Shown: positions 1 through 35,640 of the stretch, piece by piece
Numbering within the stretch: the stretch's first letter is position 1
Layout of the letters: each line of letters opens with the position of its first letter
NCBI GenBank assembly: GCA_947588645.1
Contig: CANPYO010000014.1
Location: 1 to 35,640, forward strand
Length of the DNA: 35,640 nucleotides
From: an uncultured Akkermansia sp.
GTDB lineage: Bacteria > Verrucomicrobiota > Verrucomicrobiia > Verrucomicrobiales > Akkermansiaceae
Reading direction: 5' to 3'
Notes under the pieces: model-generated
What the model saw: the letters and a program-made list of their open reading frames with translations, nothing else
What the model was told of the DNA's origin: nothing
The model's database searches: none
Program-made: the position numbers and the translations under genes

Positions 1-99
1 CCCGATGAAATCGGCAGTGAGGACGGTTTGACCTGAATCGAAATGAGCTAAGAGTAAGTAGTTGATATTGCTTTCAGCTTCGTTTGATTGTCATATTTT

Positions 100-948
100 A
101 TGAAAACGCCTTATAAGTATGTAGTTTGTTCCAAAACAGCATCGTCCATGAACAATGAACGATGCTGGGTCAATATCAGGATCTGCAAATTAGGGAAAGC
201 TGCTAAGGAAGGAGCAGATTACTGGTTTGTATTTAATATCGGAAAGAAAAATTTTGTTTATTCAATAAATGCATGTGAGTTGAAGAAAAAATTAGAAAAT
301 TCTGATGTTCCGTTACTTGGCAAAAATGAAAACAATGAAAGATTTTCTTTCTATGTGGAATATGCCGAGGGCAAGCTGTACGCGACAGTGTCAGCAAACG
401 ATGAGGACGTTTTAATAAAATTGGCTAAGCAAGCGGAATTCAATGGCTCCCTAAGAGAATGTGAAATAGCAGAGGGTGAAAATATAGCCACTTCGTTGGG
501 GCTTGAATTCATCCCATACGAGGATATGTCTCCTAAGGGTCAGGAAATCCATAACATTCAGAAACTGTCGTCACTACTTGCAAACTATGGCATTGAATGT
601 CTCCGTATCACTAACGATGAAGATGGGGCGGATGTCATGGCATATTACAATCCTGCAAGTGACAAAAAGAAGAATGGAAAGCCACTCACACTGCTGATTC
701 AGGTAAAGGGACGATATTCTGCAGCTAAAAAGTATACCGGGAAGAATTTATATATTGCGTTCCCGTGCGAAGAGGGGTGGTACCTCATACCACATGATAA
801 AATACTGGACGAGATGTTCAAAAAAGGGACATTAGACACAACGTCATGGAAAAAAGGTTCCTATAGTATAAAGAGCTTATCTAAAAAAGATAAGGTTAGA
901 TTTTCTCCTTACCTTATCAAATGGCCTGAGGGCAAACAAAATCAGTAG
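100..948 (+). CDS. PD-(D/E)XK nuclease-like protein
   Basis: The protein has 282 residues from the ATG at 100; a TTG at 88 in the same frame would add four. The C-terminal half looks like a PD-(D/E)XK fold: Asp178 in GADVMAYY, then a strand ending in QVKGR (201-205), then a strand and GWYLIP (226-231). This order is typical of the Holliday-resolvase/restriction-like superfamily, where Q can replace E in the ExK motif. Residues 1-140 have no domain I recognise. No Shine-Dalgarno sequence is clear at either start. The gene ends 14 bases before the next one, so co-transcription with the ankyrin genes is likely. Base composition is A+T-rich compared with DNA after 4.4 kb, which suggests acquisition. 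A role in defence or mobile-element biology is inference only; no methylase or partner enzyme is visible. Confidence 0.7.
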   Translation: MKTPYKYVVCSKTASSMNNERCWVNIRICKLGKAAKEGADYWFVFNIGKKNFVYSINACELKKKLENSDVPLLGKNENNERFSFYVEYAEGKLYATVSANDEDVLIKLAKQAEFNGSLRECEIAEGENIATSLGLEFIPYEDMSPKGQEIHNIQKLSSLLANYGIECLRITNDEDGADVMAYYNPASDKKKNGKPLTLLIQVKGRYSAAKKYTGKNLYIAFPCEEGWYLIPHDKILDEMFKKGTLDTTSWKKGSYSIKSLSKKDKVRFSPYLIKWPEGKQNQ

Positions 949-962
949 AGTTGCCTGAGAGA

Positions 963-1856
963 ATGAACGATGACGTCATTGTAACGCTTAAAGATGAGCG
1001 CTCGGTTAATCTTTACAGAATACGAGGCCGAGACAACCTTTTTATTCGTTCCGTCGAGATAACGAGCACAGGAAAAATCATTGGTTCTCCGGTACAGAGT
1101 GGAAACCGATGTATAATCACTTATGAAGAAAAAAATGGGAATTCCATAAGAGTAATGCAAAACTCTTATGAACTTCCTCAGTTTCGATTAATCAATAAGA
1201 ATTATTTATCGTCAAGGGTTGAAGAAACTACCCCAAGTGCCCCATACCAATCTGAAAGTTATCAGGAGTCTATCCGAACACATTCGAGATCATCGGGAGA
1301 TTCATCACAGAGCTCAAGCGATAGCAGTGGTTGTGGTTGTCTTTTTGTTTTGGGCCTTCTATTTCTATTGTATATCGCTGTAGGGGATCTTTTGAAAAGT
1401 AATTTTGGCATTATTTTGCCTGGGTATGAAGAGCAGACAGAGAAGAAGCCTGCAAATGGTTGGGGAGGTGTGGAGGTGGAATTTCAGGTGCCAGCAGTGG
1501 ATGGAGTTCCCTCGGCGGCGCGTAAAGATCTCCAGCCGATGATTGATCGACTCCGCGCGCTAAAATGCAAGAATGCGGACTCTGCCTTATACCAAAAGCG
1601 ACTTCTTGCATTGTTGCCGCTTATTCGCAACGGCGCTGATGTGGATGTAACCCTGCCGGAGACAAAGGGGAACACGGCATTACACTTTGCCTGCGCTCTG
1701 GGAAGCTGGAGTATTTCCCAATGGCTCGTTGAACATGGGGCAAATGTGAATGCAAAGACCCATCGCGGAGCAACGCCTATGGACTGCCTGGGGGATGACA
1801 ATGCAGCCCGTATCCGAAAACTCCTTAAAGACCATGGCGGGCATTATGGTCTTTAG
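963..1856 (+). CDS. Membrane-anchored ankyrin-repeat protein
   Basis: The protein has 297 residues from the ATG at 963; a TTG at 951 is an alternative. Residues 1-75 are a small beta-rich domain I do not recognise. Residues 85-122 are a polar Ser-rich linker. A Cys-rich hydrophobic segment at 126-144 (CGCLFVLGLLFLLY) is a probable single transmembrane helix. Residues 215-297 contain about two ankyrin repeats (GNTALHFACALG..WLVEHGANVNAK and a final GATPMDC unit). Ankyrin repeats are protein-binding modules, so this may be a membrane receptor or scaffold; the partner is unknown. The first half of the gene is A+T-rich and the second half is not, which suggests a fusion of pieces with different histories. 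It lies between the nuclease-like gene and the long ankyrin gene in the same direction. Confidence 0.75.
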   Translation: MNDDVIVTLKDERSVNLYRIRGRDNLFIRSVEITSTGKIIGSPVQSGNRCIITYEEKNGNSIRVMQNSYELPQFRLINKNYLSSRVEETTPSAPYQSESYQESIRTHSRSSGDSSQSSSDSSGCGCLFVLGLLFLLYIAVGDLLKSNFGIILPGYEEQTEKKPANGWGGVEVEFQVPAVDGVPSAARKDLQPMIDRLRALKCKNADSALYQKRLLALLPLIRNGADVDVTLPETKGNTALHFACALGSWSISQWLVEHGANVNAKTHRGATPMDCLGDDNAARIRKLLKDHGGHYGL

Positions 1857-1904
1857 CGGAAAGATGCCTGTAACAATACATACCACCTAACCAACACCCA
1901 TATT

Positions 1905-3584
1905 ATGAGTAACAAAGAAAAGTTAAATCAGCGCTTCATGATGCTTGAAAAAAAGAAATTGGGTAAAGCTCTCTTTGAGGAAGTCGTAGCTCCCAAAACA
2001 TCCCTGGAAAAAGTACGATCGCTCATCGATGCCGGCGCGGATGTGAATGTAGCGGATGTAGAGGCGCAGATTGAGAACAGCACATTCACCTCGACACTTC
2101 GGGCAGCGGTGGGTCTTAAAAAAGTAGAGGTTGTCAAGCTCCTGCTGAAGGCGAGGGCGGATGTCAATGCTTCGAAGAATGGTGGACTTGCAGCCCTTTC
2201 GTCGGCCGCAATAAGGGGATACGCGGAGATTGTCAGGCTCCTGTTGGAGGCAGGGGCAAAAGTCAATGCTGTGGAAAAGGATGGAAATTCTGCGCTTACG
2301 TGGGCGGCGTGTTATGGACACGTGGAGATAGTCAAGCTCCTGCTGGATGCAAGGGCGGATGTCAATACTGGGAACAAGTACGGAAGTACTGCGCTTACGT
2401 GGGCGGCGGAAAAGGGATACGTGGAGATTGTCAAGCTCCTGTTGAAAGCAAGGGCAAAAGTCAATGCCGTGACTAAGGATGGGCGGACAGCACTTATGTT
2501 TGCGGCGTGGAAGGGGCACGTGGAGACTGTCAAGCTCCTGCTGAATGCAAGGGCAAAAGTCAATGCCAAGAACAAAGATGGAGAAACTGCGCTTACGTTC
2601 ACGGCGCCCAATGGGCACGTGGAGATTGTCAGGCTCCTGCTGGATGCAGGAGCAAAAGTCAATGCAACGAGCAAAGATGGATGGACAGCGCTTATGCTTG
2701 CGGCTCGTGATGGACACGCGGAGATTGTCAAGCTCCTGTTGGAAGCCAGGGCGAACATCAACGCCAAGATGAAGGATGGATGGACTGCGCTTATGTTAGC
2801 AGCGTGGAATGGACATGCGGAAATTGTCAAGCTCCTGCAAGGGTCAGATGTCAATACCAAGAACAAAGATGGAAATACTGCGCTTACACTTGCAGTAGAT
2901 AAGGGCTACGTGGAGATCGTCGAGCTACTTGTGGAGGTTTATGAGGCGAATGTTAACGCCAGAGACAAAGATGGAAATCCTGCGCTTATATTAGCGATGG
3001 AGAAGGGATATGTAGGGATCGTCAAGTTACTGCTGGAAGCCGGAGCAAATGCCAATGCCAGAGACAAGGATGGAAATCCTGCGCTTATATTGGCGGTGGA
3101 GAAGGGATATGTAGAGAGCATTAAGTTAATGCTGAAAGCCGGAGCAAATGCCAATGCCAAAGCCAAGAATGGAGATCCTGCGCTTATGTTAACCGTGTAT
3201 GCTATAGGGTTTGAGGGGATTACTAAAGGGAAAGGGGTTGAGATTATCAAGTTACTGCTGGAAGCCGGGGCAAATGTCGACGCCAGAGACAAGGATGGAT
3301 GGACTGCGCTTATGGTTGCGGCTCGTGATGGACATGCGGAGATTGTCAGGCTCCTGTTGGAAGCCGGGGCGAATGTCAATGCAGCGACCAAGTATGGAGA
3401 TACTGTGCTGGGGCTTGTTTCTTTTGACGGCAACATCATACTCGATTCTCACAACAAGCAAATCTTATCCACCCTCATCGGCGCTGGCGCTAGGATGAAG
3501 GCCTCAATGATTAAAAGGATTGTAGGGTGGGTTCGACTCAAGCTTGAGCTGCTGGTTCAAGACTCACAGGATCACCCGTATTAA
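1905..3584 (+). CDS. Long ankyrin-repeat protein (about 14 repeats)
   Basis: The protein has 559 residues. After a charged N-terminal cap (1-60), about 14 ankyrin repeats of roughly 33 residues run to about residue 510, each with the pattern TALxxAAxxGHxEIVKLLLxAxAxVNAxxKDG. One repeat near residue 310 is shortened (LLQGSDVN), and another near 430 carries a ~9-residue insertion (YAIGFEGITKGKG). The C-terminal ~50 residues are a divergent capping helix region. There is no signal peptide or transmembrane segment, so a cytoplasmic location or release by an unknown route is possible. The regular length and consensus-like repeats predict a soluble binding solenoid. The ligand cannot be read from the sequence. 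No Shine-Dalgarno sequence is obvious before the ATG. The gene follows the membrane-anchored ankyrin gene by 48 bases. Confidence 0.88.
   Translation: MSNKEKLNQRFMMLEKKKLGKALFEEVVAPKTSLEKVRSLIDAGADVNVADVEAQIENSTFTSTLRAAVGLKKVEVVKLLLKARADVNASKNGGLAALSSAAIRGYAEIVRLLLEAGAKVNAVEKDGNSALTWAACYGHVEIVKLLLDARADVNTGNKYGSTALTWAAEKGYVEIVKLLLKARAKVNAVTKDGRTALMFAAWKGHVETVKLLLNARAKVNAKNKDGETALTFTAPNGHVEIVRLLLDAGAKVNATSKDGWTALMLAARDGHAEIVKLLLEARANINAKMKDGWTALMLAAWNGHAEIVKLLQGSDVNTKNKDGNTALTLAVDKGYVEIVELLVEVYEANVNARDKDGNPALILAMEKGYVGIVKLLLEAGANANARDKDGNPALILAVEKGYVESIKLMLKAGANANAKAKNGDPALMLTVYAIGFEGITKGKGVEIIKLLLEAGANVDARDKDGWTALMVAARDGHAEIVRLLLEAGANVNAATKYGDTVLGLVSFDGNIILDSHNKQILSTLIGAGARMKASMIKRIVGWVRLKLELLVQDSQDHPY
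2205..3420 (+). repeat. Tandem ~99-bp coding repeats of the ankyrin gene
   Basis: The DNA repeats with a ~99-base period, and some units are nearly identical at nucleotide level. Examples are the GATGGATGGACTGCGCTTATG segments near 2775 and 3295, and the GATGGAAATCCTGCGCTTATA segments near 2970 and 3070. Such arrays can gain or lose units by recombination without shifting the reading frame. Confidence 0.8.
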
Positions 3585-3598
3585 TGAAAAAATAGGAC

Positions 3599-4081
3599 AT
3601 GAGCGAAGAAGAAGACATCGAACGTGAAGTTATCATAGGATGGATAGAAGACCGCGAGGCATATGCGATCCGCGCAGACAAGATCTTGGAGGGGAAGGAG
3701 CCGTACTTTAAGTTCTATGATTCAGATGAGTTGGAGACATCGGAGCATGTGGCAAGGATATCATTTACAAGAGTTGAATATATCGAGGGAGGAGAAGATG
3801 GGTTACCGGGGTTTAAGCTCAACAAGAAACAAGTGAAGATCATGGTAGAATTTTTCGAGAGTGAATGCCGGGAGGAAAACTACAGAGAATGCACCTACTG
3901 GCAGTACGGGATCGTGCAATACAACAAAGAAAACGTCGATGCCTCGCGTGACTGGAAGGAAGTAACCAAGAAATACCTGGAGGAACACCCGGAAGAATTT
4001 GAGGGGAGCGTCGTGCTTCCCATCGATTTGGAAATGCCGGATTATTTGAAATTTCAGATCTCTCGGCAACACTGGCGCTGA
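3599..4081 (+). CDS. Small acidic protein of unknown function
   Basis: The protein has 160 residues and begins 14 bases after the ankyrin gene; AGGA sits just before its ATG. It is strongly acidic (MSEEEDIEREV at the start, many Glu/Asp throughout), has no signal peptide or membrane segment, and contains several Trp/Tyr-rich stretches (CTYWQYGIVQY). I do not recognise a family. Small acidic proteins behind large binding proteins are sometimes immunity or chaperone partners, but nothing in the sequence proves that here. It closes the A+T-richer accessory block. Confidence 0.65.
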   Translation: MSEEEDIEREVIIGWIEDREAYAIRADKILEGKEPYFKFYDSDELETSEHVARISFTRVEYIEGGEDGLPGFKLNKKQVKIMVEFFESECREENYRECTYWQYGIVQYNKENVDASRDWKEVTKKYLEEHPEEFEGSVVLPIDLEMPDYLKFQISRQHWR

Positions 4082-4088
4082 GCAGCTG

Positions 4089-4112
4089 CATCTCCCACAA
4101 AAATGGGAGATG
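4089..4112. terminator. Stem-loop after the accessory block (weak terminator)
   Basis: A perfect 9-bp inverted repeat (CATCTCCCA / TGGGAGATG) with a 6-base loop lies 8 bases after the stop of the small acidic gene. No T-run follows, so it may be a 3'-end stabilising hairpin rather than an intrinsic terminator. Confidence 0.45.
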
Positions 4113-4431
4113 AGAATGTCGCAAAGAGCGATATACGACTTGAATAAGCGAACTATCGAGTTTTTCTCACATCCCAAAACGGCGGTTACTGCCAATGTCA
4201 TTGAGTTCACTCGCTGAGCCTTTTGATGATGCCATGCGCATCCCTCTATTACGCTTATTTTCAACAATATGTACGTCTCCGCCTGCGGAAGTAGCGGCTG
4301 TTTTACCGCGACAAGTAAGAGAAAGTTTTACGCAAACTGACGAAAAATTCTCCGTAAATACGACAAGTTACGCGCGCATGCGACGCGGGCGCCAGCGCGC
4401 GAGTGCGTTCGCGCGCGAAGCAACTTTTTTC
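4113..4431. other. Intergenic stretch without a recognisable gene
   Basis: About 320 bases between the accessory block and leuA. No convincing ORF is seen. The last part (about 4370-4420) is very rich in CG/GC alternation (GCGCGCATGCGACGCGGGCG) and then turns abruptly into a T-run. It marks the switch from the A+T-rich block to the G+C-richer chromosome. Confidence 0.5.
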
Positions 4432-4460
4432 TTGACCTGAAAAACGAAAAGAAATAGGAT
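4432..4460 (+). promoter_or_regulatory. Candidate sigma-70 promoter of leuA-pth
   Basis: TTGACC (4432-4437), a 17-base spacer and TAGGAT (4455-4460) lie just before the ATG at 4470. Only 9 bases separate the -10 box from the start, so the mRNA would have almost no leader. AGGA inside the same box could instead be the ribosome binding site, with the promoter elsewhere. Confidence 0.45.
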
Positions 4461-4469
4461 GGGTTCGTT

Positions 4470-6026
4470 ATGAAACCGAACGACCGTGTCCTGATATTCG
4501 ACACCACCCTGAGGGATGGCGAGCAATGCCCCGGAGCCTCCATGAATCTGCGCCAGAAACTGGAAGTGGCGCGTCAGCTCGAGAAGCTCGGAGTGGATAT
4601 CATTGAAGCAGGATTTCCCTGCATCTCGGATGGGGACTTTGAGGCGGTATCCACCATAGCCCGCACGCTCAAGAACACGAGGATAGCGGGCTTGGCACGC
4701 TGCGTGGAAAATGATGTGCGGCAGGCGGCGGCGGCCGTGGCGCCGGCAGGAGATCGCGGGCGCGTCCACACCTTTCTGGCCACCAGTCCCCTGCACCGCG
4801 AATACAAGCTCAAAAAGACCAAGGAGGAGGTGCTGGACATGGCCGTGCGCTACGTGAAGATGGCCGCCAGTTTGGTGAAGGACGTGGAGTTCTCCCCGGA
4901 AGATGCCAGCCGCACGGAGCTGGATTACCTGGCACAGGTGATTGAAGCTGTCATCGATGCCGGAGCTACCACGGTGAACATCCCGGACACGGTGGGCTTT
5001 ACCACACCGGTAGAGTACAGCAACATGATCCGCTACCTCATTGACCACGTGTCCAACATCGGCAAAGCCGTCATCTCGGTGCATTGCCACAACGACATCG
5101 GGTTGGCCGTGGCGAACTCGCTGGCTGCCGTGACTGCCGGCGCTCGTCAGGTGGAAGGAGCGATCAACGGCATCGGCGAACGCGCCGGCAACGCCGCCCT
5201 CGAGGAGGTCATCATGGCGCTTACCTTGCGCCCGGAGGCCTTCGGCTTTGCTCCCGGCAGCAAGGTGGTGGGAGTGAACACGCGCGAGATCGTCAAGACG
5301 AGCCGCGTGGTATCCCGTATGAGCGGCATGGCGGTGCAGCGTTCCAAGGCCATTGTCGGGGAGAACGCCTTTGCCCACAGCTCGGGCATCCACCAGCACG
5401 GCATCTTGGCCAAGCGCGAAACCTACGAGGTCATCAACCCGGCGGATGTGGGCTGGGGCGAGACGGAACTGCCGCTCACCAAGCACTCCGGACGTGCGGC
5501 GGTGAAAGCGCGACTGGAAAAGCTGGGGCACGAGCTGTCGGACGAAGAGCTCACGCAGGTGTTCGAGCGTTTTAAGAGGGTGGGCGACAGCAAGAAGTTT
5601 GTGTATGATGATGACCTAGCGGCGCTGGTGAATGATTCTCTCGACACGCACGAAGGGAAGTGGAAGATGGTGATGCTGCAATTCACAGCTGGCAGCTCCG
5701 CTAAACCCACCGCTACCGTCACCCTGGAGAAAGATGGCAAGAGCTACACCGACTGCGCAATTGGCAACGGTCCGGTCAACGCTTGCTTTAAGGCCATCGA
5801 CCGCATCACCCGCACGCGCGGCGATCTGGTGGATTACGTGGTACGCTCTACCACCGCCGGGCAGGATGCCCTCGGCGAGGTGTCCGTGAAGGTGCAGTTC
5901 GGCGACGATTGCAAACCGGTGTCCGGCAAGGGCGCGGCCAGCGATGTGGTTGAGGCTTCCGCCCGCGCTTATCTGAATGCCGTGAATCGCAGCATCGTGC
6001 TCTCCGAACGAAACGCTTGCCTGTGA
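4470..6026 (+). CDS. leuA: 2-isopropylmalate synthase
   Basis: The protein has 518 residues, the usual length for bacterial LeuA. It condenses acetyl-CoA with 2-oxoisovalerate, the first step of leucine synthesis, in the cytoplasm. Visible motifs are the DRE-TIM signature DTTLRDGEQ (11-19), the metal-binding HCHNDIGLAVANS (about 204), and GAINGIGERAGN, followed by the linker and a C-terminal regulatory domain (from about 390) that in the family binds leucine for feedback inhibition. The conserved HSSGIHQHGILAK stretch (about 302) separates it from homocitrate synthase-like relatives; citramalate synthase is the main alternative. The stop codon overlaps the ATG of pth (TGATG), so the two are translationally coupled. 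Confidence 0.93.
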   Translation: MKPNDRVLIFDTTLRDGEQCPGASMNLRQKLEVARQLEKLGVDIIEAGFPCISDGDFEAVSTIARTLKNTRIAGLARCVENDVRQAAAAVAPAGDRGRVHTFLATSPLHREYKLKKTKEEVLDMAVRYVKMAASLVKDVEFSPEDASRTELDYLAQVIEAVIDAGATTVNIPDTVGFTTPVEYSNMIRYLIDHVSNIGKAVISVHCHNDIGLAVANSLAAVTAGARQVEGAINGIGERAGNAALEEVIMALTLRPEAFGFAPGSKVVGVNTREIVKTSRVVSRMSGMAVQRSKAIVGENAFAHSSGIHQHGILAKRETYEVINPADVGWGETELPLTKHSGRAAVKARLEKLGHELSDEELTQVFERFKRVGDSKKFVYDDDLAALVNDSLDTHEGKWKMVMLQFTAGSSAKPTATVTLEKDGKSYTDCAIGNGPVNACFKAIDRITRTRGDLVDYVVRSTTAGQDALGEVSVKVQFGDDCKPVSGKGAASDVVEASARAYLNAVNRSIVLSERNACL

Positions 6027-6631
6027 TGGATTCCGTGCGCATCATCGCCGGCCTAGGTAACCCGGGCGTTTCCTACATTGGCACGCGCCACAACGTGGGT
6101 TTCGCCGTGCTGGATGCCTTTGCGGAACTCTGCGGGGCGATTTGGAAACCGGATTCCGCGCACAAGGGGCTTGTGGCGCGGGGTCCGGGCGTGCTGTTGG
6201 TGAAGCCGCAGACCTTCATGAACGACTCCGGCGTATGTGTGGGTGCTCTGATGCGCTATTTCAAGTTTACTCCGGATCAGGTGCTGGTCGTGTACGATGA
6301 TATTGCTCTTCCCGTGGGCTCCTTGCGTCTGCGCGAAGGAGGCAGTGCCGGCGGACATAATGGCATGAAATCGCTCATTGCTCACTTAGGTACGGAGTCC
6401 TTCCCGCGCCTGCGTGTTGGCATAGGCTCGCACGGACGCCAAACGCTCGTTTCCCACGTGCTCGGCGGCTTTGCACCGGAGGAGAAAGAAGTCATGCAAG
6501 CAGCCATCTCTCGCGCTGCTGAAGCGTTGCAATGCCTGTTGCAAGCAGGATTTTCCACCGCCGCCAATCGCTACAACACACCGCGGCAGCCGCATATTCC
6601 CCAAGCAGATCCCCCGGGGCAGCCGCATTAG
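6026..6631 (+). CDS. pth: Peptidyl-tRNA hydrolase
   Basis: The protein has 201 residues. It cleaves peptidyl-tRNA released from stalled ribosomes and recycles tRNA. Family features are GLGNPG (9-14, with Asn12), the catalytic His22 in TRHNVGF, KPQTFMNDSG, the catalytic Asp in VVYDDIALP and the GGSAGGHNGMKS loop. The start was set at the ATG overlapping the leuA stop; a TTG nine bases upstream is less likely. The last ~15 residues (Pro/His/Gln-rich, ending GQPH) are beyond the usual family end. They are encoded by the left edge of an interspersed repeat whose 11-bp hairpin contains the stop codon. Confidence 0.93.
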   Translation: MDSVRIIAGLGNPGVSYIGTRHNVGFAVLDAFAELCGAIWKPDSAHKGLVARGPGVLLVKPQTFMNDSGVCVGALMRYFKFTPDQVLVVYDDIALPVGSLRLREGGSAGGHNGMKSLIAHLGTESFPRLRVGIGSHGRQTLVSHVLGGFAPEEKEVMQAAISRAAEALQCLLQAGFSTAANRYNTPRQPHIPQADPPGQPH

Positions 6632-6823
6632 AAAATGCGGCTGCCATTTACGATTTACGATGTGGGAAGTTTGGCGGCTACGCCGCAAATTTGGCGAACG
6701 AAAGGGAAACTTCAGAGCCGTCGTTATAATGACCTCCATTGTCACAAATTTTAATACGTATAGACAGTGACATCAGTCAACAAAATCATTTCCTTCGTTG
6801 ATTAACTCCTCTCAAATGCGTTT
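6618..6823 (+). repeat. Interspersed repeat family 1, copy A
   Basis: It begins with a perfect 11-bp hairpin (GGCAGCCGCAT, loop TAGAAA, ATGCGGCTGCC; 6618-6645). The hairpin is followed by a TTTACGATTTACGATG motif and ends in CAAATGCGTTT. The whole ~205 bases align by eye with 8737-8945. Shared blocks include the TTAGAAAATGCGG start, AATACGTATAGACAGTG against GATACGTATAAACGATG, and TGATTAACTcCTCTCAAATGCGTTT against TGATTAACTtCTCCCAAATGCGTTT. It overlaps the 3' end of pth. No protein is predicted within it. Confidence 0.75.
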
Positions 6824-6849
6824 ACTCTGGCAGATCCGCTAACAGAGAA

Positions 6850-7287
6850 TCAGATGCCGTCGCGATAAGAAAACTCGCCCGGAGGCGACTTCGCCAAGTC
6901 TTCCAAGGTGATGGATTCCAGATACTCACGCACGACGCGCTGCAACCCGCGCCACACCGGCTGCGTGGGGCACAGCTTCTCCATCGGGCAGTTGTACTTC
7001 TCGGAGTCCAGGCAATTCACCGGTTCCAACTCGCCTTCCGTGGCTTGCAGGATCTCGTACACGGTGTAACGTGAGGCCGGTCGGGAAAGCCGATAGCCAC
7101 CGGATTTGCCGCGCAAACTCACCACGAGATGCTCGCGCAGAAGTAACGCAATGATGGTCTCCAGGTATTTGATCGTGAGATGCTGCTGCTCCGCCACGGC
7201 ACGAAGAGACACCGGCTGTGCACCCGGCTGGCTCGCCAAGGCAACCATCAGACGCAGAGCGTAGCGCCCCTTTGTGGAAATTTTCAT
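6850..7287 (-). CDS. Rrf2-family transcriptional regulator
   Basis: The protein has 145 residues from the second of two adjacent ATGs, which gives AAAGG better spacing; the first ATG is at 7290. The opening MKISTKGRYALRLMV is typical of Rrf2 proteins. A winged helix covers residues 1-70 (VSLRAVAEQQHLTIKYLETI as recognition region; SLRGKSGGYRLSRP as wing). Three cysteines (92, 100, 106; C-x7-C-x5-C) are in the place where IscR and relatives hold an Fe-S cluster, so it probably senses iron-sulfur status, redox state or nitric oxide; the spacing differs from the C-x5-C-x5-C of E. coli IscR. It follows the aminotransferase gene by about 80 bases. No isc or suf genes are in view, so the target is unknown. 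Confidence 0.88.
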   Translation of the reverse strand: MKISTKGRYALRLMVALASQPGAQPVSLRAVAEQQHLTIKYLETIIALLLREHLVVSLRGKSGGYRLSRPASRYTVYEILQATEGELEPVNCLDSEKYNCPMEKLCPTQPVWRGLQRVVREYLESITLEDLAKSPPGEFSYRDGI

Positions 7288-7312
7288 CATACCTTTTGCG
7301 AAAAACAGCGCC

Positions 7313-7341
7313 GAAAAGCCCCGCGAGGAGCAGAGCTTTTC
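7313..7341 (-). terminator. Possible weak terminator after the aminotransferase gene
   Basis: A 7-bp stem (GAAAAGC / GCTTTTC) with a 15-base loop lies between the aminotransferase stop and the Rrf2 start. The T-rich part lies inside the stem and a further T5 follows downstream. It could partly separate the two genes. Confidence 0.35.
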
Positions 7342-7371
7342 CTCTCGTCGTTGCCGAAATGGAGTCGAGGC

Positions 7372-8538
7372 TCAGAGCTTGCGGCAGAAGTCCTCCAACC
7401 GGTCGAGCCCCTCCTTGAGTACATCCAACGAGGTGCAATAGGAAATACGGATGGCTTGATCGTTTCCGAAGGCGATACCCGGCACGACCGCCACCTTGTA
7501 ACGCTCCAGTAACCGCTCGCAGAAGTTCAAGGAATCCAGCCCCGTGGCGCTGATGTCCGGGAAGAAGTAGAAGGCCCCCATGGGCTCCACGATCTTCACT
7601 TTGGGCATCTGGGAAAGTCGGTCGTACACGTACTGGCGGCGCAAATCGTACTCTTCACGCAGGTCACCAATGAAAGATTGATCGCCCTTGAGCGCCTCGA
7701 TGGCTCCGTATTGTGCGAAGGTGGTGGCATTGGAAGCCGTATGATCCTGGATGAGGCGGATGGCCTGGGCAATGGCATCTGGCGCAGCGGAATAGCCCAA
7801 GCGCCAGCCTGTCATGGCGTAACTCTTGGAGAAACCGTTGATGGTGATTGTGAGGTTATAGAGCTCCGGGGAGAGCGCGGCCATAGACACATGCTTTGCC
7901 TCGCCATAGATAAGATGCTCGTAGATTTCATCCGCCAAGATGAGAATGTCTTCATCCTCCGCAACCTGACCAATAGCGCGCAGTTCCTCCTCGCTGTACA
8001 CGGCTCCGGTTGGGTTGTGCGGCGTGTTGAGGATAATCATCTTCGTGCGCGGCGTCATTGCGTCCGCAAACTCATCTGCAGTGATTTTCCACCCGTTTTC
8101 CGGCTTAGTGGGAGCATACACAGGCGTGCCACCACAGAGCTCCACCATAGAGGGGTAGCTCACCCAGTAGGGTGTGGGAATGATCACCTCATCCCCAGGG
8201 CTGATGGTAGCGCGCAGCGCGCTGTAAACTGCCGGTTTGGCGCCGGAGCATACGCAGATTTGTTCCGGCGTGTAAGTGAGATTATTGTCACGCTTCAGCT
8301 TGTCCGCAATGGCCTGACGAAGAGCGGGCAGCCCGGCGGACGGGGTATATTTGGTGGCTCCGTTTTGCAGAGCCTGAATGGCTGCTTGCTTGATATTTTC
8401 CGGCGTATCCTTATCGGGCTCCCCACCCGCAAGTCCGAAAACCTGTTCTCCCTTTGCCTTCATTTCCTTGGCACGATTTGTCACGGCGAGCGTCAACGAC
8501 GGGCTCAGAGAGGCAGCATTTGATGATATAAAGTCCAT
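7372..8538 (-). CDS. aspB: Class I aspartate/aromatic aminotransferase
   Basis: The protein has 388 residues and is PLP-dependent (fold type I). It most likely transfers the amino group between aspartate and 2-oxoglutarate. Motifs are LAGGEPDKDTP, the NTPHNPTGAVYS loop with the PLP-contacting Asn, DEIYEHLIYG, and the Schiff-base lysine in GFSKSYAMTGWRLGY (Lys about 236). The start was set at MDFISSNAASLSPSLTL, as in homologues; the frame stays open another 61 codons upstream, but that stretch contains the best promoter. Exact substrate (aspartate, aromatic or prephenate) cannot be settled from sequence. The Rrf2 gene follows in the same direction. Confidence 0.88.
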   Translation of the reverse strand: MDFISSNAASLSPSLTLAVTNRAKEMKAKGEQVFGLAGGEPDKDTPENIKQAAIQALQNGATKYTPSAGLPALRQAIADKLKRDNNLTYTPEQICVCSGAKPAVYSALRATISPGDEVIIPTPYWVSYPSMVELCGGTPVYAPTKPENGWKITADEFADAMTPRTKMIILNTPHNPTGAVYSEEELRAIGQVAEDEDILILADEIYEHLIYGEAKHVSMAALSPELYNLTITINGFSKSYAMTGWRLGYSAAPDAIAQAIRLIQDHTASNATTFAQYGAIEALKGDQSFIGDLREEYDLRRQYVYDRLSQMPKVKIVEPMGAFYFFPDISATGLDSLNFCERLLERYKVAVVPGIAFGNDQAIRISYCTSLDVLKEGLDRLEDFCRKL

Positions 8539-8593
8539 TGCTCGAAATTGGTGTGAAATGTTGACATTCGGCACACGATCATGCGCCGCGGAA

Positions 8594-8622
8594 ATGATAC
8601 CCCCAAAGGCGTGGCATTGCAA
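8594..8622 (-). promoter_or_regulatory. Candidate promoter of the aminotransferase gene
   Basis: On the minus strand, TTGCAA (8617-8622), a 17-base spacer and TATCAT (8594-8599) would start transcription near 8587, about 50 bases before the ATG at 8538. This supports the shorter start of the gene. Confidence 0.5.
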
Positions 8623-8736
8623 GGTTAAAAGCTTAGCCAATATGCAATCTTCATACAATAAATGAATTGCGAGCGAAGATTTCATAAGCTGCCTTATACA
8701 GCAATGCCCCAGATATGCCAAGGAACAACACAGGTC

Positions 8737-8945
8737 AACCGCATTAGAAAATGCGGTTACAACTTACGATTTATTGATGACGTGCGTATTGCACAGATTT
8801 TTTTCGGATCATCAACGCATGTGGAGGCTTCTTTAGAGCCATCATCATGATGACCGTTTGCCATCATGATTTTTGATACGTATAAACGATGATACCAATC
8901 CGTAAGAGCCTTTTCCCTGCTGATTAACTTCTCCCAAATGCGTTT
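8737..8945 (+). repeat. Interspersed repeat family 1, copy B
   Basis: It opens with the 8-bp hairpin AACCGCAT / ATGCGGTT around the same TAGAAA loop as copy A. The body is diverged from copy A but collinear to the CAAATGCGTTT end. Copies A and B are in direct orientation and bracket the aminotransferase-Rrf2 pair. No ORF in it is believable. Confidence 0.75.
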
Positions 8946-8995
8946 GCACTGAAGGAACACGTAGAAGAAGATCTGCCGAATGTCCTTGAGTGCCG

Positions 8996-9030
8996 AAAAA
9001 ATGGTCGCCGGCAAGAAACCGACGACCATT
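8996..9030 (-). terminator. Intrinsic terminator of the barrel gene
   Basis: On the minus strand a 12-bp stem (AATGGTCGTCGG / CCGGCGACCATT, one mismatch) with a 7-base loop is followed by T6. It lies about 35 bases after the stop of the outer-membrane gene. Confidence 0.85.
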
Positions 9031-9063
9031 CCAAAGAGATGCTATTGAAAAAAGGGATACCTA

Positions 9064-9660
9064 TCAGAAGAGCACACCGGCTCCGATCACGATACCGTGC
9101 TGTCCAAAGTTGAAATTAGAGGAGGCCGAGTCTCTGAAGAAGGTGCGGTTGAACTCGTAGCCCACCTTCACGTAAACGGAATCTGAGCATTGTACCTTGA
9201 TGCCGGCGCCCAACCCAAAGGTAAAGCCTCCCACTGATTCTTCGTAATCGAGAACCTCTGTCTTACCCCATGCGTAACCGGCCTTGGCTCCCAGATCCAG
9301 AAAGACGTGCTCCGCCAAACCAATGTTGGCATCATAGCCAAGCGTCAGCGGCAAGCGAGAAAGAGTGGTGCTAATTCCTTCTTCCTTGTCCTCCCCACGG
9401 TCGAACCCGAGAGAAACTGTAAACTGATGACGTACGGAAGAAACCGCATCGTTGTACAAACTGAGGTTCAGACGAGCGCCGACCGTGTCGGGCACATCGT
9501 CCTTGTCCGAGAAGTTGTAGACGCCCTCCAAGGAGTACACCGGCTGCCAATCGTAGGAGGTGATCGCACCAGTGGTCGGCTGAGACAGATAATATGGAGC
9601 CGCTGAGGCGACGCCCACCATCAAGCCCATGAGGGCAACAAGGGAAAGAAGTTTTTTCAT
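9064..9660 (-). CDS. Small outer-membrane beta-barrel protein
   Basis: The protein has 198 residues. A signal peptide covers 1-20 (MKKLLSLVALMGLMVGVASA, cleavage after ASA). The rest alternates hydrophobic and polar residues in beta-strand style (VYSLEGVYNFS, ARLNLSLYND, FTFGLGAGIKV, VYVKVGYEFNRTFF) and ends in GIVIGAGVLF. The terminal Phe is the signature used by the BAM machinery for outer-membrane insertion. The size fits an eight-stranded barrel of the OmpA/OmpW-like type. The function (structural, adhesion or small porin) is not determined. It is monocistronic, with its own promoter and terminator. Confidence 0.82.
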   Translation of the reverse strand: MKKLLSLVALMGLMVGVASAAPYYLSQPTTGAITSYDWQPVYSLEGVYNFSDKDDVPDTVGARLNLSLYNDAVSSVRHQFTVSLGFDRGEDKEEGISTTLSRLPLTLGYDANIGLAEHVFLDLGAKAGYAWGKTEVLDYEESVGGFTFGLGAGIKVQCSDSVYVKVGYEFNRTFFRDSASSNFNFGQHGIVIGAGVLF

Positions 9661-9669
9661 AGCAACCCG

Positions 9670-9698
9670 TTTTTATCACATTACCAGCCCGCTGGCAA
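9670..9698 (-). promoter_or_regulatory. Candidate promoter of the barrel gene
   Basis: On the minus strand TTGCCA (9693-9698), a 17-base spacer and TAAAAA (9670-9675) end 9 bases before the ATG at 9660. The transcript would have at most a few leader bases. GGGTTG between them is a poor ribosome binding site. Confidence 0.5.
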
Positions 9699-10091
9699 GC
9701 ACGTTTTTTGATTCATAAAAAATTCGCACGCTGAAGGCGCAAGCTGGCGAACCAAAGGTTGAGCGAAATTTGAAAGCTCTGCGCGAATGCGGTCACAAAA
9801 CGATAATGGCACTCGTAGGTACCTATTGGCGATTTACAAATTACGCCCTGGAAATTTCGTGTTCCGAGATACGTGCGGTCTACCGAATGGAGGGTCTTCT
9901 CCACTTTTCCGCTCCATCCAAATGCGCTTGCCCCGGAATCACCTTGTTTTCTCCGATCACCACCTGGTGCGCCCACGCACGTCATGTCCGGATCGAACCT
10001 TGGCAATACCCGGTATAAGACTGACCCAACAAGAAGTAACGCCTCTTTGTGTAGCGAGAATGAGCAGAGGGGCTCATGCCCTGACGTATCT
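9699..10091. other. Intergenic stretch with repeat fragments
   Basis: About 390 bases without a believable gene; short open frames on both strands show no protein character. It contains a CGATTTACAAATTACG motif like the other repeats. A block at 9889-9930 (CTTCTCCACTTTTCCGCTCC, then ATCCAAATGCGCTTG) matches 28459-28500 before grpE, and its GCGCTTGCCCCGGA end recurs at 34610-34623. Confidence 0.5.
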
Positions 10092-10128
10092 AAAAACCTG
10101 CTGCAGGCACGTAGACCCGCAGCAGGTT
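10092..10128 (-). terminator. Intrinsic terminator of rpsA
   Basis: On the minus strand a perfect 10-bp stem (AACCTGCTGC / GCAGCAGGTT, 14-base loop) runs into a T-run. It lies 26 bases after the rpsA stop. Confidence 0.85.
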
Positions 10129-10153
10129 GAAATGAGATATGGGGGAACGCGTC

Positions 10154-11851
10154 TTAGTCCTTCTTGACGTCTCCCTCCGACGGACTCCATTCCTCGGCCT
10201 GCAAGGAAGCGAGGTTGAAGGCTTGCTCCAAGCCGACCATATCGCCGGCACGCACCGTCTCAAATGCGGCAGTCTCGCGACGAAGCTGTTCAGCATCGTA
10301 GTTCACAGCCTTCACAGAAAGCCCGATGCGACGCTCAACCTTGTCCACCTTGATGACACGCGCCTGTATTTCGTCACCCACCTTGATGACATCCTTCACA
10401 CGCTCCACGTGCTCCTCTGAAAGCTGGGAGATGTGAATGAGACCATCGATGTCGCCATCCAGGTTGACAAAGGCTCCGAAAGAGGCAATCTTCGCCACCT
10501 GCCCGGACACCAGATCACCCACCTTGAAGCGGTTATCGATGGTTTCCCACGGATCATCGCCGAGCTGCTTGATGCCGAGAGAAACGCGCTGATTCTCTTT
10601 GTCGATGCTCAGCACACGCGCCTCGACCACGTCGCCCTTCTTAAGCACTTCAGAGGGGTGATTAATCTTGCGTGTCCAGCTCATGTCTGACACGTGAATC
10701 ATACCGTCAATTCCTTCCTCAAGCGCAACAAATGCGCCGTAAGGTGTCAGGTTGCGCACCGCGCCGGAAATGATGGTGCCAACAGGGAAACGAGCTTCGA
10801 TGGCATCCCACGGGTTCTCCTCCAGCTGACGCACACCCAACGATATCTTTTGCTCTTCCACAGAGATGTTGAGCACCACGGCCTCGATTTCCTGATCCAA
10901 AGACAGTACGTCGCTCGGGCGAGTGATGCGCTTGGTCCATGAGAGCTCGGAGACGTGCACTAGGCCCTCTACTCCTCGCTCCAGCTCAACAAACGCGCCA
11001 TAGGCGAGCAGCTTGGTAATGCGACCCTTTACGCGAGAGCCAATCGGGTACTTTTTCTCGATATCAGCCCAGGGGTTGTCCGAAAGCTGCTTGAGCCCGA
11101 GCGACACGCGCTCTTTGTCACGATCTACATCCAAGATGAGTACCTCAAGTTCTTGCCCAATGTGCAACAGTTCGGAGGGGTGATTCACGCGCCCCCAGCT
11201 CATGTCGGTGATGTGCAACAGACCATCCATGCCGGAGAGATCCACGAAGGCGCCGAAATCCGTAAGGTTTTTCACGATGCCACGCACTTTGTCCCCCGCC
11301 TTCACGGTTTCCAGGAAGCGCTGGCGCAACTCGCTGCGCTCAGCTTCGATAACCTCGCGGCGCGACAACACGATGTTTTTGCGCTCATCGTTAACCTTTA
11401 CAATCTTGAACTCGTACACATTGCCCACGTACTCATTGAGATCCTTCGGAGGAATGATATCAACTTGCGACCCGGGAAGGAAAGCTTCGACGCCCACATT
11501 GACCATCAGCCCACCCTTCACAATGCTCTTCACCTTGCCTTTCACCAGACCACCTTCCTTGAAAACGGCCACGATCTTGTCCCAGTTCTGCTTGTGGGCT
11601 GCCTTTTCCTTGGAAAGCACCACATGACCTTCCTCATTTTCCAGGCTTTCCAGCAGCACTTCTATCTGATCCCCTACTTCAATTTCTTCATCCTCGAACT
11701 CAGAGATGGGGATCTCCCCCTCCGACTTGTATCCTATGTCCACCAGTACGACTTGAGGACGAATTTCAAGGATGGTACCATTCACGATATCACCCTTACG
11801 GAATGACGGAAGCTTCGACTCAATCAAAGCCTCCAATTCAACATTGCTCAT
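10154..11851 (-). CDS. rpsA: 30S ribosomal protein S1
   Basis: The protein has 565 residues, the length of a six-domain S1. It binds mRNA on the small subunit and helps initiation on messages with weak Shine-Dalgarno sequences. Six S1 (OB-fold) domains start near residues 20, 100, 187, 273, 360 and 447. The last four share the (G)xxVxGxVxxLxxxGAFVxL opening (GIVKNLTDFGAFVDL, GRITKLLAYGAFVEL, GAVRNLTPYGAFVAL, GQVAKIASFGAFVNL). Domains 1 and 2 are divergent, as expected for the ribosome-binding end. The tail after about 520 is acidic (SPSEGDVKKD). No Shine-Dalgarno sequence precedes the ATG. It is divergent from hpf. Confidence 0.96.
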   Translation of the reverse strand: MSNVELEALIESKLPSFRKGDIVNGTILEIRPQVVLVDIGYKSEGEIPISEFEDEEIEVGDQIEVLLESLENEEGHVVLSKEKAAHKQNWDKIVAVFKEGGLVKGKVKSIVKGGLMVNVGVEAFLPGSQVDIIPPKDLNEYVGNVYEFKIVKVNDERKNIVLSRREVIEAERSELRQRFLETVKAGDKVRGIVKNLTDFGAFVDLSGMDGLLHITDMSWGRVNHPSELLHIGQELEVLILDVDRDKERVSLGLKQLSDNPWADIEKKYPIGSRVKGRITKLLAYGAFVELERGVEGLVHVSELSWTKRITRPSDVLSLDQEIEAVVLNISVEEQKISLGVRQLEENPWDAIEARFPVGTIISGAVRNLTPYGAFVALEEGIDGMIHVSDMSWTRKINHPSEVLKKGDVVEARVLSIDKENQRVSLGIKQLGDDPWETIDNRFKVGDLVSGQVAKIASFGAFVNLDGDIDGLIHISQLSEEHVERVKDVIKVGDEIQARVIKVDKVERRIGLSVKAVNYDAEQLRRETAAFETVRAGDMVGLEQAFNLASLQAEEWSPSEGDVKKD

Positions 11852-11904
11852 TGATTTTATTGGTTAGATTTGGTTGTCTCCGGCGCGTTTCTCTGGCCCA
11901 TACA

Positions 11905-11937
11905 CCGGTAGTTATGCGGGCGCCTGTGAGCTACCGG
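11905..11937 (-). promoter_or_regulatory. Hairpin in the rpsA leader
   Basis: A perfect 7-bp inverted repeat (CCGGTAG / CTACCGG) with a 19-base loop lies in the ~100-base leader between the predicted start site and the rpsA ATG. S1 is known to repress its own mRNA in E. coli through leader structure; a similar role here is inference. Confidence 0.4.
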
Positions 11938-11956
11938 GCAACGCGACGGAGCAGGT

Positions 11957-11985
11957 ATTTTACTCCCGTATCTTCATCTTGGCAA
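11957..11985 (-). promoter_or_regulatory. Candidate promoter of rpsA
   Basis: On the minus strand TTGCCA (11980-11985), a 17-base spacer and TAAAAT (11957-11962) form a strong sigma-70-like promoter. Transcription would begin near 11950 and give a leader of about 100 bases. Confidence 0.6.
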
Positions 11986-12054
11986 GCAATTTTGTCAGTC
12001 GTTTGCAGAAAAAACTTTTCGAGACAAATCTTCCGTCAGCGGAACATTTTTTTA

Positions 12055-12083
12055 TTGCAAATAAATGGACGCGCCGCTAAGAT
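12055..12083 (+). promoter_or_regulatory. Candidate promoter of hpf
   Basis: TTGCAA (12055-12060), a 17-base spacer and TAAGAT (12078-12083) would give a leader of about 60 bases. A GAAGGA ribosome binding site lies 10 bases before the ATG at 12151. Confidence 0.45.
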
Positions 12084-12150
12084 GACGCATGGAGGTACTC
12101 CGCCAGTGTCGGAAAGCCTCCACCCGTCTAACACGAAGGAATTTGATACA

Positions 12151-12753
12151 ATGCCAAGCAACAACGAGACCAACATAATAGTGACCGGGCGTCATATCGA
12201 GGTGACGGATGCCATCCGCGAGTTTGCCCGCAAGAAGATAGAGGCCATACACATTGACTATCCACGTATTGTGGAAGCCCGCGTGGTAGTGGATGTGCAG
12301 AAAGATCGGCACGTGGCAGAGATTGTTCTGTTCTGTGCGGATCATATCACGATACAGGCTTCAACGACCGGGACGGATTTGTACGCAGCGCTGGATGAGA
12401 CGGTGACCAAAATTATGCGCCGCATGCGCAAGCACAAGACACGATTGATGAAGCATTTCCGTCCGCACCGCTCCCAGAGCATCCGCAAGCTGGAAGAGAA
12501 AGTGTACGAGGAGGATGTGCTCGACCAAGATGTGGACATTGACGCTCCGGAGGATCCCAAACCAGTCCGCATCACTCGCGAGGGCTATGAACTGAAGACC
12601 ATGTACAAGGAAGACGCCATCATGGAGCTGGAAATTTCCGGCAAACCCTTCGTTCTGTATCGCAATGCGCGCCGCAATGTGCTGCAGATTGTTTATCGTC
12701 TGCACGAGGGTGAATACTCCATTATCGAGCTGGGCAACGAGCTGAAGGCCTGA
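12151..12753 (+). CDS. hpf: Ribosome hibernation promoting factor (long form)
   Basis: The protein has 200 residues, the length of long HPF. The N-terminal RaiA/YfiA domain (about 5-105: IIVTGRHIEVTDAIREFARKK, then VEARVVVDVQKDRHVAEIVL) binds the decoding channel. The C-terminal domain (about 140-200: VRITREGYELKTMYKEDAIM, then GKPFVLYRNA) is the dimerisation tail that pairs two ribosomes into a 100S particle. The frame is open for over 100 codons upstream, but the family start and the GAAGGA site fix the ATG at 12151. An intrinsic terminator follows, so it is probably monocistronic. It is divergent from rpsA, so two ribosome-regulating genes share one intergenic region. Confidence 0.94.
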   Translation: MPSNNETNIIVTGRHIEVTDAIREFARKKIEAIHIDYPRIVEARVVVDVQKDRHVAEIVLFCADHITIQASTTGTDLYAALDETVTKIMRRMRKHKTRLMKHFRPHRSQSIRKLEEKVYEEDVLDQDVDIDAPEDPKPVRITREGYELKTMYKEDAIMELEISGKPFVLYRNARRNVLQIVYRLHEGEYSIIELGNELKA

Positions 12754-12789
12754 TTGCCGCGACTCACCAACTCCTGTACGGAAAACCTT

Positions 12790-12834
12790 GGCTTTGCCGC
12801 GTGTTTGACAAAACGGCGGCAAAGCCTTTTTTTT
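12790..12834 (+). terminator. Intrinsic terminator of hpf
   Basis: A perfect 11-bp stem (GGCTTTGCCGC / GCGGCAAAGCC, 15-base loop) is followed by T8, 36 bases after the hpf stop. Confidence 0.92.
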
Positions 12835-13016
12835 AAGCTCTCTCAAGCACATATATGTTCACTGATACCATGCTCCCGTCCGAGGAAAATATGTGTGAAA
12901 ACTCGGGCAACATATGTCCAAAAAATTTCTCCATATCCCACGCGTTTCATGGAAAACGGACGGTAGAAATGAAACCTCCTATTGCCACCGTTGCTGCTCC
13001 GGCTTCGCAACTCTCG

Positions 13017-13143
13017 CCGCTTTGTAACCACGCCCGCACATGGCTTTATGACCCCCCATCCGTTCTAGGTTCGCATCCCCGCGCCGCAGGCATGTTCACT
13101 CCTCAAATCGTAAATGGCTCGTTCGTGTCTCTCTTGGAACGGA
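13017..13143 (+). repeat. Interspersed repeat family 2, copy A
   Basis: It aligns by eye with 24503-24644 in the same orientation. Shared blocks are CGCTTTGTAAC, CCGCGCCGCAGGC, CAAATCGTAAAT and TCTTGGAACG, in the same order with similar spacing. No ORF inside it is believable. The rest of 12835-13183 shows no recognisable gene. Confidence 0.65.
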
Positions 13144-13183
13144 CGCGATCTCTGGCATATTTGGCAAGTGACGTAATCAGCTC

Positions 13184-13211
13184 TTGAAAAAGGGAAATAT
13201 TCTGATAGGAT
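13184..13211 (+). promoter_or_regulatory. Candidate promoter of the metF operon
   Basis: TTGAAA (13184-13189), a 16-base spacer and TAGGAT (13206-13211) end 7 bases before the ATG at 13219. The predicted start site falls on or beside the ATG. AGGA within the -10 box, or GAGGG just before the ATG, could instead act as ribosome binding site if transcription starts further upstream. Confidence 0.45.
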
Positions 13212-13218
13212 AGAGGGC

Positions 13219-14112
13219 ATGAACGGATTTCGAATCACAGTGCTCACCTTGCTGTGCTTGTCGGTGGGCTTAATGTTCTACGCGGTACTCGTCGTGATAC
13301 CCAGTTGGCAGGTGGATTACAGCGCGTACCAATCATCTTTGAAATTCGCCGAGTATGAAAAGAAAAATGATATACACCGTCAGCAAATGATGGCCTATGA
13401 TCCCTCGGTGGAAGCGCCGGAAGTAGAACAGGCTCGCTTGGAGCAGGAAGCGGCCGCGCGCCGCGACGAAGCTTCCATCAATGAAGCAGAGGAGAGTAAT
13501 GTGGTTGCCGCAGCCAAGCGCAAAGAGGAGGCCGCGCGCGCTCGCGCCTCCCGCCAGAAGGAAGAAGCCGATAACCCGCGCAGTGCAATCATTGGCAGGG
13601 TGACCTCCTATGATCCGGAGTGGAATTGTGTGATGATGAAACCTGAGATTCCGGAGTTGTTTCAGCCGGGTGTCGTGCTGGCTGTGCGCCGCGATGGTTT
13701 GGTGGTTTGCGAAATGGTGGTTGACAGCCGTGATGCGGAGTCCGGTCAGGTGAGCGCCACAATTAAAGAGACAGATATTCAATCTGCCGAAGGCGGAGGA
13801 CAGAAACAAGAGCCGCGACCTGGCGACGAGGTTATCATCTCCCCCTTTTTGAGTGCCCAAGAGCTGTTCCATGAGAGCTCAGAAGGGGGTGCTACCCCCC
13901 CTGCGCAGCAACAGACGGAAACGCCCGCTGCAGATGGACAAACGCCCCCCCCGCTGCCTCCACTGCCACCTGCCGATGAACCGGAGTCTCTCTCCCAACC
14001 ACCCTCGGAATCCCCTGCTCCGCAGCCTGCCACCCCTTCCCTGCTCTCGCCATCCAATAACGGCAATGAGCTCCCTTCGCTGGATGATACGAGGAACACA
14101 TTGGAGCAGTGA
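13219..14112 (+). CDS. Anchored coiled-coil protein with proline-rich tail, unknown function
   Basis: The protein has 297 residues. A single N-terminal membrane segment (about 7-28, VLTLLCLSVGLMFYAVLVVI) is followed by a charged Ala/Glu/Arg coiled coil (60-120). Then comes a compact beta-type domain (123-215, IIGRVTSYDPEWNCVMMKPE to PRPGDEVIISPF), and a Pro/Ser/Gln-rich tail (220-297). The arrangement looks like a periplasmic protein tethered to the inner membrane with a flexible tail. I do not recognise the beta domain; its GxVxxxxxxxxxVxM pattern resembles small domains in cell-shape and secretion proteins, but this is not a firm match. It is first in the operon and its stop overlaps the metF start (TGATG). 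Confidence 0.72.
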   Translation: MNGFRITVLTLLCLSVGLMFYAVLVVIPSWQVDYSAYQSSLKFAEYEKKNDIHRQQMMAYDPSVEAPEVEQARLEQEAAARRDEASINEAEESNVVAAAKRKEEAARARASRQKEEADNPRSAIIGRVTSYDPEWNCVMMKPEIPELFQPGVVLAVRRDGLVVCEMVVDSRDAESGQVSATIKETDIQSAEGGGQKQEPRPGDEVIISPFLSAQELFHESSEGGATPPAQQQTETPAADGQTPPPLPPLPPADEPESLSQPPSESPAPQPATPSLLSPSNNGNELPSLDDTRNTLEQ

Positions 14113-15056
14113 TGACACAGGATACCCCCAGTCGCGTCCTTTTTGGGGCAGCCCCCAGCTTTTCCTTTGAATTTTTCCCCCCTAAGACGCCGGAAGGAGC
14201 TGAAGCTCTGCTCCAGACGATCATAACTCTGCAGGACTTTCGTCCCAGCTTCGTGAGTGTGACCTATGGCGCAGGAGGCGGATCGCGTGAGTTGACGCGA
14301 GCTGTGGTACACGATATCCAGCAGCGTGGCATCCCCACCGTACCTCATCTCACCTGCGTGGGACACACGGAAAAGGAACTAGAGGAAATACTGGAAGGCT
14401 TTGTAAAAGCGGGGGCTCGCGCCATTCTCGCACTGCGCGGCGACCCCCCTCGTCGTGGTTCCTACGATCCGAGTCGCGATGCTTTTCATCATGCGGCGGA
14501 ACTAGTTCGTTTCATTCGCAACTGGGAAAACCGCCGCTCCCTGCCGTATCACCTCACGGTGGGTGTGGCAGGCTTTGCGGAAGGTCACCCGGACACTCCC
14601 AACCGTCTCCGCGAGATGGATTATCTAAAGGCAAAGATCGATGAGGGGGCGGATTACATCTGCACGCAGCTCTTCTTCGACAACCATGCCTTTTTCGATT
14701 ACCGCGACCGCTGCCGTCTCCTGGGAATTCAAGTGCCCATCATTGCCGGAATTATGCCGGTGACAAGCGCATCCGGCATGAACCGCATGGCCGAACTTTC
14801 TGCGGGCACGAACTTCCCGGCACGCTTGCTCAAGGCAATGCTACGCGCGGGCGGGGACAAGGCGAGCTTAGAACGCGTCGGCATCAACTATGCAAGCCAG
14901 CAGTGCAGCGAGCTTCTGGACGCAGAGGTGGACGGCATCCACTTTTACACGCTTAACCGTTCCAAGGCCACACTTGAAATCTACCGTAATCTGGGGCTCA
15001 ACAATTACGTTGATGTCGATCGCCTCAAATCCCTCAACTCTCTCTACAAGAACTAA
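14112..15056 (+). CDS. metF: 5,10-methylenetetrahydrofolate reductase
   Basis: The protein has 314 residues, close to bacterial MetF. It uses FAD to reduce methylene-THF to methyl-THF, which feeds methionine synthesis. Diagnostic stretches are FSFEFFPPKTPEG (catalytic Glu), FVSVTYGAGGGSRE, VPHLTCVGHT, ILALRGDPP, and the core GADYICTQLFFDNHAFFDY and IIAGIMPVTS. The ATG at 14112 was chosen because it overlaps the upstream stop; a GTG at 14109 is possible. It shares an operon with three proteins of unknown or general function, which gives no metabolic context. Confidence 0.94.
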   Translation: MTQDTPSRVLFGAAPSFSFEFFPPKTPEGAEALLQTIITLQDFRPSFVSVTYGAGGGSRELTRAVVHDIQQRGIPTVPHLTCVGHTEKELEEILEGFVKAGARAILALRGDPPRRGSYDPSRDAFHHAAELVRFIRNWENRRSLPYHLTVGVAGFAEGHPDTPNRLREMDYLKAKIDEGADYICTQLFFDNHAFFDYRDRCRLLGIQVPIIAGIMPVTSASGMNRMAELSAGTNFPARLLKAMLRAGGDKASLERVGINYASQQCSELLDAEVDGIHFYTLNRSKATLEIYRNLGLNNYVDVDRLKSLNSLYKN

Positions 15057-15064
15057 ACCACACT

Positions 15065-15862
15065 ATGGCAAGAAAACACGACAAGCGGCAAGAGATGCCG
15101 GAACTCACCCCCGAGGAAATGAAAGCCATCGGCGAAATTGAGCTGGGCCCTTCTCGCCACGAACAATTTCTCAACGCTCACTACAAAAAACTCATCGTAG
15201 CCACACTGGCGGTCATGTTGCTGCTTGCAGCAGCCATTGTTTACGCCACATACCGCATGCGGCAGGAGACCGACGCCTCAGGTCTGCTGGTGCAGACTCT
15301 CGGTGTTGTGGGTACCAGTTCGGCTGAGGAAAATGAAAATGCTGATTTAACCACGCTGGAGCGCATTATTCGCGAGTATTCCGGCACTCATGCTGCCGGC
15401 ACAGCGCAGTTGCTACGCGGCATGCGCCTCGTGGAGGGCGGTGAGGAGAAACGCGGTCTGGAGACTTTGCAGCAAGTCGCTATGGGAGCCAAAGAACCGT
15501 TCGTGCGCTTGCGTGCGCAGGTGTTCATGGCTGGACATTACATGCGCGGCGGCGAAAAGGAGAAAGCCGTGGAGCTGTGGCAGACTGTGAGCCGCGCTGG
15601 CGATACGCCATATCAAGCGCTCGCTTTGCTTTCGTTGGGAGATTTGGCTCAGAAAAGTGGAGATGTCCAAAGCGCACGAACCTACTACACACAGATTACC
15701 GAGCGTTGTCCTGCCTCCCCTTTGCAGGGAGCCGCGCAGCAGCGTCTGCTCATCCTAGGCGTGGATGCTCCCAAAACTGTGTCTCCCCCGGAGCAGCAGA
15801 AAAAAGATGGGCCGGACAAAGATGACTTGCTCTTCCCGGGCGCGGGTTCTCCCCTCAACTGA
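15065..15862 (+). CDS. Membrane-anchored TPR-like protein (YfgM type)
   Basis: The protein has 265 residues. A basic, polar N-terminus (1-40) precedes one transmembrane helix (43-62, LIVATLAVMLLLAAAIVYAT). After it come helical pairs resembling tetratricopeptide repeats (about 100-225, GTAQLLRGMRLVEGGEEKRG, then YQALALLSLGDLAQKSGD). This layout matches the YfgM/TPR_21 group, which in E. coli associates with the Sec translocon and periplasmic chaperones. The tail is Pro/Lys/Asp-rich. It begins 8 bases after metF. The assignment to the family is from layout, not a firm motif. Confidence 0.72.
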   Translation: MARKHDKRQEMPELTPEEMKAIGEIELGPSRHEQFLNAHYKKLIVATLAVMLLLAAAIVYATYRMRQETDASGLLVQTLGVVGTSSAEENENADLTTLERIIREYSGTHAAGTAQLLRGMRLVEGGEEKRGLETLQQVAMGAKEPFVRLRAQVFMAGHYMRGGEKEKAVELWQTVSRAGDTPYQALALLSLGDLAQKSGDVQSARTYYTQITERCPASPLQGAAQQRLLILGVDAPKTVSPPEQQKKDGPDKDDLLFPGAGSPLN

Positions 15863-15876
15863 CCTCTGCTCTCGGT

Positions 15877-16698
15877 ATGGCTCTGGAGCGGGATATTTTT
15901 TCGGAACTCACCGGCGTGAGCCGCTTGCTGTCGCGTCTGCGCGATTATCGGCAGCGTGAGTCTCTCTCCCCGGAGGAATGGTGCCTCGGCATGGTAGCTT
16001 TTGCTATCGCTGAAGCCGATCAACCTGAGCTGCCCGGGGAAGAATTTCCTCCACTTTATGCACAGTTCGAGAAAAAGGCAACGCCCGAATTGCGAGCCCA
16101 GTCTTTGTCTCGACTCAGCGCTTTTGTCGCCCGGCAACGTGGTGTGGGCTGGCGTGCTCTTCTACTTTACGCCGTGTCGGATTCTCACCCTTTGCTCGCC
16201 GCTCGAGCCTCTACCCTTGCTGTTACCATGGCCCCGCCTCAGCAGGAAATTCGCTTTGCCGGCGCTCTTGCACTCGTGCAACTTTTGCGGGCGCAAAAAC
16301 ACCCCTCTGCTGCCATCATGAGTGGGCTTCTCGCTCCTGCTGATCTGCGCTTGCTCCCAACTCTCACTCCGCTGCATAACATGCCAACGGATCAGTTGAC
16401 CTCTCTTCTTCCCGATTTGCATGGACAGCTCAATAGCTTGAGTTCCGCTTGGCTGCTGCCGCTCGCACAGGTTCCGGAGCTTTGCGAACCGCTTACCCTC
16501 GCGATGGAGCGCCTTGCCGCCTCCACAAAATTAGTAGCGGACGTTAACTATCCCATTCCCACATGGAGCTTTGCTTCTCCTGCACCACAACCGCTCCATG
16601 CGTGGTCGCTCTCGGAATTCCTTCCGCGTATCCTCCCTTCTCTCTCTCCCTACCTCTCAACTTCCCAACTTCAGCGTCTCCACACTGCTTTCGCATAA
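15877..16698 (+). CDS. Helical (HEAT-like) protein of unknown function
   Basis: The protein has 273 residues and begins 14 bases after the TPR-like gene. It is rich in Leu, Ala and Pro and appears almost wholly alpha-helical, with irregular helical pairs (WRALLLYAVSDSHPLLAARA, IRFAGALALVQLLRAQ) that suggest a HEAT-like solenoid. There is no signal peptide, membrane segment or catalytic motif. It contains 22-25 Leu-rich segments near 185-235 that end in Pro-rich loops. I do not recognise a family. Its place at the end of the operon suggests a link to the TPR-like and anchored proteins upstream. Confidence 0.62.
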   Translation: MALERDIFSELTGVSRLLSRLRDYRQRESLSPEEWCLGMVAFAIAEADQPELPGEEFPPLYAQFEKKATPELRAQSLSRLSAFVARQRGVGWRALLLYAVSDSHPLLAARASTLAVTMAPPQQEIRFAGALALVQLLRAQKHPSAAIMSGLLAPADLRLLPTLTPLHNMPTDQLTSLLPDLHGQLNSLSSAWLLPLAQVPELCEPLTLAMERLAASTKLVADVNYPIPTWSFASPAPQPLHAWSLSEFLPRILPSLSPYLSTSQLQRLHTAFA

Positions 16699-16747
16699 TT
16701 TTACTTGCCTTTCATCCTCTTTCGGTGTACAAATTGCGCACTTACAC

Positions 16748-16819
16748 GGCCTCGTAGTTCAATGGATAGAACGGCCCTCTCCTAAAGGGCAAATACAGGT
16801 TCGATTCCTGTCGGGGCTA
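16748..16819 (+). tRNA. tRNA-Arg (anticodon CCT)
   Basis: The 72 bases fold into a full cloverleaf: acceptor GGCCTCG / CGGGGCT, D stem GTTC / GAAC, anticodon stem GCCCT / AGGGC with loop CTCCTAA (anticodon CCT at 16781-16783, reading AGG), T stem ACAGG / CCTGT with loop TTCGATT, discriminator A. CCA is not encoded. The acceptor has two G-U pairs, including position 1-72, which is unusual at the end of the helix. Confidence 0.95.
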
Positions 16820-16878
16820 ATGCCCGTTTTCCCCCTATGTGAATTGCTGATGAGGGCAATTCGGGGGGAGCGGAGGGA

Positions 16879-16914
16879 GCTCAGCAGTAGGTTTTGGTCC
16901 TGAGCAGCTTTTTT
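16879..16914 (+). terminator. Possible terminator after the tRNA
   Basis: A 6-bp stem (GCTCAG / CTGAGC, 15-base loop) is followed after three bases by T6. An upstream hairpin (GAATTGC / GCAATTC, about 16841-16862) flanked by C5 and G6 may act with it. The tRNA precursor probably ends here. Confidence 0.5.
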
Positions 16915-16935
16915 AATTCGGGAGGGGAGAAAAGT

Positions 16936-17643
16936 TCATCTACCTCGATCTTCAGGAAAGTTGCGATAGCCGATGGGAAGAGGGGAATGACGGTCGAGCA
17001 GTGAACGGTCGTAGCGGCGAGTCGGGGGTGACATGTGACCGAGGGTATGTTCTGTGCGGAAGAAAAACTGGAGGTAGTAAGTTCCGGAGTAGCCGATTTG
17101 GGCGGCTTCGCGAATCATGCGAAGGATATCCGCCTCATCCAGGAGCGCCGGGTGCACAGTGGTACGTACCTCATGAGGAAGCTTGTACTGAAGCAAAAGA
17201 GCAAGAGACTTCCGGAATCGGTCGTAAAGTATTGAACCATCCGGCAACTTCCAAGAGCGATCGGAGGGCATTTTGTGATCGAGCGCGACATAATCGATGA
17301 GATGGTTTTGCAAGAGTGGTCGAAGAATCTGAGGATTGCTGCCGTTGGTATCAATTTTAATGAGGTAACCTAGCTCTTTAATCTGGGAGCAAAGTTCAAA
17401 AATATGGGGCACTAAAGTAGATTCTCCGCCGGAAAGCACGACAGCATCCAAAAAAGAACGACGTTCCTTGAGGAAAGCTATCTCGTCCACCACTCCGCGG
17501 TGCTGAGAAAGGGCAAGATCGGGGTTATAGCAGTAGGGACAACGCAAATTGCAGCCGTTGTACCAAAAAATACAGGCGGCCTTCTTGGGGTAATCCAGGA
17601 AGGTGAGCGGCGTGATATCCGAAGGATGAACAATGGGCGGCAT
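16936..17643 (-). CDS. nrdG: Anaerobic ribonucleotide reductase activating protein (radical SAM)
   Basis: The protein has 235 residues. CNLRCPYCYN gives the CxxxCxxC motif (Cys31, 35, 38) that holds the [4Fe-4S] cluster and S-adenosylmethionine. VVLSGGEST is the SAM-binding GGE motif, and the rest forms a partial TIM barrel. It is the activase that places the glycyl radical on class III NrdD. It is longer than E. coli NrdG (about 154) and resembles the NrdG2/pyruvate-formate-lyase-activase-like form. It is the third gene of the locus and lies behind a terminator-like hairpin. Confidence 0.9.
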   Translation of the reverse strand: MPPIVHPSDITPLTFLDYPKKAACIFWYNGCNLRCPYCYNPDLALSQHRGVVDEIAFLKERRSFLDAVVLSGGESTLVPHIFELCSQIKELGYLIKIDTNGSNPQILRPLLQNHLIDYVALDHKMPSDRSWKLPDGSILYDRFRKSLALLLQYKLPHEVRTTVHPALLDEADILRMIREAAQIGYSGTYYLQFFFRTEHTLGHMSPPTRRYDRSLLDRHSPLPIGYRNFPEDRGR

Positions 17644-17647
17644 GAAA

Positions 17648-17699
17648 GGAAAATAAAAACAAACCCCACGAAGCGGCTCAAGCAGCGCGAAACGTGGGG
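17648..17699 (-). terminator. Terminator or attenuator between the glycyl-radical gene and nrdG
   Basis: On the minus strand CCCCACG / CGTGGGG (7 bp, 22-base loop with an inner GC pairing) runs into TTTGTTTTTATTTT. The nrdG ATG is only about 20 bases from the stem, leaving no room for a promoter, so nrdG probably depends on read-through. Confidence 0.65.
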
Positions 17700-17704
17700 A
17701 AGGA

Positions 17705-17751
17705 AAGCGATCCCCCCGACTTCGCTCCCCGAATCAGAAGCGAAGGGGGGA
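17705..17751 (-). other. Strong stem-loop after the glycyl-radical gene
   Basis: CCCCC-CTTCGCT pairs with AGCGAAG-tc-GGGGG on the minus strand, giving about 12 base pairs with a short bulge. It has no T-run. It may protect the 3' end of the upstream message where transcription stops at the next hairpin. Confidence 0.55.
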
Positions 17752-17761
17752 ATCGGAAACA

Positions 17762-17974
17762 TCACTTCAGAATCGTGTCACCGCAGCAGCCGCAAGGCTC
17801 CACGAAGTGCTCACGCTCCTCGAACTCACCTTGCTTGCCGGCGTTGAACGTCTCCACGGGGCGATGGTATCCCATCACACGGGTATAGACGGTGCACTTG
17901 GAGCGCTCGCTCTCGTGCTCGGCCAGGATCTGCTCATCAGTTTTAACGACTGCTTTAATTTCTTCTTCTGTCAT
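17762..17974 (-). CDS. Separate glycyl-radical domain of class III ribonucleotide reductase
   Basis: The protein has 70 residues. Residues 27-57 (CTVYTRVMGYHRPV, then FNAGKQGEFEEREHF) match the C-terminal glycyl-radical segment normally fused to NrdD; Gly35 in RVMGY would carry the radical. The first 26 residues are acidic and not NrdD-like. The end is CGCCGD, so Cys27 and the three terminal Cys could bind metal. It starts with its own ATG 26 bases after the stop of the 706-residue NrdD, which itself ends naturally after the CPIC half of the zinc site. I infer a two-chain enzyme, comparable in principle to YfiD supplying a radical domain to pyruvate formate-lyase. Confidence 0.8.
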   Translation of the reverse strand: MTEEEIKAVVKTDEQILAEHESERSKCTVYTRVMGYHRPVETFNAGKQGEFEEREHFVEPCGCCGDTILK

Positions 17975-18000
17975 GGTTTATTTATGGGTTAGGAAATGCT

Positions 18001-20121
18001 TTAGAAAAGAGGCAATTCGGGCTGTTCTTCGGCGCGGGCCTTGGCGATGAGTTCTTCATCACAAATCGGGCAGTAGTCATGGCGCCCCTTGAGGTAGCCG
18101 TGCTTGTCGCACACGGAGAAAAGCGGCGTAACCGTAATATAAGGCATCTTGAAATTCGTAAGCACCTTGCGCACGATGTCACGGCAAGCCTCCGGAGAGG
18201 AAATAGCCTCGTTCATGTACATGTGGAATACCGTACCGCCGGTGTAGCAGCACTGGAGCTTGTCCTGCATGTGAAGAGCCTTGAAGAGATCACTTGTGTA
18301 ATTGGCTGGAAGCTGAGAACTGTTGGTGTAGTAACGGTGCCCCGGCGTGCCTGCCTGGATGATGTCCGGGAAGCGCTTGGCATCCTCACGAGCAAAACGG
18401 TGAGTAGTTCCTTCTGCCGGAGTAGCCTCCAAATTGTAGAGATTGCCGGTTTCTTCCTGATAGCTACGAATGCGCTCACGCATGAAATGCAGAACCTCCT
18501 CCGCAAAGGCAATTCCATCGGGAGTGGCGGTGTTCATGGTATCACCGGAAAAATTACGCAACATCTCATTGATGCCATTCAGTCCGATAGTCGAGAAGTG
18601 ATTGCGCAGGTGAGGCAGATAACGCTTCGTGTAGGGGTACAGACCGCGGTCATAGAGCGTATTGATAAACACGCGCTTCTTCTCCAGTGTACTCTTGGCC
18701 AGATCCATCAGCTCTGCCAGTTTACTGTAGAGCAAATTCCTATTGCCCTTGTACAGGTAACCGAGACGAGCCATATTGATGGTGACCACACCGATGGAGC
18801 CTGTCATTTCCGCTGAACCAAACAAGCCGCCGCCGCGCTTGAGCAATTCGCGCAGGTCCAGTTGCAAACGGCAGCACATGGAACGCACCGCATCCGGTTT
18901 GTACGCTTCTTCATCGATGACTTTGTTGCCATTCTCGTCGATCTTGTACTGAGAACCAACAAAGTTTTGGAAGTAGGAAGAGCCTATCTTAGCCGCATTG
19001 GCAAAGAGCAGAGGCACATTTTCGCCATCCCAGTCAAAATCCTCTGTGATATTCACGGTAGGGATGGGGAAGGTGAAGGGTTGCCCAGTGCTATCTCCCT
19101 CGGTAAGTACCTCGTAGAAAGCTTTTTGGATGACTGTCATCTCCGGCTGGAAATGCTTGTAGGTCATGCCTGTGAGTGACTCCGCCCCGCGTTCTTTGGC
19201 GAGAGCCGCGAGCTTTTCATCGTGCAGATTTTCGAAGATATGCGCGCCTCCGGAGAAAGGAGGCTGCTCGCGCAAGTCGCGCGGCACCGTCCAGTCAATG
19301 GTTACATTAGTGAATGGGCTTTGTCCCCAGCGGGACGGTACATTCAGGTTGTACACAAAGCTGCGAAGCGCTTTCTTCACTTCCCCATAAGGGAGCTGGT
19401 CGCGGAAGAGGTAGGGAGAAAGGTACGTATCAAAAGAACTGAAAGCTTGCGCTCCCGCCCACTCACTTTGCAAAATGCCCAAGAAATTGGCCATCTGTCC
19501 CAGAGCCTCACGGAAATGTTTGGGAGGACGGCTATTCACGCGACTACGCACGCCGTTAAATCCCTCGTTGAGTAAGTTGCGCAAGCTCCATCCGGCGCAG
19601 TAGCCGGTGAGGCAATCCAAGTCGTGAATGTGGTAATCGCCGTTGCGATGAGCAGCGCCCTCATCCGGAGAGTAGACCTGGTCAAGCCAGTAGTTGGCAA
19701 TCACCTTGCCGGCGGTGTTGTTCACGAGCCCGGCGTTGGAATAAGTCGTGTTGGAATTGGCCTTGATACGCCAGTCAATATTGCCGATGTACTCCTCGAT
19801 GGCCTGCTTGCAATCTACCCACGTGTTGCCCTGATACATGCCGGCAATCTGCTCGCGCTGCAGCTTGTGCAAAAAGCGGTACTTAATGAAGTTACGAGCG
19901 GTCTCAAACGCCCCGGCCTTCATCAGCTCACTCTCGATGAGATCCTGCACCTTTTCCACCGGCAGGTACTCCTCACCCTTGATGGCATCCAGCACACTTG
20001 TGTAAACCAGCGGATTATACTCCTCTTGGGATGCGTGAAAAGCTTTCTCGATGGCCTGCTGAATCTTGTAGGCCTCAAAACGCTCGCGCTTCCCATTGCG
20101 TTTGATGATTTGCTGCGGCAT
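18001..20121 (-). CDS. nrdD: Anaerobic ribonucleoside-triphosphate reductase, large part
   Basis: The protein has 706 residues. It reduces ribonucleotides to deoxyribonucleotides without oxygen. An ATP-cone covers about 1-95 (IIKRNGKRERFEAYKIQQAI). The barrel core includes YHIHDLDCLTGYCAGWSL, NVPSRWGQSPFTNVTIDWTV and the substrate-pocket stretch LQCCYTGGTVFHMYMNEA. The C-terminus has Cys-x-x-His (CDKHGY) and CPIC, parts of the zinc site, then ends ELPLF without the RVxGY glycyl-radical motif, which is on the next gene. Length and core are otherwise complete, so this is a split, not a decayed, enzyme. Upstream lie a promoter and two NrdR-type boxes. Confidence 0.93.
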   Translation of the reverse strand: MPQQIIKRNGKRERFEAYKIQQAIEKAFHASQEEYNPLVYTSVLDAIKGEEYLPVEKVQDLIESELMKAGAFETARNFIKYRFLHKLQREQIAGMYQGNTWVDCKQAIEEYIGNIDWRIKANSNTTYSNAGLVNNTAGKVIANYWLDQVYSPDEGAAHRNGDYHIHDLDCLTGYCAGWSLRNLLNEGFNGVRSRVNSRPPKHFREALGQMANFLGILQSEWAGAQAFSSFDTYLSPYLFRDQLPYGEVKKALRSFVYNLNVPSRWGQSPFTNVTIDWTVPRDLREQPPFSGGAHIFENLHDEKLAALAKERGAESLTGMTYKHFQPEMTVIQKAFYEVLTEGDSTGQPFTFPIPTVNITEDFDWDGENVPLLFANAAKIGSSYFQNFVGSQYKIDENGNKVIDEEAYKPDAVRSMCCRLQLDLRELLKRGGGLFGSAEMTGSIGVVTINMARLGYLYKGNRNLLYSKLAELMDLAKSTLEKKRVFINTLYDRGLYPYTKRYLPHLRNHFSTIGLNGINEMLRNFSGDTMNTATPDGIAFAEEVLHFMRERIRSYQEETGNLYNLEATPAEGTTHRFAREDAKRFPDIIQAGTPGHRYYTNSSQLPANYTSDLFKALHMQDKLQCCYTGGTVFHMYMNEAISSPEACRDIVRKVLTNFKMPYITVTPLFSVCDKHGYLKGRHDYCPICDEELIAKARAEEQPELPLF

Positions 20122-20387
20122 GATTGTATGAGAGATTGATGATGTTCATGAATCGAGACGGAGCAAGAGCCGCCACGTGCGCGCAACGGATGCTCCCCGA
20201 GAAGTCAGCCTCTTTTTCTTTTTCCCTACCCGACTCGCTCGGTCGCACCCCGGATCGACACGCCGTGGTCCACTTGTCCGGGTATCCGAAGATGCTGCGC
20301 GTTCTGTACTCGATACGGGCTCGCGCCCTCTGCTCCCCCGCGCTTGGTTCCGGATGACCCGTTCCCGTCCGTCCTCGGATGAGCGCG
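20122..20387 (-). other. Long leader of the nrdD operon
   Basis: About 260 bases between the best promoter and the nrdD ATG. It is G+C-rich on the transcript and can pair in several places, for example CCCGGA / TCCGGG (around 20253-20285) and GGAGCA / TGCTCC (around 20159-20195). Short open frames here do not look like proteins. I do not recognise a known riboswitch; cobalamin-riboswitch core motifs were looked for and not found. Confidence 0.4.
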
Positions 20388-20416
20388 AATTTAGCACAAC
20401 ACCCCCAACCTGACAA
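20388..20416 (-). promoter_or_regulatory. Candidate promoter of the nrdD operon
   Basis: On the minus strand TTGTCA (20411-20416), a 17-base spacer and TAAATT (20388-20393) would start transcription near 20381. The NrdR-type boxes lie just upstream of it. Confidence 0.5.
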
Positions 20417-20445
20417 GAGAAAATTTTTCTCGATTAATTTCCAAT

Positions 20446-20493
20446 ACGCAAAATATATGATCGTTTTTTCAAATTTTACGCAATATATTGTGT
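20446..20493. promoter_or_regulatory. Tandem NrdR-type boxes
   Basis: ACGCAATATATTGTGT (20478-20493) fits the NrdR box (acaCwAtATaTwGtgt) at 15 of 16 places. ACGCAAAATATATGAT (20446-20461) is a weaker second copy. They are 32 bases centre to centre, the helical phasing reported for NrdR pairs. NrdR represses ribonucleotide reductase genes when dATP is high, so control of the nrdD operon is strongly suggested. Confidence 0.75.
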
Positions 20494-20514
20494 CGATTGT
20501 TTGAAAAATCGACA
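20491..20514. promoter_or_regulatory. 8-bp inverted repeat beside the NrdR box
   Basis: TGTCGATT and AATCGACA form a perfect inverted repeat with an 8-base spacer, overlapping the better NrdR box by three bases. It may be a second operator. It does not fit the FNR consensus. Confidence 0.4.
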
Positions 20515-20684
20515 AACCGCATCTTCCATCCTCTTTCATTATCAAAGAACATTTTTGAGCAACCGCGATGGCATCAGATACCCAAGATGGTGGGGCAAAA
20601 AAAATTACGGAAAACTTAAAGGAGCGAGCATTCTTCCCTTTCAGAGGGAGACCACATTGAGCCAGATGTTTCTCAGAGTTGGCT

Positions 20685-20760
20685 CCCCTTTGGGACCGCA
20701 TCGCTCATTTTGTCATAGAAAATGCGATTGCCATTTCCGAGTTAAGATTTTGAAAATTCG
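20685..20760 (+). repeat. Degenerate fragment of interspersed repeat family 1
   Basis: ATAGAAAATGCGATTGCCATTTCC resembles the TTAGAAAATGCGGCTGCCATTTACG start of copy A at 6629. The rest is worn. From 20515 to 20838 no believable gene is seen. Confidence 0.45.
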
Positions 20761-20838
20761 TGCTCGGGAATAAGCCCGATGAACCGGCTGGGGAGGTAGA
20801 GAAAATACTCGGATGTTTAATCATCCATCAGATACGTC

Positions 20839-22752
20839 TCAGCCCCACACGCGCGAGGAAGCATCGCTAGGCATGCGCCAATCACCACGCGGGGAGAGGG
20901 AAATGGTGCCGACCTTCGGCCCGTCCGGGACGCAACTGCGCTTATACTGCTGAGCAAAGAAGCGGTGCAGGAAAGTTCCCAGCGTGCGTTGAATGGTCTC
21001 CTCATCGTAATCATGGTTCCATACACGTCGGGCAAGCTCAAGCAACTTCTGCGGAGAAGCCCCATATTTGATGAAATGGTAAAGGAAGAAGTCATGTAAA
21101 TCGTACGGACCAAGCAACCCCTCCGTCTTCTGTTCTACCGTGCCATCATCCGAAGGGGGCAAGAGTTCCGGACTCACCGGTGTGTCGATAATGTCCTGCA
21201 ACACGTCGGCAAGATCCGGCGAGCTGCTTCGACCCACATGCGCAATGAGACAGCGGATGAGCGTCTTGGGGATGGAACAATTCACGGCGTACATGCTCAT
21301 GTGATCGCCATTGTAGGTAGACCAGCCAAGGGCTATCTCGGAGAGATCACCGGTCCCCACCACGAGCCCCCGGTGCATGTTGGCCATATTCATGAGAATC
21401 TGTGTACGCTCGCGAGCCTGTACATTTTCGTAGGTCGTCGTGCGCTGAGATGGGTCAAAGCCTAAGTGGTCAAATTCTTTCATACAAGCATCACGAATAT
21501 CAACCTCGACGAGGCTCGCGCCCACAAGCTGAGCCAGGCGCACAGCATTATCATGGGTGCGGTCGGTGGTGCCGAAGCCGGGCATTGTGATCGCTCGAAT
21601 GCAGCTCGGATCCATACTCAGCTGCTCGCACGCCCGCGCGCACACCAACAGAGCCAGTGAACTGTCCAACCCTCCGGATACACCAAGCACCAGGCTCTTC
21701 GCTCCGGTGTGCTCCATGCGTTTGGCAAGCCCTGTCGCCTGGATATTCAGAATATCTTCACAACGCTCCTCGGTTTGCGCAGGAGACGGCAGGAATGGAC
21801 GTTTCTGCAGGCGTGCAAACCGCAAATCACACTCTTCCGGCAGGGGAGAAAGATCAATCATGCGGACATCCTGCCACTCCCGAGGCAGACGGTTCTCGTT
21901 GTATGAACTCTCGCTCATGCGAGCCGCGCTCAGGCGCTCCACATCCACATCCGCACATGTAAGCGTGGTACTGCGAGAAAAGCGTTCACTCTCCGCAGCG
22001 ATACGACCATTTTCCGCGATGAGCGCATGACCGCTATACACGACATCCTGCGAACTCTCTCCCACCCCGGCAGAGGCCAGCGCGTACGCACACAGGCACG
22101 TGCCACTTTGCTGTGTCACTAATTGGCGACGGTAGTGCGCCTTTCCGGCCATCTCAGTACTGGCGCAAGGGTTGAAAATCACGCGTGCTCCCAACAGCGC
22201 TAGCCGCGAACTGGGCGGCAGCACCGACCATAAATCTTCGCAAATCTCAACACCAAACACGAGACCTTCCCCGTCGGAGAACAGCAAGTCTGTACCGATG
22301 GGGACCTCACCGAAGCCAGGCAGTTCCACATGTCGAGCACGTAAATCCGACGCAGGACGAAACTGTCGGCGATCGTAAAATTCACGATAATTAGGCAACA
22401 CGCTCTTGGGCACCAAGCCACGCACCTGTCCGCGCTGCAGAACCACCGCCACGTTGTAAAGAGCATCCTGCACGACAAGGGGAATCGTCGTGATAAACAC
22501 GCAAGAGAGTTCCGCCGTCCGCTCTGCAAAGCTTTTCAAACCGGAGAGGGCGGCGCGCTGTAGTGTGGGCTGAAAGAATAAATCCCCGCACGTGTACCCC
22601 GTAAGGCTCATTTCAGGGAAAAGCACGGCGTGCGCCCCTAAATCAGCAGCATCGTGCGCAGCATTCACGATGGCCTCCGTATTGCCCGGCACATCTGCCA
22701 CACGAATAGGCGGCACGGCGGCCACGAGTCGATAATAACCGTATGTTGCCAT
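20839..22752 (-). CDS. nadE: Glutamine-dependent NAD+ synthetase
   Basis: The protein has 637 residues, a two-domain NadE. The N-terminal nitrilase-type glutaminase has the triad Glu47 (FPEMS), Lys116 (VPKSVLPNYREFYDRRQF) and Cys171 (GVEICEDLW). It passes ammonia to the C-terminal synthetase with the ATP-pyrophosphatase loop LGVSGGLDSS (about 360) and TGDLSEIALGWSTYNGDHM. It makes NAD+ from deamido-NAD+. The start MATYGYYRLVAAVPP was chosen; the frame is open 25 codons further, but these would overlap proS. It begins 17 bases after the proS stop, so the two form an operon. No Shine-Dalgarno sequence is visible. Confidence 0.94.
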   Translation of the reverse strand: MATYGYYRLVAAVPPIRVADVPGNTEAIVNAAHDAADLGAHAVLFPEMSLTGYTCGDLFFQPTLQRAALSGLKSFAERTAELSCVFITTIPLVVQDALYNVAVVLQRGQVRGLVPKSVLPNYREFYDRRQFRPASDLRARHVELPGFGEVPIGTDLLFSDGEGLVFGVEICEDLWSVLPPSSRLALLGARVIFNPCASTEMAGKAHYRRQLVTQQSGTCLCAYALASAGVGESSQDVVYSGHALIAENGRIAAESERFSRSTTLTCADVDVERLSAARMSESSYNENRLPREWQDVRMIDLSPLPEECDLRFARLQKRPFLPSPAQTEERCEDILNIQATGLAKRMEHTGAKSLVLGVSGGLDSSLALLVCARACEQLSMDPSCIRAITMPGFGTTDRTHDNAVRLAQLVGASLVEVDIRDACMKEFDHLGFDPSQRTTTYENVQARERTQILMNMANMHRGLVVGTGDLSEIALGWSTYNGDHMSMYAVNCSIPKTLIRCLIAHVGRSSSPDLADVLQDIIDTPVSPELLPPSDDGTVEQKTEGLLGPYDLHDFFLYHFIKYGASPQKLLELARRVWNHDYDEETIQRTLGTFLHRFFAQQYKRSCVPDGPKVGTISLSPRGDWRMPSDASSRVWG

Positions 22753-22769
22753 GAGAGACAAAGGGAAAA

Positions 22770-24290
22770 CTAATAACTGCGCGCCCAGAGAACGCGGCGA
22801 GACGTTGGGCGACCTGTGAGAATGCAAGGCGCCTCAGGACCCTGCCCCAGCTCGCCCTGCGGGATGCAGCGGATAGAAACACGCAGACTCTTACCGAGCT
22901 CTTCTTCCTGCTCCGGGGAGCCATCCCACGGACAGAGCAGCCAATCAGCATCGCCCTCGCTCCCGAAGTTTTTCTTGAAATCCTCTAAACAACTGCAGGG
23001 GCGAATATGAGCATCACGAAAGGCCTGCTGCCGAGCGAGCAAGTTGCCTTGTATGTCCTCCAACAGAGCGGTAATGCCCGTCACAAGATCTTTCTCAGTC
23101 AGAAAATCTTTTTCGCCGGTGGGGCGGTCGCGACGAGCAAGGCAAACAGATCCCTTCTCCAGATCTCGTGGTCCGATTTCTATACGTACCGGCACGCCTT
23201 TCTTTATCCACTCCCATTTTTTGGTTCCACCATTCAGATCACGCTCGTCCACCTCCACGCGCAGTGGTAAGTCGTGAAACCGCTGCGCGGCAAGCTTCTC
23301 GGCCAGCTCCCGGCAGTGGGTGAGGATTTGTTCGCGCGTTTCCTCCTTGGGTGTAACAGGTATGATCACGATCTGTCGTGGAGCAACGCGAGGCGGACAC
23401 ACGAGGCCGTCATCATCCGAATGGGCCATGATAAGCATGCCGATCATGCGTGTGGAAACGCCCCAAGAGGTCGTCCATGCAAACTGCCGTTCATTATGAC
23501 GACCGGCAAAGGAGATGTTTTGCGCCTTGGCGAAGTTCTGTCCAAGGAAGTGAGAGGTGCCTGCCTGTATCGCCTTACGATCCTGCACCATGGCCTCCAC
23601 AGTGTAAGTGCGCACCGCACCGGGGAAACGTTCGTGTTCGGTCTTTTCTCCGGGGATGGACGGCACTGCGAGCACATCGCGCTGAAAATCCTCGTACACC
23701 TTGTGCATGGTGGCCGTCTCTCGTTCAGCTTCTTCGCGGGTTTCGTGAGCGGTGTGCCCCTCCTGCCACAGGAATTCGGCCGTGCGCAGGAAGATGCGCG
23801 GGCGCATTTCCCAACGCATCACATTGCACCATTGGTTCACCTTGAAAGGGAGGTCGCGATAAGACTCCAACCAGCGCGAGAAGGCCGCGCCGATGACTGT
23901 TTCCGAAGTGGGTCGTATCACATACTTGTCGGTGAGTTCCCCCGCAGGAATCATGCGAGTTTTTCCGGTATCGGGGTCTTTACGCGCCTCCAGACGGTGG
24001 TGAGTAACCACGGCGCACTCTGTGGCAAATCCCTCGGCGTGTTCCGCTTCTTTCTCCAAGTAGGCAACAGGTATGAGCATCGGGAAATAGGCATTGGTAT
24101 GTCCGGTGCGCTTGAATTCGGCGTCCAGCTGCTGCTGAATAAGTTCCCAGATGGCGTACCCCCATGGTTTGATGACCATGCACCCGCGCACCTCAGAGTT
24201 TTCTGCCATATCAGCCGCTTTAACGACCTGCTGGTACCACTCAGGAAAGTCCTGCGCGCGCGTGGGGGAAATTGCATGTTGTTGTGCCAT
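22770..24290 (-). CDS. proS: Prolyl-tRNA synthetase (archaeal/eukaryotic type)
   Basis: The protein has 506 residues, the length of the short type without the editing insertion. The class II core shows RPTSETVIGAAFSRW (motif 2 region), WEMRPRIFLRTAEFLWQEGHTAH, and GVSTRMIGMLIMAHSDDDGLVCPP (motif 3). The anticodon domain follows (QIVIIPVTPKEE) and a zinc-binding C-terminal domain ends in Tyr (ARSY), as typical for this type. Its mRNA is probably leaderless: the -10 box ends 6 bases before the ATG and there is no Shine-Dalgarno sequence. nadE follows in the same operon. Confidence 0.96.
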   Translation of the reverse strand: MAQQHAISPTRAQDFPEWYQQVVKAADMAENSEVRGCMVIKPWGYAIWELIQQQLDAEFKRTGHTNAYFPMLIPVAYLEKEAEHAEGFATECAVVTHHRLEARKDPDTGKTRMIPAGELTDKYVIRPTSETVIGAAFSRWLESYRDLPFKVNQWCNVMRWEMRPRIFLRTAEFLWQEGHTAHETREEAERETATMHKVYEDFQRDVLAVPSIPGEKTEHERFPGAVRTYTVEAMVQDRKAIQAGTSHFLGQNFAKAQNISFAGRHNERQFAWTTSWGVSTRMIGMLIMAHSDDDGLVCPPRVAPRQIVIIPVTPKEETREQILTHCRELAEKLAAQRFHDLPLRVEVDERDLNGGTKKWEWIKKGVPVRIEIGPRDLEKGSVCLARRDRPTGEKDFLTEKDLVTGITALLEDIQGNLLARQQAFRDAHIRPCSCLEDFKKNFGSEGDADWLLCPWDGSPEQEEELGKSLRVSIRCIPQGELGQGPEAPCILTGRPTSRRVLWARSY

Positions 24291-24296
24291 GAGGCG

Positions 24297-24324
24297 ATAT
24301 TAGTGACTAGCGTAAAAAAGTCAA
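24297..24324 (-). promoter_or_regulatory. Promoter of proS-nadE abutting the start codon
   Basis: On the minus strand TTGACT (24319-24324), a 16-base spacer and TAATAT (24297-24302) are followed by six bases (CGCCTC) and the ATG. The six bases cannot pair with the 16S anti-Shine-Dalgarno. Transcription should begin at or next to the A of ATG. Confidence 0.65.
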
Positions 24325-24430
24325 CTCATTTTTGAGGAGCAGCGCGTGCCATGTACACGCGTCCCAATAAAATTTTCTCCGGGTTCATTCAACCCATCTC
24401 TTCGCGTGTGGAATGCGTGACACACCACTT

Positions 24431-24498
24431 GCCTCCGCGCAACGCGCGCTCACTTTTCAATCGTGCATCCAACACTGTACATAGGCGCCGCCAAGCGC
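24431..24498 (-). repeat. Interspersed repeat family 3, copy A (inverted to copy B at 28287-28347)
   Basis: On the minus strand it reads GCGCTTGGCGGCGCCTATGTAC, then CACGATTGAAAAGTGAGCGC and GCGTTGCGCGGAGGC. Both blocks recur at 28287-28347, but there in the opposite order, as if cut from a tandem array at different points. Confidence 0.6.
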
Positions 24499-24502
24499 CA
24501 TC

Positions 24503-24644
24503 GCTGCTTTGTAACGTCCTCCGCGCACAGCTCTCAGAATTCTCGTTCGCACCTGCTCTGCTTCCTCGCGCCGCAGGCGCGCAAGCTTTGCAAATCGTAA
24601 ATCGTAAATGAATTACGTGCTAGGGTCGCTTTTTCTTGGAACGA
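24503..24644 (+). repeat. Interspersed repeat family 2, copy B
   Basis: It is collinear with 13017-13143 (GCTTTGTAAC, CGCGCCGCAGGC, CAAATCGTAAATCGTAAAT, TTCTTGGAACGAATG). It contains a duplicated ATCGTAA unit absent from copy A. Together with family 3 it fills the 380 bases between proS and corC; no gene is seen there. Confidence 0.65.
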
Positions 24645-24671
24645 ATGTGCGTGTCGTGATGAGTACCGGCA

Positions 24672-26096
24672 TTACTCTGCCGCAACCTCATCGGTCGGTT
24701 GCTCCGGGGCGTGCAAGATGCGCGCTTGGGTCACGCGGCGACCATCTGTAGCAGTGACGATGATAACGTAGTCTCGGATACGAATCTGCTCATTCACTTC
24801 CGGCAGGTGGTCGAGACGATCCGTAATATACCCGCCGAGCGTGGAAATTCCGGCGTCATTTTCCAGCTCGCCGAGACCGGGCAGTTCTTCCTCCAGATCA
24901 AAGAGCGCTAGTGAGCCGCTGGCCATGTACTGCCCCTCGCCTAAGGCGTAAAAATCGCGGCTCTCCTCGGCCTCAAACTCGTCCTGGATATCATCGCCGA
25001 CTATCTCCTCGAGTACATCATCCAAGTACACGAGTCCGAGAGCCACCCCATGTTCATCCACCACAAGCGCGCTATGCGTGCGTTCCTTGGAGAAGAAGTT
25101 GAGCAACGTGTCGAGCTTCATCGTTTCCGGCACTACCTTGAGCGGTCGGCAAACGCTGACAATATCCGTGCTGCCGGAACGCACGAGCTTAAGCATGTCT
25201 TTCACATGCACCCACCCCTTCACATCATCCAAGTGCCCATTCACTAATGCAAATCGGCTGTGCGGACTGGTACTCACAATCTCCAGATTCTTTTCGAAGG
25301 ATTCGTTGATATCGAGCACCTCAACATCGTTTCGCGGCACCAGAATTTCACGCACTGAGCGGTCATTGAGCTCCAGCGCGTTCATGGAAATTTCAGCCTC
25401 TGTTTCTGTCACTTCCTTGCTGCGTCCGCTTTCCTCCACAATGTGGGCAATTTCCTCGGCGCTGTGAGAATAGTTGGGAGCGTAGTGAGGATCCACGCCG
25501 AAGAGAAGGTGAGCAATGCCATTGGCTGTGTTGTTAAAGAGTTTCACAATCCACGAGGTGGAACGCGCAAAACGTACCATTCCATTGGCCGTGCCGAGCG
25601 CGACCTGCAACGGGTGGCGTATAGCCAGACTCTTAGGCACAAGTTCCCCGAGGACCACGTGCGCGAATGTGAAGAGACTGTAGGAAACGACGTAGGAGAT
25701 GATACTCACCGCCACGGGTTGCAAGTGCAAATAGTAGCTGAGAGGCGGAGCAATGAGCTGCTCGATGAAAGGCTCTCCCAAATTGCCCAAGGCAAGTGAA
25801 GCGATCGTAATCCCCACCTGGTTGGCCGAGAGGTATGAATCCAGATGATGCACAATGTGCAAGGCATTTTTACGACTCTTGGCTTCACCCGGCTTATCCC
25901 CCGCGTCTGCCACTAATTGGCTTTCACGCACCCGGGCGCTCGCAAACTCGTTGGCAACAAAAAATGCGTTCAGAAACAGGAAAAAAGCAACGCCTATGAC
26001 GAACAGCATAATCGTGCCGGCATCCGGGTACACCCATTCCGCCTGCGCAGCTTGCTCAGGTGTCATGAACAGCCAATTGCTGATTTGCTCAATCAT
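24672..26096 (-). CDS. CNNM/CorC-type transporter-associated protein (hemolysin C family)
   Basis: The protein has 474 residues. Three to four membrane segments (about 28-50, 95-115, 125-155) form the CNNM/DUF21 domain, with NAFFVANEFASARVRESQL typical of the family. Two CBS domains follow (about 230-350, EILVPRNDVEVLDINESFEK and THSALVVDEHGVALGLVYLDDVLEEIVGDDIQDE), then a CorC_HlyC FAD-like domain (370-460, GSLALFDLEEELPG). Family members act in magnesium or other cation export. The ATG at 26096 follows the fmdB stop by two bases, so the longer open frame is not used. Last gene of the rpsN operon. Confidence 0.9.
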   Translation of the reverse strand: MIEQISNWLFMTPEQAAQAEWVYPDAGTIMLFVIGVAFFLFLNAFFVANEFASARVRESQLVADAGDKPGEAKSRKNALHIVHHLDSYLSANQVGITIASLALGNLGEPFIEQLIAPPLSYYLHLQPVAVSIISYVVSYSLFTFAHVVLGELVPKSLAIRHPLQVALGTANGMVRFARSTSWIVKLFNNTANGIAHLLFGVDPHYAPNYSHSAEEIAHIVEESGRSKEVTETEAEISMNALELNDRSVREILVPRNDVEVLDINESFEKNLEIVSTSPHSRFALVNGHLDDVKGWVHVKDMLKLVRSGSTDIVSVCRPLKVVPETMKLDTLLNFFSKERTHSALVVDEHGVALGLVYLDDVLEEIVGDDIQDEFEAEESRDFYALGEGQYMASGSLALFDLEEELPGLGELENDAGISTLGGYITDRLDHLPEVNEQIRIRDYVIIVTATDGRRVTQARILHAPEQPTDEVAAE

Positions 26097-26098
26097 GA

Positions 26099-26359
26099 TT
26101 ATAGTTTCTCGTATTCGCCGCCTTCTCTCTTCTCCAACACGGTGAATCCGGCTTTTTTTGCATCTGTCACGGAAAGTGGAGCCGTGAGGTGAGGTACACT
26201 GACCGAGCTGATTTTCTTGCGAACCGGGTTCTTGCAATACAGGCAGCGCGTCATCGGCTCCCGATCCAACGTTCGCCGCAATTCATACCCACGTCTGCAC
26301 ATCGGGCACGATCTCTCCGGGTCTTCCGGATGCTCTGCTATGTACTCGTATATTGGCAT
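26099..26359 (-). CDS. FmdB-type zinc ribbon protein
   Basis: The protein has 86 residues. It begins MPIYEYIAEHPEDPERSCPMC, close to the MPIYEY..C..C pattern of FmdB putative regulators, with a second CLYC about 25 residues on, giving a four-cysteine zinc ribbon. The C-terminal third is Ser/Val/Lys-rich. Family members are thought to be small regulatory or assembly proteins, but the role is not established. It lies between rpsN and the CorC-type gene, two bases from the latter. The start was set at MPIYEY, 57 codons inside the longer open frame. Confidence 0.85.
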   Translation of the reverse strand: MPIYEYIAEHPEDPERSCPMCRRGYELRRTLDREPMTRCLYCKNPVRKKISSVSVPHLTAPLSVTDAKKAGFTVLEKREGGEYEKL

Positions 26360-26430
26360 AAGTAGGCGCGAGCCACTCCCCTCAGAATAGCCCGCGCTCG
26401 CTTTGTGTTCTTGCTGCTCCTGCTCAAGCC

Positions 26431-26700
26431 TTACCAGCTTGACTTCGTCACTCCGGGGATCATCCCTTGGTTCGCTAACTCGCGGAAAGCGATACGCGAG
26501 AGATGAAAGCGACGCAAGTAGCCGTGGCAACGTCCTGTGAGACCGCAGCAGTTCACCACACGAGTAGGGGAAGCGTTGCGCGGGAGCATCGTAAGCCCCA
26601 CATAATCTCCCTCAGCCTTCAGCTTGGCACGCAATTCCGCATAGCGAGCCGCAGTAGCTTGATTTTTCTTATTTCTTTCGATCCAACTTTTCTTAGCCAT
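26431..26700 (-). CDS. rpsN: 30S ribosomal protein S14
   Basis: The protein has 89 residues, the long S14 form. It begins MAKKSWIERNKKNQ and has the conserved LPRNASPTRVVNCCGLTGRCHGYLRRF segment and LSRIAFRELANQGMIPGVTKSSW end. The long form normally lacks the CxxC zinc site of the 61-residue form. Here three Cys occur in NCCGLTGRC but not in CxxC spacing. It is outside the main ribosomal cluster and is followed by the zinc ribbon and CorC-type genes. A consensus -35 box is upstream. Confidence 0.93.
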   Translation of the reverse strand: MAKKSWIERNKKNQATAARYAELRAKLKAEGDYVGLTMLPRNASPTRVVNCCGLTGRCHGYLRRFHLSRIAFRELANQGMIPGVTKSSW

Positions 26701-26714
26701 AGTTGTGTGCGCCG

Positions 26715-26744
26715 TGTTGTACAACAATCACAGTCGCTTGTCAA
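26715..26744 (-). promoter_or_regulatory. Promoter of rpsN with a palindrome over the -10 box
   Basis: On the minus strand a perfect TTGACA (26739-26744), a 17-base spacer and TACAAC (26716-26721) leave 15 bases to the ATG. TGTTGTACAACA (26715-26726) is a perfect 12-base palindrome covering the -10 box, so a repressor site is likely. No Shine-Dalgarno sequence is seen. Confidence 0.6.
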
Positions 26745-26820
26745 GCATGATTTTAGTTTTTTATGCCGACATGAAAAAAAACTTGGCTCCGACAAGCGTG
26801 ACAACGTTGCGTTGCTTTGG

Positions 26821-27101
26821 TTAGAAATTGATGCGATAGCCCGCGGAGGCATTGGCGCTGTCCTGCCGCTGCACGTCTTGACGGATGCATCCATGAAGAT
26901 ACTGCCGGAGTCGCCACTGAGCGGGATCGTCAGACCGCCCCCCACCCCGATGCCGAGTGCTCCAACCTTGGTGCTTTCCACCTCTGCCATCGTTCTCGAG
27001 CTGACGATGCCTTTGTTCACCTTGCCGGAGCGATCTCCCACATCAACCTTCAACAAGCAGCGCTTATCCTGTCTGTGTTTCGCCTCCGACTTCCTCCCCA
27101 C
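26821..27101 (-). pseudogene. Decayed C-terminus of an autotransporter-like barrel
   Basis: One frame reads KVDVGDRSGKVN, then ALGIGVGGGLTIPLSG and SIFMDAS. A +1/-1 shift near 26885 is needed to continue as RQDVQRQDSANASAGYRINF and stop at 26821-26823. GYRINF with a terminal Phe is the typical end of an autotransporter beta-barrel. The piece lacks a signal peptide, passenger and most strands, so it is a remnant. Confidence 0.65.
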
Positions 27102-27102
27102 C

Positions 27103-27183
27103 CTACATTACTGTGATGCGGTTGCCTTTGGCTATTTGATTCCACTCTGTCAACGGCTCTTTGGGGACTTTCACCCCAGTTAC
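27103..27183 (-). pseudogene. Possible fragment of a DUF1080-like domain
   Basis: The minus strand encodes TGVKVPKEPLTEW, then NQIAKGNRITVM and a stop. EWN followed by IxAKGNRITV resembles a strand pair of DUF1080/3-keto-disaccharide hydrolase domains. No start or other part of the domain is present. The match is short and uncertain. Confidence 0.3.
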
Positions 27184-27203
27184 ATGTCATGCCTGACGTA
27201 CCG

Positions 27204-27233
27204 AAAAAAAACGGCGGGCACCGAGACCCGCCG
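27204..27233 (-). terminator. Intrinsic terminator of the lipoprotein gene
   Basis: On the minus strand CGGCGGG / CCCGCCG (7 bp, 8-base loop) is followed by T8, about 30 bases after the gene. Confidence 0.92.
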
Positions 27234-27261
27234 AGAAAACATTGGATGGGGGGGGAAGCGC

Positions 27262-28152
27262 TCAGGACTCATCCGAGCCGGAATCATCCGAATCTCCGGA
27301 GGAGTCCTCACTTTCATCGTCGGAAGATGAGTCGCTGTCATCCCCCGAATTGTCAGAGGAATCTGAACTCTCGGAATCGGAAGAATCATCGGAGCTGCTT
27401 TCCTCATCCGGAGATTCAGAGTCGTCAGAGGTCTCCATCTTCACAGGCTTTTCGTCAAAAAGAGCCTTTTCATCTTCCGCCTTTTTCTTGGCTTCTTCTT
27501 CAGCCTTAGCTTTTGCCTTGCGCTCCTGTTCAAGCTGCATCTGCTCACTCTCATTGAGGGGCTTGGAAATCAGGTAGCGCTTGTCGGTAACTCCGCGCCT
27601 TTTCAGCGAATTGATGCGATCTTGGTCATAGCCGACCTCCGTGCCGATCTGTCGAGCAGGATCAGCTAAATCCTCCATGATAGCAGCGCCGAGGGCCTCG
27701 CGTTCATCAGTTTCGCACACGAATACCTTGTAGGAGCCGATGCTGGGAAGATCCCATGCCGGAACGCGCTTGTTGGAAGGAGCAAGTACGCCAACCATAT
27801 TTCCGCGACCATCGGAGAGGATGGCCCACACGACCTCGCTGCCACCCCGGACATTAGTTGTGGTCAGGTAATATTGGGGGTAGACGTAAGACATCTCCTT
27901 GACGGTAGAATCGCGAAGCCAAGTGATGAGGGCGCTGCGAGCGCGTTGCGAGAGGGGACCGACCTCGTAGCAATCCCTATTTCTGGGGAGGTGCACGCTG
28001 TTGTGACTAAAGATGGAGGTTATGGGGCTTTGGGCGAGACGCTTGGCGGCCTTCTTGGGTGTAAGGGTAGAGCCGCAAGAAGTCACTAAAGCCAGCGCAG
28101 TGATAATCCCACATGCTTGAGCGAAGAAACGGAGTTGAGAGAGATATTTCAT
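27262..28152 (-). CDS. Lipoprotein with Ser/Asp-rich tail, unknown function
   Basis: The protein has 296 residues. The signal ends in a lipobox (ALALVTSC; Cys at about 26), so it should be lipidated. Residues 30-200 are a globular domain I do not recognise (PLSQRARSALITWLRDS, VVWAILSDGRGNMVGVL). Residues 200-235 are a Lys/Glu/Ala helix (ERKAKAKAEEEAKKKAEDEK). The last ~55 residues are almost only Ser, Asp and Glu, similar in style to SD-repeat stalks of surface proteins. A GAAGGT ribosome binding site, a promoter and a terminator make it a stand-alone gene. The tail could bind calcium or span the surface layer; both are inference. Confidence 0.8.
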   Translation of the reverse strand: MKYLSQLRFFAQACGIITALALVTSCGSTLTPKKAAKRLAQSPITSIFSHNSVHLPRNRDCYEVGPLSQRARSALITWLRDSTVKEMSYVYPQYYLTTTNVRGGSEVVWAILSDGRGNMVGVLAPSNKRVPAWDLPSIGSYKVFVCETDEREALGAAIMEDLADPARQIGTEVGYDQDRINSLKRRGVTDKRYLISKPLNESEQMQLEQERKAKAKAEEEAKKKAEDEKALFDEKPVKMETSDDSESPDEESSSDDSSDSESSDSSDNSGDDSDSSSDDESEDSSGDSDDSGSDES

Positions 28153-28170
28153 ATCAATGCTACCTTCTCA

Positions 28171-28199
28171 TTTTGCCAACTGAAGGGCGCTATGACAAG
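28171..28199 (-). promoter_or_regulatory. Candidate promoter of the lipoprotein gene
   Basis: On the minus strand TTGTCA (28194-28199), a 17-base spacer and CAAAAT (28171-28176) are followed by a GAAGGT ribosome binding site 9 bases before the ATG. Confidence 0.5.
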
Positions 28200-28286
28200 C
28201 AAAAACTTACAGGTTGGACAATTTTTTTCTCTCTGGAGGCGCAAGGCGCCTGTCGACGCCTGTGTACGATGTGCGATGTACGCTGT

Positions 28287-28347
28287 GCGATTGCAAAGTG
28301 AGCGCACGTTGCGCGGGGAGGAAAAGCGCCTGGCGGCACTTATGTAC
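28287..28347 (+). repeat. Interspersed repeat family 3, copy B
   Basis: GCGATTGCAAAGTGAGCGCA, then CGTTGCGCGGGGAGG and GCGCCTGGCGGCACTTATGTAC, match 24431-24498 in inverted orientation with the two blocks in exchanged order. TACGATGT-type motifs surround it (28264-28375). Confidence 0.6.
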
Positions 28348-28458
28348 GAATTACGATGTTGAATGTACGATGTGGATTTTAGCACGCTAGGGGCGTGGGA
28401 AGGCGGAGCAAAGATGACCGGAAAACCGCTCATTTTCGGTCATGATTTATTGAGCGAC

Positions 28459-28500
28459 TGGAGAGATTTTCTGCTTTTCCACTCCATCCAAATGAGGTTG
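28459..28500 (+). repeat. Short repeat shared with 9889-9930
   Basis: TTTTCCACTCCATCCAAATG and the bases before it match the intergenic stretch near 9889-9930 with few changes. It ends 24 bases before the grpE -35 box. Confidence 0.55.
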
Positions 28501-28523
28501 ACCTGCTATGTCACAGCCGATCA

Positions 28524-28552
28524 TTGACGCGGGTGTACTACACCCCTATAAT
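28524..28552 (+). promoter_or_regulatory. Promoter of the grpE-dnaJ operon with palindromic operator
   Basis: TTGACG (28524-28529), a 17-base spacer and TATAAT (28547-28552) end 6 bases before the ATG at 28559. The spacer contains GGGTGTACTACACCC (28531-28545), a perfect palindrome with 7-base arms. It is not the HrcA CIRCE sequence. A repressor bound here would block RNA polymerase directly. Confidence 0.75.
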
Positions 28553-28558
28553 GGGGGC

Positions 28559-29149
28559 ATGCAAGACGACAATTTCCAAGAGGAACAGAAGGACGCGGCT
28601 GAGCCTCAGGCTCAAGATACTTGTGGATGCGATATCCCTCCTGCGCCCGAGAAGGAATATGCGGAGGCCGTGGACGAATCGGATCCGGAGCAAGCCACTG
28701 CAGCTACGGATGAGCTTGCCAAATGGCGCGAACTGGCGTTGCGCACGGCTGCCGAATATGACAATTACCGCAAGCGCTGCGTGAAGGAACGCGACGAGTT
28801 CACCCGCTATGCCACGCGAGGTCTGCTGGAAGAGCTTTTGCCGGTACTGGACAACTTTGAGATGGGCATGCAGATGGCCGAAAAGGAGAAGGGCTCTATG
28901 ATATACATCGGCATGGAGATGGTGAAGAAGCAGCTGCAGGACTTCCTGAATGCACAGGGGGTGGAGCCCATCCCCGCACAGCCCGGCATTCTCTTTGACC
29001 ACAATCTGCACGAGGCTATTCAGAGCGAGCCCTCCGACCAGGCGGAAGGGACGGTACTGCGCATTTTGCGCCCGGGCTACATGCTGCGCGGCAAACTGCT
29101 ACGCCCCGTGAATGTGGTGACGGCGGCGGCTCCCGCTCCCCAAAACTGA
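28559..29149 (+). CDS. grpE: Nucleotide exchange factor of DnaK
   Basis: The protein has 196 residues. It releases ADP from DnaK in the chaperone cycle. An acidic, disordered N-terminus (1-50) precedes the long coiled coil (51-100, ELALRTAAEYDNYRKRCVKE) and the beta domain (GILFDHNLHEAIQSEPSDQ, VLRILRPGYMLRGKLLRPVNV). An ATG at 28508 in the same frame would place the promoter inside the gene, so the start at 28559 is chosen. dnaJ follows by 25 bases. dnaK is not in the window. Confidence 0.93.
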   Translation: MQDDNFQEEQKDAAEPQAQDTCGCDIPPAPEKEYAEAVDESDPEQATAATDELAKWRELALRTAAEYDNYRKRCVKERDEFTRYATRGLLEELLPVLDNFEMGMQMAEKEKGSMIYIGMEMVKKQLQDFLNAQGVEPIPAQPGILFDHNLHEAIQSEPSDQAEGTVLRILRPGYMLRGKLLRPVNVVTAAAPAPQN

Positions 29150-29174
29150 CTACTGAGAAGCATTTGATACGACC

Positions 29175-30308
29175 ATGGCCAAAGATTATTACGAGGTGCT
29201 TGGAGTGCCAAGGGATGCGGATGAATCCACCATCAAAAAGGCCTACCGTAAGCTCGCTATGAAATACCATCCGGATCGCAATCCGGACAACAAGGAGGCA
29301 GAGGCCAAGTTTAAGGAAATCGGAGAAGCGTACGAAGTGCTCAGCGACGCCGACAAACGTGCCGCCTACGACCGTTTGGGGCACGATGCTTTCAAAAACG
29401 GCGGCATGGGCGGCTTCGGCGGCGGAGGGGGCTTCGGCGGCTTCACTGATCCCATGGATATTTTTGCCCAGATGTTCGGCGGCATGGGCGGCTTCGGCGG
29501 CGGGGGACGGCGGCGGCAAACGGATCCGCGCCGCCCGGGCTCGGATCTGCGCTACGATCTGGACATCACGCTGGATGAGGTGGTGAGCGGCTGCGACAAG
29601 GTGTTGGAGATCGAACGGCTGGTGCCCTGCGATGCGTGTTCGGCGAGCGGTTCCAAGGACGGCACCAAGGGCTATAAGACCTGCCCCTCCTGCCATGGAT
29701 CAGGCGTCATCACCCAACAGAGCGGCTTTTTTGTGCAGCAGAGCACCTGCCCGAACTGTCGAGGGCTCGGTCAAATCATCAACAATCCCTGCCCCAAATG
29801 CCATGGCGAGGGGCGCGTACACAAAGATGTGAAAATCACCCTCCATATTCCCCCCGGAGTGAACACCGGCACCAAACTGCGCTCCAGCGGCAATGGCGAC
29901 GCCGGCTTGCGGGGCGGAGAGACGGGCGATTTGTACGTGTTTATTGAAGTGAAGCCGCACGCTATCTTCTCGCGCGACGGCAAGGACTTGACTTACACCA
30001 TGCCAGTGCCTTTTGCTTTGGCGGCTCAGGGTGGGGTGCTCAGCGTGCCTACGCCAGACGGTGCGGCGAAGCTTAAATTGCCGGCGGGCACCTCGGGCGG
30101 TACCATCTTCCGCGTGCGCGGCAAAGGGATGCCCGCACTCAAAGGCGGCAGCCGCGGCGACCTGATGGTGGAAATCCAAGTGGAAACGCCCACGAACTTA
30201 AGCGCTGCGCAGAAAAAAGCCCTAGAGAGCTTTACGGGAACTCTAGGAAACAGCAACCAGCCGGAAGCGACCGATTTCCTGCGCCGCGCCGCCGGGTACA
30301 TGAAATAG
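29175..30308 (+). CDS. dnaJ: Chaperone DnaJ
   Basis: The protein has 377 residues, the full-length type I DnaJ. It brings substrates to DnaK and stimulates its ATPase. The J domain (5-67) has the HPD motif (YHPDRNPDN). A Gly/Phe-rich linker (75-115) is followed by the zinc domain (about 153-215), with [24 protein letters not shown] and CPKCHGEG; the first unit is slightly irregular (SASG for xGxG). Two substrate-binding beta domains end the protein. It is co-transcribed with grpE and followed by rsmE after five bases. Confidence 0.96.
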
Positions 30309-30313
30309 GAGTC

Positions 30314-31057
30314 ATGCACCGATGCTTTCTCCCAGTGCCGGATTTTCCCACCGGGGCTCTGTTGCGTGTGCAGGGGGAGGAAGCGCACCACGCTCTGCGA
30401 GTGCTGCGACTGCGCCCCGGCGATGAGTGCGAGTTGTTCAATGGGCTCGGACAGGCAGCTCTTGCTCGCATCGAGCAGGTGGACAGTCATGAACTGGCAG
30501 CGCGGGTGACCAATTCCCTGCCACCTCTGCCGGACATGGCGCGTATCACACTTGCCGTAGCTGTTCCCAAGGGAGCCAACATGGATCTCATTGTGCAAAA
30601 GGCGGTGGAAATGGGCGTGCAACGCATCATTCCGCTGGTGACCGAACGCACCATCGTGCGCCTTTCCCCCTCGGATGTTGTTGCCAAGGCAAAAAAATGG
30701 GCTCGCACCGCGCTGGAGGCCTGCAAGCAATGCGGCGTGAACACCCTGCCCTGCGTCGAGAATCCTATGCCCTACGCTGACCTGCTGCTGCTGCGTGATT
30801 TGCCGGCTCTGCGTTTGCAATGCGCCATCCTGCCGGATTCGCATCCGCTGCGAGGGGTGCTGGAGCATGCACGCAGCCAAGGAATAGAGGAGGTGTTGCT
30901 CCTCATTGGTCCGGAGGGGGATTTCAGTCCTTCAGAGTACGAGCAGGGGCGCGCCGCAGGCTACATACCCGTGAGTCTGGGCCCGATCATCCTGCGCGTG
31001 GAGAGCGCAGTTTTTGTCGCTACGGCCGCTGCGCGCTATGCTCTGGATCCCACCTGA
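30314..31057 (+). CDS. rsmE: 16S rRNA (uracil-1498-N3)-methyltransferase
   Basis: The protein has 247 residues. It methylates U1498 of 16S rRNA using S-adenosylmethionine. An N-terminal PUA-like domain (1-70, HHALRVLRLRPGDECELFNG) is followed by a SPOUT domain with the knot signature LLLIGPEGDFSPSEYEQGRA and LGPIILRVESA. An AGGAG site lies just before the start. rsmE behind dnaJ is a common gene order in bacteria. Confidence 0.93.
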   Translation: MHRCFLPVPDFPTGALLRVQGEEAHHALRVLRLRPGDECELFNGLGQAALARIEQVDSHELAARVTNSLPPLPDMARITLAVAVPKGANMDLIVQKAVEMGVQRIIPLVTERTIVRLSPSDVVAKAKKWARTALEACKQCGVNTLPCVENPMPYADLLLLRDLPALRLQCAILPDSHPLRGVLEHARSQGIEEVLLLIGPEGDFSPSEYEQGRAAGYIPVSLGPIILRVESAVFVATAAARYALDPT

Positions 31058-31081
31058 CCTTCAGCACATTGTTGTCCCGAT

Positions 31082-31861
31082 ATGGCCTATCTGCAGCTCA
31101 GTGATGTGCATGTACACTACCCGGTGAAAACAGGTTGGGGAGCGACGGGGCACGTGGTGCGAGCCGTGGATGGCGTATCGCTCACCTTGGAGAAAGGCGA
31201 GACGCTGGGGCTGGTTGGAGAGTCCGGCTGCGGCAAATCATCGCTTTCCCGAGCAGTCATGCAGCTCCAACCCGTTACCTCCGGTAGCATTGAGCTGGAA
31301 GGCGAATTGATCACGGCTCTTCCTGCGCGTGAACTGCGCCGGCGCCGAACTGATTTTCAGATGGTTTTTCAAGACCCGTATGCCTCTCTCAACCCGCGCT
31401 TCACCATCTATAGCACATTGCTGGAAGCGCTCACCCGCCGCTCACCGCTGAAGCGCAGCGAACGCGAGGAGGCTGTAGCGCAGCTGATGCTGCGCGTGGG
31501 ACTCAGCCCTGAGCACATGCACAAATACCCGCATGAATTCTCCGGTGGGCAGAGGCAACGCGTGGCGATTGCTCGAGCTATTGCGCCGCAGCCCAAACTG
31601 CTGCTGGCGGATGAACCTGTAAGCGCACTGGATGTGTCGATCCGAGGGCAAATACTTAACCTGCTGCTCAAACTCAAGCGCGAACTGGGGCTTACGATGC
31701 TCTTTATTTCGCACGATTTGCTGGTGGTGCACCACGTGGCGGATCGTATCGCTGTGATGCAGCGCGGACGCATTGTAGAATATGGGGACGCCGAGCAGGT
31801 GTTTGCCCATCCGCAGCACCCCTACACGCAGCAGTTGCTCAGCGCTGTGCCGAAACTCTGA
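31082..31861 (+). CDS. ABC transporter ATP-binding protein (peptide type, OppF/DppF-like)
   Basis: The protein has 259 residues. Walker A GESGCGKSSL (about 43), Q-loop FQDPYASLNPR, signature SGGQRQRVAIARA (about 154), Walker B LLLADEPVSALDVS (about 175) and the H-loop ISHD are all present, so it should hydrolyse ATP. The FQDPYASLNP Q-loop is typical of the oligopeptide/nickel subfamily. It stops after the ATPase domain, without the C-terminal oligopeptide extension of many OppF proteins. No permease or binding protein is nearby, so it must work with subunits encoded elsewhere. It sits in the grpE-dnaJ-rsmE unit, 24 bases after rsmE. Confidence 0.9.
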   Translation: MAYLQLSDVHVHYPVKTGWGATGHVVRAVDGVSLTLEKGETLGLVGESGCGKSSLSRAVMQLQPVTSGSIELEGELITALPARELRRRRTDFQMVFQDPYASLNPRFTIYSTLLEALTRRSPLKRSEREEAVAQLMLRVGLSPEHMHKYPHEFSGGQRQRVAIARAIAPQPKLLLADEPVSALDVSIRGQILNLLLKLKRELGLTMLFISHDLLVVHHVADRIAVMQRGRIVEYGDAEQVFAHPQHPYTQQLLSAVPKL

Positions 31862-31875
31862 CTCCATTCCTCGCC

Positions 31876-34536
31876 GTGTCTGCTTCTCCCATCATCCAAC
31901 TTTCCCTTCAGTCGGATGGCTCGCTGAGCATCCTGCCACATGGGGCTCAACCACGATTGGAGCACGCCTTTGCTACCTCGCCTGCGCGAGGGCTGTTGGA
32001 TCTACTGCGCTACGGCGCTCCACCCTCCGCTGCACCGGCGCTCTGCTGGCTGAGGGAACGCACGCGCGAGCGAATGGTCCACTACCTGCGTCTGCTGAGG
32101 CGCGGTGAAGAAAAACTTCCGCCATTCACGGGAACGGAGCTGGTCAACCTCCTGGAAAGCATGCCCCCGCTGGCCGCAGGTGAAGTGAGTGCAGGCGTAC
32201 TCGGTGCATGGTTTGCGGGTCTGCCTGGCACGCTGGCAGAGCTGGCGCAGCGCGAATGCTGCTCCCCTGAAGAATGGCTCTGCAGGCTGGGAGAGGGTTG
32301 GCGGCAGCTGGGGCTGCTCTGCTTCCATCTGGCCGAGAACGCCGGGGAGCAATCCGACAGCGCGCCTTTTGCTTTCCTTGCCACTTTTGTGTATAAAGTG
32401 GGGCAGGACGGTAAAGCCCGGCACATGCCGCTGGGACATGCGGCGAGCATGTTGGCAAACGATCGCGAGGCCCTGCTGGCCCTGCTGCGACCGCTGCAAG
32501 CCGCTGCCGCGAAAAATGATTTTCTGGGGGATCTCATCAACTCCCGAGAGGTGTATAGACCCTGCGCCTGGACAGCGCGGCGCACCTTGCAATATCTGCG
32601 TGCCATCCCCGCACTTGAAGAAGTCGGCATTGAAACCCGCATGGTCAACCTCTGGAAAACGATGCCGCCGCGCGTCGAACTGCAGGTGACGCTCGATACG
32701 CAGGATGGCGGGGGGAAACCGGGTGCTGCGCCATCCGTGAACATCCACTCGCTCCTGCACTTTTCGCCGCAGATCATGCTCGGCGACCACCGGCTTACAG
32801 ATGAGGAATGGAAGGCTCTGTGCGAAGGAGATGAGGGTCTGGTGCGTTTCCGCGGCGAATGGGTGCGTCTGGATCGAGAACGTCTGCAGCGTCTCATGGA
32901 CAGCTGGATGCAGGCTGTGAGCATGACCCATGCCGGCATTCCCTTGCTCTCCGGTCTGCGTTTTCTGATGGGGCGCCGCAGCAGCGCTACGGAAAAGTTG
33001 CCACCTGTTGAAGACGGCGTTCGGGTGGCGGCAGGGGCAAATTTGGCTCTCGCGCTCAGCAATTTGCATTTTTCTAATGAAGAGCCACTTCTTCCACCGG
33101 AGCTGGAACGTACCCTACGCCCGTACCAAAAAGATGGGGTGCGTTTTTTGGCAAATGTAACGGAAGCGGGCTTTGGCGCCTGCTTGGCCGATGACATGGG
33201 GCTGGGCAAGACGCTGCAGGTCATCGCATGGCTGGCTCATTTGGAATGCATGGGACAACTTGGGGAGGGGGCGGGCTGTGCGCTTGTCATTGCCCCGGCT
33301 TCACTGCTCACCAACTGGCAGCAAGAGCTCGCGCGCTTTGCGCCTCAACTGCGTGTGGCGGTGTTGCACCCTTATGCGCTGAGTCAGACAGACGCCCGTT
33401 ATCTGCACACCAATCCTGCCTGGCTCACGCGCCGCGCGCACGTGGCGATCACCACCTACGGCATTGCCACTCGTGAAGAGGTATTGGCGAACTGCGATTG
33501 GCAAGCCATCGTCCTGGATGAAGCACAGGCCATCAAATCCCCCCAGTCGCTGCGCACGCAAGCCATCCTTCGTCTACAAACCCGGCGGCGAGCGGCGCTC
33601 ACCGGCACGCCCGTCGAAAACTCGCTGACGGAACTGCACAGCCTCTTCGACTTCCTTAACCCCGGCTTACTCGGCACAGAAAAAGACTTCCACGCGATGG
33701 TGCGCGACATGGGAGATGATTACGCTCCCCTGAGGCGACTGGTGCGTCCGTTCATGCTGCGCCGCGTCAAGAGTGACCCCGCTCTGCTGCCGGAATTGCC
33801 GCCAAAAACCGAACAGCCGGCGTACTGCCATCTCACGCCGGAACAGGCGCGCCTGTACGCTAAGGAGGTGGAAAACTTGCGTGCTGTGTTGGCGGAAGAA
33901 AATGCTCAAACGCGTCTCATGCTTATTCTGCCCATTCTCGGACGTCTCAAGCAGATCTGCAACCACCCTGCACAATACCTCGGCGAGTCGTATTACGACC
34001 CCGCCATCTCCGGCAAATTCCAACGACTCGGACACTTGGCTGAGCACATACACGAAGCCGGTGAATGCTGCCTTGTCTTTACGCAGTACCGCAGTATCAT
34101 GCCCCATCTGCATGACTTTTTGGAAGGGATTTTCGGTGCGCCGGGACTCATGCTGCATGGCGAAACACCCATCGACGAGCGTCAGAGACTCGTGCAGCAA
34201 TTTCAAGCGCCGGGAGGACCACCGTTCTTCCTGCTCTCGCTGCGGGCTGCCGGCACCGGCCTCACCCTCACCCGTGCGCACCATGTCATCCATTTCGATC
34301 GCTGGTGGAACCCCGCTGTGGAAAATCAGGCCAGCGACCGTGCCCACCGCATTGGCCAAAAACACCCCGTTTTCATCCACCCCCTCATCTCCATCGGCTC
34401 GATTGAGCAAAATATCCATACCATGCTGCGCCGCAAATCGGCCATGGCCGATGCCCTGCTCTCCGGCGGCATGGAAAAATTGCTTCTCCATCTGTCTGCC
34501 GACGATCTGCTTGACCTCGTGCGCCCGCAAAAATAG
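31876..34536 (+). CDS. SNF2-family DNA helicase/translocase
   Basis: The protein has 886 residues from a GTG start at 31876; the next in-frame ATG is far inside (about 32074). The first ~400 residues are an alpha-helical domain of the bacterial SNF2-associated kind, without known catalytic motifs. The motor follows: motif I DDMGLGKTLQV (about 438), motif II LDEAQAIKSP (about 549), motif III LTGTPVENS, and the second RecA lobe with VFTQYRSIM, SLRAAGTGLTLTRAHHVIHFDRWWNP and ASDRAHRIGQ. Such proteins move on double-stranded DNA to displace bound proteins such as RNA polymerase (compare RapA). No SWIM zinc motif is seen at the N-terminus. It is the last gene of the unit. Confidence 0.92.
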   Translation: MSASPIIQLSLQSDGSLSILPHGAQPRLEHAFATSPARGLLDLLRYGAPPSAAPALCWLRERTRERMVHYLRLLRRGEEKLPPFTGTELVNLLESMPPLAAGEVSAGVLGAWFAGLPGTLAELAQRECCSPEEWLCRLGEGWRQLGLLCFHLAENAGEQSDSAPFAFLATFVYKVGQDGKARHMPLGHAASMLANDREALLALLRPLQAAAAKNDFLGDLINSREVYRPCAWTARRTLQYLRAIPALEEVGIETRMVNLWKTMPPRVELQVTLDTQDGGGKPGAAPSVNIHSLLHFSPQIMLGDHRLTDEEWKALCEGDEGLVRFRGEWVRLDRERLQRLMDSWMQAVSMTHAGIPLLSGLRFLMGRRSSATEKLPPVEDGVRVAAGANLALALSNLHFSNEEPLLPPELERTLRPYQKDGVRFLANVTEAGFGACLADDMGLGKTLQVIAWLAHLECMGQLGEGAGCALVIAPASLLTNWQQELARFAPQLRVAVLHPYALSQTDARYLHTNPAWLTRRAHVAITTYGIATREEVLANCDWQAIVLDEAQAIKSPQSLRTQAILRLQTRRRAALTGTPVENSLTELHSLFDFLNPGLLGTEKDFHAMVRDMGDDYAPLRRLVRPFMLRRVKSDPALLPELPPKTEQPAYCHLTPEQARLYAKEVENLRAVLAEENAQTRLMLILPILGRLKQICNHPAQYLGESYYDPAISGKFQRLGHLAEHIHEAGECCLVFTQYRSIMPHLHDFLEGIFGAPGLMLHGETPIDERQRLVQQFQAPGGPPFFLLSLRAAGTGLTLTRAHHVIHFDRWWNPAVENQASDRAHRIGQKHPVFIHPLISIGSIEQNIHTMLRRKSAMADALLSGGMEKLLLHLSADDLLDLVRPQK

Positions 34537-34541
34537 CATGG

Positions 34542-34624
34542 CTGTGCAACGCACACGTTATCAATAAATCACAATCAGCATATCGTAAATAGCAACCACC
34601 TTTTTTAATGCGCTTGCCCCGGAT
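34542..34624 (-). repeat. Interspersed repeat family 1, copy D
   Basis: The minus strand reads CCGGGGCAAGCGCATTAAAA, then GGTTGCTATTTACGAT and GTGATTTATTGATAACGTG, collinear with copy B at 8735-8788 (for example GATTTATTGATgACGTG, and TTGCACAG at the end). It begins six bases after the SNF2 stop. Between it and 34821 the minus strand has an open frame without a start (SKDKSSYIL, then KELQWACHREN). This could be a worn gene end, but it is not supported as a gene. Confidence 0.6.
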
Positions 34625-34820
34625 GGTTTCCTTACCTGCCACATTCGTGCACAGGAGAAGCGTATCACGCTTTCCCGGGAAGTTCTCCCGATGGCAAGCC
34701 CATTGCAACTCCTTGGGCAGTTTCTTCTCTTTATTTTTCTGAGTAGGCAGAATATAGCTGGATTTATCTTTTGACCGGGCATTCTGGGCAGAAGTAGTCG
34801 AGCAACCTTACTTTTCCCGC

Positions 34821-35640
34821 TTATTTTTTGTAGAAGAGTGACTTCTCATAGGCGGCGCGCATGGCGTCCACATCTGCCTTGAAGGAGTCGTTGATGGCCT
34901 CAATGCCGACCAAGTTTTCGCAACGGCCGACGGTGAACCAACGAGTACCCCAAGTATTCATCTCAGGCCATTGTGCATGCTCGATCTGCCCCCCCGGGTG
35001 AGTAGTAGAGCTTGCTACCAACATATACTACCTTAAACTCTTGAACCGTCACATACCCCCATGTAGAAGATTTTCGGCTTGGCGGATAAACGGGTTTCCC
35101 ATCTGCCTGAAATAGCAATTTGTTTGTAAATGCCAACCAAGAGTAACGCACTCCCTTTGGCAGTTCATTCAGAATATGCGTAGCAGTTTGCACGGCGAGA
35201 GCTCTTAGTTCCTCTTTGAAAGGCGTGGCAACCTGTTCATGCCCCACGGCGAGTGCCGCCTTGGTAGCTGCCACCCAGTCGGAGACCATTTTGTCGGTTG
35301 CTACCTCCGAGAGCTTTCTCTCCTTCCCCTGCTCATCGACAAAGAGGGCGTTATCATTCGCGACATGGGGCGCCATGTAGGCGGGGGCATTGCTCTGCGT
35401 ATAGCACAAACCCATGTTTTCCGCCAGCCAGGCGCGCCGCAGAGCGGTCGGCAGGCGGCGTAGGGCAGCTACTCCCTCCGCGTACTGCGCATCCTTGGGC
35501 GAAGTGGCGCCATCTAGAGAAGTGCTGCCCATGGCCGTTTTTTGTGACGCCTGGGGCAATTCTTTCCCCTCATTTTCTCCCGCGGGCGGGATGTATTTCA
35601 GCACCTCGTCCCGGCCAAGTATCAAATCACAAAGGTGGAT
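34821..35640 (-). pseudogene. Frameshifted, incomplete gene of unknown function at the right edge
   Basis: A minus-strand frame enters from beyond 35640 and runs to GSKLYYSPGG near 35000. There a run of seven C (34989-34995; G7 on the coding strand) shifts it into a short stop. Removing one G would continue as QIEHAQWPEMNTWGTRWFTV and run to KSLFYKK and a stop at 34821-34823. Both halves look like real protein. The product is not recognised; it is hydrophilic, with Trp/Tyr-rich stretches near the end. The shift may be a phase-variable tract, a mutation or a sequencing error. Confidence 0.65.

Follow-up and report, generated by a model that had tools for sequence, protein, structure and literature searches.

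Class III ribonucleotide reductase genes with a separately encoded glycyl-radical domain in Akkermansia and other bacteria

Described class III enzymes and other proteins in pieces

Class III ribonucleotide reductases of the NrdD family (PF13597, NF006126/PRK08270) have been described as fused enzymes, such as those in the structures 8p2s, 4coi and 1h7b. They possess a barrel fold, a zinc knuckle and a radical-glycine motif, are accompanied by an adjacent nrdG, and contain an ATP-cone, which is a common, though not a universal, feature of this class. A locus of an uncultured Akkermansia sp., a gut bacterium, shares these features. It lies in a stretch of 35,640 nucleotides (contig CANPYO010000014.1 of assembly GCA_947588645.1), which was analysed as a whole and is called the window below. 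In contrast to the fused enzymes, its radical glycine is located on a separate chain of 70 aa, and its large chain ends in an extra tail that follows the zinc knuckle.

Several described systems resemble this arrangement in part. The MCCR motif and a zinc motif of the C/H/C/C type are shared with the T. maritima subclass NrdDh, group NrdDh4 (PMC4493059), which is a likeness and does not imply membership; the available part of that account makes no mention of a separate radical domain. YfiD/GrcA and Y06I of phage T4 are likewise small, free-standing glycyl-radical proteins, and such proteins are also phage-borne (PMC8683613). However, they repair an enzyme with a radical domain of its own, whereas the large chain in the window has none. 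YfiD and Y06I are the only validated spare parts, but spare parts for further glycyl-radical enzymes are considered possible (PMC8683613). The nrdD genes of phages may be in pieces as well, as they can be split by introns or inteins (PMC3653736), but in the window there is no intervening element, and each piece has a start of its own and is conserved. A split by an intron or intein, as in these phages, was rejected, because only 26 bases lie between the pieces. Class II ribonucleotide reductases contain no glycyl radical. The enzyme of this class in Pseudomonas aeruginosa has also been termed split (PMC4520616).

In the literature searched, mainly open-access papers, a class III radical domain on a chain of its own was found nowhere, and the accessible portions describe the radical glycine within the NrdD chain. 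The original prediction for this locus, made from the sequence alone, had stated that this glycine is normally in the same chain, which agrees with these descriptions but not with the wide distribution of the split reported below. The split is undescribed in the open literature searched, although the work on NrdD of C. necator (Siedow 1999) may touch on it. NrdDG of C. necator H16 was reported to be essential for complete denitrification (PMC2864759, citing Siedow 1999), and its locus proved to be split.

The locus in Akkermansia and the distribution of the split

On the minus strand of the window, the ORF for the large chain is followed, after a short gap, by that for the small chain and then, after a spacer, by that for the activase (Table 1). 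The original prediction had described a NrdD that lacks the RVxGY motif and a small gene, directly downstream, that carries it, and both the ORFs and the coverage of PF13597 agree with this description. The large chain matches positions 2-531 of the 562 positions of this profile (E 5.6e-158; 527.5 bits, cut-off 26.2) and the small chain positions 530-562 (E 8.8e-08; 31.7 bits, cut-off 26.2), so that the two combined span it except for position 1. The large chain also matches NF006126 (1041.7 bits, cut-off 548), has an N-terminal ATP-cone (PF03477; E 4.6e-17, 62.8 bits) and contains the MCCR motif (RSMCCRL). Its C-terminal end reads CPICDEELIAKARAEEQPELPLF. The RVxGY motif is absent from it and is found only on the 70-aa chain, the ORF of which (17762-17974, minus strand) carries TRVMGYHRPVETFNAGKQGEF. 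Judged from these motifs, the large chain by itself does not qualify as a standard NrdD, and the pair jointly has the radical-glycine feature.

Table 1. Features of the split nrdD locus and its surroundings (positions in the window)
Feature	Position	Strand	Length and evidence
Large chain, NrdD without radical domain	18001..20121	-	706 aa; PF13597 2-531/562, PF03477, NF006126
Gap between large-gene stop and small-gene ATG	17975..18000	-	26 bases
Small chain, free-standing glycyl-radical domain	17762..17974	-	70 aa; PF13597 530-562
Predicted radical glycine codon, Gly35 of small chain (RVMGY)	17870..17872	-	invariant G35
Probable complete zinc site, large-chain codons 671-687 (C671, H674, C684, C687; CxxHx9CxxC)	18061..18111	-	sequence
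Spacer between small gene and nrdG	17644..17761	-	118 bases; two strong stem-loops
nrdG2, radical-SAM activase	16936..17643	-	235 aa; TIGR02495, PF04055

The activase, encoded by the next gene downstream of the small gene, was called as NrdG2 (TIGR02495; 169.8 bits, cut-off 131.15). The spacer in front of it folds strongly (17640-17765; -52.8 kcal/mol, z -4.66, with none of 200 shuffles as low), and the second of its stem-loops is followed by a T-rich stretch. A consensus terminator scan, the outcome of which was near expectation, did not flag the spacer (17644-17761). The stem-loops may mark the end of a transcript or serve in attenuation ahead of nrdG. A tRNA gene (Rfam match) is located at 16748-16819 on the plus strand.

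Whether the split is conserved had been left by the original prediction to related genomes, and the close relatives are indeed unfused. Other uncultured Akkermansia bins contain near-identical loci (98% protein identity), and both pieces are present in 35 of 36 relatives in the genus, the remaining one (G012) having a partial large piece only. The small gene was matched in 73 of 76 Akkermansia genomes; none was found in G012, G374 and G378 (71%, 95% and 97% complete, respectively), which is unexplained. All 76 places of the small gene in the genus are open frames of 52-128 aa, none of them fused, and G002, G013 and G021 contain two small genes each. Two scaffolds of A. glycaniphila (L080, L081) each yielded the pair, and the scores were equal; this may reflect a duplication or an assembly repeat.

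In a broader comparison of 110 rows, i.e., the window and loci L003-L111, which represent 76 distinct pairs of large-chain tail and small chain as some genomes are in two collections, a separate ORF carries the radical motif in 108; of the other two, L003 is fused and L077 lies on a contig that ends too early. Rows with a split include Sulfurospirillum, Sulfurimonas, Algoriphagus, Marivirga, Parapedobacter and Shiella, and the split is found in Akkermansia, Campylobacterota, Bacteroidota and Proteobacteria. All 20 other whole genomes reached via loci of the window's kind (type A, see below) contain large and small pieces only and no fused copy. Plasmid records extend the split to alpha-, beta- and gammaproteobacteria. 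The region was opened in 12 of the 29 matched plasmid records; the small gene, called from the annotation or by a motif scan, is separate in nine and fused in three, i.e., those of Actinomyces, Geoalkalibacter and Acidiphilium. The large gene of Thiothrix (L289) was matched as two pieces. The labels 'ribonucleoside triphosphate reductase' and 'nrdD' are found beside an activase in RefSeq records of Cupriavidus, Sulfuricurvum, Azospira and Bradyrhizobium. Thus, RefSeq names both genes, and the pair has not gone unseen by annotation.

Over 390 pairs among 46 distinct sequences, chosen by a large-gene pS of 0.05-0.5, the ratio dN/dS was approximately 0.10 for the core of the small gene (40 codons), a value biased low as this core was picked by its motif; the 3' part of the large gene gave approximately 0.08. 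These ratios indicate that purifying selection acts on both genes.

These data bear on two ways in which a single NrdD chain could underlie the two ORFs. A fused gene may have been broken by a frameshift or by an assembly error and would then be decayed or misread, and the two halves of the profile do adjoin, as expected after a frameshift. However, the ORFs are separate in nearly all rows, including a complete genome (L088), and, as already argued in the original prediction against a simple frameshift, both sides carry extra residues. Moreover, the frame relation varies, both genes are under purifying selection, and there is no intact second nrdD. Since the split is conserved across assemblies, this explanation is refuted, and we consider its probability close to nil. 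Alternatively, a programmed frameshift or read-through of a stop codon could join the ORFs during translation. In favour of this possibility, some loci (L046, L047 and L020) have both ORFs in the same frame, separated by just one TAA, and in three others (L088, L090 and L092) the listed start of the small gene coincides with the large gene's end. Yet, among the 108 rows, the frame relation is 0 in 25, 1 in 38 and 2 in 45, and because it varies, no fixed programmed frameshift joins the ORFs. Furthermore, one to four stops lie between the ORFs in the in-frame loci, and a small gene of the same kind occurs alone in phage records. Such joining is therefore very unlikely. As judged from the genomes compared, the split is conserved and not accidental.

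The probable two-chain enzyme, its zinc site and its history

No other match to PF13597 was found in the genome of the window (95.92% complete), i.e., no second complete nrdD, which had been named in the original prediction as a possible sign that the split gene has decayed. Matches to PF02867 and PF00268, which would point to class II or class I reductases, were also not found in this genome. Because no other match to any of these three models was detected, the split pair is probably its sole ribonucleotide reductase. Among 23 sampled Akkermansia genomes, PF02867 is absent in eight (G000, G001, G003, G008, G014, G016, G019 and G020) and present in the other 15. In seven of the eight (all but G000), which are 94-99% complete, a large subunit of class I or II was undetected.

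The small protein could be a spare part only, of the YfiD/GrcA type, with a large enzyme that works without it. Its size, its free-standing radical domain and the existence of phage copies are indeed features of YfiD and Y06I (PMC8683613). Against this, a radical motif is missing from the large chain, and the genome yields neither a further nrdD nor a class I or II match. Also, at E<=1, the small chain matched only PF13597 in Pfam and only five NrdD models in NCBIfam, and no model of the GrcA or pyruvate formate-lyase glycyl-radical family in either. A search of PDB sequences with the small chain gave a single match, to an unrelated hydrolase (E 0.57). A role as spare part only is, thus, highly improbable. 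As the large chain lacks the glycine motif and no other reductase was found in the genome, an obligate subunit is the simplest reading, and the pair very probably constitutes an obligate two-chain class III (anaerobic) ribonucleotide reductase.

In this two-chain enzyme, the ATP-cone for allosteric control, the barrel for catalysis and the zinc knuckle belong to the 706-aa chain, and the 70-aa chain constitutes the glycyl-radical domain. By analogy with the family, the small chain would bind to the large chain, NrdG with S-adenosylmethionine would generate the radical on Gly35 of the small chain, and the radical would be passed on to a cysteine of the large chain and then to the ribonucleotide. 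The zinc knuckle of NrdD has been conjectured to contact NrdG (PMC4493059); since the large chain keeps this knuckle, the small chain probably docks beside it. Oxygen cuts glycyl-radical chains at the radical (PMC3019208, PMC2795772). Because the radical would reside on a separate 70-aa piece, cleavage at Gly35 would cost the small chain only. Going one step further, this chain might be exchanged after oxygen damage for a fresh one, either made by the host or supplied by a phage.

The original prediction had also suggested that the zinc site may be assembled from both chains. For type A, the window's kind of split, this was not borne out: 117 of 118 large chains keep the whole C..HG...CPxC pattern, the exception being L077, where the contig ends. 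In NrdD of T. maritima, zinc is bound by CxxxHx6CxxC (PMC4493059), and the zinc ligands at the locus studied here, as predicted from the sequence pattern, are all on the large chain and not shared between the chains. A scan of the phylum for splits revealed, among the matches listed, a type B in further families of this phylum (L112-L135, L137 and L138). The fourth cysteine is missing from 25 of 26 type-B large chains (L116 has CPLEC), and all 26 small chains have M-x(1-3)-C, e.g., MAKC, just ahead of the motif. A fused relative, L150, reads CPRCGKKTEVYSRV, and the type-B break therefore lies inside the zinc CPxC. Hence, the idea of a two-chain zinc site does fit type B. A third split, type C (L140 and L141), belongs to a distant NrdD branch with a motif of the RRITGYLVG type.

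Structure models were made of natural in-frame loci with a single TAA between the large and the small gene, the intergenic bases being used as linker. The AlphaFold model of type A (L046) had a mean pLDDT of 85.8 and a pTM of 0.80, with blocks of the small part from residue 721 to 770 at 83-95, and that of type B (L133) had a pLDDT of 86.3 and a pTM of 0.79. With VIA-align, L046 was aligned to 8p2s_B with Z 34.1 and 2.6 Å over 554 residues (83..773 to 85..735) and to T4 1h7b with Z 32.7 and 2.3 Å over 481 residues (124..757 to 26..587). L133 was aligned to 8p2s_B with 2.4 Å over 554 residues, and its alignment to T4 1h7b ended with model residue 693 opposite T4 residue 587. In both models, these alignments to fused class III structures reach the small part. 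Provided that no gap lies among the last seven aligned residues, Gly750 of L046 and Gly686 of L133 are opposite position 580 of T4 NrdD, which is its radical glycine (PMC4493059). Comparison with 9d3x, 9dau and 9dca gave no rigid match (rmsd 9-15 Å). The models support the view that the loop of the small chain docks at the site in the barrel which the radical loop occupies in fused enzymes; they represent a linked chain, with fused homologues included in the alignment, and do not by themselves prove binding of free chains.

In a tree of 67 rows, cut ahead of the zinc knuckle where its pattern was found, types A and B are sisters (97/89), whilst type C stands apart beside fused relatives. L150, L262, L273, L267, L268, L277 and L147, for which the filter found no body, were left out. 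The tree forces at least four changes between split and fused, and parsimony gives five. A single fission before the divergence of A and B, followed by three refusions, with one further fission for type C, would fit this tree; alternatively, A and B, which differ in their break points, may have arisen by separate fissions. Of the three fused rows inside the A/B group, two are long branches (L283 and L285), and their place inside type A is unsure; the third, L136, is partial (421 aa), its genome match contains an inner stop, and its fusion is tentative. L136, which is within the type-B group, reads 'CP-MAQC' internally, as if the start methionine of a small gene had been fused back in. In L130, two small radical-domain genes (RVCGY and RVVGY) are found in tandem behind one large chain.

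Small genes in phages and on plasmids

In the bacterial loci of the broader comparison, the large chain is encoded directly upstream of the small gene. A second small gene (positions 1961-2116 of L143, on contig G002:C105) was found in the Akkermansia bin G002 on a 79-kb phage-like contig, where it directly follows a phage portal gene (phrog_21, E 1.1e-44); no large chain was found on this contig in the PF13597 search. The small proteins of the window and of this contig both match phrog_4132, which is of 'unknown function'. A scan of viral contigs gave 223 relatives, of which 80 were kept, and a second search added three loci, one of which (L232) is on the same contig as L191. An ORF with the motif is present in 81 of 82 checked viral loci (L152-L233). 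Whole viral records were inspected for 50 of 83 loci; 45 contain the small piece only, four also a large piece, and one gave no match.

Orphan small genes annotated as nrdD are also present on plasmids pALVIN01 of Allochromatium vinosum (L291, 6998-7207), where a CHAP-domain gene adjoins, and pAt1 of A. tepidum (L292, 2460-2645). Neither plasmid is among the 29 plasmid records with a match to the large chain. Isolated phages (INPHARED) gave no convincing free-standing copy; the matches were weak, and several were on annotated reductases. Two of them, H4 and H5 (E 0.2-0.3), adjoin holin or terminase genes; H3 and H8/H11 are on unannotated records. The claim that phages carry the small gene is therefore based on contigs from IMG/VR, a single Akkermansia bin and two plasmids.

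Possibly, the orphan genes have another role, or they are host fragments at the edges of prophages. IMG/VR contigs include prophages, the edges of which may hold host genes; in 16 of the 81 loci there is less than 2.3 kb upstream, so that a large gene may have been cut off, and the isolated phages provide no convincing case. On the other hand, at least 2.3 kb is available upstream in 65 of the 81 loci (L191 and L232, one contig, being counted separately), and the large chain is missing there in 61, the exceptions being L182, L189, L196 and L222. Furthermore, R, MGY, N and GK are invariant among the 41 full-length sequences of 53 distinct cores, an invariance partly imposed by the search patterns, and six of seven examined loci have portal, head, tail, holin or endolysin genes of phages as neighbours. 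Two of ten flanking proteins (one each of L180 and L217) lack a PHROG match. Taken together, another role or an origin as host fragment seems rather unlikely, but it has to be taken seriously.

The tandem duplicate and the orphan copies in phages and on plasmids make replacement of the small chain after damage plausible. Tentatively, and with considerable doubt about the proposal as a whole, class III reductases with a detachable radical subunit may be widespread, the old 700-aa body receiving a new chain of 50-70 aa after oxygen has cut the previous one and being reactivated by NrdG, with a shared zinc site in type B; phages and plasmids would then carry the small gene alone, sustaining the DNA-precursor enzyme of the host during infection. 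If true, pyruvate formate-lyase would no longer be the only glycyl-radical enzyme with a spare part. With the radical domain in trans, the question of spare parts becomes testable, and the two components offer material for studies on radical transfer. Here, the oxygen-labile piece of an essential enzyme has become separate in hosts that possibly lack any further reductase, and it is this piece that phages carry on its own. Annotation that expects the radical glycine in the same chain would misjudge split enzymes.

One of the viral contigs, L153, is tied loosely to Akkermansia by its endolysin. Relatives of this endolysin (E<=0.001) were found in 29 of 76 Akkermansia genomes, some of them weak and the best with 63% identity, and there is one on the phage-like contig of G002 (48% identity). 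The small chain encoded by L153 is 81% identical to that of the window over 47 residues.

Follow-up and report, generated by a model that had tools for sequence, protein, structure and literature searches.

Sigma-70-type promoters abutting start codons suggest leaderless or near-leaderless mRNAs in an uncultured Akkermansia genome

INTRODUCTION

Leaderless transcription has been measured in one species of the genus Akkermansia. In a Cappable-seq study of the mouse caecum published in 2016, 10% of the A. muciniphila start sites were located at an annotated gene start; the value for Escherichia coli was 0.4% (PMC4782308). An analysis of 953 bacterial genomes (Zheng et al. 2011) did not include Verrucomicrobia among the groups with leaderless genes (PMC3160421). 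In the TA-led genes of Actinobacteria and Deinococcus-Thermus, the -10 box lies some 12 bases ahead of the start codon and a Shine-Dalgarno (SD) sequence is lacking (PMC3160421). A study of SD-scarce genomes with an intact anti-SD names Akkermansia as SD-scarce (PMC10783764). A literature search found no dRNA-seq paper on a verrucomicrobial species.

Here we describe promoters that directly precede start codons in a 35,640-nucleotide stretch of DNA (the window) from an uncultured Akkermansia sp., which forms contig 14 of a draft genome (2.49 Mb, 158 contigs). The organism shares its genus with A. muciniphila, and -35 and -10 boxes are likewise found upstream, but the leaderless start sites were measured in that species (PMC4782308) and are predicted from sequence in ours. 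The -10 position and the lack of an SD sequence resemble those of TA-led genes (PMC3160421), to which this genome adds a clear TTGACA -35 box and often a TG extension. The absence of an SD signal agrees with the description of SD-scarce genomes, a description that, unlike our analysis, leaves promoter position untreated (PMC10783764).

RESULTS

The proS promoter and start codon

On the basis of proS, the genome groups with uncultured Akkermansia from the guts of rabbits and ruminants (84 to 91% identity). By the same measure, A. muciniphila and A. glycaniphila are 79 to 80% identical, and the nearest whole genomes are labelled as the same genus. The G+C content is 45.6% in the first 3 kb of the window and about 54% elsewhere; the lower-G+C part contains an ankyrin-repeat protein gene (559 aa; 1905-3584) with many 99-base repeats.

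The initial annotation had proposed that a two-box promoter ends six bases before the proS ATG with no SD sequence between them. This geometry was confirmed to the base on the minus strand (Table 1). The missing SD sequence is also true of proS and says little, since the whole genome shows no SD signal. At 496 starts of the window genome, GGAG, GAGG, and AGGA occurred at background levels; thus, the absence of SD sequences is a property of the whole genome and not of these genes, and its absence at proS, grpE, leuA, and gene 13219 does not distinguish them. No 16S gene, and hence no anti-SD, was found in the draft assembly.

The ATG at 24290 is the only plausible proS start because an in-frame TAA, 10 to 12 bases 5' of it, makes up the 5' half of the -10 box and because no further in-frame Met occurs before residue 28, which lies within the conserved protein. 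Among relatives, the N-terminus (MAQQ) is kept through synonymous changes.

Table 1. Promoter elements and genes of the window
Feature	Sequence	Position	Strand	Remarks
proS -35 box	TTGACT	24324-24319	minus	TTGAC kept in 33/35 relatives; 16-base spacer
proS -10 box	TAATAT	24302-24297	minus	6 bases from its end to ATG
proS intervening bases	CGCCTC	24296-24291	minus	separate -10 box from ATG
proS start codon	ATG	24290-24288	minus	predicted transcription start at its A
proS		22770..24290	minus	prolyl-tRNA synthetase (TIGR00408)
grpE -35 box	TTGACG	28524..28529	plus	17-base spacer
grpE -10 box	TATAAT	28547..28552	plus	6 bases from its end to ATG 28559
grpE, corrected start	ATG	28559..29149 (gene)	plus	PF01025; predicted start at 28559
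leuA -35 box	TTGACC	4432..4437	plus	17-base spacer
leuA -10 box	TAGGAT	4455..4460	plus	9 bases from its end to ATG 4470
13219 -35 box	TTGAAA	13184..13189	plus	16-base spacer
13219 -10 box	TAGGAT	13206..13211	plus	7 bases from its end to ATG
Barrel gene -35 box	TTGCCA	9693..9698	minus	17-base spacer; sequence only
Barrel gene -10-like box	TAAAAA, TG before	9670..9675	minus	9 bases to ATG 9660; weakest case

A comparison of 74 sequences in all provided a set of 35 distinct proS upstream regions, the window included, whose proteins are 81 to 91% identical. A two-box promoter lies 6 to 10 bases from the proS ATG in 33 of the 35, while the remaining upstream sequence has diverged; shuffling gave an expectation of 2.3 over all 74 sequences. 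The distance between box and ATG varies from 6 to 10 bases, with a single case of 20 bases (L221), which is one of the two exceptions and retains the promoter. In the other exception (L228), a proS promoter of this type is absent. The architecture was also absent at proS from the A. muciniphila and A. glycaniphila genomes that were read. In three loci of more distant relatives (Verrucomicrobiaceae and Prosthecobacter; L032, L034, and L037), proS is preceded by TTGACC and, about 16 bases downstream and near the ATG, TATCCT, with 9 bases between TATCCT and the ATG in L037. These loci suggest that short leaders at proS predate the genus.

Other genes of the window

The same geometry had been claimed for four further genes. 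It was found as described at leuA and gene 13219, and also at grpE, although its ATG is located 17 codons inside the longest open reading frame (from 28508). We place the start of grpE at 28559 and not at 28508, because the GrpE homologue of the near relative G026 aligns exactly from the Met encoded at 28559 and because a stop codon interrupts the match to the longer form in a second near relative, G030. The latter genome carries a leaderless-type promoter at the equivalent of this Met. Since the same architecture, in frame with the protein match, also occurs in G014, G023, and G039, it reaches across the genus. For the barrel gene, the two boxes and the distance are present as claimed; its -10-like box lacks the final T and was missed by the pattern scans, which makes it a weaker case.

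Footprints for grpE, leuA, and gene 13219 were obtained by comparing the coordinates of pattern matches with those of protein matches. In G026, a promoter lies exactly at the homologous Met for these three genes and proS, and in G030, for grpE, gene 13219, and proS (not leuA).

Several intergenic gaps of the window contain dispersed repeats (6617-6657 and 8733-8773; 6742-6829 and 8864-8951; 9897-9933 and 28467-28503), some of which are hairpin-like (GCCGCATTAGAAAATGCGGC). One repeat copy stops just 5' of the spurious upstream ATG of grpE. Separately, two near-palindromes, ACGCAAAATATATGAT (20446-20461) and ACGCAATATATTGTGT (20478-20493), lie 32 bases apart upstream of an anaerobic ribonucleotide reductase gene (18001-20121; PF13597, ATP cone). 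They show a possible resemblance to the tandem boxes of the repressor NrdR.

Genome-wide excess of promoters at start codons

The strict pattern TTGAC-N16-18-TANNNT-N6-9-ATG matched the window three times, exactly at proS, leuA, and grpE (shuffle mean, 0.15; 0 of 100 shuffles reached three). The whole genome contains 84 matches, compared with 20 when the ATG was moved 10 bases further away and 6 when the pattern was reversed.

We read 835 kb of the genome directly (about one third, window included), using gene calls from a simple coding-potential model that is blind to promoters and ribosome sites. Upstream of first genes, TANNNT peaked with the end of the box 6 to 10 bases before the start; at 6 bases it was found in 6.9% of first genes, compared with about 1.2% at other positions. 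The initial annotation had proposed counting -10 boxes near starts against a shuffled background, and the count revealed a genome-wide excess: 43 of 283 first genes have a two-box promoter (at least 4/6 matches in each box, at least 8/12 in total, spacer of 15 to 19) 5 to 10 bases from the start, while shuffles gave 5.1 ± 1.9. A separate scan gave 44 of 276 first genes. Operon-internal genes had such a promoter in only 7 of 213 cases. At a threshold of at least 9/12 matches, there were 37 first genes (1.4 in shuffles), one of 213 operon-internal genes, and 6 of 4,355 internal ATGs.

The distribution of gaps among the 43 candidates has a sharp near edge (0 at 5 bases, 12 at 6 bases), and 6 bases is the commonest gap. 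Such an edge is expected if promoters can move toward the ATG only as far as the transcript still contains the AUG. Of the 30 strict matches in the 835 kb, 23 coincided with a start of a called gene, either the called one or an in-frame alternative, so that counting from called starts gives too low a number; 11 were on in-frame starts that the gene caller had not picked.

Promoter consensus and gene identities

The consensus of the 43 candidates is cTTGacA, 17 bases, often TG, and TAnAAT. Nearly all contain the TTG of the -35 box, 17 bases is the commonest spacer, and the TG extension is present in 53%. The sequences thus combine a TTGACA-like -35 box, a 16- to 18-base spacer, and a TATAAT-like -10 box, as in sigma-70-type promoters. 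They also share four features of TA-led genes, i.e., TANNNT about 6 bases before the start, no SD sequence, an AUG codon, and the first position in the unit. The start codon is ATG in all 43, which hardly distinguishes them from operon-internal genes (203 of 213).

A pyrimidine at -1 was considered as initiator evidence and dropped; it is not enriched over operon-internal genes (36/43 versus 156/213; p 0.18) and therefore provides no independent evidence of an initiator. In the window genome and the verrucomicrobial relatives that were sampled, 35 to 52% of first genes have a C immediately before the start codon, and this holds for genes with and without a leaderless-type promoter.

Approximately 40 candidates were compared with NCBIfam, and the ones that received a name are single-copy housekeeping genes. 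They include serS, glyS, proS, gyrB, polA, guaA, purD, pyrC, argC, argJ, hisC, leuA, nadC, thiE, nuoB, tkt, ahcY, def, and others.

Distribution in the genus, the phylum, and control genomes

An excess of the strict pattern was detected in 59 of 59 sampled genomes of the genus. Several larger-genome members (A. muciniphila-like; ProS 78 to 80% identical) have 29 to 35 strict sites, compared with 84 in the window genome, and most other genomes of the genus have 50 to 107. Promoters of this kind are two to three times more numerous in smaller-genome Akkermansia than in A. muciniphila-like genomes. Among orthologues of the candidates in A. muciniphila and A. glycaniphila, the promoter was kept in 1 of 9 by lenient criteria and 0 of 9 by the standard ones, a sample too small to support a conclusion. 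In the phylum as a whole, the excess is modest in some families and absent from several families of the same class.

As a control, 200 kb of E. coli K-12 was passed through the same pipeline with at least 9/12 matches required; none of 87 promoters was found at 5 to 10 bases, and the SD peak was strong. Replicons of Deinococcus and Rhodococcus exhibited a TANNNT peak at 6 to 7 bases, which they have in common with the window genome, together with an SD peak; this strong SD class has no counterpart in the window genome.

DISCUSSION

The promoter-abutting-start architecture is real and conserved, as observed in the boxes, their spacing, the genome-wide excess, and the conservation among relatives. 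We consider it highly probable, judging from the sequence, that these sigma-70-type promoters produce mRNAs on housekeeping genes that are leaderless or have leaders of 1 to 4 bases. Housekeeping promoters of this type would hold the -10 box 6 to 10 bases before the ATG, and RNA polymerase would initiate 6 to 9 bases beyond the box. In the class with a gap of 6 to 7 bases, the transcript would begin at the A of the AUG; with other gaps, it would begin up to 4 bases earlier. The ribosome would then initiate on a 5'-terminal AUG without SD pairing, following the leaderless route that is known in Actinobacteria, Deinococcus, and A. muciniphila. The strictly leaderless state may be restricted to the 6- to 7-base class, with boxes at 8 to 10 bases yielding leaders of 1 to 4 bases, and any single gene may have an additional promoter further upstream. 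The earlier proposal that several mRNAs begin at or near the A of the ATG is thus supported by the geometry, the genome-wide positional excess, the controls, and the phylogenetic footprints; from these we infer the exact start sites and leaderless translation.

The strongest competing explanation is that the transcripts carry a real leader of 1 to 5 bases and are translated by the same SD-independent route as the other genes, so that no separate leaderless class exists. The spread of gaps over 6 to 10 bases, their drift at proS among relatives (from 6 to 10, once 20), and the lack of an SD signal in 496 starts are all compatible with such leaders. However, the commonest gap (6 bases; 12 of 43) puts +1 on the A of the AUG, the near edge is sharp, and 10% of the mapped A. 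muciniphila start sites fall on an annotated gene start (PMC4782308). We regard this explanation as possible but the less likely one, and a leader of a few bases differs little in practice from none. A misplacement of gene starts, with real promoters and translation from a codon further downstream that follows a leader of normal length, is conceivable given that the start calls are computational and that 11 of the 30 strict matches are on starts that the gene caller had not chosen. It is nevertheless very unlikely: residues 1 to 6 of ProS are kept by synonymous change and its next Met is residue 28, GrpE homology begins at the promoter-proximal Met, and candidate proteins such as SerS, PurD, Rnd, and the fucose mutarotase align residue 1 to model position 1. 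Finally, single TANNNT hexamers are common (about 1.2% per position upstream of starts), and -10-like hexamers might arise by chance in an AT-rich intergenic strip. We rejected this reading, the probability of which is negligible, since the two-box excess in first genes is approximately 8-fold over shuffles and the whole-genome excess is distance specific and conserved across species.

Leaderless or near-leaderless initiation, the reading that we prefer, is of a known kind and already known in Akkermansia. The initial annotation regarded it as not widely described for the phylum, which holds insofar as the survey by Zheng et al. omits Verrucomicrobia (PMC3160421); the novelty is weakened because Cappable-seq had found leaderless start sites (10%) in A. 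muciniphila (PMC4782308). What is new here is the density in the smaller-genome clade, the conservation on named genes, the counts for the whole genome and the phylum, and the revised start of grpE.

By a rough background-subtracted estimate, about 40% of the recognizable promoters within 160 bases of first genes are at the leaderless position. We tentatively raise the possibility, which we would not yet favor, that leaderless or near-leaderless initiation is the commonest class in smaller-genome Akkermansia for genes that have a strong promoter of their own. If so, the ribosome would start mostly without mRNA-rRNA pairing. In this gut-symbiont genus, the architecture is a widespread and conserved feature of core genes (i.e., tRNA synthetases, gyrB, polA, and biosynthetic enzymes), and it is denser here than in genomes like that of the one species measured so far. 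Akkermansia therefore offers a useful comparison with E. coli in studies of SD-independent translation starts. In these genomes, the promoter can serve to correct start codons, as at grpE, and expression vectors for Akkermansia may need no ribosome-binding site.
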